Origin: Gemmatimonadota bacterium
Lineage (GTDB): Bacteria; Gemmatimonadota; Gemmatimonadetes; Longimicrobiales; Gaopeijiaceae
Direction of reading: 5' to 3'
Assembly (NCBI GenBank): GCA_007121455.1
Contig: SKKN01000013.1
Coordinates: 1 to 64,000 of the forward strand
DNA: 64,000 bases
Shown: positions 1-64,000 of the stretch, piece after piece
How positions within the stretch are numbered: the stretch's first letter is position 1
Layout of the letters: every line of letters begins with the position of its first letter
Translations under genes and position numbers: made by a program
The notes under the pieces: model-generated
Seen by the model: only the letters and a program-made list of their open reading frames with translations
Database searches by the model: none
Told to the model about the DNA's origin: nothing

Positions 1-1707
1 GTTGAGGATCTGGGCGAGCCGCACCCGGTCTCCCTCGACTGAGAGGGGCGCGGGCGGAAGCTCGACGGAAAGCTCGAGGCGTTTTTCCCCACAGAACGAG
101 CGCACGGCCTCGACCTCCTCGCGGATGAGCGGGGCAAGCTGGATGCGTTCCTCCCGCAACTCGATCTTCCCCCGCGCGATCCGGCTCACGTCGAGGAGGT
201 CGTCGATCAGGTGCGCGATCGTCGCGGACTGTCGCTCGATGACGGCCGAGACCTCCGCGAAGTGCTCGGGATCGTCCCGGACGGTGGGGAGGAGGTTCGC
301 CGCCGTCCGTATGGGACCGAGAGGATTCCTGAGCTCGTGCCCCAGGATCGCGAGGAACTCGTCCTTGTGGCGGTCGGCCTCCCGCAGGGCCTCCTCCGCC
401 TCCTTGCGGTCGGTGATGTCGATCATCGCCGCGATCGAGCCGCGCACCCTTCCGTGGTCGTCCAGAACCGGGACGGCGTTCCCGAACAGGTGACGGACCG
501 TTCCGTCGTCGAAGCGGATTTCGAGCTCCTGGTCGTACATCTCCTCCCCCCGGGCTGCCCTTTGGACCGGAAGATCCTCGAGAGCCACCTCCACACCACC
601 ATGTAACACGCGGAAATGCTCGAGGCGTTGGGCCTCGTCGGCGCTGCGGGAGAGGTTTCCTTCGAGCGGCACGCGAAGCAGCTCGTGCGCCCTCCGGCTC
701 CCGGTGATCCGTCGGGCTTCGGGATCGTGTGCCACAAATACCGCTGCCGGGACGGAATCCAGGAGAGCTGCCAGCTCATCGGCCCGCTCCCGGGCACTCC
801 GTTCGCTTTCACGGAGGGTCTTCTCGGATTCCATGCGCTCGATGAGGTCCGCCGCCTGGCGCGCCAGGACGTCCAGCATCGACCACCGATGCTCCTCCAG
901 CCGGAAGGAGTCCTCCCAGTGCGTGGAGAGCATCCCCACCAACCTTCCGGATCGCGTGACGAGCGGCGTGGACTGTGCAGCGCGGATCCCCGCCTCCAGA
1001 TGCGTCCGGGCATCCTCCGTGCCGGCCACCCCCTCGCCGGTCGCGTAGTCGACGATCACTCGCTCGCCCCGTCTCAGCGCCTCACCGCAAGAGGTGGCCC
1101 CCCCGGGCCGAAGCCGAGCGGACCGATTCCGTAGCTCCTCGGGCATCCCCCGTGCTTCCAGCAACCACAGCTCGCCCGACGCGATGTCGAGTGCCTGCAT
1201 GGTCCCCCGGTCCGAGCCCGTGATTTCGATCGCGGCGTCGACCAACTCCCGGTACAGCGCCCCGATGTCGTCGGCGCGAATGAGCCGGCGGCTGAGTTCC
1301 TGAATCCGCTTCTCCTCGGTAATGTCCCGGCCCACCGCCGAAGCACCTACGACTCGCCCCTGCCCATCCCGGATGGGCGAAACGCTAAGCGAGATCGTCA
1401 GGAGGCTGCCGTCTTTTGCCTGCCGCACGGCCTCGTAATGATCCACCCGTTCGCCATGCCGCAGGCGGTCCATGATGGACGGGATCTCGTCGGCGTTGTC
1501 CGCGGGGACCAACATCGATATCGGCCGACCGATCGCCTCTTCGGCGGTGTACCCGTAGATGCGCTGGGCGCCGGCGTTCCAGGACGTGATGAATCCGTCC
1601 AGATCCTTGCTGATGATCGCGTCATAGGACGAATCGACGATCGCTGCGAGGTGGGAGCGGAGCTCTTCGTCCATACGCGCGCCGCGCGGCAAGTTCATCG
1701 AGGGCAT
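1..1707 (-). CDS. PAS-GAF-PAS sensor histidine kinase (3' end off the window)
   Basis: Cytoplasmic sensor kinase cut by the left edge; 569 codons are visible. The order read from the translation is a PAS domain (about residues 15-135), a GAF-like domain (about 150-300), a second PAS (about 320-430), and a HisKA dimerisation helix with the phospho-acceptor His457 in the motif HELRNP. The ATP-binding domain has only begun when the sequence ends. No membrane segment is seen, so it should sense an internal redox, light or small-molecule signal. The first start, ATG at 1707, has AAGGAG at 1719-1724, which overlaps an in-frame TAA; ATGs at 1698 and 1674 are alternatives. No response regulator is in view. 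The family call is safe; the signal is unknown. Confidence 0.9.
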   Translation of the reverse strand, partial: MPSMNLPRGARMDEELRSHLAAIVDSSYDAIISKDLDGFITSWNAGAQRIYGYTAEEAIGRPISMLVPADNADEIPSIMDRLRHGERVDHYEAVRQAKDGSLLTISLSVSPIRDGQGRVVGASAVGRDITEEKRIQELSRRLIRADDIGALYRELVDAAIEITGSDRGTMQALDIASGELWLLEARGMPEELRNRSARLRPGGATSCGEALRRGERVIVDYATGEGVAGTEDARTHLEAGIRAAQSTPLVTRSGRLVGMLSTHWEDSFRLEEHRWSMLDVLARQAADLIERMESEKTLRESERSARERADELAALLDSVPAAVFVAHDPEARRITGSRRAHELLRVPLEGNLSRSADEAQRLEHFRVLHGGVEVALEDLPVQRAARGEEMYDQELEIRFDDGTVRHLFGNAVPVLDDHGRVRGSIAAMIDITDRKEAEEALREADRHKDEFLAILGHELRNPLGPIRTAANLLPTVRDDPEHFAEVSAVIERQSATIAHLIDDLLDVSRIARGKIELREERIQLAPLIREEVEAVRSFCGEKRLELSVELPPAPLSVEGDRVRLAQILN

Positions 1708-1969
1708 CCCGATGCGGGCTCCTTAGCGCCCGCGGTTTCGATCGGGGACTAAGGCCTGCAGGCGGTCAGGCAAGTCCCAATAGCATGATGGAGCGGGAGG
1801 GAAGGGCAACTCGAGGGCTGCACACCCGCTGCGTGCCGGCATCCGCGCGGAGAGGTGGAATTCCAGGCGGTGGAGGAGGTCCTCGAGCCAATCAGCTACA
1901 AAGTCCCCCCGGGATCACCCGAGGAGGCCTTTGCGTGGAGGGGAGAACCGGCCCCGTACCGGAGGGTCA

Positions 1970-2042
1970 TGGCCGCTGCTGGACTCGAACCAGCGACCCC
2001 TACGATGTGAGCGTAGTGCTCTACCGACTGAGCTAAGCGGCC
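1970..2042 (-). tRNA. tRNA-Val (anticodon CAC)
   Basis: Folds as a full cloverleaf: a perfect 7-bp acceptor stem (GGCCGCT with AGCGGCC), an anticodon stem CTACG/CGTAG closing the loop CTCACAT with anticodon CAC, a T-arm containing GGTTCGAGTCC, and discriminator A. CCA is not encoded. It lies 107 bases downstream of tRNA-Glu on the same strand and is probably cotranscribed from the promoter at 2252-2280. Confidence 0.96.
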
Positions 2043-2149
2043 GTACTACGAACTTCGTCCGAGCTCGGGCTCCGCCGGGGAAGGCGGCACGGACGTGAAG
2101 CACCGGATCGTGCCGGGGCCTGCGTCCCGAGCGTCGAACCGGACGAAAG

Positions 2150-2222
2150 TACCCCCACGGGGAATCGAACCCCGGTCTCCTGGCTGAGAACCAGGTATCC
2201 TAGGCCACTAGACGATGGGGGC
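2150..2222 (-). tRNA. tRNA-Glu (anticodon CTC)
   Basis: Cloverleaf with anticodon stem CCTGG/CCAGG around the loop TTCTCAG (anticodon CTC), T-arm CGGGG TTCGATT CCCCG, and the ATCGTCTAG D-arm start typical of tRNA-Glu. The acceptor stem is GCCCCCA against TGGGGGT, so the first pair is G1:U72 rather than G:C; the discriminator is A. CCA is not encoded. It is the first gene after the promoter at 2252-2280. Confidence 0.96.
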
Positions 2223-2251
2223 GTAACGCCTGACCGGAGTCGGCGGCCCGG

Positions 2252-2280
2252 AAGATACCATCGGGCAAACGGGGGATCAA
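2252..2280 (-). promoter_or_regulatory. Sigma-70-type promoter for the tRNA pair
   Basis: On the minus strand, TTGATC (2280-2275) and TATCTT (2257-2252) are separated by exactly 17 bases. The predicted transcription start is near 2245, about 23 bases ahead of tRNA-Glu. This is one of the two clearest promoters in the window. Confidence 0.7.
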
Positions 2281-2319
2281 GCCCCGCGGGAGCATGCTGG
2301 AGCGCCGCCGAACGCCTCC

Positions 2320-3153
2320 CTACCGGAGCGAATCCCCGAGTTGGAATCCGCCTTCGGGCTCCTCGGCGACGGGGTCCACATCGTTTCGCAAGAAGGTCAG
2401 GACCTCCTGGAAGGTGCGCGCGTCATCGATCATCCCCTGATGCGTCGGACAACAGACCTCCAGGTTCTCCGCTCCCGGCAGGATCGCACTGCTCGCCGGG
2501 ATCACCCGGAGGTCCAGCACGGTGCGCAGTGCGAGGGCCTCCACCTCGCCGGGGATCGGGTCGGTTTGGTTCAGTCGCTCCAGGAAGCGGCTCCCGGGCA
2601 CCATCTCCCGTCCCCCTTCCCCCCACGCGAGGATGGCGGCCACGGTCCCGAAGTGCGGGGTTCCGAGAAAGGCGGCTCGCCGCACCACGGAGCTTCCCCC
2701 TTCGAAGAGGAGGAAATATCGCACCGCGAGGCCTCCCATGGAGTGGGCGACCACGTCCACACGGGGTGCTCCGGTTCGGTGCTGGAGAAGCCGGACGGCA
2801 GTTGCGATCTCGCGGGCGTGGCTCGCATTGCTTCCGAACCGGTCGTCGAACTCCGCGATCTCCACCTCTCCGGGCCCCCACCCCTCCTCGATGAACCGTT
2901 CTCGGAGGGGTTCGATGTCATCTGCGTGATCGCTCCAGCCGGGAACGAGGAGCACGGGCACGCGCTGGAGCTCCGCCGTGTCGGCGGCGAAGACGAGGAG
3001 ATCCCCCTCGAGGGGAGCCAGCGGAAGGAGCGCCTCGAGAATCGCAGGGGATGGAGTCGAACCCACTCCCCCGGGAAGACCCTGAAGGGCGGGACTCAGG
3101 ACCGCAGCGAAAGCCCCGATCCAGACTGCGATGAATGCGGCGAACCGGCTCAA
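2320..3153 (-). CDS. Exported alpha/beta-hydrolase lipase
   Basis: A 277-residue esterase/lipase of the triacylglycerol lipase type. A hydrophobic N-terminus (residues 5-28) looks like a signal peptide, so it probably acts outside the cytoplasm. The strand-turn after VLLVPGW supplies the oxyanion hole, and the nucleophile sits in the elbow AHSMGG (near residue 139), followed by the GTPHFG pattern common in lipases that hydrolyse long acyl esters. The start is TTG at 3153, overlapping the aminotransferase stop as TTGA, with GGAGAG seven bases upstream, so the two genes are translationally coupled. The substrate cannot be read from the sequence. Confidence 0.85.
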   Translation of the reverse strand: MSRFAAFIAVWIGAFAAVLSPALQGLPGGVGSTPSPAILEALLPLAPLEGDLLVFAADTAELQRVPVLLVPGWSDHADDIEPLRERFIEEGWGPGEVEIAEFDDRFGSNASHAREIATAVRLLQHRTGAPRVDVVAHSMGGLAVRYFLLFEGGSSVVRRAAFLGTPHFGTVAAILAWGEGGREMVPGSRFLERLNQTDPIPGEVEALALRTVLDLRVIPASSAILPGAENLEVCCPTHQGMIDDARTFQEVLTFLRNDVDPVAEEPEGGFQLGDSLR

Positions 3154-4541
3154 GCCTTGTCTCTCCAGTCTTCCTCGGTCACAGACCGGACGGCAGCGAC
3201 CACTTCGGTCGCCGCGTACCGCGCGAGCTCTTCATCGAGTACGAGGGGGGGAGTCAGCTCCACCACCTCGCCACCCGCACCGGCGGGGAGTACCACGATG
3301 CCCCGGCGGAGCAGGCGCCGGGCGACCCGCACCCCCCCTCCGGAGCTACTTCTTACCCCGTCCGGGTCCGAGAGGGCCACTCCGAGAAAGAGGCCTCGGC
3401 CGCGAACCTCTGCGCGCCCCCCCAGATCCGCGAATCCTTCGCGAAGAAGGGACGCGAGCGTACCCCCGGTCCGCTCCGCCCGACGGGGAAGCTCCTCGTC
3501 GTCGAGGACGGAGAGAAATGCAAGCGCTGCGTGGCACGCCAGCGGGTGCCCGAGGAAGGTGCTCGTGTGGATCGCCTCTCCTCCGGAACGCGGCCACGCG
3601 TCCATGACCTCACTCGAGCCGAGGCAGGCACTCAAGGGCAGCCCTCCTCCCAGAGCCTTTCCGAGGCACAGGAGATCCGGCACCACATCATCGTGATGGA
3701 AGGCGAAGAAGTCCCCGGTCCGGCCCAAGCCCGTGAAGATCTCATCGAGAATCAGGAGCGCTCCCGCGCTTCGAGCTCGCTCGGACAATGCCTTCAGGAA
3801 CCCGGGCGGCGGTACCCGGACTCCTCCCCGCCCCTGGATGGGCTCCACCAGGATCGCTCCCACGGAAGAACCATCGGGGGCCCCTTCGGCCAGCACCCGG
3901 TCCACCTCTGCCAGGACCTCTTCCAACTTCTCGCCTCCCGTGTCCGGGAAGGGGACGAAGGAGACGCCGCGGAAGAGACGCTCGCGGAACCGCTGCCGGA
4001 AATGCTCCCGATCGGTGACGGCGAGGGATCCAAGCGTAAGGCCGTGATATCCCCCCCGAAAGGCGACGACGCCCGGACGCCCGGTCGCGACCAGAGCCGT
4101 CTTGAGGGCCGTTTCCACCGCTTCGCTCCCCGACGAGCTGAGCACGCCCTTCGCCGAAGGCCACGGTGCACGGGCGGACAACTCCTCCAGGAGGTTTAGC
4201 CGCTCCGCGGACGGATGGACGTCCCCCATGCCGTGGATCAGGCGTTCGGTGCCCCCTCGGATCGCCTCCACGATCCGGGGATGCCGATGACCCGCCACGG
4301 CGACTCCGAAAGCCCCGGTGAGGTCCAGGAGCACGTTCCCGTCGGCGTCAAGGACGTTGACGCCGAGGGCCTCCTTCCAGAACGGAGGAGGCGCCGCCGT
4401 CGTGGGGAGCAGGTTCCGGGATTCAACTTGGCCCAGCCGAGCGCCAAGCCGAAGCGATTCCGGTCCGGGGACATCACCCCGAAGCGCCGGAAAGGCGTTG
4501 CCGAAGCTCCTCATGGCACCGGGGGCACGCTCGGAGTGCAC
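3150..4541 (-). CDS. Class III PLP-dependent aminotransferase
   Basis: A 463-residue fold-type I aminotransferase of the acetylornithine/ornithine/omega-aminotransferase class. Visible signatures are SSSGSEA (phosphate binding, about 136-142), YHGLTLGS (about 165-172), the cofactor aspartate in LDEIFTGLGRTG (about 265-276), and the Schiff-base lysine K295 in LGKALGGG. Such enzymes move the terminal amino group of an omega-amino acid or diamine to a keto acid; the exact substrate is not evident. The GTG start at 4541 is the most upstream one, with an ATG at 4514 as an alternative. It is coupled to the downstream lipase by a 4-base overlap, which is unusual company for an aminotransferase. Confidence 0.88.
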   Translation of the reverse strand: MHSERAPGAMRSFGNAFPALRGDVPGPESLRLGARLGQVESRNLLPTTAAPPPFWKEALGVNVLDADGNVLLDLTGAFGVAVAGHRHPRIVEAIRGGTERLIHGMGDVHPSAERLNLLEELSARAPWPSAKGVLSSSGSEAVETALKTALVATGRPGVVAFRGGYHGLTLGSLAVTDREHFRQRFRERLFRGVSFVPFPDTGGEKLEEVLAEVDRVLAEGAPDGSSVGAILVEPIQGRGGVRVPPPGFLKALSERARSAGALLILDEIFTGLGRTGDFFAFHHDDVVPDLLCLGKALGGGLPLSACLGSSEVMDAWPRSGGEAIHTSTFLGHPLACHAALAFLSVLDDEELPRRAERTGGTLASLLREGFADLGGRAEVRGRGLFLGVALSDPDGVRSSSGGGVRVARRLLRRGIVVLPAGAGGEVVELTPPLVLDEELARYAATEVVAAVRSVTEEDWRDKA

Positions 4542-4805
4542 GGCATGTTCATCTCGCTTCGACCTCGTGAAGTGAAAGGGACTCGGGCCACGGCAGAAAC
4601 GTAGTGGCGATCCTGGCGCCTCACCATCGAGCCGGCCTTCCTCCGAGCCGACACCGCGATGCGCGCCGAGCGGAGGTGCTCCGGCGTGCGCGCCCTCCGA
4701 GCCGCCACCGACTCACGCCGGCGGGTTCAAACCTTCGAGGCGCATGCCGCGTCCTATATTGCGAACGGCGACACGAACCTCCGGCAGGGCGATGCGGCTC
4801 AGCTC

Positions 4806-5423
4806 ATGAACCGAGACGGAACAATGCCGGGAGACGAGGAGCCCCCATTCGCGGAGGCTTCCGACCTGGAGCTGGTGCGCCGGAGCGCCAGCGGGGATCT
4901 CCCTGCGTTCGAAAGGCTCTACCGGAGCTACGAAAGCCGCACCTACGCCCTGTGCCTCCGCATGATCGGGGAGCATGCCGCGGCCGAGGACCTCACCCAG
5001 GAGGTGTGGATCCGGGTGTGGGAGAAGCTCGCGGGCTTCCGCGGAGACAGCAGGTTCTCGAGCTGGCTCCACCGCCTCACGGCCCATCTGGTCCTCGACC
5101 ACATCCGGAAGAACGGCGTGAGGGAAGGACGAATCGACATCGTCGACGATCCGGGCCGGCTCGAGGGGGTCGGCAGGAGCCCGTCCGCCGGGAGCGGGAT
5201 GGACCTGTAGAAGGCCGTGGCCGCTCTCCCCCCGGGAGCCCGAAACGTCTTCGTCCTGCACGAGATCGAGGGATATCTGCACCGGGAGATCGCCGAAATG
5301 ACTGGAACCGCCGAGGGGACCGTGAAAGCTCAGCTCCACCGGGCTCGGCGGCTTCTCCGGGAGGCACTGGACCATCTCTCGAACTGCGGATCCCGTCGGG
5401 TTCACACGCGACGTTTCGGGTGA
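4806..5423 (+). pseudogene. ECF sigma factor interrupted by an amber codon
   Basis: An extracytoplasmic-function RNA polymerase sigma factor read from ATG 4806 (or 4824). Sigma region 2 is intact: LVRRSASGDLPAFERLYR, then the core helix EDLTQEVWIRVWEKL, then FSSWLHRLTAHLVLDHIRK. A TAG at 5208-5210 stops the frame just before region 4, which continues in the same frame as ALPPGARNVFVLHEIEGY and the DNA-binding helix GTVKAQLHRARRLLREAL. One base change (for example CAG to TAG) explains the break. The C-terminus is also wrong: just after LREALDHLS the frame enters sequence belonging to a DUF4097-like tail. Real loss, sequencing error, or a functional split are the options; UAG serves as a normal stop elsewhere here (sufU, 5742 kinase). 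Confidence 0.8.
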
Positions 5424-5587
5424 ACTCCCTGAGCGGCTCGATCCGGAACGAGCCGACCGATCACGACCCCGAGCGGCCGCAGCGGGGATCCGGCACATTC
5501 CTGCGGGCGAGCGTGGGAGACGGATCGGGGCAGGTGGATCTCCAGAGCTTCAGCGGAGCCGTCCGAATCCTCCGGCGAGACCCATAA
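5381..5587 (+). pseudogene. C-terminal remnant of a DUF4097-like beta-helix protein
   Basis: In the frame one base ahead of the sigma factor, 68 codons from ELRIPSGSHATFRVNSLSGS to QSFSGAVRILRR match the end of DUF4097-family proteins. That family has repeated (S/T)xSGxI strands and ends in an arginine-rich FSGxVRI motif. No start or N-terminal part exists; the fragment is fused directly to the sigma factor end. Such proteins often sit downstream of an ECF sigma and its anti-sigma factor, so a deletion removing the anti-sigma gene and most of the DUF4097 gene is the simplest reading. The match is by pattern only. Confidence 0.55.
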
Positions 5588-5741
5588 GGGCGAGATCCAC
5601 AGGGCAGGTTTGAACTCCGGGTTGGACCCCCCCTATGCCATGTGCCGCTCCCTTGCGCCCATGGATTTTCTGCCCTTATTAGAAGGGTACGCCTGCTTCC
5701 CATCTCCCCAGTGAAGTTCCCCACTCCCCCGTGGAGGACGT

Positions 5742-6992
5742 GTGCGCCTGTCGACCTTCATTACCGTCCATATCGAGGACATTCTCGAGGAGTTCGAGCA
5801 CTATGCTCGCACACGCACCGCTTCGGGCGAAACGATGGACAAGGCAGCGCTGCGGGATCATGCGGCGAGCATGGTCGAGGTCATCGTGCACGAAATGGAG
5901 CGGCCCCTGAGCCCAGCCGCTCGAGAGCGTAAGGCTAAGGGGGACGAAGACCTAGAACCCCGAGGTCTGCCGGGTACACCGGCTGAAAGGCACGGGATCG
6001 AGCGAGCGACCAGCGATTTTTCGCTGGAGGAGACGTTTGGAGAATTCCGGGCACTCCGCGCCAGCGTCCTCCGGCTTTGGAGCGAGACCGACGCGCCATC
6101 CGCAAGCGAAGCATCCCTTCAGGAGGTGATTCGATTCAACGAGGCAATCGATCAGGCATTGGCCGAGTCGCTCGCTCGCTATGCGAGGCAGTATCAGCGG
6201 GAGTACAAAGAGAGGGCGGTCGAGGCCGAAGCCCAGCGGCGCATCGCCGAGAGGGCGGATCGGGTCAAGTCCGACTTCCTCCGGATGATGAGCCACGAGT
6301 TGCGGACTCCGTTGAATGCCATCCGCGGGTACACCGGCGTGCTCGATATGGGGATCCACGGCCCGCTAACCTCGGGCCAACAGGACACGGTCGTGCGAAT
6401 AAGGGAGAGTGAACGACACCTTCTGAGCGTCATCGACGGCATTCTGGACTTCCAGCGGATCGGGGTGGGGAAGGCGACCTATCATGTGGAGGAGATCACG
6501 GTGGGGACGGCTCTGGCCGCTCTCCCGTCGATGATCGAACCGATGGCGCAGACGTACGGAGTGGAGTTCGCAGTCGATGGGGAATGGGGTGATGAGCGCG
6601 TCCTGGCGGATGAAGCCAAGCTCCGTCAGGTCCTGCTCAATCTACTGTCGAATGCAGTCCGCTTCACCCCCAGGGGCGGCCGTGTGTGGCTGGAGTGCCA
6701 GACGATGGAGGAGGAGATATGTCTGCACGTACACGACACCGGCAAGGGCATCCCGAGCGAGAAGCTCGACATCATCTTCGATCCGTTCGTCCAGGTCCAC
6801 GCAGGGGTCACCACGCGCGAGCACGGCGGGAGCGGATTGGGCCTGACGATCAGTCGCAACCTCCTCCACGGGATGGGCGGTAGGCTCACGGTCACGAGCG
6901 AGCTCGGCGTGGGCTCGACCTTCAGCGTCTACCTTCCGAGGGCCCGCCCCATCGATGAAACGGGCGACACCGAGGCGCAGGTGTCCCCGTAG
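5742..6992 (+). CDS. Histidine kinase with RsbRD-like N-terminal domain
   Basis: A 416-residue soluble histidine kinase. The first 55 residues (HIEDILEEFEHYART, then DKAALRDHAASM) resemble the four-helix RsbRD_N domain of stressosome co-antagonists. A helical linker (about 95-175) follows. HisKA has His185 in SHELRTPLNAIRGY. The ATPase domain shows the N box NLLSNAVRFTP, G1 box DTGKGIP and G2 box GGSGLGLTI. No membrane segment or receiver domain is present. The GTG start at 5742 has GGAGGA just upstream. No response regulator is adjacent, so it is an orphan. It follows the broken sigma locus and may be independent of it. Confidence 0.88.
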   Translation: MRLSTFITVHIEDILEEFEHYARTRTASGETMDKAALRDHAASMVEVIVHEMERPLSPAARERKAKGDEDLEPRGLPGTPAERHGIERATSDFSLEETFGEFRALRASVLRLWSETDAPSASEASLQEVIRFNEAIDQALAESLARYARQYQREYKERAVEAEAQRRIAERADRVKSDFLRMMSHELRTPLNAIRGYTGVLDMGIHGPLTSGQQDTVVRIRESERHLLSVIDGILDFQRIGVGKATYHVEEITVGTALAALPSMIEPMAQTYGVEFAVDGEWGDERVLADEAKLRQVLLNLLSNAVRFTPRGGRVWLECQTMEEEICLHVHDTGKGIPSEKLDIIFDPFVQVHAGVTTREHGGSGLGLTISRNLLHGMGGRLTVTSELGVGSTFSVYLPRARPIDETGDTEAQVSP

Positions 6993-6998
6993 CGTTCC

Positions 6999-7964
6999 TC
7001 AACCGGACGCGACGAACCACCACCAGGTCGCGCCGTACGCGACGAGCAGCAGGACCCCGTCCCGGCGGCCGATCCGACGGCCGAAGCCGGTCAACGGTAC
7101 GAGCAGCACCGAAAGGGCCAGGACGGCGACGAACTCCCTCCCCGGGATCCCGGGGTCGACCGCGAGAGGCTGCACGAGCGCCGTGACCCCGAGCACCGCC
7201 GTGAGGTTGAAGAGGTTGGAGCCGACGACGTTCCCGAGCGCGATCCCGGCGTTCCCGCGCAAAGCCGCCACGAGCGATGCGGCCAATTCGGGCAGGGACG
7301 TCCCGACCGCGACCACGCTGAGCCCGATGAGCAGCTCGGGCACCTCGAGAGCCTGAGCCAACGCGACGGCCCCCAGGACGATTCCATGCCCGCCCAGGAC
7401 GAGCACGGCGGATCCGACCACGACCAGCACGGCGGATCGGCCGAGGAGGCGCGCCCCGGCCTTCCCCGCTTTCGCCCCACCCGGTGCCGGAGCCCCGTCG
7501 GGCCCACGCTCCTTCTTCTTCCGGAGCGTACGTGCAAGCAGGGCGAGATACATCGCGAGCAGTCCGAGGAGGATCAGGCCATCCCACCGCCCCAGCTCCA
7601 GGTCCAGGAGGAGCGGCAGGAGCACGACCGTGACCCCGATCATCAAAGGGATGTCCCGGCGGATCGCGGGGCTGCTCACCTCCACGGGATGGATCAACGC
7701 CACGAGCCCGAGGATCAGACCGACGTTCGCCAGGTTCGAGCCGAGGACGTTTCCGAGGGCGAGATCGGCTCGGCCCTGAACGGCGGAGACGACGGAGACG
7801 ACGAGCTCCGGCGCGGAGGTGCCGAGCGAGACCACGGTGAGCCCGATGACGAGACTCGGGACACCGAGAAAGGCTCCCGCACGCCCCGCCCCCCGAACGA
7901 GCCACTCCGCCCCGAAATAGAGGGCGATCGTCCCACCGATGAGAAACAGAACCGCTTGGATCAC
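6999..7964 (-). CDS. Calcium/sodium antiporter, CaCA family
   Basis: A 321-residue integral membrane exchanger of the bacterial YrbG-like type, with two homologous halves of about five helices. The duplicated ion-binding alpha repeats are visible as GTSAPELVVS (N half) and GTSLPELAAS (C half), each followed by a GNVxGSNLxN stretch. It should exchange Ca2+ or another cation against Na+ across the cytoplasmic membrane. The GTG start at 7964 is chosen over an upstream in-frame ATG (8045) because it forms a GTGA overlap with the stop of the PolX gene and the membrane domain begins immediately after it. The pairing with PolX is probably only expression coupling. Confidence 0.92.
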   Translation of the reverse strand: MIQAVLFLIGGTIALYFGAEWLVRGAGRAGAFLGVPSLVIGLTVVSLGTSAPELVVSVVSAVQGRADLALGNVLGSNLANVGLILGLVALIHPVEVSSPAIRRDIPLMIGVTVVLLPLLLDLELGRWDGLILLGLLAMYLALLARTLRKKKERGPDGAPAPGGAKAGKAGARLLGRSAVLVVVGSAVLVLGGHGIVLGAVALAQALEVPELLIGLSVVAVGTSLPELAASLVAALRGNAGIALGNVVGSNLFNLTAVLGVTALVQPLAVDPGIPGREFVAVLALSVLLVPLTGFGRRIGRRDGVLLLVAYGATWWWFVASG

Positions 7965-9751
7965 CTGCCGTTCCGCGGGCGGGCCAGCCACTCCTGGAGG
8001 CTCTCCAGCGAGAGCGCATTCAGGGTTCTCTCCTTCTCGACCCAACCCCGCTGCGCCTGGAGGAGGCCGCCCTCCATGAAGTCGAGATGGGCGGGGCGAT
8101 GCGAATCCGTAGCGATGCTGACCCGGAGGCCGAGCTCCCGCGCCCGAAGGAGGTGCACGTCGTTCAGGTCGAGCCGGTGGGGATTTGCGTTCATCTCCAC
8201 GGCAACCCCCGCCTCCGCTGCGGATTCGAGCACGGCATCCATGTCGATGGCGTACGGCTCCCTCCGGTTCAGGAGCCGACCCGTCGGATGGACCAGGACG
8301 TCTACCGCCGGATGGCGGATCGCGCGAATCACCCGGCGGGTCATTTCCGCCTGCTCGAGCCCCATGCTCGAGTGGACGGCGACGAGAACGATGTCGAGCC
8401 CTTCCAGAACCTCATCGGGGAGATCGAGGGTGCCGTCCCGGAGGATGTCGACCTCGAGTCCCCGGAGCACATGGATCCCGGCGACGGCTTCCCGCACCTC
8501 CTCGATCTCCTTCCACTGAGCGCGAACCCGCTCCGGGGTGAGGCCGTTCGCCACCCGCACGGCCTCGCTGTGGTCGGTGATCGCCATGTACTCGTAGCCG
8601 AGGTCCCGGCAGGCCTCGGCCATCTCCAGGATCGAGTTCTTCCCGTCGCTCCAGGTGGAGTGCATGTGGAGATCGCCCCGGATGTCTTCCCGGGTTACGA
8701 GCCTCGGCAGCGTGCCCTCGCGCGCCGCTTCGATCTCGCCCCGGGCCTCCCTCAGGACGGGAGGGATCCAGGGAAGATCCACCGCGGCGAATACCTCCTC
8801 CTCGGCCTCCCCGCCCAGGCGCTCGCCGGCCTCGGGCCCGCCCTCGGCCGCTTCACCCCCCTCCCGTCCCTCCTCGGAGACGCGGAACACCCCGTACTCG
8901 CTCACGCGGAGCCCTTTCCGGAGCGCGAGCTTCCGGATCTCCACATTGTGCTCCTTTGAGCCGGTGAAGTAGTGGAGGGCGGCGCCATACGACCGCGCGG
9001 GGAGGACTCTGAGGTCGACGCCGAATCCGGATCCGAGCATGATGGAGGCCCGTGTGCCTCCGGACATGACCACCCGGTCGACGCCGGGAAAGGAGGTGAA
9101 GTGGCGTATCACCGCAGCCTGTTCCTCCTCCCCGCCATCGACCTGGGCGAGGAGGTCGGCGTCGCCCACCGTCTCCTTACCCCGTCGGTAGCTTCCCGCC
9201 ACTTCGATCCGCTCCACCCCCGAAGTCGACCGGAGGTACTCGAGGAGGGGGCGGAGGTACTGCTCGGCCTCGTACCGCAGGAAGCGCCCCTGCCGCTGCC
9301 GCACCTCCCGGATCGAACGCAGGATCTTGGCAGCGCTCTTCGCTCCGAAGCCCTCGAGCTCCTGGACGCGGCCCGCCTGGAGCGCCGCCTCGAGGTCGTC
9401 GAGATTCGTGACGTCCAGCTCCTTCCAGAGCTTCGAGGCTTTCTTGGGGCCAACCCCCTCCAGCTTCACGAGGGTGGCGAGGGAGCGGGGGACCTCGCGG
9501 CAGACCTCCTCGAGGAGCTCGAGGGAGCCCGTCGTCGACAACTCCTGGATGTGGCCGGCCATGTCCTTCCCGATCCCGGGAAGGTCGGTGAGATCCTCTC
9601 CCTCCTGCACCATCGTGGACAGGGAGCGGGTCAGGCCGCGCACGGTTCGGACGGCGTTGCGGTAGGCACGGACCCGGAAGGGGTTCGCGCCGCGGATCTC
9701 GAGCAGGTCGGCGAGCTCGGAGAGGACGCGTGCGATCTCGACGTTCTCCAC
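7961..9751 (-). CDS. polX: DNA polymerase X with C-terminal PHP domain
   Basis: A 596-residue repair polymerase, normal for bacterial PolX. Helix-hairpin-helix repeats (DLPGIGKDMAGHI near 56-68 and LEGVGPKKASKL near 98-109) bind DNA. The polymerase-beta core spans about 150-300 with the nucleotidyltransferase motif GSYRRGKETVGDADLL (D197, D199) and the third acidic residue D246 in VDLRV. A PHP phosphoesterase domain begins at about 359 (DLHMHSTWSDG) and gives a 3'-exonuclease/phosphatase activity in this family. Between them is an acidic Gly/Glu-rich linker (about 293-320) that looks like a local insertion. It is expected in gap-filling base-excision repair, and is coupled to the downstream antiporter. 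Confidence 0.95.
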   Translation of the reverse strand: MENVEIARVLSELADLLEIRGANPFRVRAYRNAVRTVRGLTRSLSTMVQEGEDLTDLPGIGKDMAGHIQELSTTGSLELLEEVCREVPRSLATLVKLEGVGPKKASKLWKELDVTNLDDLEAALQAGRVQELEGFGAKSAAKILRSIREVRQRQGRFLRYEAEQYLRPLLEYLRSTSGVERIEVAGSYRRGKETVGDADLLAQVDGGEEEQAAVIRHFTSFPGVDRVVMSGGTRASIMLGSGFGVDLRVLPARSYGAALHYFTGSKEHNVEIRKLALRKGLRVSEYGVFRVSEEGREGGEAAEGGPEAGERLGGEAEEEVFAAVDLPWIPPVLREARGEIEAAREGTLPRLVTREDIRGDLHMHSTWSDGKNSILEMAEACRDLGYEYMAITDHSEAVRVANGLTPERVRAQWKEIEEVREAVAGIHVLRGLEVDILRDGTLDLPDEVLEGLDIVLVAVHSSMGLEQAEMTRRVIRAIRHPAVDVLVHPTGRLLNRREPYAIDMDAVLESAAEAGVAVEMNANPHRLDLNDVHLLRARELGLRVSIATDSHRPAHLDFMEGGLLQAQRGWVEKERTLNALSLESLQEWLARPRNGR

Positions 9752-9774
9752 GGTGCGCGGATGCGAGACCGAGA

Positions 9775-10626
9775 TCAGGGACCGACCCGCCCGGGGCCGC
9801 GGGGAGGAAGGAGCTCTCCCTCCCGTTCCTCACCGTTCCGGATCAGGCGGACCCGAACATGCGAGGACGCCGTGACGCGTCTCACTTCCTCGAGGTACTC
9901 CATCGCGCCCCGGACCCGTGTGCCCTCCACCTCCACGATCAGGTCGCCCTGCTCGATCCCCCGGCTGCCGATCTCCTGGGTAGCGTGCAGGACCACCACT
10001 CCTTCCCGGTCCGGCAGGGAAAAACGTTCCCGGTACTCCTCGGAGGGATCGCTCACCGTCACCCCGCGCATCCGGACGATGGGTCGGTCCTCCTCGGTCG
10101 AAATGAAGTTCACCTCGGGAACCGCTTCGAGGAGGTCCGGGTTCACGCGGAGCCGCGCCCCTGTTCGCACCGCCAGGGCCAGGGCGTCGGACGGGCGCGA
10201 GTCGACCTCTCGAATCGGAGCGTCCTGCCCCTCCCCCATCCGGATCACGAGCATGCCGATATAGGTGCTCTCCCGCACCTCGTAGACCCGCACTTCCTCC
10301 AGGGTCCCTCCCATGTCTGCGATCACGGAGACCAGTAGATCATGGGTCATGGGCCGAGGGGTTACGACCCCCTGGAGCTCGCGGGCGATGGCCCCGGCCT
10401 CGGCGTCCCCGATCCAGATCGGCAGAAGCTCGTTCCAGTCGGAGTGGAGGAGCGCGAGAGGCGATCCGGTGCTGAGGTCCACCCCCACGGTCGCGACCTC
10501 CATCTCCTTGAGCTCGGGGGTGTTCCCGCGATCCTGGGCCACGGCTTCGGAGCTGCTCGTGACTTCGGTCGCGAAGAGTGCGCAGAGGAGGACGGCGAGC
10601 ACCCGAGCGGGAAGAGCCGGTTTCAT
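9775..10626 (-). CDS. Exported bifunctional-nuclease (DUF151) domain protein with PDZ
   Basis: A 283-residue protein in three parts. It has an N-terminal signal peptide (hydrophobic 8-20, small residues near AVAQ at 28-31). A BFN/DUF151 domain (about 40-165) carries LPIWIGDAEAGAIA, the RPMTHDLL motif and DSRPSDALALAVR. A PDZ domain (about 195-280) has GIEQGDLIVEVEG. BFN proteins were described as nucleases in plants and as a fold in thermophilic bacteria, and are normally cytoplasmic without a PDZ. The ATG at 10626 (GGAG seven bases upstream) is preferred over the longer frame because it begins directly at the signal peptide. Whether this exported form cuts nucleic acid is unknown. Confidence 0.85.
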   Translation of the reverse strand: MKPALPARVLAVLLCALFATEVTSSSEAVAQDRGNTPELKEMEVATVGVDLSTGSPLALLHSDWNELLPIWIGDAEAGAIARELQGVVTPRPMTHDLLVSVIADMGGTLEEVRVYEVRESTYIGMLVIRMGEGQDAPIREVDSRPSDALALAVRTGARLRVNPDLLEAVPEVNFISTEEDRPIVRMRGVTVSDPSEEYRERFSLPDREGVVVLHATQEIGSRGIEQGDLIVEVEGTRVRGAMEYLEEVRRVTASSHVRVRLIRNGEEREGELLPPRGPGRVGP

Positions 10627-10726
10627 GAGTGTCTCCAGGCGGAAGGGCCGGGGGGACGGGAGGATCCGGAGCCCCCCCTCCACCGAAGTCCCCCGAACGA
10701 GCGCTCAGGTTCCTCTCGCTGGGCCG

Positions 10727-12781
10727 TCACGAGCGGATTCCGTGCGAGTCGAGGAGGCGGAGAAAGCCCTCTTCATCGAGGATCTCGACTCCGAGGTCAC
10801 GGGCTCGCTCGAGCTTCGAGCCCGCGTCTTCCCCCGCCACGACGACGTCCGTCTCACCGCTCACGGACGACGTCACCGTGCCCGCAGCGCCCTCCACGAG
10901 CCTCTTCGCCTCGGCGCGGGTAAGGCTTTCGAGCCCCCCGGTGAACACGAACTTCCGGCCATCCAGGGGGCCTTCCCGCGCCGCCTCCGGGGGCTTGGGC
11001 CGCACTCCTCGTTCGAGGACGGCGTCGATGGCGGCGGCCACCCGCTCGTCCTGGAAGAATGCGACGATCTGCTCGGACATCTTCGGGCCGATTCCCGGCA
11101 CCTCCTCCAGCTCCTCCCGGGTCGCGGCCCGCACCGCCTCGAGGCCCCGGAAATGCCGTGCCAGGTCGTGGGAGACGGCAACCCCCACCTCCGGGATTCC
11201 CAAGCCGAAGAGGAATCGCTCGAGTGGGACGTTCTTCCTCCGGGAGATCGCGGCCGCGAGGTTCTCGGCCGATTTGTTCGCGAAACCCGGTAGGGCTTCC
11301 AGCTCCGCCGCGGTGAGATCGAAGAGGTGTGCGAGCTCCGAAACGAGTCCGCGCCCCACCAGGAGCCTCGCGGTCTCCTCCCCGAGGCCCTCGATGTCCA
11401 GCGCGTGCCGGGATCCGAAGTGCACGATCCGCCCCTTGAGCTGCGCCGTGCACTCGAAGCGGTTCGGACAGACGGTGAACGGCCCGCGAACGACCAGGAG
11501 CGAATCGCAGTTGGGGCACCGCTCCGGCATCCGGTACGGCTCGGGTCGCTCCCGCTCCGGCTCCTCGATCCGCTCCACGACCTGCGGGATCACGTCCCCG
11601 GCCCGTTGCACCCGCACGAGATCCCCCTCCCGCACGTCCTTCCGGACGAGCTCCTCCCGGTTGTGGAGGGAGGCTCGCGATACGGTCACGCCGCCCACTT
11701 CGACGGGCCGTAGGAGCGCCACGGGCGTCAGGACTCCGGTGCGCCCGACCTGCACCGCGATGCGTTCGATCCGGGTCACCTCCTTTCGTGGCTCGAACTT
11801 GTAGGCGAGCGCCCAACGCGGGTGGCGGGAGGTGCTTCCGAGGTCCGTGCGCGCGTCGAGATCATTCACCTTGATCACGATCCCGTCGATCTCGTAGTCG
11901 AGGCTGTCCCGCTCCAGAGCGAACTCCTCGTGGTAGCGGAGGATCTCGTCGACCTCCGAGACGAGGCGCACCCGCTCCGGTGTCCGGAGGCCCCAGGACC
12001 GCAGCGCGTGGAGCACTTCCTCGTCGGAGCGAAAGCCCATTCCCTCCACGACGAGCACGTTGAAGGCGAGGAAGTGGAGCGGTCGGCTGGCGGTGATCGC
12101 GGAATCGAGCTGCCGGATCGCGCCGGCGGCAGCGTTCCGGGGGTTCGCGAATGGCTCCTCGCCCTTCTCGACGAGCTCCTGATTCAGGGACTCGAAGGCC
12201 GAGAGCGACATCAGCACCTCTCCTCGAATGGAAAGGAGGGGAGGGGACGGCCGCTCTTCCGCACGAAGCCTGAGCGGCACACTCCGGATCGTCCGGATGT
12301 TCTCGGTCACACCCTCCCCCTCGCGCCCGTTCCCGCGGGTCACGGCCCGGTCCAGCACCCCCTCGAGGTACACGAGCTCGATCGAGAGGCCGTCGAGCTT
12401 CGGCTCGAGGAGGTACTGGACCGCTCCCTCCACCGACTTGACCGTTCGATCGTGAAATCGCCGCAGGTCCTCCTCCTTCTGCGTCGAATCCAGTGAGAGC
12501 ATGGGAGCGAGATGCGGGATCGTGGGAAGATCGTCCCTCGGCTCCGCTCCCACCCGCTGCGTGGGGGAGTCGGGTGTTACCAGGTCGGGAAAGCGGGCCT
12601 CGATCGCCTGGAGCCGGCGGTAGATCCGGTCGTACGCGGCGTCCGAAATCTCGGGGCGGGCCTCCACATGGTAGAGGTAATCGTGGCGCCGGATCTCCGC
12701 CCGGAGCGCCTCGACTTCCGCTTCGGCGGCTGCGCGGTCGAGTGTTTCGGGCGGGACGCTTGAATCCAACGATCTCTGCAC
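10727..12781 (-). CDS. ligA: NAD-dependent DNA ligase
   Basis: A 684-residue replicative ligase, close to the usual length of about 670. Domain order is Ia (NMN binding; HDYLYHVE and ISDAAYD near 35-55), the adenylation domain with the AMP-accepting lysine in EPKLDGLSIE (near 125), and the OB fold. A four-cysteine zinc finger follows (CPNC, then CPNRFEC), then helix-hairpin-helix repeats (LPGFANKSAENL, VPGIGPKMSEQI) and a C-terminal BRCT domain (KFVFTGGLESLTRAEAKRLV). The GTG start at 12781 has no obvious ribosome binding site, so the exact N-terminus is uncertain. The gene stands alone, divergent from the class V aminotransferase. Confidence 0.97.
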   Translation of the reverse strand: MQRSLDSSVPPETLDRAAAEAEVEALRAEIRRHDYLYHVEARPEISDAAYDRIYRRLQAIEARFPDLVTPDSPTQRVGAEPRDDLPTIPHLAPMLSLDSTQKEEDLRRFHDRTVKSVEGAVQYLLEPKLDGLSIELVYLEGVLDRAVTRGNGREGEGVTENIRTIRSVPLRLRAEERPSPPLLSIRGEVLMSLSAFESLNQELVEKGEEPFANPRNAAAGAIRQLDSAITASRPLHFLAFNVLVVEGMGFRSDEEVLHALRSWGLRTPERVRLVSEVDEILRYHEEFALERDSLDYEIDGIVIKVNDLDARTDLGSTSRHPRWALAYKFEPRKEVTRIERIAVQVGRTGVLTPVALLRPVEVGGVTVSRASLHNREELVRKDVREGDLVRVQRAGDVIPQVVERIEEPERERPEPYRMPERCPNCDSLLVVRGPFTVCPNRFECTAQLKGRIVHFGSRHALDIEGLGEETARLLVGRGLVSELAHLFDLTAAELEALPGFANKSAENLAAAISRRKNVPLERFLFGLGIPEVGVAVSHDLARHFRGLEAVRAATREELEEVPGIGPKMSEQIVAFFQDERVAAAIDAVLERGVRPKPPEAAREGPLDGRKFVFTGGLESLTRAEAKRLVEGAAGTVTSSVSGETDVVVAGEDAGSKLERARDLGVEILDEEGFLRLLDSHGIRS

Positions 12782-13026
12782 AATGACAGCGAGTCGCGAG
12801 GGACTTGAGCCGGAGCGGCCCCGGAAAGGCGGCCGAGGAACTGACCGAAACTACGCACCTGCAGGAAGAGGGTACAGAGGCGCCGGGCCGGTGGAGAATC
12901 TCCGCCGCGCCGGACGGGGAGGCCAACTCGGCGCAGCCGGCCAGGGGTGTGACAGCCCCGTGGGACTCCACATACTATCTTTCCCTGGCGACCGTCCTCG
13001 ATTCCCAACGACCCCGCGACCGGCCT

Positions 13027-14295
13027 TTGAGCGAAGCCTCCCCGTCGAACGAGCCCTCGAGCTCCGAGGACCTCGGCGCCATTCCGGCCCGTGAAGTCGA
13101 GCACCTCCGTTCCGAAACGCCCGGCTGCGCTCACCGCATCCATCTGAACAACGCGGGCGCTGCCCTTCAGCCTCGGGCGGTCACCGATGCCGTCCGCGCG
13201 CACCTCGACCTGGAGGAGCGGATCGGGGGATACGAAGCGGCGGACGACCGCGCTGCCGCCATCGAAGCGGCCTACCACGACGTCGCCGCGCTCGTGGGTG
13301 CCCGGCGCGAGAACATCGCGTTTGCGGTCAGCGCCACGGTCGCCTTCTCTCAGGCCCTCTCGTCCGTGCCCTTTCGTCCCGGAGACCGGATCGTCACGAC
13401 ACGGAACGACTATGCGTCGAATCAGATCATGTACCTCTCTCTCGAGGCGCGCATGGGCGTGGAGGTGATTCGGGCCTCGGACTCACCCTCCGGCGGAGTG
13501 GACGTCCGGGCTCTCGAGGGGATCGTCCACCGAAAGGCTCCGCGGCTCGTGGCGATGAGCCATGTGCCGACGAACTCGGGCCTCGTGCAGGATGCGAAAG
13601 CGGTGGGGGAGATCTGCCGGAAGAAAGGCGTCCTCTTCCTCCTCGACGCGTGCCAGTCGGTGGGGCAGATGCCTGTGGACGTGGCGACGCTCGGGTGCGA
13701 TTTTCTGGCCGCTACGTCCCGGAAGTTCCTGCGAGGTCCCCGCGGCGCAGGGTTCCTCTACGTATCGGACCGGGTGCTCGATGAGCCGCTGGAGCCCCTC
13801 TTCCCGGACCTGCGCGGCGCGGACTGGATCGATGACGACGTCTATCAGCCGGCTCCCGACGCGAGCCGGTTCGAGACGTGGGAGACCTCTCCCGCCGCGC
13901 TCCTCGGAATGGGCGAAGCCGCCGCCTGCGCTCGGCGGGTGGGGCTGGACCGGATCGAACGGCGGACGCGGAGCCTCGCATCGCTGCTCCGGGAACTCCT
14001 CCAGGCCCTTCCCGGAGTGCGGGTGCTGGACCGGGGGGACGAGCTTTGCGCGATCGTGACGCTCACCGCCGAAGGGCACGAGCCGCGGGCGCTCGTCGGC
14101 CGACTTCGGGAAGTGGGCGTGAACACGTCGGCATCGGAGTTGGAGTCGGGGCTTCTCGATTTCCGGGACAAGGGAGTCACCGCGGCCCTTCGCCTCTCCC
14201 CGCACTACTACAACCGGGAGGACGAAGTGGAGCATGCCGTCCAGGCGATCGATGCGATTCTCGGAAACCGGGCCCCGCCTTCGGCGGCGGGCTGA
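13027..14295 (+). CDS. Class V PLP-dependent aminotransferase (cysteine desulfurase-like)
   Basis: A fold-type I enzyme of about 420 residues related to NifS/IscS, of the branch whose N-terminus reads HLNNAGAAL. Visible features are the PLP-stacking region, the cofactor aspartate in FLLDACQSVGQMPVD, and the Schiff-base lysine in TSRKFLRGPRG. The long catalytic cysteine loop of SufS is not apparent, so a plain aminotransferase or C-S lyase role is more likely than cluster assembly. The start is unclear: TTG 12805, GTG 12949 and TTG 13027 are all in frame with weak binding sites, and the roughly 100 residues ahead of the conserved core look unconserved. The substrate is not evident. Confidence 0.8.
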   Translation: MSEASPSNEPSSSEDLGAIPAREVEHLRSETPGCAHRIHLNNAGAALQPRAVTDAVRAHLDLEERIGGYEAADDRAAAIEAAYHDVAALVGARRENIAFAVSATVAFSQALSSVPFRPGDRIVTTRNDYASNQIMYLSLEARMGVEVIRASDSPSGGVDVRALEGIVHRKAPRLVAMSHVPTNSGLVQDAKAVGEICRKKGVLFLLDACQSVGQMPVDVATLGCDFLAATSRKFLRGPRGAGFLYVSDRVLDEPLEPLFPDLRGADWIDDDVYQPAPDASRFETWETSPAALLGMGEAAACARRVGLDRIERRTRSLASLLRELLQALPGVRVLDRGDELCAIVTLTAEGHEPRALVGRLREVGVNTSASELESGLLDFRDKGVTAALRLSPHYYNREDEVEHAVQAIDAILGNRAPPSAAG

Positions 14296-14308
14296 TCGGA
14301 GGAGGGAC

Positions 14309-15868
14309 ATGTCGAGTTCGATGAGGCGTACGACGTGGGGCCGGGGGATTGCGTCCGGAATTCTGCTCCTCGTGAGCCAGGGCTGCGCAGCGGTTCCACT
14401 CCCCTTCTTCGGAGCCGGGCCCCCGCTGCTCGAGGATGCGGGCGTCGTCACGACCCGTTCCCCGATGGACCAGATCCATTGGGGCATCGCGGTGGCCCGG
14501 GTGGACAGCGTGCAGGTGGAGGACGCGGCCGGCGAGGGATGGGAGAGGACGCTCGAGATGCTTGCGGAGGAGAGCGCCCACCGGAAGTTCGTGCCCGCCT
14601 CCAACATGAAGATCCCGGCGACGGCGGCCGCTCTCTCGGTGCTCGGGCCGGAGCACCGATTCGAGACGGCATTCTGGGCGACCGCCGAGCGGGATGGCGA
14701 ATACCTGCGAGGCGACCTGATCCTCCCTGCCGACGGCGACCCGACCCTCGGCAAGCCGTTCCACGAGAGCGGGGAAGCTGCCCTCACGGCGCTCGCCGAC
14801 TCACTCGTCGCCTCCGGAGTCCGCGTGGTGGAAGGGGCGCTCGTCATCGACGCGAGCGCCTGGGATTCCGTGGGCGTACCCGGAAGCTGGACGGTGGGGA
14901 GCGTGGAGCAGCCGTACGGGGCGAGCGGCGGAGCGTTCACGGTCGACGCGGGCGAGCTCTGGCTCGAGGCCCGCGGAGACTTCGAGCCCGGCCACCCGGC
15001 CCAGGTCCGGTGGTCCCCTCTCGGAGAACTCGACTTCGTCCAGAACCAGGTGGTCACCGCGGAGGAGCCGGAGGGGCTGAGGGCGGCCTTCCGACCGGAA
15101 AGTCGCCGCATGGTCCTGTCCGGAGCGGTCCGTCCCGGATCCGTCGACTCGATTCGGGTGGCGGCCCGCGATCCGGTCCGCCAAGCGGCCGCGGTGCTCC
15201 ACCGGGTCCTCCTGGACCGGGGCGTGGAGATCCACTTCGGGCTCCACATCCTATGGGACGAGGGGGAGGAACTGGGCGGTGGATGCGTCTCCGGCGCGAT
15301 CCCGGAGTGCGACGAGTCATGGAAGATCGCCGGCCTCACCTCACCACCCCTTTCCGAAATCGTGGAGGTGATCCTGAAGCGGAGCCAGAACTGGATGAGC
15401 GAGCAGGTGGTCCGCACGCTCGGAAGGGAAGCGGGTGGCACCGCGAGCTGGGAGGACGGGCTCGCCGCGATCTCCCGCTACCTCCTCGAGGATGTCGAGG
15501 TCGACCCTCTCGACTTCCTTCTCCGGGACGGTTCGGGGCTCTCGAGCCACAACCTCCTGACTCCGCGCGCGATCATCGCCGTCCTCCACCACATGGACAC
15601 GTCCGGCTTTGGAGAGCTCTACCGCGATGCGCTGGCCACTCCCGGTGAACGCGACAGCACCCTCGAGGAGAGGCTTCTCGAGCTCGAGGGGAGGATCCGG
15701 GCGAAGACAGGGACCCTCACGAACGCGAACGCGATTTCCGGCTACCTCGTCCGCGATGACGGTACGGAGCTCGTCTTCTCAGTTCTGACGAACGGTACCG
15801 GGCTCCCCGCCGACCTCGTACGGGAGGCGATGGACGAGGTGGTGAGAACGCTCGCCGGGAGCGACTGA
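14309..15868 (+). CDS. dacB: D-Ala-D-Ala carboxypeptidase/endopeptidase, PBP4 (S13) type
   Basis: A 519-residue penicillin-binding protein that trims peptidoglycan stem peptides and cross-links outside the membrane. An N-terminal hydrophobic segment (about 14-30) exports it; a cysteine at 26 is a weak lipobox candidate. The serine peptidase S13 motifs are present: S98-x-x-K101 in SNMKIPATAA, SxN as RSQNWMSE, and KTG in RAKTGTLTNANAISGY. The large insert between SxxK and SxN is the usual PBP4 domain arrangement. ATG 14309 has GGAGGAGG just upstream and follows the aminotransferase stop by 13 bases, so the two are likely cotranscribed. Confidence 0.92.
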   Translation: MSSSMRRTTWGRGIASGILLLVSQGCAAVPLPFFGAGPPLLEDAGVVTTRSPMDQIHWGIAVARVDSVQVEDAAGEGWERTLEMLAEESAHRKFVPASNMKIPATAAALSVLGPEHRFETAFWATAERDGEYLRGDLILPADGDPTLGKPFHESGEAALTALADSLVASGVRVVEGALVIDASAWDSVGVPGSWTVGSVEQPYGASGGAFTVDAGELWLEARGDFEPGHPAQVRWSPLGELDFVQNQVVTAEEPEGLRAAFRPESRRMVLSGAVRPGSVDSIRVAARDPVRQAAAVLHRVLLDRGVEIHFGLHILWDEGEELGGGCVSGAIPECDESWKIAGLTSPPLSEIVEVILKRSQNWMSEQVVRTLGREAGGTASWEDGLAAISRYLLEDVEVDPLDFLLRDGSGLSSHNLLTPRAIIAVLHHMDTSGFGELYRDALATPGERDSTLEERLLELEGRIRAKTGTLTNANAISGYLVRDDGTELVFSVLTNGTGLPADLVREAMDEVVRTLAGSD

Positions 15869-15872
15869 GCCG

Positions 15873-16817
15873 TCACTCGGGCCAATCTCCCACCCGGCGG
15901 CCCGTCCCGGCTGCATCGAGATCGGTGAGCTCCTCCTCGAGGGCGCGGCGCGTTGCGCGGTACCCTTCCTCGATGAAATACGCCGCGTGCTCGAAATCGA
16001 AGGTGCGGTAGCCGTCGAGGTGCGGGCGGACGAAGAGGAGGGGCGGGGACTTCCATCCTTCCAGCATGGCTCGACGAGCGGTGCCGGACTGGATCGAAAA
16101 GACCCGTTGGTGCACCGCGACGAGCCCACCCTTCACCACCCGCTCCGCGTCTTCGGTCGGGCCGGAGCCCACGTCCACACCGAGGATCGCCGTGGCACCG
16201 AGATCTCGCGCACGTGTGAGAGCGAGCGCGTCGCCCGTCCCCCCATCCACGAAGTACTGCCCCCCGATTTCGGCCGGGGGATAGAAGACCGGAAGTGCGG
16301 CGGAGGCATAGACGGCGTCTGCCGGAGCGACGTCCTCGCGGGCTCCTTTTCCGAACCATTCCGTAGCGCCGCTCCCCAGCTCCACCGCGTTCATCTGGAC
16401 GGGGATCTCCAGCTCGGCCCAGCTCTTCACGGGAATACTCTCGGATATGTACCGCCGCAGGAGCTCCTCCCGAAATACGCTCGGAGACCGGATCCCGTTC
16501 ACCCACAGGGCCCTCCGCTGGGTCCGGACGATGTCCCTCGGCTGCAGGCTCCGCGCCCGCTCCTCCAGCTCCTCCTGATCCATTCCCGCAGCGAGCGCGA
16601 CCCCCACCAGTGCTCCGATGCTCGTGCCGAGGATCCCCTCCACCCGGATCCCCGCCTCCTGGATTGCGCGCCACGCCCCAATGTGCGCCAACCCCTTGAG
16701 CCCTCCTCCACCCAGCACGAGCCAGAGCCGCTCCTTCTCCGCACCCGGACCCTCACGCTCGAACCTCGTCAGGAGCCACTCCTTCGTCCGGCCCATCTTC
16801 CGTTCTCCCTCCTGCAT
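15873..16817 (-). CDS. Patatin-like phospholipase (RssA-like)
   Basis: A 314-residue patatin with a Ser-Asp dyad. The oxyanion loop is GGGGLKGLAHIG, the nucleophile elbow GTSIGALVG (GxSxG), and the catalytic aspartate lies in FVDGGTGDALAL (DGG). It should cleave acyl chains from phospholipids or related lipids, near the inner membrane since no signal peptide is seen. The start is placed at ATG 16817 (AGGA eight bases upstream); ATG 16796, preceded by GGAGGG, is about as good. It is divergent from the suf operon, across an intergenic region with an 8-bp palindrome. Confidence 0.88.
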   Translation of the reverse strand: MQEGERKMGRTKEWLLTRFEREGPGAEKERLWLVLGGGGLKGLAHIGAWRAIQEAGIRVEGILGTSIGALVGVALAAGMDQEELEERARSLQPRDIVRTQRRALWVNGIRSPSVFREELLRRYISESIPVKSWAELEIPVQMNAVELGSGATEWFGKGAREDVAPADAVYASAALPVFYPPAEIGGQYFVDGGTGDALALTRARDLGATAILGVDVGSGPTEDAERVVKGGLVAVHQRVFSIQSGTARRAMLEGWKSPPLLFVRPHLDGYRTFDFEHAAYFIEEGYRATRRALEEELTDLDAAGTGRRVGDWPE

Positions 16818-16888
16818 GAAACGTCCTGCCTTGAGCCGGAATGACCCACGGCTGCTCCGAAACCGCTGTGTCGCAGGGGAGTATGAAG

Positions 16889-16909
16889 CTTTTCCCAAGT
16901 CGGGAAAAG
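16889..16909. repeat. Palindrome between the patatin and suf operon
   Basis: A perfect 8-bp inverted repeat, CTTTTCCC and GGGAAAAG, separated by five bases. It lies 26 bases upstream of the suf -35 element and 72 bases upstream of the patatin start. No T-tract follows it on either strand, so an operator or a small hairpin is more likely than a terminator. Confidence 0.5.
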
Positions 16910-16934
16910 GCCAGAATTTACGCCCGATTCAGGC

Positions 16935-16963
16935 TTGACGCCCCCGAAGGGGACGGGTAGCTT
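16935..16963 (+). promoter_or_regulatory. Sigma-70-type promoter of the suf operon
   Basis: TTGACG (16935-16940) and TAGCTT (16958-16963) are separated by 17 bases. The predicted start is near 16970, giving a leader of about 66 bases before sufC. The leader contains a 5-bp inverted repeat CATTC/GAATG with 8 bases between (16979-16996), just downstream of the predicted start, where a repressor such as an Rrf2-type Fe-S regulator could bind. That last point is inference; no regulator gene is in the window. Confidence 0.65.
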
Positions 16964-17035
16964 ACTGAAAAGAAGAATCATTCCTGATAACGAATGTGCG
17001 CCGGTCCTCGGATGCACTCGGAGACCCCGATACGA

Positions 17036-17803
17036 ATGAGCGATATCCCCGTTCTCAGCATAAAGAACCTCCACGCGAAGGTCGCGGACATCGAGATCCT
17101 CCGGGGCCTGAATCTGGAGCTCAAGAAAGGCGAGATCCACGCGATCATGGGACCAAATGGCTCAGGCAAGAGCACTTTGGCCAAGCTCCTCGCCGGGCAC
17201 CCTGCGTACGAAGCTACCTCCGGAGAGGTTGTGTACAAAGGGAAGGACCTCCTCGAGATGGAAGCTGACGAGCGCGCTCGGGAGGGTGTGCTCCTCGCCT
17301 TCCAGTATCCGGTGGAGATCCCCGGAGTCTCGATCGCGAACTTCCTCCGCACCGCGGTCCAGGCCCGACTCGCCGAGGACGAAGAGGTCGACCTCTTCGA
17401 CTTCCAGGACGATCTGGTCGACCGGATGGAGCTCCTCGAGATGGATCCGTCCTTCGCCGAGCGACCGGTGAACGATGGATTCTCCGGGGGAGAGAAGAAG
17501 CGGGGGGAGATCCTGCAACTCGCGATGCTCAATCCGAGCCTCGCCCTGCTCGACGAGACGGATTCGGGACTCGACATCGACGCGCTCCAGATCGTGTCGA
17601 AGGCGATCAACGTGATGCGCGAGAAGGACCCGGACCTGGCCGTGCTCATCATCACCCACTACCAGCGGGTTCTCAACTACGTGCAGCCCGATTTCGTGCA
17701 TGTGATGGTGAAGGGCGCGATCGTCGAGTCCGGAGGCCCCGAAGTCGCGACGCGGCTCGAGGAGCAGGGATACGAGGAGTTCCGGGTGCCGGCCGGCGCA
17801 TGA
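17036..17803 (+). CDS. sufC: SUF Fe-S cluster assembly ATPase SufC
   Basis: A 255-residue ABC-type ATPase without membrane partner domains. It binds SufB and SufD and powers conformational change in the scaffold. Walker A is GPNGSGKST (about 39-47), the ABC signature FSGGEKKR, Walker B LALLDETDSGLD, and the switch histidine lies in IITHYQR. The insertion EIPGVSIANFLRTAV is typical of SufC. ATG 17036 is chosen because the conserved IPVLSIKNLHA begins right after it; in-frame ATGs at 16994 and 17012 are further upstream. It is the first gene of sufC-sufB-sufD-Rieske-sufS-sufU. Confidence 0.96.
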   Translation: MSDIPVLSIKNLHAKVADIEILRGLNLELKKGEIHAIMGPNGSGKSTLAKLLAGHPAYEATSGEVVYKGKDLLEMEADERAREGVLLAFQYPVEIPGVSIANFLRTAVQARLAEDEEVDLFDFQDDLVDRMELLEMDPSFAERPVNDGFSGGEKKRGEILQLAMLNPSLALLDETDSGLDIDALQIVSKAINVMREKDPDLAVLIITHYQRVLNYVQPDFVHVMVKGAIVESGGPEVATRLEEQGYEEFRVPAGA

Positions 17804-17833
17804 GCGCATCAGCCCCCCAGGGAGGGATTCGAG

Positions 17834-19249
17834 ATGCCACAGAATGAAGTCATAGAGGGCTTGAACCTCGACGAATACCAGTACCATTTCATCACGGAAG
17901 ACGAGCCCATCTACCGGTCCGACCGGGGGCTGAACGAAAAGGTCGTCCGTGAAATTTCCCACCAGAAGGGCGAGCCGGAGTGGATGCGGGACTTCCGCCT
18001 CAAGGGGCTGAAGATCTACAACGCGAAGCCCATGCCGAAATGGGGCGCGGACCTCTCCAACCTGGAAGCGGTTCTGGAGGACATCTATTTCTACGTCCGT
18101 CCGCAGGAGAAGATGGAGCGGTCGTGGGACGATGTGCCCCCGAACATCAAGGAGACGTTCGAGCGGCTCGGCATCCCGGACGCCGAGCAGAAAATCCTGG
18201 CGGGAGTCGGGGCTCAGTACGAGTCCGAGATGGTCTATCACTCCCTGAAGGAGGAGTGGGAGGCGAAGGGCGTCATCTTCGACTCGATCGAGGACGGGCT
18301 CAAGAATCACCCGGAGATCTTCCGGGAGCATTTCGCCACCGTGATTCCTGCCCAGGACAACAAATTCTCCGCGATGAACTCGGCGGTTTGGTCCGGCGGG
18401 TCCTTCGTCTATATCCCGAAGGGCGTGGAGCTCGACACTCCACTTCAGGCCTACTTCCGTGTCAATCAGGAGCAGATGGGGCAGTTCGAGCGGACGCTCA
18501 TCATCGCGGACGAGGGCTCGAAGGCACACTACATCGAGGGGTGCACCGCACCCGTCTACTCGACGGACTCGTTCCATTCGGGTGTGATCGAGATCATCGT
18601 GAAGCCGAACGCGCACTTCCGGTACACGACGATCCAGAACTGGTCGAGCAACATGTACAACCTCGTCACGCAGCGAGCGCTCGTGCACGAGGGGGCCACG
18701 ATGGAATGGCTGGACGGAAATCTCGGATCGAAGATCACGATGAAGTACCCCTCCTGCTACCTCGTCGGAGAGGGGGCCAGCGGCTCGATCCTCTCGATCG
18801 CATACGCGGGGGACGGGCAGCACCAGGACACCGGGGGGAAGGTCGTGCACGCCGCGCCGAACACGTCTTCGCAGATCATTTCGAAGTCGATCTCGAAGGG
18901 GACCGGCCGCTCGACGTACCGCGGACTCTGCAAGGTGTACGAAGGGGCGACCCGGGCGAAGTCGAACGTGGAGTGCGACGCGCTCCTGATCAACGAGACG
19001 GCTCGGACGGACACGTATCCGTACATCGAGATCGAGGAAGAGCGTTCGAACATCGGTCACGAGGCCACGGTCTCGAAGGTCGGTGACGAGCAGATCTTCT
19101 ATCTGATGAGTCGTGGCCTCTCGGAGGAGGAGGCGATGGCGCTCATCGTGCGTGGCTTCATCGAGCCGATCGCCAAGCTTCTCCCCCTCGAGTATGCCGT
19201 AGAGCTGAACCGCCTCATTGACCTCGAGATGGAGGGGTCGGTCGGCTGA
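17834..19249 (+). CDS. sufB: Fe-S cluster assembly scaffold SufB
   Basis: A 471-residue core scaffold subunit on which nascent Fe-S clusters form, standard in length. Conserved stretches include [13 protein letters not shown] near the N-terminus, [28 protein letters not shown] and, near the C-terminus, the cysteine in [11 protein letters not shown]. That cysteine corresponds to the residue implicated in persulfide or cluster handling in E. coli SufB. The gene starts 30 bases after sufC with GGAGGGA upstream. After its stop comes a strong hairpin (19277-19309) before sufD. Confidence 0.97.
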
Positions 19250-19276
19250 CCTCCGCCGCCGGGCTCCACCGCAAAC

Positions 19277-19309
19277 GGGAGGGGAAGCGCGGTCCGCGCT
19301 TCCCCTCCC
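19277..19309 (+). terminator. Strong hairpin in the sufB-sufD gap (attenuator or processing site)
   Basis: A 16-base arm GGGAGGGGAAGCGCGG and its exact complement are separated by a single T, so about 14 base pairs form with a 5-base loop. No U-tract follows, which argues against a classical intrinsic terminator. Its place inside the operon, between the two scaffold genes, suggests partial termination, RNA processing or mRNA stabilisation. The structure is read directly; its function is inference. Confidence 0.6.
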
Positions 19310-19343
19310 CCCTTCGATTCATCCAAGATACCATACGGTAGCC

Positions 19344-20711
19344 ATGCCTGATTCAGCCGTCATCGACCGGCCCGTCGGAGGCCTCATGGAGGGGGTGACC
19401 CCAGCCCTGAACCAGGAGGCGGTGAAGCTCCTGGCCGCGAACGAGCCGGATTGGCTTCGCGAGCGCCGCCTCCACGCCTGGTCCGTGTACGAGCGCACCC
19501 CTCTCCCCACGACCCGGCTGGAGGAGTGGCGCTACACCGACCTCTCCAGGACGCTCGAGCTCGATTCGCTGGGCCTCCCGCCCCGCGAGGCGCCGCGTTC
19601 CCTGGCGGTCGACAGATATCCGGAGAGGCTCCGGAATGCCATGGAGAAGGATTGGGATGCGTCCGGGCACCTCGTGGAAATGGACGGGAGCGTGGTCCAC
19701 ACCGACCTGCTCGATGACCTCAGGCGGCAGGGAGTGGTGCTCACCTCGCTCCAGGAGGCGGTGGAGACGCACGAGGAATTCCTCCGGGAACACCTCGCCA
19801 CCGAAGTCCTTCCACCGGAGACGGGGAAGTTCCAGGCGCTGAACGCGGCGCTCTGGACCGACGGAATTCTCCTGATCGTCCCGAAGGGCGTGCAGGTGGA
19901 GCTGCCGGCGCGGATCAGCCGCTGGACCTCCGAGGCCGGGCGCGCCTTCTTCAGCCGAACCCTGATCGTCGCGGAGGAGGGAAGCCGCGTCTCGTACGTG
20001 GACGAGTGCCTCTCCGATGATTTCGACCGGCAGAGCTTCGTCTCCACGGGGGTCGAGATCCTGGCGCGGGACGGCGCGCAGGTCCAGTACGTCTCCCTGC
20101 AGCGGATGGGAAGGGGAGCCTTCCACCTGTCCCAGCAGCGCACCCTGGCACTTCGGGACGCCACGCTCGACACGCTGAACGTGAGCCTCGGCGCCTCCGT
20201 GGCCCGGGTCGACCTGAACGCCCAGCTTCTCGGCGCCGGAGCCAACTCCGACATGCTCGGCCTCTACTTCGCCGGCGACGATCAGCATTTCGACCACAAC
20301 ACGCGCCAGGATCACATCGCCCCAAACACGCGGAGCGACCTCCTGTACAAGGGAGCGCTCGAGGGAAGGTCCCGGACGGTCTTCCGCGGCATCATCAAGG
20401 TGTACGAGGGTGCGCAGCGGACCGATGCATACCAGACGAACCGGAACCTCATCCTCTCGGACCACGCCCGCGCCGATTCGCTTCCGAACCTGGAGATCGC
20501 GGCGGACGACGTCCGCTGCTCCCACGGCGCCACCGTGGGTCAGCTCGACGAGGAAGTGCTCTTCTACCTCATGAGCCGGGGGCTCGATCGGCGACAGGCG
20601 GAGCGCCTCGTGGTCCGGGGCTTTCTCGGAGAAGTCCTGGCGAAATTCCCGCTGGGAGGTGTCGTTGCCAAGGTGTCGGAGATCATCGAGCAGCGGCTCG
20701 GCGCTGACTGA
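19344..20711 (+). CDS. sufD: Fe-S cluster assembly protein SufD
   Basis: A 455-residue partner of SufB in the SufBC2D scaffold, homologous to it over the C-terminal beta-helix. The conserved Cys-x-His pair in RCSHGATVGQLDEE matches the C358/H360 pair needed for iron acquisition in E. coli SufD. LEEWRYTDLS near the N-terminus is the usual SufD motif. ATG 19344 is chosen because the upstream in-frame extension encodes the hairpin region and is not conserved. It is third in the suf operon. Confidence 0.96.
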   Translation: MPDSAVIDRPVGGLMEGVTPALNQEAVKLLAANEPDWLRERRLHAWSVYERTPLPTTRLEEWRYTDLSRTLELDSLGLPPREAPRSLAVDRYPERLRNAMEKDWDASGHLVEMDGSVVHTDLLDDLRRQGVVLTSLQEAVETHEEFLREHLATEVLPPETGKFQALNAALWTDGILLIVPKGVQVELPARISRWTSEAGRAFFSRTLIVAEEGSRVSYVDECLSDDFDRQSFVSTGVEILARDGAQVQYVSLQRMGRGAFHLSQQRTLALRDATLDTLNVSLGASVARVDLNAQLLGAGANSDMLGLYFAGDDQHFDHNTRQDHIAPNTRSDLLYKGALEGRSRTVFRGIIKVYEGAQRTDAYQTNRNLILSDHARADSLPNLEIAADDVRCSHGATVGQLDEEVLFYLMSRGLDRRQAERLVVRGFLGEVLAKFPLGGVVAKVSEIIEQRLGAD

Positions 20712-20730
20712 GGGGAGAGGGAGGGTCGGA

Positions 20731-21042
20731 ATGAGTGAGTGGGTGAGAGTTGCTTCGGTGGAAGAGTGCGGCAGCGGCTGTCTTCGCGGAGTGGAGGCAG
20801 GAGGGGAGCGGATCGTCCTGGTGAACGTGGACGAATCGGTGTATGCGTTGGAGGATCGCTGTTCCCATCAGGATTTCCCGCTCTCGGATGGGACCCTCGA
20901 GGACGGAAAGCTCGAATGCCTCTACCATGGGGCCCGCTTCGATCCGGCCACGGGCAAGGCGCTCACGCTCCCCGCGATTCGACCCGTCCGGAGCTTTCCG
21001 GTGGAAGTCCGAGGGTCCGACATCTACGTTCAGGTGGAATGA
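20731..21042 (+). CDS. Rieske-type ferredoxin of the suf operon
   Basis: A 103-residue soluble Rieske [2Fe-2S] protein of the NirD/biphenyl-dioxygenase ferredoxin type. Ligands are the pairs CSH and CLYH (Cys-x-His, 16 residues, Cys-x-x-His), followed by GARFDPATG. It likely passes electrons at moderate potential, perhaps to the cluster-assembly complex. Such genes are often found between sufD and sufS in Actinobacteria and Deinococcus-like operons, but the role is not settled. ATG 20731 follows GGAGGG; the gene lies 19 bases after sufD and 4 before sufS, so it is an operon member. Confidence 0.93.
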   Translation: MSEWVRVASVEECGSGCLRGVEAGGERIVLVNVDESVYALEDRCSHQDFPLSDGTLEDGKLECLYHGARFDPATGKALTLPAIRPVRSFPVEVRGSDIYVQVE

Positions 21043-21046
21043 GGAC

Positions 21047-22333
21047 ATGAACCCCCCGCTCGAGCCCACCACGCCCACGGCGAAGCGTTCGCCCGCGCTC
21101 GATCCGTACGCGCTGCGGGGGGATTTCCCCGCGCTGCACCAGGAGGTAAATGGCCATCCCCTCGCCTATCTGGACAACGCGGCCACGACCCAGAAGCCCG
21201 AGGCCGTCCTGGAGGCCCTCCTCCGCTACTACCGCGAAGACAACGCGAACGTCCACCGCGGAATCCACGAGCTGAGCCGCCGTGCGACCGAGGCGTACGA
21301 GGGGTCGCGGGCCCGCATCGCGGAGTGGATCGGAGCGGAGGGGCCGGAAGAGGTCGTATGGACGCGGGGCACGACCGAGGCGATCAATCTCGTGGCGGCA
21401 AGCTGGGGTGGATCGAACCTGTCCGAAGGGGACGAGATCCTGCTCACCGAGATGGAGCACCACTCGAACATCGTGCCCTGGCAGCTCATCGCCGAGCGCA
21501 CCGGCGCCCGACTCCGCTACGTGGAGCTGGACGAAGAGGGGCGGCTCCGGCTCGACCAGCTACCCGAGCTGCTGACGGAGCGGACGAAGCTCATGGCCGT
21601 CTCCCATGTGTCGAACGCCCTCGGGACGATCAACCCCGTCCCGGAGATCGCGCGGCTCGTCCATGAGCGGGGGGCGCTCCTTCTCGTGGACGGAGCCCAG
21701 GGCGCGGCGCACCACCCCGTGGATGTGAAGGCGCTCGGCTGCGACTTCTACGCCTTTTCGGGGCACAAGCTGATGGGCCCCACCGGGATCGGAGCCCTCT
21801 GGGGCCGAGAGGAGCTCCTGGACGCGATGCCCCCGTATCAAGGGGGCGGCGAGATGATCCGGGTGGTCAAGCCCGACATGAGCACCTGGGCGGCACTCCC
21901 GCACAAATTCGAAGCGGGAACGCCCAACATCGCCGGTGCCGTCGCGATGCGAGTTGCCGTGGACTACCTCGACCGGATCGGCCCGGAAGCGGTGCTCGAG
22001 CACGAGCAGAGCCTCGTCGGCTACGCTCTCGAGCGGCTGCGGGAGATTCCGGGGATCCGCCTCTACGGGCCACCCGATCCGGAGGAGAGATCCGGAGTCG
22101 TCTCCTTCTCCCTTCAGGACGCGCATCCCCATGACGTGGCCACGATCCTCGACACCGAGGGCGTCGCGATTCGCGCCGGCCATCACTGCGCGCAGCTCGT
22201 GATGCGGCGCTACCAGGTCTCCGCCACCACGCGGGCCTCCTTCTATCTCTACAACACCCGGGAGGAGGTGGATCGACTGATGGACGGGCTCGACGCCGTG
22301 CAGTCCATCTTCGGATCCACGGGAACGCAATGA
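21047..22333 (+). CDS. sufS: Cysteine desulfurase SufS
   Basis: A 428-residue group II cysteine desulfurase that removes sulfur from cysteine as an enzyme persulfide and hands it to SufU. The PLP lysine is in SGHKLMGPTG, PLP-binding residues in LDNAATTQKP and MEHHSNIVPW, and the catalytic cysteine in RAGHHCAQ on the short loop typical of SufS. ATG 21047 follows GAGGAC. A long in-frame extension upstream overlaps the Rieske gene and is rejected. Its stop overlaps the sufU start by 4 bases (ATGA), which fits the obligate SufS-SufU partnership. Confidence 0.97.
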   Translation: MNPPLEPTTPTAKRSPALDPYALRGDFPALHQEVNGHPLAYLDNAATTQKPEAVLEALLRYYREDNANVHRGIHELSRRATEAYEGSRARIAEWIGAEGPEEVVWTRGTTEAINLVAASWGGSNLSEGDEILLTEMEHHSNIVPWQLIAERTGARLRYVELDEEGRLRLDQLPELLTERTKLMAVSHVSNALGTINPVPEIARLVHERGALLLVDGAQGAAHHPVDVKALGCDFYAFSGHKLMGPTGIGALWGREELLDAMPPYQGGGEMIRVVKPDMSTWAALPHKFEAGTPNIAGAVAMRVAVDYLDRIGPEAVLEHEQSLVGYALERLREIPGIRLYGPPDPEERSGVVSFSLQDAHPHDVATILDTEGVAIRAGHHCAQLVMRRYQVSATTRASFYLYNTREEVDRLMDGLDAVQSIFGSTGTQ

Positions 22334-22779
22334 CCACCGACGTGCAGCTCAGCTCGCTCTACCAGCAGGTCATCCTCGACCACTACCGGAAGCCGAAGAA
22401 CAAGGGGGACCTCGAGGAAGCGACCGCGACGGTCTTCATGGAGAATCCGGTCTGTGGAGACGAGATTCGCCTGCAGGTGCGGATCGAGGGCGACGAGATC
22501 GTCGAGGCCCGCTTCGTGGGGTCCGGCTGCTCGATCTCCCAGGCCTCCATCTCGATGTTGACCCAGGTGCTCAAGGGAAAGAAGCTCGACGAGGCGGCCC
22601 TCCTCGCCAACCGGTTCACGGAGATGATGCATGGAGATGAGACGGCCGCACGGGATCGGTCGCTGAAGGACCTCCGGGCCCTCCAGGGGGTGAGCAAGTT
22701 TCCGGTCCGCATCAAGTGCGCGCTGCTGGGCTTCGACGCGCTGAAGGAAGTCCTGGACCGGAGTCGGTCCGAGGAGTAG
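22330..22779 (+). CDS. sufU: SufU zinc-dependent sulfurtransferase
   Basis: A 149-residue IscU-like protein of the SufU branch, which accepts sulfur from SufS. The three cysteines are in NPVCGDEI, GSGCSISQAS and KCALLGFDAL, and the 18-to-20-residue insertion between the second and third regions (LKGKKLDEAALL) separates SufU from IscU. It is the last gene of the suf operon, overlapping sufS by 4 bases. It converges on the alcohol dehydrogenase with only 6 bases between stops; a 5-bp hairpin GTAGC/GCTAC there is too small to call a terminator. No sufT-like gene follows. Confidence 0.96.
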   Translation: MTTDVQLSSLYQQVILDHYRKPKNKGDLEEATATVFMENPVCGDEIRLQVRIEGDEIVEARFVGSGCSISQASISMLTQVLKGKKLDEAALLANRFTEMMHGDETAARDRSLKDLRALQGVSKFPVRIKCALLGFDALKEVLDRSRSEE

Positions 22780-22785
22780 CTGCGG

Positions 22786-24033
22786 CTACGGTTCGAGCAC
22801 CACCTTCACGGCCTCGCTCCGGGCGTGGTTCGCCGCAGCGGAGAGACCCCTCCGGTACTCCCCCAGGGAAAAGGTGTGGGTCACCAGCTCCTCCACGGGG
22901 CCGTGCCCCTCCGCGAGCAGCTCGTGTACGACCTGGAAGGTATGCCGCGCCCCGCCCTTCCACTCCTCCCGCCCGTATCCGACGAACCCGCGGACCTCGA
23001 GCTCGCGAGCCCAGAGAAAGGTGAGGTCCAGCTTCCGGATCTCCGCCGCGCATCCGAGGAGGACGACGCGGCCCCGGGGCGCCGCGAATCGGAGCGCCTG
23101 GGCGATCGTGTTCCCGCTGCCCACGCAGTCGAAGATGACGGGGAAGCCGCCGCCGGAATACACCTCGGGGCCCACGATCGGCTGGTATGCCGACGCTCCC
23201 GTCTCGACGAGCACCTGCCGTGCCTCGAGCCCCGGGGAAACCACCTCGTCCGCGCCGAGCTTCTCGGCGAGCTCGGCCTCATGGCTCCGCTTCGTCTGCG
23301 CCACGATCGTACCGTCGAACCCCGAGGCGCGGAGACCCCAGATCGTGCCGAGCGCGATCGGGCCGCTCCCGATCACGAGCACGTCATCGCCTCGCGCAGG
23401 GGGGGCGTTGAGAAGCGCGTGCATTCCGATCGACAGGGGCTCGGTGAGCACCGCGGCGGCGGAGGGGATCGGATCCGGGACCGGGTGGAGCTGGTCCTCG
23501 TGGGCGATCATCCGCTCGCCCCAGCCGCCCGGGAGGTCACGGTGATATCCGATGGTGAGCCCCCGCGCCAAAGGCTCCCCCTCGATCCGGATCTCCCCGT
23601 CCTCGCCCGCCATCTCGCAGGTGCCGGGCCGTCCGATCTCGCACGATGGGCACCGCGCCTCTCTCGGATGGCCGCGCACCCGGCAGGAAAGGAGCGGGTC
23701 GACGGACACCCGCTGACCGGGCTCGACCCGTGAGACGCTGGGCCCCACGTCTTCGACTTCGGCCAGGATCTCGTGGCCCGGAACTGCAGGAAAGGACCCG
23801 AAGGGCTCCATCGCGGGGCTCGCCGAGTAGGTCAGATTCGAGACGTCGGTGCCGCAGATCCCGCACGACAACACCCGAAGCCGCACCCAACCCCGTCCCG
23901 GGATCGCCGGCTCCCGGACGTCCGTGAGCTCGAGCCCGCTCGGTCGCCCGAAGACGGCGGCCTCATGGATCCGGCCGGCGGTTTTCGCGAGGAGGTAGCG
24001 CGGAATGGAAACGTCGAAGGTGACCGCTCTCAC
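22786..24033 (-). CDS. Zinc-dependent medium-chain alcohol dehydrogenase
   Basis: A 415-residue MDR dehydrogenase. Catalytic-zinc ligands are visible in CGICGTD and GHEILAE. A cysteine-rich stretch with CPSC and a further cysteine in GRPGTC supplies the structural zinc, with an unusually long spacer before it. The NAD(P) fold shows VLVIGSGPIALGTIWGL. The substrate is not evident; the shape is nearer to glucose/threonine dehydrogenase-like enzymes than to short-alcohol ADH. GTG 24033, with GGGAGAG just upstream, is preferred over the far upstream ATG (24228) because that extension overlaps the acetyltransferase gene. It lies 37 bases downstream of that gene, so the two are likely one operon. 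Confidence 0.88.
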   Translation of the reverse strand: MRAVTFDVSIPRYLLAKTAGRIHEAAVFGRPSGLELTDVREPAIPGRGWVRLRVLSCGICGTDVSNLTYSASPAMEPFGSFPAVPGHEILAEVEDVGPSVSRVEPGQRVSVDPLLSCRVRGHPREARCPSCEIGRPGTCEMAGEDGEIRIEGEPLARGLTIGYHRDLPGGWGERMIAHEDQLHPVPDPIPSAAAVLTEPLSIGMHALLNAPPARGDDVLVIGSGPIALGTIWGLRASGFDGTIVAQTKRSHEAELAEKLGADEVVSPGLEARQVLVETGASAYQPIVGPEVYSGGGFPVIFDCVGSGNTIAQALRFAAPRGRVVLLGCAAEIRKLDLTFLWARELEVRGFVGYGREEWKGGARHTFQVVHELLAEGHGPVEELVTHTFSLGEYRRGLSAAANHARSEAVKVVLEP

Positions 24034-24070
24034 TGGCTCTCCCGTCCGCAGCAGGTGGGGGCGATCGCCA

Positions 24071-25285
24071 TCAGAAGGAGTCCAGCATCCGGAAGTCCCT
24101 GAGTCCGAGCGCCGGCTCCCACCCATCGGGGGGTGTCGGTCCGCCGGGAAGCGCGCCCGACACGAGGAGGTCCGCTGCGATTCCGATCGGAATCGCTCCC
24201 TCCCCGGCGGTCCCCATTCGGCGAACACCCGAGTCGGACACCTGCCACGTGCCTTCGTTCTCGGGCACCTGCTCGTCCCGGACCGCGAGCACCGCGCCGG
24301 AACCTCGAGCTCCCTCCCCGTCGAGGAGCGCTTCCAGGTTCAGTACCCGAAGCATCGGGCCGCGAAGGAGTCGAGCCGACTCGAACCAGAGACCACGCTT
24401 CGACCTGCTCCCCGGTCGCCGCGGATGCGGAAGCAGACGGTGGAAGCCCTCGCTCGGAAGCGCATCGTAGACCACCTCGTCCCACTGATCACGCTGGCTG
24501 GAGATCCAACCGAGGAGCCCCCGATACGCCGCGGTGTCCGCCGCCACGAGCTCCCGGATCCGCATTCGGCTCCGGCGGCCGGGGCGCCGCCGCGGGGTCC
24601 GGATCACGAGATAGCCGCGCACGGTCCCCTGCGGGTCCCGGTACGCGAAAGAGACGTTTCGCGCATGATCGAGGAAACTCCACATGGTCGATGTGCGGCG
24701 CAGCAGGCCGTTCGCCTTCAGGACGGTCCGGCCGTATGCCTCTCGGAGTCGCTCCGCGTCCTCGACCGTCCGCACCCGCGCCACCCGGTCGCTTCCCTCG
24801 AAGAGAGGCAGGTCCGAGGCTGGGAACCGGTACCGGTGCAGCTCCCCGGCCAGCGTGTATCCCAGGCGTCCGTAGAAGGATGCCTGGTAGGGGTAGAGTG
24901 CGGAGAGCACGTGCCCCTCGCTCCTCGCGATCCGGAGCGCTTCCGCGCACATCCACCCGCCGATTCCCCGGCGCCGATGCTCCGGCTCGACGGCGACCGC
25001 CGCGAGTCCCATGGTCGGAAAAGTGCGGCCGAAGAGGCCCAGCTCCAGGTCGTACATCCGGAGCGCCCCAACCCGTCGGCCCGCCACCTCCGCGACCCAC
25101 GCCGTCTCGATTCCTCCGAAGGTGCCGCCCTCCTCGAGCTCCCGGAGCCGGTCCTCGGCGCTCCTCTCGCCGGGAAAGACGTAGGACCAGAGCTCGGCGA
25201 GCGGCCATCCGTCCTCCGCTTCGGCTCGCCTGAGGCGAAGGCCTTCCGGGGGCGCTGCGCCGGGGAAGCCCGGTTTCTCCATCAT
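24071..25285 (-). CDS. Eis-like GNAT acetyltransferase
   Basis: A 404-residue protein with the three-part Eis layout: an N-terminal GNAT domain (about 15-150), a second GNAT-like domain, and a C-terminal SCP2-like domain (about 310-400). The acetyl-CoA loop is VEPEHRRRGIGGWM, and FYGRLGYTLAGELHRY follows as in Eis proteins. Eis of Mycobacterium acetylates aminoglycosides, but most homologues have unknown amine substrates. The ATG at 25285 is supported by GGAGGG upstream. It is divergent from the thiolase across 271 bases in which I recognise nothing. Confidence 0.88.
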   Translation of the reverse strand: MMEKPGFPGAAPPEGLRLRRAEAEDGWPLAELWSYVFPGERSAEDRLRELEEGGTFGGIETAWVAEVAGRRVGALRMYDLELGLFGRTFPTMGLAAVAVEPEHRRRGIGGWMCAEALRIARSEGHVLSALYPYQASFYGRLGYTLAGELHRYRFPASDLPLFEGSDRVARVRTVEDAERLREAYGRTVLKANGLLRRTSTMWSFLDHARNVSFAYRDPQGTVRGYLVIRTPRRRPGRRSRMRIRELVAADTAAYRGLLGWISSQRDQWDEVVYDALPSEGFHRLLPHPRRPGSRSKRGLWFESARLLRGPMLRVLNLEALLDGEGARGSGAVLAVRDEQVPENEGTWQVSDSGVRRMGTAGEGAIPIGIAADLLVSGALPGGPTPPDGWEPALGLRDFRMLDSF

Positions 25286-25556
25286 CCCGCCCTCCTCTCT
25301 TCGTTCATCGGGTCGTTCGCCGTTTCCATCGGGGGGAGCCGGAGGCGGACCGGTGTCTCCGGTTGGTCCACCCGCGCTTCACGGCGCAGGGGGAGGACAG
25401 GTTATCCCGCCCCGGGGGGCCTGGGCCAGGGGCATCGACGAGTCGCATCGGCCCGCGGCCGAATCGCGGAGAGAACCGGCACCGAAGCGACGGGGCAGGG
25501 GTACCATGGGCCCTTCGACTCCGCCGCACTGCCGCCAGCAGCAGGAGATCCAGCCG

Positions 25557-26831
25557 ATGAGGACCGCCGTGGTCGCGGGATGCCGCACTCCGTTCACCCG
25601 CTCGGGAACCGCCTTCCGGGACCTGAACGCGATCGAGCTGGGGAGGATCGTGGTCACCGAGGTACTGGGTCGGTCGGGCGTTCCGCCGAAAGCCGTCCAG
25701 GAGCTCGTCTTCGGCACGGTCGTCCACAATCCCAAGGCGCCGAACATCGCGCGGGAAGTGGGCCTTGCCACCCTGCCGCGGACCGTGCCCGCCACCACCG
25801 TCTCGCGGGCGTGCGCATCCGCCAATCAGGCGATTGCAGACGGGAGCGGCCTCATCGCCCGCGACTACGCGCACGTCGTCGTGGCCGGCGGCGCGGAGTC
25901 CCTTTCGCAGATCCCGGTGACGGTCAGCGACCGACTCGCCAAGCGGCTGATGGCCGCGTCCAAGGCGAAGTCGGTCGGCCAGCGGCTCGGTGCGTTCCGA
26001 GGGCTTCGGCCGGCGGATCTCCTCCCCGCGTCGCCCCAGATCGCGGAATACTCGACCGGAGAGACGATGGGAGAGGCCGCGGAGCGGATGGCGAAGGAAA
26101 ACGGCATCTCCCGGTCGGCCCAGGACGAGTGGGCCCTCCGCTCCCACCAACTCGCCCTCCAGGGAGCGGAGGATGGGCGGATGGCGGAGGAGGTCGTGCC
26201 CGTCTACGTGCCGCCCCACTACGAAACGATCGTGGAGCGCGACAACGGGATCCGGAAGGATACGAGCCTCGAGGCGCTCTCGAAGCTTCCTCCCGCCTTC
26301 GACCGAAAGCATGGATCGGTGACGGCCGGCAACGCCTCCCCCCTGACCGATGGGGCGGCCGCCGTCCTCCTGATGTCGGAGGAAGCCGTCGGAACGCACG
26401 GTGTCCAGCCGCTCGGGTGGATCCGGAGCTTCGCCTTCAGCGCCGTGGATCCGGCCGGACAGCTTCTCCAGGGGCCGGCATACGCGGTCCCGGTCGCGCT
26501 CGAGCGTGCCGGGATCACGATGCGGGAGGTCGGCGTGATGGAGATGCACGAAGCCTTCGCCGCCCAGGTCCTATCGAACCTGCAGGCGCTCGACTCCAAG
26601 GCCTTCGCTCGGGACGAGCTCGGTCGGTCCGAAGCGGTCGGCCACCCGGATCCGGATCGGATCAACGTGATGGGCGGCTCGATCGCCGTCGGCCACCCGT
26701 TCGGAGCGACGGGCGCCCGTCTCACGACCACGGTGCTTCGGGAGATGGCCAGGCGGGATGAAACGTTCGGACTCGTGACCGTGTGTGCGGCCGGGGGACT
26801 GGGATTTGCGATGGTGCTCGAGCGGGCGTGA
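25557..26831 (+). CDS. Acetyl-CoA acyltransferase (thiolase)
   Basis: A 424-residue thiolase of the FadA/FadI type, which cleaves 3-ketoacyl-CoA or condenses acetyl-CoA. The nucleophilic cysteine is in SRACASANQAIADG, the catalytic histidine in GGSIAVGHPFGATGAR, and the second cysteine in CAAGGLGFAMVLE. The insertions around residues 140-180 are typical of the trifunctional-type FadI branch. ATG 25557, nine bases after AGGAG, starts exactly at the conserved MRTAVVAGCRTPF; an upstream extension is not conserved. No 3-hydroxyacyl-CoA dehydrogenase is beside it, so pathway membership is open. Confidence 0.93.
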   Translation: MRTAVVAGCRTPFTRSGTAFRDLNAIELGRIVVTEVLGRSGVPPKAVQELVFGTVVHNPKAPNIAREVGLATLPRTVPATTVSRACASANQAIADGSGLIARDYAHVVVAGGAESLSQIPVTVSDRLAKRLMAASKAKSVGQRLGAFRGLRPADLLPASPQIAEYSTGETMGEAAERMAKENGISRSAQDEWALRSHQLALQGAEDGRMAEEVVPVYVPPHYETIVERDNGIRKDTSLEALSKLPPAFDRKHGSVTAGNASPLTDGAAAVLLMSEEAVGTHGVQPLGWIRSFAFSAVDPAGQLLQGPAYAVPVALERAGITMREVGVMEMHEAFAAQVLSNLQALDSKAFARDELGRSEAVGHPDPDRINVMGGSIAVGHPFGATGARLTTTVLREMARRDETFGLVTVCAAGGLGFAMVLERA

Positions 26832-26842
26832 GATTCGAACGG

Positions 26843-27322
26843 TCAGACCGCCGCCCCTTCCCGGAGCGCCAGCCTGATCGCTTCGAAGTCCGGCATCGTC
26901 CCCGGATCCTCGCACACGCGTGAGTAGAGCACGCGGCCCTCGGGGCTCACCACGAATGCTGCGCGGTGGGCGACGCCGTGCATCCCGAAGAAGTCGTCGC
27001 ACTTCACTCCGTAGGCTTCGCTCACCTTCCGATTGAAATCCGAAAGGATCGGAAAGGCGGCCCCGCACTCGCGGGCGAACTTCTCCGTCACGAAGGGAGA
27101 GTCGACGCTGATGCCGATCACCTCCACGTCGAGGGCCTTCCACTCCTCGTATCCATGCGCCACGCTCATGAGCTCTTCGGTGCAGATCGGGGAGAAGGCG
27201 AGAGGGAAGAAGAGGAGCACGACGGAGCGCTCGCCTCGGTAATCCGAGAGGCGGAGGGGAGCCTCTCCCGGCTTGACCGGCAATTCGAAATCGGGCGCTT
27301 CCTGACCTACCTGGACCGGCAT
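26843..27322 (-). CDS. AhpE-like peroxiredoxin
   Basis: A 159-residue thiol peroxidase. The peroxidatic Cys47 lies in the conserved PLAFSPICTEE (P-x3-S-x2-C), and the arginine needed for peroxide activation is probably in the HRAAFVV segment. Length and motif fit the 1-Cys AhpE subgroup, although other cysteines (RECGAAF, VKCDDF, RVCEDP) could serve as resolving residues. It reduces peroxides or peroxynitrite in the cytoplasm with a thiol reductant, plausibly mycothiol-like or bacillithiol-like chemistry given the bacilliredoxin at 33043. It is monocistronic and converges on the thiolase. Confidence 0.92.
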   Translation of the reverse strand: MPVQVGQEAPDFELPVKPGEAPLRLSDYRGERSVVLLFFPLAFSPICTEELMSVAHGYEEWKALDVEVIGISVDSPFVTEKFARECGAAFPILSDFNRKVSEAYGVKCDDFFGMHGVAHRAAFVVSPEGRVLYSRVCEDPGTMPDFEAIRLALREGAAV

Positions 27323-27437
27323 CCTTCACTCCTCCGCGTCAGGGTTCACGCCGGGACGAGCCACAGTCCCGGAACTACTGGTGCAGCACCATCTTGGCGA
27401 GGGCGGTTCAAGGATACGCCTCATCCGGGAAGCGGTT

Positions 27438-27495
27438 CCACCCTCGTGACGGCCGTGGTGGTCGCACCGTCCGCCGGGGCGCGTCACGAGGGTGG
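27438..27495. repeat. Long-loop inverted repeat at the end of the Mo-hydroxylase operon
   Basis: CCACCCTCGTGACG at 27438-27451 and its exact complement at 27482-27495 flank a 30-base loop. The right arm covers the stop codon of the FAD-subunit gene, so the transcript of that operon would form a 14-bp stem across its end. There is no U-tract. It may end or stabilise the message. Confidence 0.45.
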
Positions 27496-28590
27496 CTCGT
27501 CCCGGAGCTGGATGAGGGCGCGCTTCACATACACGGGCACCATCGCGCGCCGCCACTCCGGATCGACGATGATGTTGTCGAGCGGACGGCACTGCTTCCG
27601 GGCCCGCTCGGCGAGGGCATCGATCACGTCGTCGTCGAGCGCCTCTCCTTCTGCGATCTCGTCCCACCCTGTCAGCTCCCGCGGCCGCGCGCCCAACGCC
27701 GTGACGACCCCGCGGAGCCGCTGCATCCGGCCACCGGGATCCACCCAGGCGGCGACTGCCACCGTGAGCAGGGGGAAGTCGATCGAGGCGCGCTGTCTGA
27801 GCTTCGAGTATCCGGAGCGCAGATGCAGCTCCTCATCTCCGTTGGGGCTCCCTCGAATGCGATTCACCGCCCCGTCGGCGTCGCCGCCAGCCGCGGCATC
27901 GACGTCGGCACCGCCAGGCGCCCCATCGGCGCCGCTCACGAACGAGAGTGGAATTAGAATTCTGGTTATGGTTTCCCCGGGGCCGCGCTGGTTGTTCCTG
28001 ATTCCGTCGGGGACGAAGAAGTCTTCGACCGGTACGGAGCGCGTGCCGGAGGGGCTCCGCATCTCGACGCGGGCCCCGAATGCGATCAGCGCCGGTGGGG
28101 TATCGGCGGAGTGGGCCGCGACACACTTCTTCCCCACCTTCGTCACATGGCATACGGTGCCGTCCTTCTTCAGGCAGTACCCGAGGGCGCGGCGCCAGAA
28201 CTCCGTCTGGTTGTAATAGGTGCAGCGTGTGTCGAGGCAGAGGTTTCCCCCGATCGTCCCCGCATTTCGAAGCTGGGGGCCGGCGACGTGCCCCGCGGCG
28301 GCAGCGAGGGCGGCGAACCGTCCGCGCACCTCCGGGTGCCGCGCGACGGAGGCGAGCGTCTCGGCCGCTCCAATCGCGAGCGCTCCACCCTCGCGGCGGA
28401 TCCCCCTCAGTTCCCCGATCCCCTTGAGACCCACGAGGTGGGCAGGCTCGAAGAGCCGATGCTTCATATTCGGGATGAGGTCCGTGCCCCCGGCGATCAC
28501 CATCGCATCGTCTCCGAAGCGGTGGAGGAGCTCGACCGCTTCGTCCAGCGACCGGGGGCGGTGGTATTCGTGGGGAGGAAGCCTCAGCAC
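27484..28590 (-). CDS. 4-hydroxybenzoyl-CoA reductase-type FAD subunit (beta)
   Basis: A 368-residue FAD-binding subunit of a molybdenum hydroxylase. The flavin loop is VIAGGTDLIPNM and the second FAD motif GTIGGNLCLDTRC. Most telling is the stretch after it, with cysteines in LDTRCTYYN, GYCLKKDG, TVCHV and KKCVAAH. That matches the extra [4Fe-4S]-binding loop unique to the beta subunit of 4-hydroxybenzoyl-CoA reductase. About 40 Gly/Ala/Asp-rich residues (from VSGADGAPGG on) are inserted before RQRASIDFPL, unlike the usual family. It is the last gene of the operon, 4 bases after the DUF1460 gene. The true substrate is not proven. Confidence 0.87.
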   Translation of the reverse strand: MLRLPPHEYHRPRSLDEAVELLHRFGDDAMVIAGGTDLIPNMKHRLFEPAHLVGLKGIGELRGIRREGGALAIGAAETLASVARHPEVRGRFAALAAAAGHVAGPQLRNAGTIGGNLCLDTRCTYYNQTEFWRRALGYCLKKDGTVCHVTKVGKKCVAAHSADTPPALIAFGARVEMRSPSGTRSVPVEDFFVPDGIRNNQRGPGETITRILIPLSFVSGADGAPGGADVDAAAGGDADGAVNRIRGSPNGDEELHLRSGYSKLRQRASIDFPLLTVAVAAWVDPGGRMQRLRGVVTALGARPRELTGWDEIAEGEALDDDVIDALAERARKQCRPLDNIIVDPEWRRAMVPVYVKRALIQLRDEPPS

Positions 28591-28594
28591 ACCA

Positions 28595-29665
28595 CTACCC
28601 TCCGGGCTCGAGGGGCCGGGCGATCATGACGCCGTCCTGTGCACCCAACCGGAGGATCCGCTCCGCCAGCGGAAGCTCGGTGATCTCCACGCTCTCCCCG
28701 ACGAGGGGGGCGTGGATCATGTGAATCCGGCCCTGGTGCCGAAGCGCGATCCCCGTGTGCGCGATGTCCAGGCCATCCACGTTGCTCGTCGTCGCGATGA
28801 TGTCGCCGTTCTGGATCTCGTCCTCCACGGACTCGATCCGGTCCTCCGGGATGCGGTACCGGGCGCGAGGAGCGAGCTCCCGCTCGAGCTCCTCCACCGC
28901 GTCCCGATACGCCGGAACCTCCGTGAGCTGGCGGTACGCGTCCGGGTTCGAGGACATGAAGTGGATCGGGCGCGTGTCCCGCTCCCCGCCGAGCTCCTCA
29001 GTCAGGTCCCGGACGAGACCGGATCCCTCGTTGTCCTGGATCCATTCCGAGAAGTAGTGGAGCCGGCTCGAATACCCGTCGAGCTCTCCACCCCGGTACC
29101 GGATGGAGGTGAGGATCTCCCGGTAGCGATCGCGCAGCGCTTCCTCGGATTCGAGCAGGTCCTCCGGCATCGTCCGAAGCAGAATGCCGATCGCGAGGAG
29201 GTTCTCCACGAAGGTGACGCAGTCCAGGGCCCGAAGGTTCACGACGAGGCCCTCGGGCCCCGGAAGCTCCAGCGTGCCCGGCTCGTACGGGGTGCCGACG
29301 AAGGTCGTGCCGACCATCGCCATGATCTCACCCACCGGGAGCCGGTGGAGACTCTGGCCCCTCGCCCACTCCACCGTCTCGCGAAGGATCGCCCAGTCCT
29401 CCTCCGTCTCGTGCACCGGCTCGCGAGGATCGAGTTCGGCGTCTCCCTCCGCGGGGGCACCCGTCCCCTCGGTACGGGTCTCGCCGACGGGCCCGGCGTA
29501 CCCGAAGGGCCGCGCCTCTCCGTAGGGAGAACGGTCTCCGCTCGACGCCCGCTCGAGGCCGGCCGACGCCGGTGGATCCTGGCCGTCCGTCCCGCAGGCC
29601 CCGAGGACCAAGGCGACCGCCAGGAGGATCGGGGAGCCCAGCTCAGTCCTAAGAAACGCTTTCAT
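28595..29665 (-). CDS. DUF1460 amidase-like lipoprotein
   Basis: A 356-residue protein beginning with a lipoprotein signal (hydrophobic segment, then LVLGAC) and a low-complexity linker of about 70 residues rich in Gly/Pro/Glu. The rest is a DUF1460 domain, described as N-acetylmuramoyl-L-alanine amidase-like with an NlpC/P60-type fold. The likely catalytic cysteine is in ALDCVTFVENLL and the histidine in DIAHTGI. It would act on cell-wall or other amides outside the membrane. ATG 29665 (GGAGG just upstream) overlaps the alpha-subunit gene by 17 bases. A secreted lipoprotein inside a cytoplasmic enzyme operon is odd. Confidence 0.82.
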   Translation of the reverse strand: MKAFLRTELGSPILLAVALVLGACGTDGQDPPASAGLERASSGDRSPYGEARPFGYAGPVGETRTEGTGAPAEGDAELDPREPVHETEEDWAILRETVEWARGQSLHRLPVGEIMAMVGTTFVGTPYEPGTLELPGPEGLVVNLRALDCVTFVENLLAIGILLRTMPEDLLESEEALRDRYREILTSIRYRGGELDGYSSRLHYFSEWIQDNEGSGLVRDLTEELGGERDTRPIHFMSSNPDAYRQLTEVPAYRDAVEELERELAPRARYRIPEDRIESVEDEIQNGDIIATTSNVDGLDIAHTGIALRHQGRIHMIHAPLVGESVEITELPLAERILRLGAQDGVMIARPLEPGG

Positions 29666-32225
29666 GTACCTCCTCTTCGATCGGCCTTCCGGGAGCCGTC
29701 GGCTTCTTGAGTTTCCCTTCCGCCCGCGCCTCGTTGATCCTCCTCCAGACGCGCGGTGGGGAGAAGGGCAGGGCGTCCATCCGGATCCCCACGGCATCGT
29801 GGATCGCGTTCGCGATCGCAGGGATCGACGGGTGGAGGGGCCCCTCCCCGGCCTCCTTCGCGCCGTACGGCCCCTCCGGATCGAGCGACTCGACGATGAG
29901 CGACTCGAGCTCCGGCGTGTCGAGGCTCGTCGGAATCCGGTAGTCCAGGAGCGAAGGGGCGTTGTGGAGCCCCTCCCGGCCCTGCTCGGCGCTCTTGAAG
30001 ATCTGCTCCTCCATCAGGGCCTCCGCGAAGCCCATGTAGGCCGACCCCTCCATCTGGCCCTCGACCAGCACCGGGTTCAGCGCGCGGCCGCAGTCGTGCG
30101 CGATCCAGATCCGCTTCACCTCGACGAACCCCGTCTCCACGTCCACGTCGACCTCGGCCACGTGGGCCGTGAAGGAGTATGCGGGAGAGGATCCGATCGT
30201 GCCGCCTCGGTACGACCCGTGGATGTCCTTCGGCGTGTTGTACCAACCGGTCGCCCCGAGCGTGCCGAACATCGCTTCCGCGAGCTGAAAGGCCTCCCGG
30301 ATCGGGAGCTTCCGCGCGGTATCGGGGGCGAAAAGGGCCCACCCGCCCGCGAGCAGCACCTCTCGGGGCTTGCAGCCCCACTCCCCGGCGACCGCGTCCT
30401 GGACCTTCCGCTTGAGCGTCCGTGCCGCGTCGATACATGCATTGCCCAGCATGAAGGTGACCCTGGAGGAATAGGCGCCCAGGTCGACGGGGGTGAAGTC
30501 CGTGTCCCCGGCAAAGACACGCACGTAGTCGAGAGGAACGCCCAGCTCCTCCGCCGCCACGTAGGCCACCATCGAGTCCGTCCCCTGTCCGATCTCCGAA
30601 GCGCCGCTGAACACCGCCACACGTCCCGACCGGTCGATCTGGATCTGAACCGCCGACTGGGGCATGTCGTTTGGGTAGACGGGGTAGTTCGTCCCCGAGA
30701 TGTAGCAGGAGCCCGCGACACCGAGGCCCCGGCCGAAGGGGAGCCTCCGCCACCGCTCCTTCCACCCGCTCGCGCGCTCGACGGCCTCGAGGCACTCGAC
30801 GAACCCGTTCGAGGTCACCCGGAGCTCGTTGACCGTGCGGGTATTGCCTCCCATCGCGTTCGAGCGACGGAGCCCGACCGGGTCCATCTCCAGCTTCTCG
30901 GCGAGCTTGTCGAGCTGCACCTCGAAGGCGAAGCGGGGCTGCACGGAGCCATGGCCTCGCTTCGGGCCGCACGCAGGTTTGTTCGTGTACGCCCGGACGG
31001 AGTCGAACCGGTAGGCGGGCATCGTATACGGCGCGGTGAGGAGCTGCCCGGAATAGTACGTCGTGACGAGCCCGAAGGAGGCATACGCCCCGCCGTCGAG
31101 CAGCACCTGCGCATCCACGGACTGGAGCTTTCCGTCCTTCGTGGCACCGGTCCGATACCGCATGTGGAACGGATGGCGCCCGCGGTGAGCGTAGAAGACC
31201 TCCTCCCGAGTGTAGAGGATCTTCACCGGTCGGCCCGTCTTCATCGCCAGGGCGGCTACGCAGAACTCGAGGTCGAACGGCTCCGACTTCCCGCCGAACG
31301 CGCCGCCCACCGGGGGCTGGATCACCCGCACCCGGGCCGGGTCGAGCTCGAGCACGCGCGCCAGCTCACGGTGGAGGTAGTGCGGCACCTGCGTCGACGA
31401 CCAGACGGTGAGCCGGCCGTGGGAGGACGGAACGCCTCCTTCGTGCTTTCCGGGCTGACCCCCCATCCCCGGCTCCAAGGGGAAGGTGAGGCCCCCACCG
31501 GAGGACAGGCCCCCCGCCTCCCGGCCGTCGGGTTCCCAGAGTCCGATGGCGCAGTGCGGCTCGATCGGGGCGTGCGTCGTCCCCTCGAAGAAGTAGGCTC
31601 CTTCGACCACGACGTCCGACGCCTCCATCAGCGCGTGGACCTCTCCGAAGTCGAGGTGCACCTTCTTCGTGATGTTTCCGTTCCAGCCTGCTTTTCGGGG
31701 CTCGTGGATGTAGGGGGAGTCCTCTCCTCCCGTCGCCTCCAGCGCTTTTCGGGGATCCAGGTAGGCGGGAAGCTCCTCGTACTCGACCTCGATCAGCCCG
31801 GCCGCCTCGATCGCGGTGTCCTCGTCGACCGCCGCCACCGCCGCTACCCCGTCACCGATGTACCGGACCCGGTCGACACAGAGGGGGTGCTCGTCCGGCG
31901 TCCAGGGAATCACCCCGTAGGTGTGGGGCATGTCACGACCGGTGACGACGCCCCGCACGCCGTCCAACGCCTCGGCGCGGGAGCTGTCGATCGAGACGAT
32001 GCGGGCGTGGGGATGGGGACTTCGGACGATCCGTGCGTGAAGCATCCCGGGGAGCGCGATGTCGTCCGCGTATCGGGCCTTCCCGGACGCCTTCGCGAAG
32101 CCGTCGACCTTTCGGAGTCGCGAGCCGATCAAGTTCAAGTCCGACTGGGAGTTGCGGCCATCCGGAACCCGCTGCTCGTCCGTGCCTCCAGGCCGGCTCT
32201 CTCCTCCTCCGCCCGTCTCGCTCAT
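29649..32225 (-). CDS. 4-hydroxybenzoyl-CoA reductase-type molybdenum subunit (alpha)
   Basis: A large catalytic subunit of 858 residues from the xanthine oxidase family. The N-terminal Ald_Xan_dh_C domain begins RYADDIALPGMLHARIVRSPHPHARI, and the Mo-pterin core has PPVGGAFGGKSEPF (as in HcrA/HbaC), RHPFHMRYRTGATKDG and, near the C-terminus, GPYGAKEAGEGPL with the catalytic glutamate region. It would reductively dehydroxylate, or oxidise, an aromatic or heterocyclic substrate. ATG 32225 overlaps the small-subunit stop (ATGA). The upstream extension of the same frame lies inside that gene and is rejected. Of all genes here it fits 4-HBCR best, but no benzoyl-CoA pathway gene is present. Confidence 0.9.
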   Translation of the reverse strand: MSETGGGGESRPGGTDEQRVPDGRNSQSDLNLIGSRLRKVDGFAKASGKARYADDIALPGMLHARIVRSPHPHARIVSIDSSRAEALDGVRGVVTGRDMPHTYGVIPWTPDEHPLCVDRVRYIGDGVAAVAAVDEDTAIEAAGLIEVEYEELPAYLDPRKALEATGGEDSPYIHEPRKAGWNGNITKKVHLDFGEVHALMEASDVVVEGAYFFEGTTHAPIEPHCAIGLWEPDGREAGGLSSGGGLTFPLEPGMGGQPGKHEGGVPSSHGRLTVWSSTQVPHYLHRELARVLELDPARVRVIQPPVGGAFGGKSEPFDLEFCVAALAMKTGRPVKILYTREEVFYAHRGRHPFHMRYRTGATKDGKLQSVDAQVLLDGGAYASFGLVTTYYSGQLLTAPYTMPAYRFDSVRAYTNKPACGPKRGHGSVQPRFAFEVQLDKLAEKLEMDPVGLRRSNAMGGNTRTVNELRVTSNGFVECLEAVERASGWKERWRRLPFGRGLGVAGSCYISGTNYPVYPNDMPQSAVQIQIDRSGRVAVFSGASEIGQGTDSMVAYVAAEELGVPLDYVRVFAGDTDFTPVDLGAYSSRVTFMLGNACIDAARTLKRKVQDAVAGEWGCKPREVLLAGGWALFAPDTARKLPIREAFQLAEAMFGTLGATGWYNTPKDIHGSYRGGTIGSSPAYSFTAHVAEVDVDVETGFVEVKRIWIAHDCGRALNPVLVEGQMEGSAYMGFAEALMEEQIFKSAEQGREGLHNAPSLLDYRIPTSLDTPELESLIVESLDPEGPYGAKEAGEGPLHPSIPAIANAIHDAVGIRMDALPFSPPRVWRRINEARAEGKLKKPTAPGRPIEEEVHESVS

Positions 32226-32755
32226 CGACGCCCCGCTCCGTCGGCGGAACCGGTTCGGATCCTCTCCGCCGCTGCCTCCACCGCGTTGTAGATCTTCGTG
32301 TAGCCGGTGCAGCGGCAGAGGTTGCCCGACAGCGCTTCCTTGATCTCCTCGCGGGAGGGTGCCGGGTTCCGCTCGAGGAGCCCCACCGCGGAACAGAGGA
32401 TCCCCGGAGTGCAGAAGCCGCACTGTGCCGCGCCGTTCAGGTCGAACTCGTCCTGGACGGGATGGGGCCCCGACTCGCGGGCGAGGCCCTCCACCGTGAC
32501 GACCTCGGCACCCTCCGCTTCCCAGACGGGCATGATGCAGGAAAGGGTGGCCACGCCGTCCACGAGCACCGTGCACGCCCCGCAGTCACCCTTGTCGCAG
32601 CCCTGCTTCGATCCCGTGAGGCCGAGCACGTAGCGGAGGGTTTCGAGCAGGGTGTAGTGGGTCGGGACACCGGCGATGCGCCGGTCCCCATTCACGTTCA
32701 GATCGACGATCCGGTTCGTAGCGCCCACGGACGATCCTCGGAAGCGAGCGGGCAA
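32222..32755 (-). CDS. 4-hydroxybenzoyl-CoA reductase-type [2Fe-2S] subunit (gamma)
   Basis: A 177-residue two-cluster ferredoxin subunit of the molybdenum hydroxylase. The plant-type cluster uses C53, C58, C61 and C73 (GCDKGDCGACTV, then LSC), and the second cluster uses C112, C115, C147 and C149 (QCGFCTPG, then NLCRCTGY). It passes electrons between the Mo centre and the FAD subunit. The ATG at 32755 lacks a clear binding site; GTG 32728 preceded by GAGGA is a good alternative and would remove nine unconserved residues. It is first in the operon gamma-alpha-DUF1460-beta and is coupled to alpha by ATGA. Confidence 0.93.
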   Translation of the reverse strand: MPARFRGSSVGATNRIVDLNVNGDRRIAGVPTHYTLLETLRYVLGLTGSKQGCDKGDCGACTVLVDGVATLSCIMPVWEAEGAEVVTVEGLARESGPHPVQDEFDLNGAAQCGFCTPGILCSAVGLLERNPAPSREEIKEALSGNLCRCTGYTKIYNAVEAAAERIRTGSADGAGRR

Positions 32756-33042
32756 CCAGGTGCCCCCGGGGTCGCCCTGCGGTGGAGGGATCGGGTAGCT
32801 CGATCATGGCACTGCTGCAATCCTACGATACCTTGAAGTTCATGACGCCGCCCGGTGGAGGCAAGCGGCGCCCTTTGTCCCGGGCCGGGCCCTCGACCGT
32901 CCACGAGCCGAAAGGAACCTCCTCGGCCCGGTCGTGGGTATGCAGTAAAGTCCGGGCGGCTTGTCCGGGCGAGCCCGTCGGCGGGAAGATCCCGGCGGCG
33001 GGCCTGAACACACCTCTGCACCCGCATTAGAGGTACCAAAGC

Positions 33043-33459
33043 ATGCCTTATCCCGACCTGCTCGTTCAGCCGATGCGCGAAGACCTCGTCCGGCTTGGAT
33101 TCCGTGAGCTCCGTACGCCCGACGACGTCGACGACGTGCTCGCCGGCGCGGACGAGCCCGTACTCGTCGTCGTGAACTCGGTCTGCGGCTGCGCCGCGGG
33201 CGCGATGCGTCCTGCCGTGGCCCTTTCGCTCCGGGGAGACGTGAGTCCCCCCGTCCTCACCACCGTGTTCGCCGGGCAAGACGTCGAAGCCACGCAGAAG
33301 GCGCGCGAATATTTCGTCGGATACCCGCCGTCCTCCCCCTCCGTGGCGCTCATCAAGGACGGACAGCCCGTCTTCATGCTGGAGCGGCACCGCATCGAAG
33401 GCAGAAGCGCCGAAGAGATCTCCAGTGATCTGGAGTCCGCATACAAGGAGCACTGCTGA
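33043..33459 (+). CDS. BrxA/BrxB-family bacilliredoxin
   Basis: A 138-residue thioredoxin-fold protein of the YphP/YqiW (UPF0403) family. The CxC active site is C48-G-C50 in VVNSVCGCAAG, and FAGQDVEATQKAREYF and PPSSPSVAL are family hallmarks. In Bacillus these remove bacillithiol from oxidised proteins; here a bacillithiol-like or other thiol is inferred. ATG 33043 follows AGAGG. It sits 17 bases before the ALDH7 gene and is probably cotranscribed with it. It is divergent from the Mo-hydroxylase operon across 287 bases, in which no motif stands out. Confidence 0.92.
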   Translation: MPYPDLLVQPMREDLVRLGFRELRTPDDVDDVLAGADEPVLVVVNSVCGCAAGAMRPAVALSLRGDVSPPVLTTVFAGQDVEATQKAREYFVGYPPSSPSVALIKDGQPVFMLERHRIEGRSAEEISSDLESAYKEHC

Positions 33460-33475
33460 CCCGCGCTTCGGGCCC

Positions 33476-35026
33476 ATGACGCCGCTCACCCAGCAGTCCC
33501 TCGACTTCCTCGGACGGCTCGGCCTCGATGGCGAGCTCCATCCCGGTACGAGCACCGGCCGGGAGTTCTTCGGCGCGTCGGACGGGTTGCTGGAGAGCTG
33601 CTCGCCGATCGATGGACGGGTGATCGGGGAGGTCCCGATCACCACCCCGGAAGAGTTCGAGAGGGTGGTCGAGCGGGCCGAATCCGCCTTTCTGACCTGG
33701 CGGGAGGTTCCCGCGCCGCAGCGGGGGGAGATCGTCCGCCAGATCGGAGACGAGCTCCGCACCGCAAAGGACGACCTCGGTCGCCTCGTGAGCTACGAGA
33801 TGGGGAAGATCGTGGAAGAGGGGAAGGGCGAGGTCCAGGAGATGATCGACATCTGCGACTTCGCGGTGGGGCAGTCGCGGATGCTCTACGGGAAGACGAT
33901 GCACTCGGAGCGGCGCGAGCACCGGCTCTACGAGCAGTGGCACCCGCTCGGGGTCGTCGGGATCATCACGGCGTTCAACTTCCCCGTCGCCGTGTACGCC
34001 TGGAACACGATGATCGCGGCGATTTGCGGCAATGCAGTCATCTGGAAGCCCTCCGAGAAGACCCCGCTCTGCGGAATTGCCGTCCAGAAGCTCATCGGCC
34101 GTGTCCTCGAACGAAACGACCTCCCCGAGGGCATCTTCAACCTCATTCAGGGTGGGCCCCGGACAGGGCAGTACCTGAGCACAGACCCCCGCCTTCCGCT
34201 CATCTCGGCCACGGGATCCATCTCGATGGGGCGGAAAGTGGCGCAGGCGGTCGCGCAGCGTCTCGGCCGAACGATTCTTGAGCTCGGGGGCAACAATGCG
34301 ATCGTGGTGTCAAACCGGGCGAACCTCGACCTCGCGGTCCGGGCGATCGCCTTCGGAGCCGTGGGAACCGCGGGACAGCGGTGCACCTCCACCCGCCGGC
34401 TGATCGTGCACGAGGAGGTGTTCGACGAGCTCAGGGATCGGCTCGTCCGCGCCTACGAGAGCATTCCGATCGGAAATCCGCTCGAGGAAGGGACGCTTGT
34501 CGGCCCCCTCATCGATTCCGAGGCCGTCGCGAGCATGCAGGCCGCTCTCGACTCGGTGCGAAGCTCGGGTGGTGAAGTGGTCTGGGGCGGTGAGGTGCTG
34601 GATGGCGGCCGGTTTGACGGGGGCCATTACGTCACGCCCGCGATCTGTGTGGTCGAACCGGACACTCCGATCGTGCAGGAGGAGACGTTCGCTCCGATCC
34701 TCTACATGATGCGCTACCGTGACCTGGATGAGGCGATCTCCTACCACAATGGCGTTCGGCAGGGCCTCAGCTCCTCCATCTTCACCCAGGACCTGCAGGA
34801 AGCGGAGACGTTCCTGAGCGCCCGCGGATCGGACTGCGGCATCGCGAACGTGAACATTGGCACGAGCGGGGCGGAAATCGGTGGGGCGTTCGGTGGGGAG
34901 AAGGAGACCGGAGGCGGACGGGAGTCCGGCTCCGACGCGTGGAAGGCCTACATGCGGCGGCAGACGAACACGATCAACTGGGGACGGTCGATGCCGCTCG
35001 CCCAGGGGATCGACTTCCCGGTGTGA
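33476..35026 (+). CDS. ALDH7-type (antiquitin-like) aldehyde dehydrogenase
   Basis: A 516-residue NAD-dependent aldehyde dehydrogenase. The catalytic cysteine is in GTAGQRCTSTRR, the general base region in LELGGNNAI, and the C-terminus ESGSDAWKAYMRRQTNTINW. The double-Asn GGNNA and that ending mark family 7, whose members oxidise alpha-aminoadipic semialdehyde (AmaB/pipecolate-lysine breakdown) or osmolyte aldehydes. A role in lysine or pipecolate catabolism is possible, but no other gene of that route is nearby. ATG 33476 matches the conserved start; its ribosome binding site is weak. The CxC bacilliredoxin upstream may protect the reactive cysteine, which is inference. Confidence 0.93.
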   Translation: MTPLTQQSLDFLGRLGLDGELHPGTSTGREFFGASDGLLESCSPIDGRVIGEVPITTPEEFERVVERAESAFLTWREVPAPQRGEIVRQIGDELRTAKDDLGRLVSYEMGKIVEEGKGEVQEMIDICDFAVGQSRMLYGKTMHSERREHRLYEQWHPLGVVGIITAFNFPVAVYAWNTMIAAICGNAVIWKPSEKTPLCGIAVQKLIGRVLERNDLPEGIFNLIQGGPRTGQYLSTDPRLPLISATGSISMGRKVAQAVAQRLGRTILELGGNNAIVVSNRANLDLAVRAIAFGAVGTAGQRCTSTRRLIVHEEVFDELRDRLVRAYESIPIGNPLEEGTLVGPLIDSEAVASMQAALDSVRSSGGEVVWGGEVLDGGRFDGGHYVTPAICVVEPDTPIVQEETFAPILYMMRYRDLDEAISYHNGVRQGLSSSIFTQDLQEAETFLSARGSDCGIANVNIGTSGAEIGGAFGGEKETGGGRESGSDAWKAYMRRQTNTINWGRSMPLAQGIDFPV

Positions 35027-35083
35027 CGGACTCCGCCTCCCTCCGGCCCCCTACAGCGCCCCCAGGGGAGACCGGGTGCCGTG

Positions 35084-36538
35084 TTAGGCGGACGCCGGCT
35101 CCTCCTTTTCGACCGACCCCACCTCCGCGTACCGGCTGAAGAATCCGTCCACGAAGCGGACATCGAAACCCTCCCGGGCGAGGAACGCGGACGCAGCGGC
35201 CGAGCGGGCACCCGAGGCACAGTGGACCATCCACGTCTTGTCCTTCGGGATCCGATCGCGGACGTACGCGGGCAGTCGCGTATACGAGGCGTTGAGAGCG
35301 CCGGGCACATGGCCCTCGGTCCACTCGCTCCGGAAGCGGACATCCAGGACCCCGACGTCGTCCCGGCCCTTCATGTCCACCACGTCGGAGAAGCTGGCCA
35401 CGGGGATCTGGTTGCTCTCTCCACCCCGCTCGAAGTACCGCGACAGGGTCTCCGGCGTCACGAATCCGGCGATGTCGTCGTAGCCGATCCGCACCAGGTC
35501 ACGGACCGCCTCCTCGACGCTGGACTCCTCCACGATGAGGAGGATCGACTGTTTTTCGTCCTCCACGAGCGACCCGATCACCGTGTTGAAGCTCTTGTTC
35601 ATGGGGGCGTATAGGGACTTCGGGATGTGGCGGCCCATGAATGCCCTTCGGTCGAGGCGGGTGTCGACGACGAGAGCCTCCTCTTCCTCCACGACCCGTT
35701 CCAACTCCCCCACGGTGAGCTTCCGGGGGACGGGGAGCTGGCCGAGGATCGGGACGCCCCGATTGTTGTCCCGCTTCATCCGGGCAAAGTACGTCTGAGG
35801 CTCGGGCTGCCCGGACAGGATCGTCTGCACGAACGCCTCCTCCCCATCGTCCGCCGCCTTCAGCGTCGCGTTGTAGAGCCGCTCGTATCCCACGGTCGTC
35901 TGGGGCACCGCGCCGAGCTCCTTCCCACAGGTGGAGCCCGCACCGTGGGCAGGCCACACCTGAACGTAGTCGGCAAGCTCCCGGAAGCGGGGCAACGAGG
36001 AGAAGAGCTCCCGTGCGGAGGGCTCCTGGATACCGTGCATCCCGGCGGCCTGCTCGAGCAGGTCGGGCCGCCCCAGGTCTCCGACGAAGACGAAATCACC
36101 CGTCGCGACCCCGATCGGCGTCGAGGCGCCGGACCCTCGATCGACGAGGACGTAGCTCAGATGCTCGGGGGTGTGGCCGGGAGTGTGGACGGCTCGGATC
36201 TCGATGCCGCCGATGCGGAAGGTGTCACCGTCGACCAGGAAGCGTGCTTCGTACCCCCCGTCCCGCGCCCAGTCGCTCGCCCACTCCTCGCCCCCCTCGC
36301 CGGAGAGGTACGTCCTCGTCCCGAATCGCTCGGCGAACTCGCGCGCCCCGGAGAGGAAGTCGGCGTGGATGTGGGTCTCGGCCACCGCCGTGATTCGGAG
36401 GCCCTCCCCCTCGGCGACCTCGACATATCGATCGATGTCCCGCTCCGGGTCGATGAGGAGGGCCTCTCCGGATTTCTGGCAGCCTACCAGGTAGGCGTAC
36501 TGCGCGAGCTTCGGGTCGAAGAACTGTCGGAGCAACAT
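35084..36538 (-). CDS. CstB-like persulfide dioxygenase-rhodanese fusion
   Basis: A 484-residue three-domain protein. The N-terminal metallo-beta-lactamase-fold dioxygenase (about 1-235) has the iron site THIHADFLSG with H56, HTPGHTPEH and TGDFVFVGD; C20 and C204 (PAHGAGSTCG) line up with the conserved cysteines of S. aureus CstB. A rhodanese-like domain without a catalytic cysteine follows (about 275-370), then an active rhodanese with C440 in VHCASGARS. This is the CstB layout. CstB oxidises low-molecular-weight persulfides to thiosulfate and so detoxifies sulfide. The downstream-acting partners are probably the YeeE/YedE pair just upstream. Its identity is firm; physiological use is inferred. 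Confidence 0.9.
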   Translation of the reverse strand: MLLRQFFDPKLAQYAYLVGCQKSGEALLIDPERDIDRYVEVAEGEGLRITAVAETHIHADFLSGAREFAERFGTRTYLSGEGGEEWASDWARDGGYEARFLVDGDTFRIGGIEIRAVHTPGHTPEHLSYVLVDRGSGASTPIGVATGDFVFVGDLGRPDLLEQAAGMHGIQEPSARELFSSLPRFRELADYVQVWPAHGAGSTCGKELGAVPQTTVGYERLYNATLKAADDGEEAFVQTILSGQPEPQTYFARMKRDNNRGVPILGQLPVPRKLTVGELERVVEEEEALVVDTRLDRRAFMGRHIPKSLYAPMNKSFNTVIGSLVEDEKQSILLIVEESSVEEAVRDLVRIGYDDIAGFVTPETLSRYFERGGESNQIPVASFSDVVDMKGRDDVGVLDVRFRSEWTEGHVPGALNASYTRLPAYVRDRIPKDKTWMVHCASGARSAAASAFLAREGFDVRFVDGFFSRYAEVGSVEKEEPASA

Positions 36539-36601
36539 CGTCGCCTCCTCGTGGTTCGTAAGGCCGGAAGGGACCGGAGCGCAGGCGCTCGGATCCGCAG
36601 G

Positions 36602-37201
36602 TCAGTGCGGCAGAACGGACCGGAGCGCGGCATACGCCCAGGTCCCCGCCATCGCCGCGATCACCGCGACGACCATCACCGTGATCCCGCTTCCCAGCAG
36701 TGCGAAGATCGGCCCGGGACAGGCTCCCAGGAGAGCCCAACCGACCCCGAACAGGGTGCCGCCGATCCAGTAACGTGCGGCGGGCGGGCGGCCGCTCCCC
36801 CACTCCTTCGGGGTCACCCGGATCGGTTCGCCACGCACGGTGCGAAGGCCGAGCCTCCGGATGAGCTGCAGGGAAAGCGCGGAGACCACCACGGCACTTC
36901 CGATGATCCCGTACATGTGGAAGCTCTGAAACCGGAACATCTCCTGGATGCGATACCAGGAGACGACCTCGCTCAGGACGAAGACGAAGCCGAGGAAGAC
37001 GCCGATCGCGAGATATCCCAGCAGGGGCAGCACAGGGCTCCCTTCCGCACCGGGACCTGCCTCGGAAGAGTCCCGGCCCACCGCCTCGACGGCTTCGTAG
37101 TCCGGGGGGCCCCCTTCCACATCGGTTCCGGCGGGAGACGGCTCCCGCTCCCGCCCACCTTTCGCCGCGCGAGGATCGCGGTCGGGCATCGCGGGCGTCA
37201 T
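36602..37201 (-). CDS. YeeE/YedE (DUF6691) membrane protein, second half
   Basis: A 199-residue membrane protein. After a hydrophilic N-terminal region of about 60 residues rich in Gly, Pro and Glu come four or five helices, with the conserved [18 protein letters not shown] motif that carries a cysteine. It is one half of a split YeeE/YedE sulfur-transport family protein (DUF6691 type); the full-length relative TsuA imports thiosulfate. ATG 37201 overlaps the other half's stop by 4 bases (ATGA), so the two are made together. Next to the persulfide dioxygenase it likely moves a sulfur compound; direction and substrate are not evident. Confidence 0.86.
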
Positions 37202-37773
37202 CGGAGGAGGAGGGGAAGGAGGACATAGGTCGTCAGAAGGCCCCCCGCGAAGAAGCCCAGCACCGCGACGAGCGAGGGCGCCTGCAGGGCGGCGAGGCCC
37301 GAGATCGCATGTCCGCTCGTGCAGCCGCCGGCGTACCGGGCGCCGAAGCCCACCAGAAACGCCCCTCCCACGATCAGCACGAAGCCGACCGGAGAGGCGA
37401 GCCCACCCCAGGTGAAGAAGTCGTTCGGAACGAGCCCGGAGAAGTCCTGCACGCCGAGGGCGCGAAGGTCCGCTTGCGTCGCAGCCGAGATGTGCTGTCC
37501 CGCATCGGGCATGCCGACCAGGGTGACCGCGAGGAATCCTCCGAGGGCGACGCCTGCGATCAGGACGAGGTTCCAGAGCCCCGCCCCTTTCCAGTCGTAG
37601 CGGAGGAAGGATGGCTTCGCCCCTTCCGGTGCGGGAACCGCGGCACAGAGGTGGCGCAGGTTCGACGAGATGCCGAACACCTTTCCGCCCCAGAGGAGGA
37701 GCAGAGGAACGACGAGGCCGATGAGCGGGCCGGCCACGTACCAGGGCCAAGGAGCGGCAAGGGCTTCACTCAT
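37198..37773 (-). CDS. YeeE/YedE sulfur-transport membrane protein, first half
   Basis: A 191-residue integral membrane protein with about four or five helices. The conserved cysteine motif [12 protein letters not shown] (near 150) is the sulfur relay motif of the family, where a thiosulfate-binding cysteine lies on the pore. It pairs with the downstream DUF6691 half, with a 4-base overlap. The trio (first half, second half, CstB-like enzyme) reads as one operon for thiosulfate or persulfide-sulfur transport and oxidation. Confidence 0.88.
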
Positions 37774-37929
37774 GAGACGCCTCCTCCCGGTTGTGGATCC
37801 ACGTGTGCGACTTCGAGCGGTCGGCCCCCGTCACTCGGGACACCCCGTCGGGAACGTCCGCTCCGTGTCGAACACGCGGTCAGAGTGGTACTCTATTCCT
37901 TCTACACCTACACGACCAGGAGGCCCCAC

Positions 37930-38817
37930 ATGTCACGCGAGAAAGCTTCGAGCTTCGATCCCGGCATCCTCGACCTCTTCGATCGCTACGTGCATGGCGA
38001 CCTGTCTCGCCGGGGCTTCCTGGAAAGGGCCGCCCGATTCGCGGGGGGAAGCCTCGCCGCGAGCGCCCTCCTAAGTAAACTCGCACCGAATTATGCGCTC
38101 GCTCAACAGGTCGCTCCCGACGACCCGGATCTCAGGACCGAGTACGTCACCTACCCGTCTCCGGAGGGACACGAAGAGGTCCGGGGCTACCTCGCACGCC
38201 CGGCCGACGCGGACGGTCCCCTCCCGGGCATCGTCGTCGTCCACGAGAACCGGGGCCTCAACCCGTACATCGAGGACGTGGCCCGGCGGCTCGGCACCGC
38301 GAACTTCCTGGCGCTCGCTCCCGACGGCCTCACTCCGGTCGGTGGATACCCCGGCAACGACGATGAAGGGCGAGAGCTCCAGGCGACGCTCGACCGGGAC
38401 AAGCTCATGGAGGACTTCGTGGCTGCCGCCCTCCACCTCCAGTCGCACCCCGAGTGCACGGGACGGGTCGGGGTCGTCGGCTTCTGCTACGGAGGTCTCG
38501 TATCGAATACGCTGGCGGTGAGGATCCCGGACCTGGCAGCCGCGGTACCCTTCTATGGTGGCCAACCTCCCGTGGAGGACGTCGGTCGAATTCGCGCCTC
38601 CCTCCTGATCCACTACGCGGAGGATGATGAGCGGGTGAACGCCGGATGGCCCGCATACGAGGCGGCCCTGGAAGAGCATGGGGTCGACTACACGGCCCAT
38701 TTCTACGAAGGCACGCTCCACGGCTTCCACAACGACACGACGCCCCGCTACGACGAAGCGGCCGCAGCGCTCGCCTGGCGGCGAACCGTCGAGTTCTTCG
38801 ACAGGACGCTACGATAA
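37930..38817 (+). CDS. Tat-exported dienelactone hydrolase-family protein
   Basis: A 295-residue alpha/beta hydrolase of the dienelactone hydrolase type. The N-terminus (about 20-50) has a twin-arginine motif, [15 protein letters not shown], followed by a hydrophobic stretch, so export as a folded protein is likely. The nucleophilic cysteine is in GFCYGG, with the partner aspartate in YAEDDERVN and the histidine in LHGFHND. Dienelactone hydrolase opens lactones in chlorocatechol breakdown, but many homologues hydrolyse other esters. ATG 37930 has a textbook AGGAGG site seven bases upstream, which settles the start. A TraB/GumN gene follows after 9 bases. Confidence 0.92.
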
Positions 38818-38826
38818 GATGATGAC

Positions 38827-39801
38827 ATGCGCTTTGACACGAGGAGCCTCCTGATGCGCCTCCGCTCCCGCCCCGGCACCACGGGGCTGCTCGGCCTCGC
38901 CGCGTTCCTTCTGGTCGCTGGGGTTCACTTCTCGCCCGCCGGGGCCTCCGAGTGGACCGACCGGGCGGTCGCCGCCCCTCAGGCCGCCACCCTCTCGGAG
39001 CTGCCCCTCTGGACGGTCACCGACGGTGATCGCATTCTCTACCTCCTCGGCTCCGTGCACATGCTCCGGCCCGAGGTCTTCCCGCTGGACGAGGCGCTCA
39101 CCGAGGCCTTCCACGATGCCGAAGTGGTCGCCTTCGAGCTCGACCTCGACGTCCTTCAGGCCGGCGCCATGGCCATGCTTCAGAGGGGCACCTTCCAGGA
39201 CGAGCGCACCCTGCGCGGGAAGCTCGACGAGGCAACGTACGAGGAGCTGTCGAACCGGTTCGAGTCCTTCGGCGTCCCCACCCAATTGGTGGAGAACCTG
39301 AAGCCGTGGATGGCGTCCTTGATGCTCTCGTCCCTCGTCATCCAGCAGGCCGGCTATGAAGCGGAGTCGGGCATCGACCTGTACTTCTTCCAGAAGGCGC
39401 GAGCCGAGGGGAAGGAAATCGTCGCGCTCGAATCCCTCGAGGAGCAGATCGAGATCTTCGACGGACTCTCCATCGAGGCCCAGGCCGTGTTCCTGGAGTC
39501 GACCCTCGAGGGCATGGACGGTGCGGTCGAGGACATGGACCGGATGAGCGCGCTGTGGGAGCGTGGAGACGCCGACGAGTTGGCGGAGGTCCTGACGGAG
39601 TCCCTCTCGGGGCACCCGGAACTCGCCGAGCGCATCCTCCACGAGCGGAATCGCAACTGGGTCCCGCAGATCGAGGAGCTTCTGGAAGCCCCCCGTACCG
39701 CGATCGTGATCGTCGGGATGGGCCACATGGTCGGAGAAGGCAGCGTCGTGGAGCTGCTCCGCGACCGCGGCTACGCGGTGGAGCGCTGGGGCGGGAGCTG
39801 A
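38827..39801 (+). CDS. TraB/GumN-family protein
   Basis: A 324-residue protein with a hydrophobic signal segment (about 18-42) that predicts export. The GumN/TraB/PrgY fold is visible by the GxxH motif LGSVHMLRPEVFPLD (near 75), the ERNRNW motif, and GMGHMVGEG near the end. The family resembles metalloproteases such as Tiki and binds or cleaves peptides; bacterial roles are mostly unproven. Members with the two histidine motifs probably bind metal. The start 38827 lies 9 bases after the dienelactone hydrolase stop, and the gene's end overlaps the end of the convergent hydrolase by 31 bases. Confidence 0.88.
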   Translation: MRFDTRSLLMRLRSRPGTTGLLGLAAFLLVAGVHFSPAGASEWTDRAVAAPQAATLSELPLWTVTDGDRILYLLGSVHMLRPEVFPLDEALTEAFHDAEVVAFELDLDVLQAGAMAMLQRGTFQDERTLRGKLDEATYEELSNRFESFGVPTQLVENLKPWMASLMLSSLVIQQAGYEAESGIDLYFFQKARAEGKEIVALESLEEQIEIFDGLSIEAQAVFLESTLEGMDGAVEDMDRMSALWERGDADELAEVLTESLSGHPELAERILHERNRNWVPQIEELLEAPRTAIVIVGMGHMVGEGSVVELLRDRGYAVERWGGS

Positions 39802-40682
39802 CGGTCGACCCCCAGGTGCCGGAGGAGGAACTCGATCTGTGCCCCGATGACGGATTCGAACACATCCCCCTGGTAGACCTCGAAGTGGCCGATCGGATAC
39901 GAGAGGTGCTCACCGCGAGGGGCCCTTCCCGCCATCCGCCGTGCCGGCCCCGGTGGAGTCAGGACGTCCCGCTCGCCGACCTGCACGAGGAGGGGGCACC
40001 GGACCCTGGAGGCGTATCGGATGGGTCGGTACACGAGGGTCGCCGGCCCGATCCGAGCGCATACCCGGTTCTCCCAGGGCAGCCCCTCGTGTAGGGTCCG
40101 GAAGCCCTCCACCGCGTCATCGAGTGCCATGATCGCGGCCGTGCCGGGCCGTCCCACGAGCTTCACCTCCACCGGCGCGCCCCCGATCCCGCTCCGGACC
40201 CGGTCGGCGACGGCCGCCGCGATCAGCTTGAGGGAGGAGAGGAGGGGGATGCTCCAGGCGCTGCTCCACCCGCTCGTGAACGGGACCTGTGAGACCACCG
40301 CGGCGACATCGCCATCCTCCGCCGCCACCCGAACGACGTGACCACCCGAAAAGGAGGTTCCCCAGAGCGCCACGCGGGACACGTCCACGTCCGGAAGCCG
40401 GCGGAGGAAGGCGAGCGCCGCGTGCAAGTCTTCGATCTGGCGGCGCACGGAGACGAGCTGTCGGGGCTCTCCCCCGCTCTCCCCGAAGTGCCGGTAATCG
40501 AAGCGGAGTGCAAGGAACCCGGCCTCCGCGAATCGCTCCGCGTACGCCGGCAGGGCCGCAGCGCGGAGCGCCCCGAACCCCGGTGCGAGCACCACCGCCG
40601 GGTACGGCGGCGGTCCCGGGGGGCGGACCAGATCACCGACGAGCTCGGCTCCTCCGGACGGGACACGGACAGCGGTGTTCAT
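39771..40682 (-). CDS. Alpha/beta hydrolase of a sensor operon
   Basis: A 303-residue alpha/beta hydrolase. The oxyanion region is VLAPGFGALR, the nucleophile is in GTSFSGG, and the late aspartate and histidine are VGERDVLTPP and IGHFEVYQGDVFE. It resembles esterases that act on small or bulky substrates in xenobiotic breakdown. ATG 40682 overlaps the stop of the hybrid histidine kinase gene (ATGA), so the hydrolase is the third gene of the operon binding protein-kinase-hydrolase. That arrangement suggests its level follows the kinase's ligand, or that it processes the ligand, which is inference. Confidence 0.86.
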   Translation of the reverse strand: MNTAVRVPSGGAELVGDLVRPPGPPPYPAVVLAPGFGALRAAALPAYAERFAEAGFLALRFDYRHFGESGGEPRQLVSVRRQIEDLHAALAFLRRLPDVDVSRVALWGTSFSGGHVVRVAAEDGDVAAVVSQVPFTSGWSSAWSIPLLSSLKLIAAAVADRVRSGIGGAPVEVKLVGRPGTAAIMALDDAVEGFRTLHEGLPWENRVCARIGPATLVYRPIRYASRVRCPLLVQVGERDVLTPPGPARRMAGRAPRGEHLSYPIGHFEVYQGDVFESVIGAQIEFLLRHLGVDRQLPPQRSTA

Positions 40683-42727
40683 TCGCCTCTTCCGTTCGCA
40701 GACGACCCCATCAGCTCCGAGACACGGGCGAGGTAGTCGGCGATGTCGAAGGGCTTGTGGATGAAGAGCTCGGGCCGCCGCTCCGCGAGGGCCACCAGCT
40801 CCGGATCGCTCACGTCTCCGGTGACGAAGAGGAATGATTCGGCGAGCTCCGGCCGGCTCTCGACGACCCAGCGGTAGAGAGCCATCCCGCTCTCCCCCGG
40901 CATCTTCACGTCCGAGAGGACGATGTCGACCTCCTTTTCCGCCAGGACCACCCGGGCCTCATCCACGTTCGTCGCCGTCCACACCTCCGCGTTCAGCCGA
41001 TCGAGGAGGCGCTCCTGGAGGTCGCGGAGCGGAGCCTCGTCCTCGACGACCAGGATTCGCGGACCCAGCGAGCCACCCGGGCCCGCTTCATCGAGTGCTG
41101 TCATGCCCTCCCCGGGCGGGTCTGCCGCCTCCGCCTTCTCCACCTCCGGCCCCTCGGGCTCGACCCTCGGAGCCGAGACCGGGAGGGTGAGCATGAACCT
41201 CGCGCCCCCCTCGGGGCGGTTCTCCGCGCGCACCGTCCCGCCGAAGAGAGATACCAGGCGATGAACCACCGTGAGACCGAGTCCGGTCCCTTCGCCGACG
41301 CTCTTCGTCGTGAAGAACGGATCGAAGACCCGGTCGGGCCGGTCCAGCCCCGGGCCATCGTCCTCGAAGAGGAGGCGGACGCTTCGGCCCGCCTTCTCCC
41401 CCCGGATCGTGAGCGCACCCTTTCCCGCTGGACTCAGCGCATCGAAAGCATTGTTCACGAGGTTGAGCACCACGCTCTGGAGCATCTCCGGATCGGCTCG
41501 AACGGACACGTCCGGGACCTCCTCCACCCGAAGCTCGAGGCCCGCCTGCTGGAAGGAGTATCCCCGGAGCGTGGTGGCCACCTCGAGAGGGTCTCGCAGG
41601 GGCACCGGCGCGAGCGTCGCCTCGGACTTCCGCGAAAAGCGGAGGAAGTTCCGGATGAGGTGCTGTGCGCGCACGGCTTCATCGAGGAGCAGATCGATGA
41701 AGGGCTTCAACTCGTGGGCGTCCACGGTCGGCCTTCCGTCGAGGTGGTCGGCCATGAGTTGGCCGTATCCCAGCACGCTCGCCAGCGGGTTGTTGAGCTC
41801 GTGTGCGAGCCCGGCGGTCATCCTGCCCACCGCGCTCAGCTTTTCCGACTGGACGAGTTCCGCCTGGGCGTCGTGAAGCGTGGCGAGCGTCTCCGTGAGC
41901 TCGCGGTTCCGATCCTCCAGTTCGGAGGTGGTCCGCCTGAGGCTCTCGGCCATCCGGTTGAACCCGGCCGTGACGATCCTGGATTCGAGGTCGGCGCCGG
42001 GAGGCAGGCGTACGTCGAGGTCGCCGCCCGCAATCCTTTCACTTGCGAGCGCCAGCTCCTGAAACGGCCGCCCGACGCGGCGGTTCAAAACCCAGACGAG
42101 CAGGAGCGTACCCAGCACGAAGAGGAGGGCGACCACCGCCATGCCGGCCAGAAGGGCCTGGACCGTGGCGCCCTGCCGGTCCCGAAGGGTGTCCAGATCG
42201 TTCTCCCTCATCTGGAGGAAGGTTTCCATCTTGTCCAGGAGCCGGAAGGCATGGAGTGCAACCGCGTCGCGGGATGCTTCTGCCTCCGCAAGAAGGCCCC
42301 GCTCGATGAGATCCGTGGTCCGCGCCCCGGCCACCTCCAGTCTCTGGTGCTCTTCGGCCATCTCCTCGAGCTGAAGCCGCTGCGCGGGGGAGAGGTCGAG
42401 GAAGAGGTATCTTCGGATCTGTCCGTACACCTCGTCGCTGGATTCCCTGAGCTCCGAGCGGGTGCGACCCACGTCTCCCGTAGGCAGGAGAGACGTGCTG
42501 GCGATCTGCCGGAGCACGGCCCGCTGAATCCGGTCCGCAACCCGCTGCTCCTCCACGAAGGTATCCGTAGCCGCCGCGAGGTCGTTGCGATCCCCGAGGC
42601 TCAAGATGAAGAGAATGCCCCCTCCGACGAGGACCAGGAAGGCGACCGCCCAGCCCACGGACAGCACCTTCGTCTGCAGGGACGTAGGCGCACCGCGTCC
42701 AACCCGCGAGCCCGGACCCGTGCTCAC
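40679..42727 (-). CDS. Hybrid histidine kinase with periplasmic helical sensor and receiver
   Basis: A 682-residue membrane kinase. Two transmembrane helices (about 21-43 and 191-213) bracket a four-helix-bundle-like sensor of about 145 residues. A HAMP domain (about 214-265) follows, then HisKA with His309 in GLAHELNNPLASVLGYG. The ATPase domain has N box NLVNNAFDA, G1 DDGPGLD and G2 GEGTGLGLTVVH. A C-terminal receiver has the phospho-acceptor D606 in VLSDVKMP and K658 in HKPFD. The GTG start at 42727 overlaps the binding-protein stop (GTGA). It is likely the sensor for the adjacent substrate-binding lipoprotein. No output-domain regulator is visible. Confidence 0.93.
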   Translation of the reverse strand: MSTGPGSRVGRGAPTSLQTKVLSVGWAVAFLVLVGGGILFILSLGDRNDLAAATDTFVEEQRVADRIQRAVLRQIASTSLLPTGDVGRTRSELRESSDEVYGQIRRYLFLDLSPAQRLQLEEMAEEHQRLEVAGARTTDLIERGLLAEAEASRDAVALHAFRLLDKMETFLQMRENDLDTLRDRQGATVQALLAGMAVVALLFVLGTLLLVWVLNRRVGRPFQELALASERIAGGDLDVRLPPGADLESRIVTAGFNRMAESLRRTTSELEDRNRELTETLATLHDAQAELVQSEKLSAVGRMTAGLAHELNNPLASVLGYGQLMADHLDGRPTVDAHELKPFIDLLLDEAVRAQHLIRNFLRFSRKSEATLAPVPLRDPLEVATTLRGYSFQQAGLELRVEEVPDVSVRADPEMLQSVVLNLVNNAFDALSPAGKGALTIRGEKAGRSVRLLFEDDGPGLDRPDRVFDPFFTTKSVGEGTGLGLTVVHRLVSLFGGTVRAENRPEGGARFMLTLPVSAPRVEPEGPEVEKAEAADPPGEGMTALDEAGPGGSLGPRILVVEDEAPLRDLQERLLDRLNAEVWTATNVDEARVVLAEKEVDIVLSDVKMPGESGMALYRWVVESRPELAESFLFVTGDVSDPELVALAERRPELFIHKPFDIADYLARVSELMGSSANGRGE

Positions 42728-43857
42728 GTGCCCTCTTCCGGTCCGATTGCGAGCATCACGTACTCCCGCTCCGCGTCCCCGGCTTCGGAGAAGACCAGGG
42801 GTCCGGTGATTCCGGGGAAGGGGTCGCGGCCGCGTCCGAGACTCATGAGGTACTCGCGAACCGCTTCTCCGGAATCGGCGCCCTCGCGGACGGTCGCGAG
42901 AAGCAAGCGCACCGCATCGTAGGTCAGCGCCTCCGCACCTCCGGCCGGGACGCCGTGAATCGCGCGGAAGCGCTCGCTGAAGCTGCGGAGCTCCTCCGTG
43001 GCGTCCATGTCGACGAAGTCGAGGTACCGCACGCCCTCCCACCAGGAGCCGCGTCCCGAGACGAACCAGACCCTCGAGATCGCGTCGCCCCCGAACACCG
43101 GCACGTCCCCCTTCGCCTCCCGCAGGACGGGAAGCAGGAGGTTCAGTGCGGGGGTCCGGGCAAGCCAGAGGACCACGTCCACCTCTGCCGCACCGAGCGC
43201 CTCCACGATGTGGCCTACATCGACCTCCTCCACCTCCCCCTCCGCGTGCGGGAGATCGACGACGACCGGGAAGGCCTCGGTATCGAGCTCTTTCAGCACC
43301 GCGGCCCTGAGCGCGCGTCCGTAGTCGTCGTTCACGTAGAGGACCGCGGTCCGCGATCCGGGAGGAAGAGCCTCCTCCAGGTTCCTCACGAGGGATCGGG
43401 CCTGGACGTCGTCCGGCGGCACCATGCGGAAGCTGAAAGCACCCGCGTCCGAATAGATCGGGGCGGTGGAGGTCGGCGCGATCTGCACGACCCCCCGGCG
43501 GTTGTAGAACTGGGAGGCGGCGAGGCTCGCCGTACTGTTCGAGTGCCCGACGACCGCCAGAAGCCCGGGGACCTCGACCAGGTCGCGAGCGATCTCGAGG
43601 GCGGGCCCGGATCGATTCGACACCTCCTCCACCAGAATCGTGTCGAAGCCGGAGATCGGGCCCAGCTCGAGCTCATCGGCGACTGCGATCCGGGCCGCGT
43701 CGAGGAATGTGCCCGTGGCCGCGACGGCGAGGACCTTCGAGTTCGCCTCGCCGCAGGCCGGGAGACCGAGGAGGGAAGTGAAGATCAGCACCTGGATCCC
43801 CCGGCGCTTCAGGGTGGCGAGACGGCTCATGGGCCGGCCCCGATCCGTGGGCCGCAT
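42724..43857 (-). CDS. Solute-binding lipoprotein, LIV-binding (type I) family, without transporter
   Basis: A 377-residue periplasmic binding protein of the branched-chain amino acid type. A lipoprotein signal precedes the LLGLPAC lipobox, so it is anchored to a membrane. The fold shows VVGHSNSTASLAAS (ligand phosphate/ribose-like loop), FSFRMVPPDDVQAR and VLYVNDDYGRALRAAVL, all typical of the LivJ/Leu-binding group. No permease or ATPase gene is nearby. Instead it is translationally coupled to a hybrid histidine kinase (GTGA). The most likely job is to present an extracellular ligand to that kinase. ATG 43857 has AGGTGA five bases upstream; ATG 43830 is an alternative. Confidence 0.9.
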   Translation of the reverse strand: MRPTDRGRPMSRLATLKRRGIQVLIFTSLLGLPACGEANSKVLAVAATGTFLDAARIAVADELELGPISGFDTILVEEVSNRSGPALEIARDLVEVPGLLAVVGHSNSTASLAASQFYNRRGVVQIAPTSTAPIYSDAGAFSFRMVPPDDVQARSLVRNLEEALPPGSRTAVLYVNDDYGRALRAAVLKELDTEAFPVVVDLPHAEGEVEEVDVGHIVEALGAAEVDVVLWLARTPALNLLLPVLREAKGDVPVFGGDAISRVWFVSGRGSWWEGVRYLDFVDMDATEELRSFSERFRAIHGVPAGGAEALTYDAVRLLLATVREGADSGEAVREYLMSLGRGRDPFPGITGPLVFSEAGDAEREYVMLAIGPEEGT

Positions 43858-44039
43858 GTCACCTGATACGAAGGGGGAGCAGAAACGGAGAGGGAGAATT
43901 CGGCGAATCGCACCGCGCGCTCCGGGCGGAGGGGGTAGAACGTTCCAAGTAGGCTACCGGCGCCGGCGCAAATGGAAAAGGGGGCGCCGGCAGCGCTCGA
44001 GCCTCAGAGGATCCACGGCAACGCTTGGCGCCTCGGCCC

Positions 44040-44801
44040 TCAAGGGCGGAGGAGCAGGAGGCTCAACGTTCCGTCCTCGCTCTCCTTCCATGCCTTCGCC
44101 AGGGCCTTCGCCGACTCGTACGGCGCCCCCTCCAGATCGCGGTACGCAATCTCCAGCTCGACCTCGCGCCCCTCGAACGGGAAGGGGTCGATCTCGATCC
44201 GCCGGGAGGAGAGCCACCGTGCCCGCACGGGGCCATGGCCGTCCGCGTCCTCGAACCGGTCCCGCGCGAGCCACTCCGGAATCGATCCGGGCAGCGCGTC
44301 CGGTGAAGCGAGGCAAAGGTGCAGGGACATCCTGTCGAGAAGCTGGAGCCGGGCGAGATCCCGGCGCATCCTGGCCGCCGAGGGAGCGTCGGGTCCCAGC
44401 TCGGCGAGGAGCGCCAGCCGCCGGTTCTCCTCCTCTTCCAGGAAGTCGGCCGGAGCGGTCTCCTTCCCGAGGGCGGCGTAGTGGAGGCTCACGAGCACAC
44501 CAGCGTAGGGATGGAGCTCGGAGATCCAGTCGATCCCGCGCGCCGCCGCCTGATACCTCTCCGGAGCGGGGAAGCTTCGAAAGTCGTGCGGAAGCCTCGT
44601 CTCCGGGTTCCAGAGAGGGGCTTCGTCGAGCTCCTTCCAGCCCAGGTCGTGGAGCGCGGTGGCCAGCACGAGCTCCTGGCTCAGGGGACCCGCTTCCGGT
44701 GGGACCCGCCAGGCGGCGGCCAACTCCCCCGAGACGAGGCCGTGCTCGTGCTGCTCGAAGAGTCGTAGGTCGCCTGCGCTTCGCTCCTGGACCAACATCA
44801 T
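44040..44801 (-). CDS. DUF3891 family protein
   Basis: A 253-residue soluble protein of the DUF3891 family. Helical segments include QHEHGLVSGELAAAW and ATALHDLGW with an H-D pair, HPYAGVLVSLHYAAL, and LLDRMSLHLCL. The HD-like arrangement (QHEH, HDLGW, HYA) suggests a metal-dependent phosphohydrolase-like helical fold, but no activity is known to me. The ATG-ATG start (44801 or 44798) follows GGAG. It is a single gene divergent from the NTF2-like gene, and the 182 bases downstream (to 43858) hold nothing I can name. Confidence 0.75.
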   Translation of the reverse strand: MMLVQERSAGDLRLFEQHEHGLVSGELAAAWRVPPEAGPLSQELVLATALHDLGWKELDEAPLWNPETRLPHDFRSFPAPERYQAAARGIDWISELHPYAGVLVSLHYAALGKETAPADFLEEEENRRLALLAELGPDAPSAARMRRDLARLQLLDRMSLHLCLASPDALPGSIPEWLARDRFEDADGHGPVRARWLSSRRIEIDPFPFEGREVELEIAYRDLEGAPYESAKALAKAWKESEDGTLSLLLLRP

Positions 44802-44919
44802 CCGTCTCCTGCTGTAGTAGGGGCATTCCAACCTTCGGACGTACCCGGTCCGGCGACGCGCTGGTCCCTTTCCTGCATTCAGGTCCTCTACCGCTATCCT
44901 TCCACCTGAGGAGGCACCC

Positions 44920-45336
44920 GTGGGATCCAAAGCCCATCTCGTCCGCGCCCTGTATGACGCTTTCGCCCGCCGTGACGCCGAGGCCATGCTCGGCAGCCTC
45001 GCCCACGACATCATCTGGAACGAGGCCGAAGGAAACCCCTATGCGAACGGCAACCCGTACGAGGGGCCGCGCGAGATCGCCGAAGGGGTCTTCCGGCGAC
45101 TCATGACCGAGTGGAGCGGGTTCTCCATCCACCCGGAGGCGACCTACGAAGACGGCGAGACGGTCGTTGCGGTGGGCCACTACACGGGCACCCACCGTGA
45201 AACCGGTCGTCGGATCAAGGCTCAGTTCGCGCACGTGTGGACGATCCGACACGGCAGGGTCGTACGGTTCCAACAGTACACGGACACACTGCAGCTCTCC
45301 GAAGCATCCGGCCTCGCGGTCGCGGCCTCCGTCTGA
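44920..45336 (+). CDS. NTF2-like (SnoaL/ketosteroid isomerase-fold) protein
   Basis: A 138-residue single-domain protein with the cone-shaped NTF2 fold: the N-terminal helix VRALYDAFARRDAEAML, the conserved LAHDIIW, EGPREIAEGVF, VAVGHYTGTHRETGR, and the final strands AHVWTIRHGRVVRFQQYTDT. The pattern fits SnoaL-like polyketide cyclase/isomerase relatives, most of which have no proven substrate. The GTG start at 44920 has GGAGG just upstream. Its stop is 10 bases before the sugar dehydrogenase gene, so they may be cotranscribed. Confidence 0.86.
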   Translation: MGSKAHLVRALYDAFARRDAEAMLGSLAHDIIWNEAEGNPYANGNPYEGPREIAEGVFRRLMTEWSGFSIHPEATYEDGETVVAVGHYTGTHRETGRRIKAQFAHVWTIRHGRVVRFQQYTDTLQLSEASGLAVAASV

Positions 45337-45346
45337 GGAGCGGGCG

Positions 45347-46525
45347 ATGATCCGCTGGGTTCGAAGGGTCCTGGTTACCGCAATCCTCATCGGAACGGCT
45401 GCGTGTGATGGCGGAGCCGAGCCGTCCGCACCGAACGCCCCCGATCCCGACCCGGAGCCGACGTCGATCCGGCTCACGGAGGTCGTCACGGGCCTGGATC
45501 AGCCCACCGCCCTCGCGGCCCCCGCCGGCGACCCCCGGACCTTCGTGGCGGAGCAGCCGGGCGCGATCCGCATCATCGAGAACGGCGAGTTGGCCGGAAC
45601 TCCCTTCCTCGACTTGAGCGACCGCACCCGGGCCCAGGGGGAGCAGGGGCTTCTGGGCCTCGTCTTCCACCCGGAGTATGGATCGAACGGCCGGTTCTTC
45701 GTGAACTACACCGATCTCACGGGCGACACCCGGATCGTGGAGTACCGCGTGAGCGAAGATGGCGACCGAGCGGATCCGGAGTCGGCGAGCGAGCTCCTCC
45801 TCATCGAGCAGCCCCACGGGAACCACAACGGCGGAGACCTCGGCTTCGGCCCGGACGGGATGCTCTACGTGAGCACGGGCGATGGAGGAGGGTCCTACGA
45901 TCCACTGGGCCACGGCCAGAACGTGGAGACGCTGCACGGGGCGATTCTCCGCCTGGACGTGAGCACGCCCGGTCGGGCCACGATCCCCCCGGACAATCCC
46001 TTCGCCGGTCGACCGGAGGAGGGTGCGGGGGAACTCTGGGCGTGGGGGCTCCGGAACCCCTGGCGCATCAGCTTCGACCTGGAGGAAGAGCGGATCTACA
46101 TCGCGGACGTGGGACAGGGCCGGTGGGAAGAGGTCAACGTCGCTCCGGCCGGGGAAGGGGGGCTCAACTATGGCTGGGCCGTCATGGAAGGCCCCGAATG
46201 CGTCGACTCGGCCAACTGCGACACCACGGGCCTGGTGGAGCCCGCCCTGGCCTATCCCCATCCGGAGGGCTGCTCGATCATCGGAGGCGCCGTCTACCGT
46301 GGGGAGCGCCTCCAGGGTGTCGACGGCCACTACTTCTTCTCCGATCTATGCGCGCGCTTCCTCCGCTCCTTCCGGTACGAGAACGGCGAGGTCCTCGAGG
46401 AGCGGATGTGGGAGGTAGAAGCGCCGGCCGCCGTCGGCTCGATGGGGCGGGACGGCGCGGGGGAGATCTACATCCTTACCCGGGACGGTAAGGCGCTCCG
46501 GCTTGATCCCGACGATGGGAGCTGA
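45347..46525 (+). CDS. PQQ-type sugar (sorbosone/glucose) dehydrogenase lipoprotein
   Basis: A 392-residue six-bladed beta-propeller enzyme of the GSDH/Yli1 family. A probable lipoprotein signal ends with GTAACD at residues 17-22. The soluble domain shows LDQPTALAAPAGDPRTFVAEQPGAIRI-type first blade, QGEQGLLGLVFHP, LIEQPHGNHNGGDLGFGPDG and the conserved WGLRNPWRISFD, the last two forming PQQ- and Ca-binding loops. It oxidises an aldose in the periplasm or at the cell surface; the substrate is unknown and no PQQ synthesis genes are here. ATG 45347 has GAGGAGCG upstream. Confidence 0.9.
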   Translation: MIRWVRRVLVTAILIGTAACDGGAEPSAPNAPDPDPEPTSIRLTEVVTGLDQPTALAAPAGDPRTFVAEQPGAIRIIENGELAGTPFLDLSDRTRAQGEQGLLGLVFHPEYGSNGRFFVNYTDLTGDTRIVEYRVSEDGDRADPESASELLLIEQPHGNHNGGDLGFGPDGMLYVSTGDGGGSYDPLGHGQNVETLHGAILRLDVSTPGRATIPPDNPFAGRPEEGAGELWAWGLRNPWRISFDLEEERIYIADVGQGRWEEVNVAPAGEGGLNYGWAVMEGPECVDSANCDTTGLVEPALAYPHPEGCSIIGGAVYRGERLQGVDGHYFFSDLCARFLRSFRYENGEVLEERMWEVEAPAAVGSMGRDGAGEIYILTRDGKALRLDPDDGS

Positions 46526-46533
46526 GGCCCCGC

Positions 46534-49020
46534 TCACGCGCCCAGCACATTCGGGATCGCGGCCCACTCGATCCGCTCGGAAGGGCTCCCCTCCTCGGGC
46601 TCGAGCTCGATCGTGGCACTGAAGAAGGGCTCCTGAGCCCTCTTCAGCAGATGGCGCCGCCGCTCCAGCACCCGGAGGAAGGGAGAGCCGTCCCCGAGCC
46701 CGATTCGGATCGGGAGGGCCTGCGCCACGGACCCGTCGTCCGCCCGGTCGAGGATGAGCGCGGGCGCGGCCTCCGAACCTTCCTCCTCCGCGCCTCCGTT
46801 CCGTTCGGAGAGGTGCAGGTGCGGGCCTCCCCGGACCTCGAGCCTCCCACCCGCCTCGTCAGCGCTCTCACCGTCACCCAGACCGTACTCCACCCACGTA
46901 GCCAGCTCCGCCCCACCGGCCCGGCGGCTCGACCAGACGCCCGGATCCGCCGAACCGGCACCCGCCCCGGGTCCGAGCCGATACGAGGGGCCCGAATCCC
47001 CGCGGCCGTCCTCGATCCGGATCAGCAGCCGCACGTGCCCGCGCAGCCTCGAGGCCTCGCCCGTCGGAATCCCCCGGGCGAGCCTCGGTCCGAGCTCCCG
47101 GTCGAAGACCTTCATCAGCGCCCGCTCCGTGCCTCTGAAGGAGGTATAGACCGCCGCACCGGTCCGCGTGAGCCACCTCCGGAACCCGCCGCCGTCCGCT
47201 TCCAGCAGGGAAGCCAGCTCGGAGGCCATTCCCGCGTACCGGGACCTCGTGGTCTCGACGAGGCGCTCCCGCGCTCGGGCGTACGCCTCCTCGCTCGGCG
47301 GCGCCGGAGGTTCGAGGTCGCTCCCGCGTTCTGCAGGCGCGCCGCCCTCGCGCCCTTCTCCGCTGCCGGGAAGGCGCACCATGTCGCCCTTGACCTTTCC
47401 CCAATCGAAGTCGTGGGCCCGGAGCTCCTCGTCCAGGAAGCCCCCGAACCGCCGAAGGAACCCGCCGGCGAGCGGGATCGTTTGCGGCACCTCCCCGGAG
47501 CTTTCGGGGTCGAGCGGTCCGACCGCGACCACGGGGACGACGCGCCGGTCCCGGAGTCCGGCGACCTGATCGACGAGCGCGAAGAGGGAGTGGCGGAGCC
47601 GGTCGCGACCTCCCCCCGGAGCGGGAGCCTCCTCCTCGCCCTCCTCCTTCCGAACCCGCTCCCGCTCCACCTCGACTCCGTAGTCGTCCCGGGCGAGAGA
47701 CGCCCGACCCTTCACGCCGAGCGCCTCCCCGAGGGTTCCGTCCACCTCTTCGGCGAGCGCCTCCGTCCCCTCCTCGGGGAGAGCGTCCACCAGCGTGCGG
47801 AGGATTCCCCGGAGCTCCCCCCTCCACGCGAGACGCTCGTTCGTCCGATCCGCTTCGCGCACGTCCTGGAAGCCCGCCTGACCGGTGATCGCCGCCACCG
47901 TGGGACCCGCTTGCCCCAACAGGCTTTGGAGGAGCGTTCGCTCGACCTCCCTTCCGTCCGAAATCTCCGTCGGATAGTGAAGGGTGAGGTACTCGTCGTG
48001 AGCGGTTCCGCTCAGGTGCGGGTCGATGAAGAGGAGAAGCCGTTCGAATTCGTCCCGGTCCGCACCGTCGACGTGCCGGATCAGCCCCATCGCCTCCCGA
48101 AGCGGCTCGTTGTTGAACGCGCCCCCATCGCCGTACGTGAAGGGAAAGTCATCGCGGGGGGAGAGCCAGAGCTTGTTCCGGAGCGCGCGGGCGGCCGGAC
48201 CGTCGTCCTCGGGCCTCCACGGCCAGAGGGACCCGAACTCACCCTGCCGCCGGGAGATTGGGCGCGGCTGGAACGCGATCGGAAAGGCCGCTGCCGCGAG
48301 GGCGGTCTCGGCCATCTCGAGCCACGTCCCCGGTTCTGCGAGCGCGCTCCGGCTCCGGTGCACCGCCCGCTCCCACGGCGCTCCCCCGTGGGCTCTATCC
48401 GCCTCCTCTGTCCCGCCTTCCCGTCCCCCGTCCCCATTCGCGCGACCCACATCCAGGCAGAAGGTCCGGGCGTCCTTGAAGAGCGTCGCCGCCTTCGCAT
48501 CCACCAGCGCGGGGTTCTCCTCCAGCCGGTCCGAGACGATCGGGATTCCGTTCAGGTTCATCAGCGTCGAGAGGAAGTGCACGCGCGACGCCAGAAGCCC
48601 GCGTGGATTGAGCTCCCCGTCGCCGGGTGCGCGCTCCCATCCCATCATCTCTCTGGCGAGATCCTCGAGGGCAGCGCTGGAGAAGAGGCTCCCACGAGCC
48701 TCCCCCTCCTTCCCCGCGAGCTCCTGGATCCCGATCCCCCGGACCCACGCGCGGTGCTGCGGGTCCTCGACGTTCGCCTGCCAGAACGAGTCCTCGTCCT
48801 CCGGATCGTACGGCTCGTCCGGCCAAGCGAGCTTCCGGAGGAGCACGCAGAGGGAGAGGGCCCCGGCGCTCGCTCCTGACAGGACATCGATCTGCATCTC
48901 GAGGTCCGCCTTCCGCGCCTCCCGGTCGATCCTCCGGAGCGCTCCCGCGAGCGCCCCGCCGCTGAACGATCCGAGGCTCACGCCCCCGCCCATCACGATC
49001 GCCACCTTGAGGGGCTTCAT
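46534..49020 (-). CDS. Large patatin-like protein (DUF3376)
   Basis: An 828-residue protein with an N-terminal patatin domain (about 1-370) and a long C-terminal region. The oxyanion loop is GGGVSLGSFSGG, the nucleophile is S49 within LSGASAGALS, and the catalytic aspartate is in GDGGAFNNEP. The rest contains a DUF3376-like stretch and a Gly/Glu-rich linker around residue 460. It should be a lipid acyl hydrolase, probably cytoplasmic since no signal is present. The ATG overlaps the LEA2 gene stop (ATGA), making it the last gene of metalloprotease-LEA2-patatin. Standard patatins are about 300 residues, so half of this protein is of unknown use. Confidence 0.85.
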   Translation of the reverse strand: MKPLKVAIVMGGGVSLGSFSGGALAGALRRIDREARKADLEMQIDVLSGASAGALSLCVLLRKLAWPDEPYDPEDEDSFWQANVEDPQHRAWVRGIGIQELAGKEGEARGSLFSSAALEDLAREMMGWERAPGDGELNPRGLLASRVHFLSTLMNLNGIPIVSDRLEENPALVDAKAATLFKDARTFCLDVGRANGDGGREGGTEEADRAHGGAPWERAVHRSRSALAEPGTWLEMAETALAAAAFPIAFQPRPISRRQGEFGSLWPWRPEDDGPAARALRNKLWLSPRDDFPFTYGDGGAFNNEPLREAMGLIRHVDGADRDEFERLLLFIDPHLSGTAHDEYLTLHYPTEISDGREVERTLLQSLLGQAGPTVAAITGQAGFQDVREADRTNERLAWRGELRGILRTLVDALPEEGTEALAEEVDGTLGEALGVKGRASLARDDYGVEVERERVRKEEGEEEAPAPGGGRDRLRHSLFALVDQVAGLRDRRVVPVVAVGPLDPESSGEVPQTIPLAGGFLRRFGGFLDEELRAHDFDWGKVKGDMVRLPGSGEGREGGAPAERGSDLEPPAPPSEEAYARARERLVETTRSRYAGMASELASLLEADGGGFRRWLTRTGAAVYTSFRGTERALMKVFDRELGPRLARGIPTGEASRLRGHVRLLIRIEDGRGDSGPSYRLGPGAGAGSADPGVWSSRRAGGAELATWVEYGLGDGESADEAGGRLEVRGGPHLHLSERNGGAEEEGSEAAPALILDRADDGSVAQALPIRIGLGDGSPFLRVLERRRHLLKRAQEPFFSATIELEPEEGSPSERIEWAAIPNVLGA

Positions 49021-49622
49021 CCTCCCACCTCCTGCCGAACGAGCGTGAGCGGACGGGGATACCGGATCGGCCCCAGAGGTGTGTCCACCGTCGGAGTGGC
49101 CCGCAGGGTGAGATCCGTCGCGTGCCCCTCCCGGCCCGCGAGCCCGAGCGCCAGGTTCACGAGCTCCCGGGCGCCCCCGTCGAAGAACTCCAGAAGGTCG
49201 AGCTGCACCTGGAGCGGGATGTCGACCCGCTCTCCGGAGGGGATGCGAACCGCTTCCCCGAGATCGCCACTCACGGTTTCACGGTCCTCCAGCAAGAGGG
49301 TCCAATCCATTTCCATGAGTTGAGCCTGTGGGTTGTCGGCCGGGTTGTCGGCCGAGACGTGGAGGGTGAGGGAGAGGGGCATCTGCCGTGCGGCGACCGC
49401 CTGGAGCACCCGCGCCGCGTCCGCCGCACCCAGGTCCTCGTACCGGTGGATGCGCTCCACCTCGACCCCCGCGATGCGCACCTGCGCCACCCTGTCCAGG
49501 GAGAAATCCACCTGCTGGAGGGCGAAGAGCCCCTGTAGGGTGGCGCATCCGGAGAGCGCCGGGAAGAGGAGCAGGAGTGCGAGCCTCCTCAGGCTTCGAG
49601 CCGAAAACCTCCCGGGCATCAA
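49017..49622 (-). CDS. LEA14-like (LEA type 2) lipoprotein
   Basis: A 201-residue lipoprotein: signal sequence, LSGC lipobox with C26, then a beta-sandwich of the WHy/LEA2 type. Characteristic features are VDFSLDRVAQVRIAGVEVERI, the NP-containing NPADNPQAQLMEMDWTLLL and IPLQVQLDLLEF. The DTPLGPIRYP ending is unusual. LEA2 proteins are linked to desiccation or stress tolerance but may be chaperone-like. It overlaps both neighbours by 4 bases (49619-49622 and 49017-49020), so it belongs to a tightly coupled operon with the secreted metalloprotease and the patatin. Confidence 0.8.
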   Translation of the reverse strand: MMPGRFSARSLRRLALLLLFPALSGCATLQGLFALQQVDFSLDRVAQVRIAGVEVERIHRYEDLGAADAARVLQAVAARQMPLSLTLHVSADNPADNPQAQLMEMDWTLLLEDRETVSGDLGEAVRIPSGERVDIPLQVQLDLLEFFDGGARELVNLALGLAGREGHATDLTLRATPTVDTPLGPIRYPRPLTLVRQEVGG

Positions 49623-52150
49623 GAGGCTCTCAGCACCCGGTCGATGCGCTCGAGCGCATCTTCGAGGTGGATCCGGGTCATCCGGTCCTGCCCGGTGCCT
49701 TCCAGCGCGCCCTCCACCTCTCCGCGGAGGAGGCGGAGCTGATCGCGCACGAGCGGCCGGATGTCCGATTGGCCGATGTGGAGGTCTGCGTTCAGCGGAG
49801 GATCGTCGTTTCTACTCACCCTGAGGTTCCCGCTCCCGGGGGGCGACCAATGCTCCGACTCCGCCTCGTGGAGGAGGTAGTGCGCCTGATCGAGGTAGGC
49901 GCGCTGGAGGTTCCGCCGGTACGTGTCGATCGCCGAACCCGCTCCGAGCTCCCGCCACACGATCTCCCGCGTGTCGTCGAGCATCTCCGCGGGGCGGTAC
50001 GTCTCCCCGCCGAGGAACGCCTCGTGTTCGATCATGCGGGCGAGGCGGGCGTGGTTGAGAAGCCGCTGGACCGCAAGCTCCTGGTACGCCCGGATCCGCT
50101 CCACCGCTCCCGCGTGCTCGAGCCGCCGGAGCTGCTCGATGTCGAGCGCCCACTCCGGAGTCTGGAGGACGTGTTCGTCGATGAACGCCATCGCGGTGAG
50201 CTGATAGTCCCGTTCGATCGGCGTGTAGACCCAACCCTCCTCACCGTGAGCCCTGTAGTGGGTCCACGAGCCGCCCACGGCGGACGCGGCGTGCTCCGCG
50301 TACCGGTTCCACTGCGTGAGGTTCTGGAGGTAGTGGGTCTCCAGCTCGTAGTAGTCGTCCCCCTCCTCGAGCACCCAGTCCATCAGGCTCTCGGTCGCCG
50401 TGCGGAGATTTCGCATTCCGTACTCCGCGGCGCGGACCGGATCGTCGCTGATGCCTTCGGTCATCCGGTACGGATCCCACTCGACGTCCATCCCGAACTG
50501 GGCCGTGGCGGAGAGGAACCAGGGGCGGTCCGCCCGCTCGAGGATCCACTCGTTCAGGGAGTCGACTTCATCCTCCGGCGTGGATGCCTCGGGAATCGGA
50601 CGGTAGCCGTAGTAGATCGCCCACTTGTCCCAGAGTCCCACTCTCCGCTCCGGTGGCACGTTGTCACCCGGCTGCGCGATGTAGTTGTAGCGCGTTCGAC
50701 CCACGGAGGAGGCCGAGTGACCCATCCGTTCGACGAAGTCGGCGTTCCGGAGGGAGTCGACGGGGAAGACGAAGTTCGCCCGCTGGTTGTGCGGAAGGCC
50801 CTTCGCGTGCGCCATCTCGTGGGAGACGACGTAGCGGAGCGCCTCACCCATGTCCTCTTCCGAGAGGGTGTGGGTCTGGAAGTCGGGGTTTGCGGTCGCC
50901 ACCTGAGAGAGAAGCCACCAGCGAAGCCGCTCGTTCAGACCGTGGTACATGTTGATGTGCCCCCGGATCACCTCTCCCGAGCGTGGATCGACCACGTCCC
51001 CGGTCGCGTTCGCGGAGCGGACCGGAGTCGCCACGTACCGCACCACCGAGTAGCGGGCATCGAGGAGGCTGAAGTCCGGGTCCTCCTCCTCGGTCGGAGC
51101 GAGGCGCGCCTCGAGGGCGTTCAGGAAGCCGGCCTCCTCGAACGCCTCGTTCCACTCCTCGATCCCGGCCTTGAAGTAGGGCACCCACTCGGGAGGGGTG
51201 GCGGGATCGATGTACCAGACGATCGGCTCGACCGGTTCGACGAGCTCTCCGCGCGCGAACGCCTCCGGGTCCGAAGGCTCCAGCCGGTAGCGACGGAGAT
51301 ACTGGTGGGGCCGCACCCCCTGCCAGTCCCTCGAGTAATCCGTCACCGTGATCGTGTTGAAGGCGACGCGCTGATCGGCGAGCCGCGGCATCATCGGCTC
51401 CTCCGGAAGGAGGATCATCGAGTGGTTCACCTCGAAGGAGACCGTCCCGCCCCGCGGGTTCGACGGCGGATCGTCGGCGCCGTAGCTCCGGACGACGCGG
51501 ATCTCCACGTTGATCGGAAAGCTCCGGCTCCACTCGAGCCAGCTCCGGTCCCGGTCGTGCCCCCGAACGCCGGCCTGACTCCGCCGGTTCCCGGGAAGGG
51601 AGAAGGCGGGGTGATCGCCGAGGTAGAGGTCGGTCACGTCGATGACGGACGTCCCGGATCCCTCCGCTTCCACCGGGAGCGCGGCGATCACGGGCTCGAA
51701 GTTCGAGTTCTCCACCGCCAGGCGAACCGCGGTGTTCTCCGCGGCCGTGTTGTCGTGGGAGACCGCCCGGAGGACGATCCGGTCATCCCGTCGCTCCCAG
51801 CGGACGACGATGTTCGGCGCCATCCGGTCGCCCCCGTTCGCGAGCCCGGTCTGCGCCTTCGCGAACCGGCTGAGCACGGCCATCTCCCGGCCCAGGATGG
51901 AGTCGGGGATCTCGAAGAGGAGCCGGTCGTCGACCTGATGGACGTCGAAGAGGCCTTCGGCCGTCTCCGCCCCTGCGGGCACCACGGAGGCGTAGTTGCC
52001 GCTCTGCGCCTGCACCGGGCCGGGGACGGCGAGCACGGGCACGGCCATCAGCGCCCCCACGAGAATGAAGGCGAGCGGGCAGAGACCCCGTTTGGACGGG
52101 GTCCTGGCGAACCGGACGCGCGAGGCGTCTACCGAACGCTGAAAGAACAT
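49619..52150 (-). CDS. Secreted zinc metalloprotease (DUF5117/DUF5118 type)
   Basis: An 843-residue exported protease. A signal peptide (about 22-48) precedes DUF5118-like and DUF5117 domains, and the gluzincin/metzincin-like active site is H444-E445-M-A-H448-x5-H454 in VVSHEMAHAKGLPHN, an extended HExxHxxGxxH motif. DUF5117 family proteases are abundant in Gemmatimonadota and Bacteroidota and are thought to degrade extracellular protein. Its start (ATG 52150) has GGAGGAGA upstream. It leads the operon with a LEA2 lipoprotein and a patatin, and is downstream of an S9 peptidase, across 180 bases with an 18-base tandem repeat. Confidence 0.92.
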   Translation of the reverse strand: MFFQRSVDASRVRFARTPSKRGLCPLAFILVGALMAVPVLAVPGPVQAQSGNYASVVPAGAETAEGLFDVHQVDDRLLFEIPDSILGREMAVLSRFAKAQTGLANGGDRMAPNIVVRWERRDDRIVLRAVSHDNTAAENTAVRLAVENSNFEPVIAALPVEAEGSGTSVIDVTDLYLGDHPAFSLPGNRRSQAGVRGHDRDRSWLEWSRSFPINVEIRVVRSYGADDPPSNPRGGTVSFEVNHSMILLPEEPMMPRLADQRVAFNTITVTDYSRDWQGVRPHQYLRRYRLEPSDPEAFARGELVEPVEPIVWYIDPATPPEWVPYFKAGIEEWNEAFEEAGFLNALEARLAPTEEEDPDFSLLDARYSVVRYVATPVRSANATGDVVDPRSGEVIRGHINMYHGLNERLRWWLLSQVATANPDFQTHTLSEEDMGEALRYVVSHEMAHAKGLPHNQRANFVFPVDSLRNADFVERMGHSASSVGRTRYNYIAQPGDNVPPERRVGLWDKWAIYYGYRPIPEASTPEDEVDSLNEWILERADRPWFLSATAQFGMDVEWDPYRMTEGISDDPVRAAEYGMRNLRTATESLMDWVLEEGDDYYELETHYLQNLTQWNRYAEHAASAVGGSWTHYRAHGEEGWVYTPIERDYQLTAMAFIDEHVLQTPEWALDIEQLRRLEHAGAVERIRAYQELAVQRLLNHARLARMIEHEAFLGGETYRPAEMLDDTREIVWRELGAGSAIDTYRRNLQRAYLDQAHYLLHEAESEHWSPPGSGNLRVSRNDDPPLNADLHIGQSDIRPLVRDQLRLLRGEVEGALEGTGQDRMTRIHLEDALERIDRVLRAS

Positions 52151-52197
52151 CGTTCTCCTCCGAAAGGGGCTCGAATCAGAATAAATGGCGTGCTACC

Positions 52198-52300
52198 GAA
52201 CGCCGGCTCACTGCCGAACGCCGGCTCACTGCCGGGCGCCCGCTCACCGCCGGGCACCCGCTCACCGCCACCGGACGCCCGCTCATCGCCGGGCACCCGC
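52198..52300. repeat. 18-base tandem repeat array
   Basis: Five 18-base units and part of a sixth. Units 1 and 2 are identical (GAACGCCGGCTCACTGCC), unit 3 (52234) and 4 (52252) differ by one base from each other, a stray ACC (52270-52272) precedes unit 5 (52273), and a half unit ends at 52300. The unit length is a multiple of three, so an ORF across it on the minus strand would carry a six-residue repeat, but no other support for translation exists. It lies between the S9 peptidase stop and the metalloprotease start. Confidence 0.85.
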
Positions 52301-52330
52301 GGGTGGAGGCGCTGCGGACCGACGCGGTCG

Positions 52331-54865
52331 TCAGGGATCGGCGTCCTCGCCGTCCTGGGAGGCGACCGGGGCCGCGGGCGAGCCGTCGGCATCCCGGACG
52401 TAGTGGTCGAGCCAAGCGACCCAGCGGGCCCACATGTCGAGCAATGTCTCCTCGGCCGCGGGACCATGGGCTTCGTAGGGGTACATGTAGAGCGCTGCGG
52501 TCTTGCCGAGGCCGTTCAGGGCATGGAAGAGGCGCCAGGAGTTGTCGGGGAACGTCCCCACGTTCTGGTCGTCGGCCCCGTGATAGATCAGAAGCGCTCC
52601 CTCGAGCCTCTCGGCCCAGAGGAACGGGGACATCTCCAGGTAGCTCTCCCTCGACTCCCAGAGTAGCCTGCGCTCCCTCTGGAACCCCATCGGGGTGAGG
52701 AGGCGGTTCGAGTTCGGGGCACCGGCGATCCCCGCACGGAAGAAGGGCGTGCGAACCATCGCGTTGATCGTTCCGAAGCCTCCGTACGAGTGGCCCCCGA
52801 GGGCGAGCCGGGTCCGGTCGATGTAGCCGAGCCCGGCCATCGCGTCGATCACGGCGATGTGGTTCGCGATGAGATCGGGCACATACCGGTCGTTCACACT
52901 GTCCATCGATCCGATGATCGGATGATCCGGCTGTACGACGGCGTATCCCGCTCGCAGGAAGATCTCCGCGGACCTGCCTCCGAGCGACGGGAAGCGATTC
53001 GTGTCGAGGGTGCGCGCGACCTGATCGTACGCCTCCTGGTCCTCGTACTCGCGCGGATAGAACCAGAGGATGGCCGGCAGCGGCTCGCCGTCCCAGTCCT
53101 CGGGCAGGGCGATCCGCGTGGTGAAGCTCACCCCGTCCGCCCTCGTGACCCGGTGCACCTCCCGGCGAGCCCGGGTCAGGTCGGGGGTGTGGTCCACGTT
53201 CTCCGTGATCCGTCGCTCGTCCCCGGAGACCAGGTCGCGGACGTAGGAGTTCGGCACGTCCGTCGGAGTCTCCCGGCTCACGAGGACGCGGTGCGCTTCG
53301 TCATCGAGGAGAGCCATCACCCGCTCATGGGCATCGGGCGCGCTCTCGAAGAGGCGCGAGACCTCGCCGGTCCGGATCTCGACCCGGTCGAGGAAGGGGG
53401 CGGGCGCCTCCTCGAGCGGATCCTCGGGATAGCGCGTCCCCTCCAGGAAGATATGCTCCCCGTCGAGGGTCGTTCGCACCACGAGCGTGCCCCGCTCCCC
53501 CCGCTTCGTGAGGAGGCTTCCGGGCTCGTCCAGCCGGTCGTCCGGGTCATGGCGGTAGATCGTGTGCCGCTCCTCGGGCGTATCGGCGAAGACGGCAAAG
53601 AGGTGCTCCTCGCCATCGTCCTCCTCCGTGAGGAAGAGGATGTCCCCGTGTTGGGAGTAGCGTACGTCCAGGATCCGGTTCTCGCTTTCGTAGACGAGCC
53701 GGAGATCCTCCTCCCCGAAGGGCGGACGCCACTGGAAGAGGCGGTCCTTTCGGTCATTTTCGTCTTTGTCGTCCTCCTCCCCTTCGTCCTCCCTCTCCTC
53801 CCGTTCCAAGAACCCGAGCCCCTCCCCGTCCGGCCGCCAGTGGACCCCTCTCCGCTCCCCGTCGTCGTTCCCTCCCTGCACCCCCTTGTCCGTCTCCTCC
53901 TCACGGATCTCCGCGACCCGCTCCCCGCGGGCGTCCCAGATCTCCTCGGTGCTACCGAAGCTCTGGAAGCGCACGATGTAGGAGAGGGGCTGGAGGGTGG
54001 TGCGGACCCGGACGTGCGCTCCGTCCGGAGCCGGATCGACGACCTCGAACATCGCGGGCCCGCCGAGGGTCTCGACCTGGCCGGTCTCGATGTCGATGCG
54101 GGCGAGCCGGCCGGTCGTGTGATACTCGAAGAGCTCCCGGTCGTGCGGCGTCTCGAGCAGCGTCGGAAACGTGCGAAGCCGGTTCTCGTCGTCGGCCGTG
54201 ACGCGGACCATCGGCGCTCCCGGGGTGGTCGGCGGCTCGGGCTCGACTCCCCGCCCCTCCGGCACGAGCACCGTATGGACGAAGCGGCCGTCTCCCGACC
54301 AGGCCGGCGCGGTCACGCGGGTTGCGAGCACGGGTCCGGAGGTGAGGCGCCGGGAGGCTCCGGTCGCGACGTCCGCGACGTAGAGGTGTGTCTCGTTCGG
54401 GTAGTGGGCCAAGAACGCGAGCCCGGCTCCGTCCGGAGACCAGGCCGCCCCGGATGCGCGCGCACTCTCGGGGATCTCCACCTCCGTTCGGGCGCCGTTC
54501 TCCCAATCGACGAGGACGAGCCTCGTCTCTCCGCGCACCGTGAGGTTTCGTTCCCGGTTGGCCCCGTGATCCACGTAGAGGCCGCCGAGGTTTCGGTGGG
54601 GCCGAGCCATGTCCGCCAATGATGGATGGCCGACACCTTCCCCGTGGAGGAAATGGCGACCCTCGGGACCGAGGTTGACGAGGGACACGTTCCGGTGCCT
54701 CGGGGCAGTCACCGCCTCCGCGACTGCCTCGGAGGGGGAAAGGTATTCCTCCGCGTGGACGGCCGGGCTCTGCGCGTCCGCAAGAGCGGGCGAGAAGAGG
54801 ATCCCGAAGGCGAGGAGGAGGGGGCCCGGCACGAAGGGACGATGGCACTGGACGGACCGGCGCAT
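52331..54865 (-). CDS. Secreted S9 prolyl oligopeptidase-family peptidase
   Basis: An 844-residue serine peptidase exported by an N-terminal signal peptide (about 10-32). An N-terminal beta-propeller is followed by an alpha/beta hydrolase with S693 in GGHSYGGFGT, aspartate in YHGADDQNVGTF and histidine in YPYEAHGPA. The GGHSYG-A/G pattern is that of glutamyl-endopeptidase-like S9D peptidases. A strongly acidic Asp/Glu/Lys run (around residues 360-380, REEREDEGEEDDKDEN) inserts in the propeller. It likely cleaves peptides outside the cell. ATG 54865 is preferred over the longer frame because GGAG is upstream and the signal peptide starts directly after it. Confidence 0.92.
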   Translation of the reverse strand: MRRSVQCHRPFVPGPLLLAFGILFSPALADAQSPAVHAEEYLSPSEAVAEAVTAPRHRNVSLVNLGPEGRHFLHGEGVGHPSLADMARPHRNLGGLYVDHGANRERNLTVRGETRLVLVDWENGARTEVEIPESARASGAAWSPDGAGLAFLAHYPNETHLYVADVATGASRRLTSGPVLATRVTAPAWSGDGRFVHTVLVPEGRGVEPEPPTTPGAPMVRVTADDENRLRTFPTLLETPHDRELFEYHTTGRLARIDIETGQVETLGGPAMFEVVDPAPDGAHVRVRTTLQPLSYIVRFQSFGSTEEIWDARGERVAEIREEETDKGVQGGNDDGERRGVHWRPDGEGLGFLEREEREDEGEEDDKDENDRKDRLFQWRPPFGEEDLRLVYESENRILDVRYSQHGDILFLTEEDDGEEHLFAVFADTPEERHTIYRHDPDDRLDEPGSLLTKRGERGTLVVRTTLDGEHIFLEGTRYPEDPLEEAPAPFLDRVEIRTGEVSRLFESAPDAHERVMALLDDEAHRVLVSRETPTDVPNSYVRDLVSGDERRITENVDHTPDLTRARREVHRVTRADGVSFTTRIALPEDWDGEPLPAILWFYPREYEDQEAYDQVARTLDTNRFPSLGGRSAEIFLRAGYAVVQPDHPIIGSMDSVNDRYVPDLIANHIAVIDAMAGLGYIDRTRLALGGHSYGGFGTINAMVRTPFFRAGIAGAPNSNRLLTPMGFQRERRLLWESRESYLEMSPFLWAERLEGALLIYHGADDQNVGTFPDNSWRLFHALNGLGKTAALYMYPYEAHGPAAEETLLDMWARWVAWLDHYVRDADGSPAAPVASQDGEDADP

Positions 54866-54914
54866 GATCCGAACTCCTTGACTGGTGGGGCCGATGCGGA
54901 GCAGACCCGAACAT

Positions 54915-54938
54915 GTGAAGGTACCTAGTGAAGGTACC
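54915..54938. repeat. Two direct copies of GTGAAGGTACC upstream of the S9 peptidase
   Basis: GTGAAGGTACC occurs at 54915-54925 and again at 54928-54938, 13 bases apart, each holding the palindrome GGTACC. They lie 50 to 73 bases upstream of the S9 peptidase start in the divergent intergenic region. Two phased copies hint at a regulator site, without stronger support. Confidence 0.35.
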
Positions 54939-55064
54939 CCCCGCTCACCCGGAGCGACAAGCGGAACGCGAGGATGGGAGGCCCCGGACGCATGGCCTTT
55001 CACGGGGGGGCCGGGATGCTCTATCTTCCCCGCCCGAACGCGCCCACTCCAACGAGTCCGAGGG

Positions 55065-55448
55065 ATGATCTCCTACACTGCGTACCGCCTCATCCACGTG
55101 ATCGGCATCCTCATCCTCTTCGTCGCGCTGGGCGGGCTCGCCTACGGTGCGGCCCAGGCCGGGTCGAGGGGGGGAGTCGGGTCCGCGTCCCGAAAGCTCG
55201 CGATGGCGCTGCACGGAACGGCGCTCCTCATCGTCCTCGTCGGAGGGTTTGGGCTCCTCGCCCGCATCGGCGTGGAGCACGGAGTAGGATTTCCCGGGTG
55301 GGTCTGGGCGAAGTTCGCGATCTGGGCGCTCCTGGGGGCCTCCGTGACGATCCCCCGGAGGAAGCCCGAGTGGGCCGGCGCCCTCTTCCTCCTCCTCCCC
55401 GTCCTGGGAGGCCTCGCCGCCTGGCTCGCCCTCTACAAGCCGCTCTGA
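55065..55448 (+). CDS. Four-helix membrane protein of unknown function
   Basis: A 127-residue hydrophobic protein. Four membrane helices can be read: about 8-26, 48-68, 76-94 and 104-122. The motif TAYRLIHVIGILILFVALGG, with a histidine in the first helix, and LHG in the second suggest a small heme- or metal-linked membrane family such as SirB2-like or DUF-type proteins, but I do not recognise it with confidence. ATG 55065 is preceded only by a short GAGGG. It runs divergently from the S9 peptidase and converges on arginase, with no operon partner. Confidence 0.7.
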   Translation: MISYTAYRLIHVIGILILFVALGGLAYGAAQAGSRGGVGSASRKLAMALHGTALLIVLVGGFGLLARIGVEHGVGFPGWVWAKFAIWALLGASVTIPRRKPEWAGALFLLLPVLGGLAAWLALYKPL

Positions 55449-55467
55449 CGCCGCTCCCGGGCGAGGG

Positions 55468-56412
55468 TCAGAGGATCGTCTTTCCGAGGGCGCTCTCGAT
55501 GAGGACGACCGCGAGTTGGGCGGTGCGGTTCCCCAGGTCGAGCACCGGGTTCAGCTCGACGACCTCGAGGGAGACGAGCTTCTTCGACCGCGCCACCTTT
55601 TCGCAGATGAGGTGCGCCTCGCGGTAGGTGATCCCCCCGGCCACCGGCGTCCCTACGCCGGGCGCGACCATCGGGTCGAGCCCGTCGAGGTCGAAGGAGA
55701 CGTGGAACCCGGCGGTGCCGTCGCTCGCCCGCGCCACCGCTTCGTCGACGCAGGCCGCGAGCCCCCGCTCGTCGATCTCCGACATCGTGAAGACGCGGAT
55801 CCCGGACTCCACGACGTTCCGCTTCTCCGCCTCGTCGATCTCGCGCGCACCGATCACGCTCACGTGCCGAGGGTCCACCGCCGGCACGTGCTCGCCCAGG
55901 GACACGAGGCTTTCTGGGCCCCGGCCGGTGAGGACGGAGAGGGGCATCCCGTGGATGTTTCCGCTCGGAGACGTCTCCGGCATGTTCATGTCCGCGTGGG
56001 CATCCACCCAGATGAGCCCGAGCGGTTCGCCCCGCCTCCGGTGGTGGTCGGCGACTGCGGCCACGGTCCCGATGGAGAGGGAGTGGTCTCCTCCCAGAAT
56101 CAGGGGGAAGGCCCCCGACTCCATACCGTCGAGGAGGAGCTCCCGGCTCCGGGCACACGTCTCCCGGATCTCGTTGAGGTACCGGGCCTGGCTCTGGCCC
56201 AACGTCAAGGTCTCGGGCCCGGACGCCATGACGGAGCCGAGCTCCTCCACCTCGTACCCGAGCGCTCCAAGAGCTTCGGAAAGCCCGGCGATCCGGATCG
56301 CCGAGGGCCCCATGTCCACCCCCCGACGGCCCGCGCCCAGGTCGATCGAGATGGAGAGAAGCGCCACCCGCTGTCCTCCCCCCACGCCGTTTCCGCCTTC
56401 ACTCGCCTCCAA
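55468..56412 (-). CDS. rocF: Arginase
   Basis: A 314-residue enzyme of the ureohydrolase family, which converts arginine to ornithine and urea at a two-manganese site. Metal ligands are in GGDHSLSIG, WVDAHADMN and SFDLDGLDPM, and the substrate loop ends in the expected GTPVAGGITYREA. The length and the N-terminal SIDLGAGRRGVDMGPSAIR favour arginase over agmatinase. The start is TTG at 56412, five bases after AGGAGG, and overlaps the end of the preceding gene by 14 bases. It ends an operon with an M20 peptidase, an amidohydrolase and a LiaF-like protein. Confidence 0.93.
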   Translation of the reverse strand: MEASEGGNGVGGGQRVALLSISIDLGAGRRGVDMGPSAIRIAGLSEALGALGYEVEELGSVMASGPETLTLGQSQARYLNEIRETCARSRELLLDGMESGAFPLILGGDHSLSIGTVAAVADHHRRRGEPLGLIWVDAHADMNMPETSPSGNIHGMPLSVLTGRGPESLVSLGEHVPAVDPRHVSVIGAREIDEAEKRNVVESGIRVFTMSEIDERGLAACVDEAVARASDGTAGFHVSFDLDGLDPMVAPGVGTPVAGGITYREAHLICEKVARSKKLVSLEVVELNPVLDLGNRTAQLAVVLIESALGKTIL

Positions 56413-57148
56413 TCCGCCTCCTCTCGTTGCGCCGCCTCCTACGGGCGGCTTTTCTCCGTTGCTTGGCTTCCTTCCCGGACTCTCCCGGGTAGCGGACGAT
56501 CACGTCGACTCCACCCATCATCACGAACCCGGAGATCCGGACCACTGGAGCATCGTCCTCCGCCTCGACCCCCGTCCATTCGTCCTCCTCGTATCCCCCC
56601 ATGAACGCGAACGCCTGGCCTTCGATGCGGACCCATGGGGGCACGATGATCTCGATGCCGCCCATGAGCGAGAAGACGAACAGCTCCGTGACGGGTGAGG
56701 TGAGGTCGGCCTCCCGGAGATCGAGCTCCACTCCGCCCATGAAGGCCACCACCGTCGTCCTTCGAGCGGGCGTCCAGCGGCCTCGACGGACCCGCCCGCT
56801 CCAGACCGCGAGCTCGACTGCGCTCGCCCGAGCACGGCCCGGAAGCGCCGCGTCACGGGCCGGAGTCCCGCCTCCCCGTCCGGCCGAGACCGGGACCCCG
56901 CCCTTCCTCCCGTGTTCCGCGGCGCCCCGAGGGGCACGGAGCGGAGGGGGGAGAAGCTCGTGCGGAAGATCCGCGAGGAGGGCGCGAAGCTCGGCCCGGC
57001 CCCCGGCCCGCGTCACCTCATCGAGGCGGCGCTCGAGCTCCTCGAGGCTCACGTGGTCGCGCGCGAAGGCCTCGCAGAGAGCGTCGACGGCGGCCTTCCG
57101 GTCCGAGTCCCGCGGCATCTCCGGAACGGAGCCGGAGCCGCCGCTCAC
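56399..57148 (-). CDS. DUF1707/LiaF-like protein
   Basis: A 249-residue protein with two recognisable parts. The first (about 10-65) is a DUF1707 SHOCT-like helical domain: MPRDSDRKAAVDALCEAF and VSLEELERRLDEV. The second (about 125-225) is a LiaF/DUF2154-type beta domain with repeating GG strands: FMGGVELDLREADL, LMGGIEIIVPPWV, FMGGYEEDEW, VMMGGVDVIVRYP. It ends in a very basic tail, and no membrane helix is seen. LiaF-type proteins bind envelope-stress kinases, but here no kinase is in the operon. The GTG start at 57148 overlaps the amidohydrolase stop (GTGA) and has GGGAG seven bases upstream. Its role is not known. Confidence 0.78.
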   Translation of the reverse strand: MSGGSGSVPEMPRDSDRKAAVDALCEAFARDHVSLEELERRLDEVTRAGGRAELRALLADLPHELLPPPLRAPRGAAEHGRKGGVPVSAGRGGGTPARDAALPGRARASAVELAVWSGRVRRGRWTPARRTTVVAFMGGVELDLREADLTSPVTELFVFSLMGGIEIIVPPWVRIEGQAFAFMGGYEEDEWTGVEAEDDAPVVRISGFVMMGGVDVIVRYPGESGKEAKQRRKAARRRRRNERRRIGGE

Positions 57149-58833
57149 GGAACTGCTCCCGGTTCCCGGGTCCAGGAGTAGTGCACCCGGCCCCCCACGA
57201 CCGTCATCGCCACTTCGATTCCGCCGAACGCGTTCACCGGTGTGGCGAGGGGGTTGCCCGAAAGGACGGTGAGGTCGGCTGCCTTCCCAGGGTGCAGGCT
57301 GCCGAACCGGTGGGACTCCCCCACGGCGTGGGCCGCTCCCGCCGTGTAGGCGCGAACGGCCTCCCACGGCTCGATCCGCTCCTTCCCGGTCCAGCTCCCG
57401 TCTCTCCCGCCGCGGACCCTCCGCTGCACGGCCGCTGCAATCCCCTCGAGCGGGTCGACCGGAGCCACGGTCCAGTCCGAGCCGAAGGCGAGGCGCGCAC
57501 CCCCATCGAGGAGGGTCCTGAAGGGATAGGCGCGCTGCAGCCGGTCCGTTCCCAGGGCGCCTTCGAGCCAGCCCCCGTCCTGCGTGAGGTGGGCAGGCTG
57601 CACCGAGAGGACCACGCCCGGTGTGGCGGCGTGTCGGAGGCTCAAAGGGGTGAGGTGCTGAGCATGCTCGATCCTCAGGGGGATCTTGGGGGCCCCCGGC
57701 CTCGCGCGCCGCGCTTCCTCGACCTCCCGGTAGAGCGCGAGGATCCAGTCGTTGGCACGGTCACCGATCGCGTGGGTGATCGGCCGGAGACCGGCCGCCG
57801 CAGCCGACCGGATGCACCCGGCGAGCTCCTCCTCATCCGTCACGCGACAGCCGACCCCGGGATCGTCCCGATACGGCTCGTGGAACCATGCCGTCCTGGC
57901 GCCGAGCGAACCGTCCACGAACCCTTTGACCGCGTCCCACCGGAGCGTGCCGTCGCCCGGCCCCTCCTCCCGCACCAGCTCGGCGACCCGCTTCCACTCC
58001 TTGACCGGAAGGGCGGTGCGCACGCGGAGGGAGAGACTTCCCTCGTTCCAGCTCTTGCGCAGCGTCCGCAAGGCGTCCCACGACCATTCCGGGCGCTCCA
58101 TCATCCCCATGTCGTGGACCTGGGTCACACCCCTTTCGAGCACGTGTGCCGCGGCCCGCTCGAGCGCCTCGCGCCACTCCGAAGTCGTCGGTGCCGGCAC
58201 CTCCTCCCATACCCGCGAGATCGCGGCCTCGCGGAGGATCCCGGTCGGCCGGCCGCTGGAGGGATCGCGGTCGATCTCACCGTGCGGAGGGTCCGCCGTG
58301 CCCTCACGGATTCCTGCGAGCTCCAGGGCCCGGCCGTTCGCGAGCGCGATGTGCATGTCCGTCCGGTTCAGGATGAGCGGATGGTCCTCGGTCACCGAGT
58401 CGATCCAGTCCCGGTCTGGGAGGGGCCCGCCCCAGCCCTGATCGTCCCAGCCACCCCCGAGAATCCACGATCCGGCGGGGAGCTGAATCGCCCGGTGGCG
58501 AACCGCCTCTACGAATGCACGTGGGGAGCGGGCACCCCGCAGGTCGAGACGGTCGAGTGCGAACCCCCCGGTCAGGAGGTGGACGTGGGCGTCCTGAAAG
58601 CCGGGAAAGACGAAGAGGCCCCGCATGTCGAGGACCTCGGTGTCGGGACCACGGAGCGCGTCGATCTCATCGTCGGAGCCGAGCGCGAGCACGTCCCCGT
58701 CCGCGAGCGCGACGCTTCCCGTGAAGGGTGGGGCGGGGAGGGCCCAAGGACCCGCCGCCCCCGGCCAGACCCAGCCTCCTTTCAGAATCCGCTCGGCCCG
58801 CCGGGACGCGCCGCGCGCTCTCCCGGACTTCAC
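57145..58833 (-). CDS. YtcJ-like metal-dependent amidohydrolase
   Basis: A 562-residue TIM-barrel amidohydrolase of the YtcJ/exoenzyme group. Metal-site residues are in the first motif FQDAHVHLL, in KGFVDGSLGARTA, THAIGDRAND and EHAQHL, and the last in LAFGSDWTVAP. Such enzymes hydrolyse N-acyl or imide bonds, or cyclic amides, in a cytoplasmic catabolic step. The GTG start at 58833 forms a GTGA overlap with the M20 peptidase stop, replacing an upstream in-frame ATG whose extension is low-complexity. It is the second gene of the four-gene M20-amidohydrolase-LiaF-like-arginase operon. Confidence 0.9.
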   Translation of the reverse strand: MKSGRARGASRRAERILKGGWVWPGAAGPWALPAPPFTGSVALADGDVLALGSDDEIDALRGPDTEVLDMRGLFVFPGFQDAHVHLLTGGFALDRLDLRGARSPRAFVEAVRHRAIQLPAGSWILGGGWDDQGWGGPLPDRDWIDSVTEDHPLILNRTDMHIALANGRALELAGIREGTADPPHGEIDRDPSSGRPTGILREAAISRVWEEVPAPTTSEWREALERAAAHVLERGVTQVHDMGMMERPEWSWDALRTLRKSWNEGSLSLRVRTALPVKEWKRVAELVREEGPGDGTLRWDAVKGFVDGSLGARTAWFHEPYRDDPGVGCRVTDEEELAGCIRSAAAAGLRPITHAIGDRANDWILALYREVEEARRARPGAPKIPLRIEHAQHLTPLSLRHAATPGVVLSVQPAHLTQDGGWLEGALGTDRLQRAYPFRTLLDGGARLAFGSDWTVAPVDPLEGIAAAVQRRVRGGRDGSWTGKERIEPWEAVRAYTAGAAHAVGESHRFGSLHPGKAADLTVLSGNPLATPVNAFGGIEVAMTVVGGRVHYSWTREPGAVP

Positions 58834-60047
58834 TTCCGGTCCTCCTCGCCCGCTCCCGGCACCTCGTCGCCGGTGCCGAGCACGTCTCCCACAAAGCGGT
58901 GGAGGATCCTCGCGGCGGCCTCCACCTCCTCGACCGGAACCCATTCGTCCGCGGTGTGCGCCTGGTCGAGGGAGCCGGGCCCGAAGCAGACGGCGGGGAT
59001 GCCCGCTCGGGCGAAGAGGGAGCTCTCCACCCAGGCCGTCATGCCCTCGACCCTACCCTTCTCTCCCTCCGCCTCCGCGGCCGAGCGGAGCGCGGTGACG
59101 AGGGGGTGGGACGCGTCCAGCTCCGCCGCCGGGCCCACGAGACCCCGCTCGAGCTCCGGGTTCCAGTCCGGGACCCCCCGTCCGACCTCGTCGAGGGCCC
59201 GGCGCACCCCGGCCTCGAGCGCACCGTGCTCCTCACCCGGAAGGGTTCTCCGCTCCAGGAGGAGGCGGCACTCCGCAGGATAGACGGAGCCGGCCGTCCC
59301 CCCGGAGATCGTTCCCGCGTGGAGAGAGCCCCGCCCGAGAAGCGGGTGGGCGGTGGTGCGGGCGATCTCCTCCTCCAGGAGGTCGAGGCCAGCAAGAAAG
59401 CGGCCGGCGTGCCGGATCGCATCGACCCCCTGCTCCGGGCGGGAGCCGTGCGCGGCGCGGCCGCGAAAGCGAAGATGGAACCAGACGAACCCCTTGTTCG
59501 CGGGGGTTACGGCGAGGGAGGTCGGCTCGCAGACGACGGCCATGTCCGCGGTGAGGCCGGCGTCGAGGAGGGCCTGAACCCCGATGCTGCCGTACTCCTC
59601 GTCGGAGGTGACCGCGATGATCAACTCTCCTTCCGGCGGCGGAGCGGCCGCGAACCGGGCCGCCGCAGCGAGCAGTGCGCCGAGCCCCGACTTCATGTCG
59701 CATGCTCCGCGCCCGTAGAGGCGTCCATCCTCGATGCGGGGATCGAAGGGATCGAGGGTCATACCCTGGACCCCCACCGTGTCGAGGTGGCCGTTCAGGA
59801 GAAGGCGCGGCCCCCCGGAACCCAGCCGCGCAAGCACGTTCGGCCTACCGGGCGCGGGCTCGGAGACCGCGACCTCGAAGCCCCACGATTCGAGCCACCG
59901 GGCACACCACTGGGCAGCCTCCGCTTCTCCGGCTCCCCCCTCCTCGAGATCGGGGTTGACGGAGGGGGTCGAAATGAGCGCCCGCGTCAGAGCGACGGGG
60001 TCCGCCTCGGCGGCCTCCCGGAAGATCGCGTCCATCGATTCGGACAT
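58830..60047 (-). CDS. M20 metallopeptidase/deacetylase (ArgE/DapE-like)
   Basis: A 405-residue M20 family hydrolase with two zinc-binding sites. Ligands and catalytic residues are in NGHLDTVGV, GACDMKSGLG, TSDEEYG and, late, DQAHTADEWVPVEE. The dimerisation lid (around 185-290) is present. The fold fits acetylornithine deacetylase/succinyl-diaminopimelate desuccinylase, so deacylation of an N-acyl amino acid is likely. Next to arginase it may feed or recycle ornithine and arginine, but the substrate is not proven. ATG 60047 (or 60035) fits the family start; a long extension upstream is not conserved. Confidence 0.9.
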   Translation of the reverse strand: MSESMDAIFREAAEADPVALTRALISTPSVNPDLEEGGAGEAEAAQWCARWLESWGFEVAVSEPAPGRPNVLARLGSGGPRLLLNGHLDTVGVQGMTLDPFDPRIEDGRLYGRGACDMKSGLGALLAAAARFAAAPPPEGELIIAVTSDEEYGSIGVQALLDAGLTADMAVVCEPTSLAVTPANKGFVWFHLRFRGRAAHGSRPEQGVDAIRHAGRFLAGLDLLEEEIARTTAHPLLGRGSLHAGTISGGTAGSVYPAECRLLLERRTLPGEEHGALEAGVRRALDEVGRGVPDWNPELERGLVGPAAELDASHPLVTALRSAAEAEGEKGRVEGMTAWVESSLFARAGIPAVCFGPGSLDQAHTADEWVPVEEVEAAARILHRFVGDVLGTGDEVPGAGEEDRK

Positions 60048-60283
60048 GGGGTCGGTCCGTGGCAAGTGGTCGTGGACCGGGGGCCTCCACCCTCGGATTT
60101 CCCCGGCGGTCGTCGGAAAACCGCGCGTGGGAACGGGATCGGTCGCCGCGCGAGCGCCCCGAGGAATCCACGGTTTGTGGCGCGGATCGGGAGACTCCCA
60201 CCTCTCGCGATGGAAGAGCCCCTCCCGGTATGGATCCTGCACCGGCCCGGGGCGAACCCTCGTCCCCCCGAGCCGGAGCTGCC

Positions 60284-60454
60284 ATGCGCCTCTTCCCTGT
60301 GGGACTCGCGAGCGCCGCGGTCGTGACCGCGGGCGCCTTCCTCCTTCGCTGCCTCATCGAGCGCCGGGAACGATTGCCGGCGCCCTCGCCGGGGAAGCCC
60401 TACGAACCCGTGCAGGACAACCTGGTCGATCGCCTCCGGCAGCGAGGGATCTGA
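60284..60454 (+). CDS. Small single-helix membrane protein
   Basis: A 56-residue ORF beginning ATG 60284, with GGAG six bases upstream. One hydrophobic helix (about 4-22) is followed by a basic stretch (RCLIERRERL) and a polar tail ending RLRQRGI. It is divergent from the M20 peptidase and stands alone before a hairpin at 60506. The length, binding site and one clean helix make it a plausible gene, but there is no recognised family. Confidence 0.5.
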   Translation: MRLFPVGLASAAVVTAGAFLLRCLIERRERLPAPSPGKPYEPVQDNLVDRLRQRGI

Positions 60455-60505
60455 GCCGCGCGACCGCGGCCACCCCCGCCCCGAGCCCGACCGCGGAACG
60501 AGAAA

Positions 60506-60531
60506 GCGGAGGACGGTTCTCCGTCCTCCGC
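60506..60531. terminator. Terminator-like hairpin after the small membrane protein
   Basis: A perfect 11-bp stem, GCGGAGGACGG with CCGTCCTCCGC, closes a TTCT loop. It lies in the gap between the small membrane gene (+) and the ferredoxin (-), where both transcripts converge, so it could serve both. There is no U-tract on either side. Confidence 0.5.
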
Positions 60532-60659
60532 CGGCCCGCCGCTCACCCTCGCCTCTCCCCCCGACCCCGGGGCCTCACCCGCTCCCGGAACATCCCCGGC
60601 GCTCACCGTCCGGAGCCGTAACCCACCAGATCCCTCCCGGCGGGGAGCTCGCTACCGGC

Positions 60660-60893
60660 TCACTCGAAGTAAACCGCGTTCTTTTCGATGTACGCAGTCC
60701 ACTCCGGAGGCACGTCGGTATCGGGAAAGATCGCCTGGACCGGGCACTCCGGCTCGCACGCTCCACAGTCGATGCATTCGTCGGGGTGGATGTAGAACTG
60801 GTCGTCCCCCTCGTAGATGCAGTCGACGGGGCAAACCTCGACGCAACTGGCATCCTTCGTCTCGAGGCACGGTTCCGTGATGATGTATGTCAT
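60660..60893 (-). CDS. fdxA: 7Fe ferredoxin (FdxA-like)
   Basis: A 77-residue ferredoxin with one [3Fe-4S] and one [4Fe-4S] cluster. The first cluster's cysteines are in [21 protein letters not shown] and the second's in [20 protein letters not shown], nearly the same as mycobacterial FdxA. It carries electrons to redox enzymes in the cytoplasm. ATG 60893 follows GGAGAGGGA, which fixes the start; the longer frame (60941) adds only unconserved basic residues. It is a single gene. The Mo hydroxylase or other reductases might draw on it, but nothing here shows that. Confidence 0.95.
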
Positions 60894-61059
60894 TCCCTCT
60901 CCTGGACGACGCCGGAGCGTCCAACGCTTTTGAAATGGCACCTCGGTTCCGGGAATGCTCGCTCCACTGCACCCCCGTTCTCGGCCGGGCGGTATGCCCG
61001 CCTAATCATGAACGAACCCCGGAAAGGCCGCAAGGCCCGCGTCCGCGCTTCTTTTTCGG

Positions 61060-61689
61060 CTACTGCCAGCGCTTTCCGACCCGTTCGCACCACCACCGGA
61101 AGCGCCGGTGGAGCGTGGCGTCGACCCGCTCGGCGAGGGGGAGGTACACGTCGCGTGCCTCCTTCGCCAGCCGTGCCGCCTCCTCCGGGTGCCCGTCGGC
61201 AGCGGAGGCGAGGTGCAGGTGGCGGAGGTGATCGAGCCGCTCCGCCAGGGCCACGAGCTGTGCTCTACGCGGGGCGAGGACCAGGGCTTCGACGATCGTC
61301 TCCGCCCCCTGACCCGCTTCCGGCACGGGCACCGTCTGGCGGAAGCGGGCCACGTCCGGATCGACTGCCCGGAGGATCTCCCGCGCCGGCACCCGAAGGT
61401 CCCAGTCGCGGCTCTCCACGAGAGCGGCGGCCGCGAGCGCGGTGGAGTCGACGCATCCGACATCCTCCAGGAGAATGAGAACGACGCGGGCGGGATGGAG
61501 GTAGCGCGGATCATGATCGTCCGGAAGAAGCCGGCGCCGGGGCTCCATCGCGACCTCGAGGGCGTGGGAGAGCCGCCGCACTCCCCTCGCGGAAAGCCCC
61601 CTCTCCTCGGCCGCCCGCTCGACCCGGCCGCCCATGCGGAGGGCCCGGTCGCCGCCGGGGCCGCCTTGCACCACGCCCGCCGACGTCAC
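61060..61689 (-). CDS. Degenerate HD/RelA-like helical protein
   Basis: A 209-residue soluble helical protein. It keeps the framework of the RelA/SpoT HD domain: the motif HPARVVLILLEDVGCVDSTALAAAALV (first half), a middle LVALAERLDHLRHLHLA, then EARDVYLPLAERVDATLHRRF. However, the HD pair that binds metal is replaced by VESRD, so (p)ppGpp hydrolysis is unlikely. A sensory or protein-binding role is possible. The GTG start at 61689 overlaps the hydrolase stop (GTGA); in-frame ATG candidates upstream lie inside that gene. It ends a five-gene operon. No similar annotated family is certain. Confidence 0.6.
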   Translation of the reverse strand: MTSAGVVQGGPGGDRALRMGGRVERAAEERGLSARGVRRLSHALEVAMEPRRRLLPDDHDPRYLHPARVVLILLEDVGCVDSTALAAAALVESRDWDLRVPAREILRAVDPDVARFRQTVPVPEAGQGAETIVEALVLAPRRAQLVALAERLDHLRHLHLASAADGHPEEAARLAKEARDVYLPLAERVDATLHRRFRWWCERVGKRWQ

Positions 61690-62573
61690 GACCCCGCCTC
61701 GTGGAGGTGTTCCCGGAAGTGGTCGACCGAAGCCTCGACCGCATCCTCCAGCTCGGGCGAGGGAGCTTCGAACGGATGGCCGACCTCGAACGTGTGCCCC
61801 GCCCCCTCCACGATCCGCAGGCGGGCGCCCGGGCGCGGTCCCCCGGTGGCGGTTCTCGAAGCGGCGCGGGCGAGACGCTCGGCCTCGTACACCGGCACGC
61901 TCTCGTCTTCGGCGCCGTGCACGATGAGCCAGGGCGCCCGGACGGCGGCCGCGGCTCCCTCGACGTCGAGGCGCTCCCGGTTTGCCTCGAAGTCCTCGAG
62001 AAGGCCCACGTCGAGCGGCATCTGCTGGCCCGTCCGCGCGTTCGCGACGAAGATGCGTCCCTTCCCCCGCCACTCCCGCTTCGTCGAGTGCATCCAGCGA
62101 TCGAACGTCGCCACTGCACACCAGGTGACGAGGGCGTGCACCTCCCGTTCGCGCGCCGCGAGGATCGCGCTGCCCCCACCCCGAGAGTGCCCGAGAAGCC
62201 CCACCCGGTCGGGCCGGCGGGGAAGGAGATCCCCACGTGCCGTCTCGTCGAGGACCCGGTGGAGGTCGTCGAGCTCCCGGGTCAGCGTGTTCCGGCCGAA
62301 CGCGTCGAGGTCGGAGAACTCGGTCGGCGCGGAGGGATGCACCCCGTTCAGGGAGAAGTTGAAGGAGACCACGGCGAAGCCCTCTCCTGCGAGGCGCTCA
62401 CAGAGGTGGGGGAAAAAGCCCCAGTCCTTGAACCCTTTGAAGCCGTGCGCGACGATGACCGCCGCCCGTGGAGCGGGCCCCTCCGGGAGGCGGAGGTCCC
62501 CGTGGATCGCCGCCGCCGCCTCCTCCGTTGCCGAGCCGGGCTCCAGTGGGATCTCGAAGGTGCGGTGGATCAT
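61686..62573 (-). CDS. Alpha/beta hydrolase (dienelactone hydrolase superfamily)
   Basis: A 295-residue hydrolase with VIVAHGFKGFKDWGFFPHL near the N-terminus, the nucleophile in LLGHSRGGGSA, the acid in VHGAEDESVPV and the histidine in EGAGHTFEVGHP. The group includes putative esterases and thioesterases. ATG 62573 is the first ATG of the conserved frame, and the upstream in-frame extension overlaps the adenosyltransferase gene by sense. It is coupled to the HD-like gene downstream, and follows the adenosyltransferase by 23 bases, so it belongs to the same operon. The substrate is not known. Confidence 0.85.
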   Translation of the reverse strand: MIHRTFEIPLEPGSATEEAAAAIHGDLRLPEGPAPRAAVIVAHGFKGFKDWGFFPHLCERLAGEGFAVVSFNFSLNGVHPSAPTEFSDLDAFGRNTLTRELDDLHRVLDETARGDLLPRRPDRVGLLGHSRGGGSAILAAREREVHALVTWCAVATFDRWMHSTKREWRGKGRIFVANARTGQQMPLDVGLLEDFEANRERLDVEGAAAAVRAPWLIVHGAEDESVPVYEAERLARAASRTATGGPRPGARLRIVEGAGHTFEVGHPFEAPSPELEDAVEASVDHFREHLHEAGS

Positions 62574-62595
62574 AATAGAACCATGGCTCGGTTTC

Positions 62596-63168
62596 TCATT
62601 CCTGGGCCTCCCCGATCGGCTTCTCCCACACCACGTCCGGCGTATCCGCACGCAGGTTCTCGAGGCGCGCGAGCACGAAGAAGAGATCGGAGAGCCGGTT
62701 CAGGTACCGAACCACGGACTCCTCCTCGTCGCCGTCCTCCCGAAGCCGGGCAGCCCGGCGCTCCGCCCTCCGGCAGATCGTCCTGCAGACGTGGAGCGCG
62801 GCGCCGCCCTCCGATCCCCCGGGAAGGATGAAGCTCCGGAGCGCGGGCAGCTCCTCCTCCGCCTCGTCCATCCACCCCTCCATCTCCTCGATTCGCTCGA
62901 GCGGGAGATCGGGCAGCTCCGGGCGGGTGCGGCCGGCGGCGGGCGCGGGGGAGGCGAGGACCGCGCCGAGCGCGAAGAGGTCGTGCTGGATCCGCGCGAG
63001 CCGCCTCCCGGAGGAAGCGTCCCGCACGTGAAGAAGGGCCTGACCGAGCACGGAGTTGAGCTCATCAACCGTGCCGTACGCCTCGACGCGGGGATGATCC
63101 TTCGCGACGCGGCCGCCGCCGAAGAGCCCCGTCTCCCCTCGGTCGCCCGTTCGGGTGTAGATGCGCAC
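62596..63168 (-). CDS. pduO: PduO-type ATP:cob(I)alamin adenosyltransferase
   Basis: A 190-residue cobalamin adenosyltransferase that makes adenosylcobalamin for B12-dependent enzymes such as methylmalonyl-CoA mutase. The ATP-binding N-terminus is IYTRTGDRGETGLFGGGRV, then YGTVDELNSVLG, and the C-terminal helices with CRRAERRA and RYLNRLSDLFFVLAR line the corrin-facing active site. No B12-dependent enzyme or other cobalamin gene is in the window. It sits between a small helical gene and an alpha/beta hydrolase in an operon whose logic is unclear. Confidence 0.93.
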   Translation of the reverse strand: MRIYTRTGDRGETGLFGGGRVAKDHPRVEAYGTVDELNSVLGQALLHVRDASSGRRLARIQHDLFALGAVLASPAPAAGRTRPELPDLPLERIEEMEGWMDEAEEELPALRSFILPGGSEGGAALHVCRTICRRAERRAARLREDGDEEESVVRYLNRLSDLFFVLARLENLRADTPDVVWEKPIGEAQE

Positions 63169-63176
63169 CGGCGCCC

Positions 63177-63452
63177 CTACCGGAGCCGGGTGAGGCGGCG
63201 GATCTGGGCCGCCCGCTCGAGAAGCGCCTCCGCGCCGCCCCCCTTGGCCTCCTCCGGCACCTCCACGAGCCCCGACTCGACGCCCGCCATGATCCGCCGG
63301 ACGTCGAGGAGGATCTCCAGGTAGAGCTGCTCCCGGCGGAACTCGAAATCGAGGCGGTCCATCGCCTCCTGGTCGTCCCGGTCCCGCGCACGCTGGAACG
63401 CCTCCCGGTAGAGACCCTCCAGGTCGTCCAGGATCTGGCTTCGCTTACGCAT
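63177..63452 (-). CDS. Small helical protein of unknown function
   Basis: A 91-residue protein with two or three amphipathic, charge-rich helices: DDLEGLYREAFQRARDRDDQEAMDRLDFEFRREQLYLEILL, then LLERAAQIRRLTRLR. The heptad-like pattern suggests a coiled-coil or helical hairpin. I recognise no family. ATG 63452 overlaps the upstream hydrolase stop by 8 bases, and the adenosyltransferase starts 8 bases after its end, so it is embedded in a translationally coupled operon and is likely a real gene. Confidence 0.65.
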   Translation of the reverse strand: MRKRSQILDDLEGLYREAFQRARDRDDQEAMDRLDFEFRREQLYLEILLDVRRIMAGVESGLVEVPEEAKGGGAEALLERAAQIRRLTRLR

Positions 63453-64000
63453 CGGCTCCTCCCTCCTCCCCGCTCCGGTCCGTTCCCCCGGCGGGGGCGA
63501 GGACCCGCGCGCCCGGGCCCTCGGTGAAATAGCGATAAATCGCCTCCTTGAGCTCGTCGAAGCGATCGTGGAAGAAGTGGTCCGACTGAGGGATACGCTC
63601 AATCGTGACGTGAGGTCCAAGCTCCCGCACGACGGCCTCCGCCGCCTCCCCCGAGCCGAACTCGTCCTCCTCGCCCTGGACCACGAGGACGGGGCGATTC
63701 GCCCCGGCCAGATAGGAAAAATCGTACATGCTCACGGGCAGACCCATAGCGAGGATGGCCCGCACCCGATCCTCGTCCACCGCGACCCGGGCTCCGACGT
63801 GGGCGCCGAAGGAGAAGCCGCCCGCCACGAGCGGGAGGCCGGGACTCCGCTCCTCGAGGAAGTCGAGCGCCGCGCGGACGTCCTCCACCTCCGCCGATCC
63901 CTCGCCGTACGAGCCCGTGCTCGTCCCCACCCCCCGGAAGTTGAAGCGGAGCACGCGGAGCCCGGCCTCGTTCAGCGCCTGGGCGGCACGGAACACGGCT
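63445..64000 (-). CDS. Alpha/beta hydrolase (5' end off the window)
   Basis: The visible 185 residues lack the true start, which lies beyond the right edge; the GTG at 63996 is internal, as the family's usual motif for the preceding strand is missing. The fold is that of small alpha/beta hydrolases: VLRFNFRGVGTSTG, the nucleophile in GGFSFGAHVGAR, the acid in VVQGEEDEFGSG, and the histidine in PQSDHFFHD. That last pattern is common in putative dienelactone-like esterases. It is the first visible gene of the operon containing the small helical protein, adenosyltransferase, second hydrolase and HD-like protein. Confidence 0.85.
   Translation of the reverse strand, partial: AVFRAAQALNEAGLRVLRFNFRGVGTSTGSYGEGSAEVEDVRAALDFLEERSPGLPLVAGGFSFGAHVGARVAVDEDRVRAILAMGLPVSMYDFSYLAGANRPVLVVQGEEDEFGSGEAAEAVVRELGPHVTIERIPQSDHFFHDRFDELKEAIYRYFTEGPGARVLAPAGGTDRSGEEGGADA

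Follow-up and report, generated by a model that had tools for sequence, protein, structure and literature searches.

The 64,000-nucleotide window (the whole stretch of DNA that was analysed) carries, one after another on its minus strand, genes for a binding lipoprotein, a hybrid histidine kinase and an alpha/beta hydrolase. This locus raised the question of which of the three products belong together in ligand sensing. According to the ORF calls, consecutive genes overlapped by 4 bp at both joins, as the first-pass annotation of the sequence had described, and the positions are collected in Table 1. Such overlaps are by themselves common in operons. The upstream neighbour of the three genes was a DUF3891 gene, and the downstream neighbour was a convergent gene of the TraB/PrgY/gumN family (window 38827-39801, plus strand), which shared 31 bp with the 3' end of the hydrolase gene. 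Reading of the neighbouring genes revealed no ABC transporter permease or ATPase gene directly beside the trio. A promoter and terminator scan of the region gave no signal above chance.

Table 1. Features of the three-gene locus, in window coordinates.
Feature	Position	Strand	Basis or remark
Binding lipoprotein, Peripla_BP_6 (Leu/Ile/Val-binding type)	42724..43857	-	Pfam, signal peptide, lipobox
GTGA overlap	42724-42727	-	lipoprotein stop and kinase start
Hybrid sensor histidine kinase, 682 aa, GTG start	40679..42727	-	TM-4HB-TM-HAMP-HisKA-HATPase_c-REC
Extracytoplasmic four-helix-bundle sensor, residues ~44-190	42158..42598	-	model; common to MCPs of the phylum
HAMP domain, residues 214-264	41936..42088	-	Pfam
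HisKA dimerisation/phosphoacceptor domain, residues 301-368	41624..41827	-	Pfam
HATPase_c catalytic domain, residues 412-517	41177..41494	-	Pfam
C-terminal receiver domain (Response_reg), residues 558-669	40721..41056	-	Pfam
ATGA overlap	40679-40682	-	kinase/hydrolase join
Alpha/beta hydrolase, 303 aa	39771..40682	-	GTSFSGG nucleophile motif, C-terminal GHF motif; Pfam

The identities assigned at first pass to the three products, namely a Leu-binding-type lipoprotein without an adjoining permease or ATPase, a membrane hybrid kinase with a helical external sensor and an alpha/beta hydrolase, all agreed with the Pfam results, the structural models and the neighbouring genes. The lipoprotein ORF encoded 377 aa, and the internal start at 43830, which gave a better signal peptide, is the likely start. 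The lipobox was LPAC, and at least 90% of the 29 relatives in the alignment kept its cysteine (codon 43753-43755). The Peripla_BP_6 match (5e-20, 72.8 bits against a gathering score of 31.7) covered most of the fold, at residues 51-362, and the fold was confirmed by the model (pLDDT 92), whose nearest folds were amino-acid-binding proteins with an amino acid bound. Residues S99 and D249 were invariant in the 29 relatives and aligned with ligand-contact positions of LivK and Atu2422, the Atu2422 alignment being made in this study. We take S99 to correspond to Ser79 and D249 to Glu/Asp226, presumably amino-acid contacts of LivK and Atu2422. On the alignments and the model, our best guess is that the ligand would be an amino acid or an amino-acid-like compound. 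It was also observed that the kinase-linked binding proteins were shorter by about 6-12 residues behind the first strand (columns 107-118 of alignment A5), where the MCP- and transporter-linked ones had a full loop. The loop probably lies at the edge of the ligand site, and its shortening may alter specificity. A plasmid search returned distant relatives only, and the annotated ones were named transport proteins.

The kinase carried HisKA, HATPase_c and receiver domains in one chain and is a hybrid histidine kinase. Its sensor was modelled, with a mean pLDDT of 91, as a long four-helix bundle running into both membrane helices and the HAMP domain. No Pfam family was found for this ectodomain; 4HB_MCP_1 (PF12729, gathering score 27 bits) gave no match in the sensor of the window and 16.4 bits in one relative, and a PDB sequence search with the sensor gave no match even at E 5. 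The ectodomain is therefore a helical bundle without a recognised direct-binding domain, as is expected of binding-protein-activated kinases. The 50 listed structural matches included NarQ fragments, MCP2201, PcaY and the LytS domain of the XylFII-LytS complex, which had the best target-normalised TM score among them (0.86, 1.7 Å, 120 columns, E 0.04); helix bundles are generic, so this match is suggestive only.

To establish which genes are kept together, we examined the relatives of the lipoprotein. Behind every one of its closest relatives in the same order (36-53% identity) lay a kinase gene that encoded a related sensor. The binding-protein alignment was then searched over 395 genomes of the phylum, where 19 matches scored above 290 bits and the next score, after a gap, was 214 bits. 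A sensor kinase lay directly downstream in 16 of these 19 close genes; in two (G258 and G261) a second binding-protein copy stood between gene and kinase, and the remaining one (G265) stopped at a contig edge. In a named genome collection, the pair was present in 12/12 loci at 35% identity or more, nearly all labelled Gemmatimonadota; the two sets partly overlap, several named records being the same contigs as numbered genomes. Among 50 binding-protein/sensor pairs from other genomes that were read base by base, an exact 4-bp overlap was possible in 40, a recurrence that exceeds chance. The binding-protein and kinase genes are thus adjacent and conserved together, and when the genes around 19 kinase-type loci were clustered, no third gene was kept beside the pair in more than two genomes.

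Several variant arrangements were noted among these loci. Two tandem binding-protein genes preceded one kinase at L118:6773-9116 (G258) and L124:6465-8704 (G261), so that one kinase may read two ligands. Tandem pairs in the order SBP1-HK1-SBP2-HK2 occurred at L116, L117 and L119 (G274, G199 and G377), where SBP2 was a more distant relative and HK2 had a different sensor, with a weak dCache match in L116. On a contig labelled Acidobacteria (L108:211-2951) the order was reversed, the kinase preceding the binding protein. A further pair was found on a 3-kb contig labelled Thermomicrobiaceae (L103), which is possibly a binning error because its sequences group within Gemmatimonadota.

A binding protein of this family might serve transport. 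The lipoprotein could be an orphan that feeds a permease encoded elsewhere, with the kinase merely regulating uptake; the family is mostly transport-linked, and relatives at 23-29% identity adjoin Liv-type permease and ATPase genes. The first-pass annotation had held that regular neighbours of this kind would speak against a sensing role; close relatives had no conserved adjoining transporter gene. The genome of the window (95.6% complete) contained no PF02653 (BPD_transp_2, LivH/LivM) permease, the partner that a substrate-binding protein of a Liv-type ABC transporter would have in its genome. None was found either in six other pair-bearing genomes (G127, G128, G013, G007, G368 and G261), and the same family matched in 12 of 14 control genomes. 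The absence of PF02653 indicated that the binding protein is kept without a Liv-type transporter in these lineages. A genome search found no MCPs in the genome of the window, G127, G128 or G007, so some pair-bearing lineages keep it without chemotaxis receptors as well; the incompleteness of assemblies is a reservation on these absences. With no LivH/M-type permease in seven pair-bearing genomes, the lipoprotein probably works solely as a receptor subunit, and we consider the orphan transport protein very unlikely.

The sensor was found to occur on a second type of output protein. On the lower side of the gap in score, many binding proteins of 84-197 bits were followed by a two-TM HAMP-MCPsignal receptor, the ectodomain of which could be aligned with the kinase sensors. 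A sensor-only profile built without HAMP (A3) matched in 174/395 genomes, and 168 of these 174 also contained the binding protein (Fisher p ~2e-67, with kinship among genomes ignored). A listed binding protein lay directly upstream, on the same strand, of at least 78 of the best 103 sensor matches; this count is a lower bound, as few candidates per genome were scored. The distances among binding proteins and those among sensors correlated with r = 0.92 over 48 pairs, and no permutation was as high; within classes, the correlation was 0.92 for the 18 kinase pairs and 0.88 for the 30 MCP pairs. Any two jointly inherited genes would be expected to co-diverge. In the sensor tree, a single branch, fully supported by SH-aLRT, split the HK from the MCP sensors, and in the binding-protein tree the kinase-linked proteins formed one group, which also enclosed two unlinked proteins. 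The trees and the co-divergence fit a module that was inherited as a whole and whose output domain was switched once. Four sensor-MCPs were without an adjacent binding protein (L125 in G009, L126 in G030, L127 in G001 and L129 in G004); binding-protein genes occur at unlinked positions in G001, G004 and G009, which may reflect a separation of the pair.

These observations also bear on how the ligand is sensed. Four-helix bundles match many folds, some of which bind ligands directly, and a ligand of its own is thus conceivable for the sensor. The kinase would then sense directly through its bundle, as do the structural neighbours MCP2201, PcaY and NarQ, and the lipoprotein would have a separate role. 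We regard this as unlikely, given the near-constant pairing of the sensor with a binding protein across kinases and chemoreceptors. Adjacency alone can mislead on such partnerships: neighbouring genes encode AgtS/AgtB, AgtS/PA0602 and AruS/PA4985, and no interaction of the products was seen (PMC11113362). AgtB, however, belongs to a transporter operon (PMC11113362), whereas the lipoprotein of the window does not, and among the 11 binding-protein/kinase couples that have been characterised, 10 are encoded side by side (PMC11113362). A functional link between lipoprotein and kinase is very likely because of the conserved adjacency, the joint inheritance and the presence of one sensor on two output types. 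By analogy, direct docking would be the natural mechanism, with three structural precedents, LytS, TorS and LuxQ (PMC6321045).

We therefore consider it probable that the lipoprotein and the hybrid kinase form a split sensor in which the lipoprotein docks on the four-helix bundle, with the hydrolase outside the mechanism. In this scheme, for which we infer the docking, the class of ligand and the direction of signalling, the membrane-anchored lipoprotein would bind a small ligand between its two lobes and dock on the kinase ectodomain. The bundle would change as the lobes open or close, and HAMP would relay the change to the kinase, which would phosphorylate its own receiver domain and then a downstream partner. 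The part of the first-pass annotation that had the binding protein signal to the kinase is well supported by the conserved coupled pair, the lack of a Liv-type permease and the likeness of the bundle to the domain on which XylFII docks.

The same annotation had made the hydrolase a possible member of the ligand-sensing unit, and this part was not borne out. In that account, the three genes would form a circuit in which the hydrolase makes or destroys the ligand as output or feedback. The ATGA overlap with the kinase gene would suit such a circuit, as would a distant match to UilS, an acyl-homoserine lactonase, which was the best NCBIfam match of the hydrolase (NF047920). That match reached 154 bits against a cut-off of 400, and relatives of the hydrolase scored 124-152 bits. 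The enzyme is thus not a member of the UilS family, and its assignment as a UilS-type AHL lactonase was rejected. UilS itself is cytoplasmic (PMC11633161). The hydrolase was likewise of cytoplasmic type with no evident signal peptide, and is therefore unlikely to act on a periplasmic ligand.

The genomic contexts of the hydrolase pointed the same way. In 146 genomes of the same order we found 13 relatives at E <1e-50 and one at 1e-28 (34-63% identity), and in none of the 13 contexts read among these 14 closest did the partner kinase or binding protein lie beside the hydrolase gene; at L084 there was an unrelated kinase on the opposite strand. In G127, the nearest genome with both the pair and the hydrolase, the hydrolase gene lay on a separate contig and was not preceded by any kinase sequence. 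One relative overlapped a cation P-type ATPase gene by 4 bp (G085, L087:4868-8547), and another was preceded by a flavin oxidoreductase-like gene (G055, L090). The kinase-hydrolase join was seen in no relative, so that the ATGA coupling occurred at the locus of the window only. Co-occurrence of all three genes across Gemmatimonadota had been set beforehand as a test, and the trio was not conserved. These contexts and the neighbour clustering led us to reject the trio as a unit, and the three-gene circuit appears highly improbable. As far as can be told, the hydrolase is a local neighbour outside the conserved unit, co-transcribed at most.

Taken together, we lean towards a two-gene sensing module found throughout Gemmatimonadota, the output of which would have been switched between MCP and hybrid kinase and the lipoprotein of which would persist solely as a receptor subunit in lineages without any Liv permease. 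The module would combine one type of binding lipoprotein with one undescribed four-helix-bundle docking domain, inherited together. Most sensor kinases and chemoreceptors have no assigned signal, partly since some depend on a binding protein encoded apart from them. In the present case, gene order points to the likely partner in much of a phylum with few cultured members, and both ligand and docking become directly testable. The presence of one sensor on kinases and chemoreceptors amounts to a domain exchange made by nature, with which the docking surface could be mapped. In the several genomes without the permease, sensing is set apart from transport, a usual confounder of such experiments.

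Among known proteins, LivJ/LivK and Atu2422 resemble the lipoprotein in fold, family and aligned ligand-contact positions. They serve ABC transporters, whereas the genome of the window has no such permease and the kinase-linked group has the shortened first-strand loop. The UilS family differs from the hydrolase, which fell below its cut-off, and the hydrolase is not linked to a binding-protein/kinase system elsewhere. As a whole, the pair most resembles XylFII-LytS, TorT-TorS and the archaeal BasB-BasT. XylFII-LytS of Clostridium (PDB 5XSJ) likewise combines a binding protein with a kinase that has a four-helix-bundle ectodomain. XylFII binds D-xylose and is a member of another binding-protein family than the lipoprotein, and LytS has no receiver domain, in contrast to the hybrid kinase. 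XylFII docks on helices H3 and H4 of LytS (PMC9769921). The PDB search found no sequence similarity between the sensor of the window and LytS. TorS, which senses TMAO, has a helical sensor and an HPt domain, and the 50 listed structural matches did not include its sensor. TorT-TorS of E. coli (PDB 3O1H) is similar in pairing a periplasmic binding protein with a hybrid kinase (PMC6321045). BasB-BasT and CosB-CosT of Halobacterium resemble the MCP variant of the phylum, in that a binding protein works for a methyl-accepting transducer; the amino acids to which BasT responds are Leu/Ile/Val/Met/Cys, and transducers and binding proteins copurify (PMC3579733). These systems are archaeal and have a chemotaxis output only, whereas the copy in the window has a hybrid kinase as its output, and its genome contained no MCPs. 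The kind of sensing proposed here is already known, and the phylum-wide module, its exchangeable output and its unnamed sensor domain look new.
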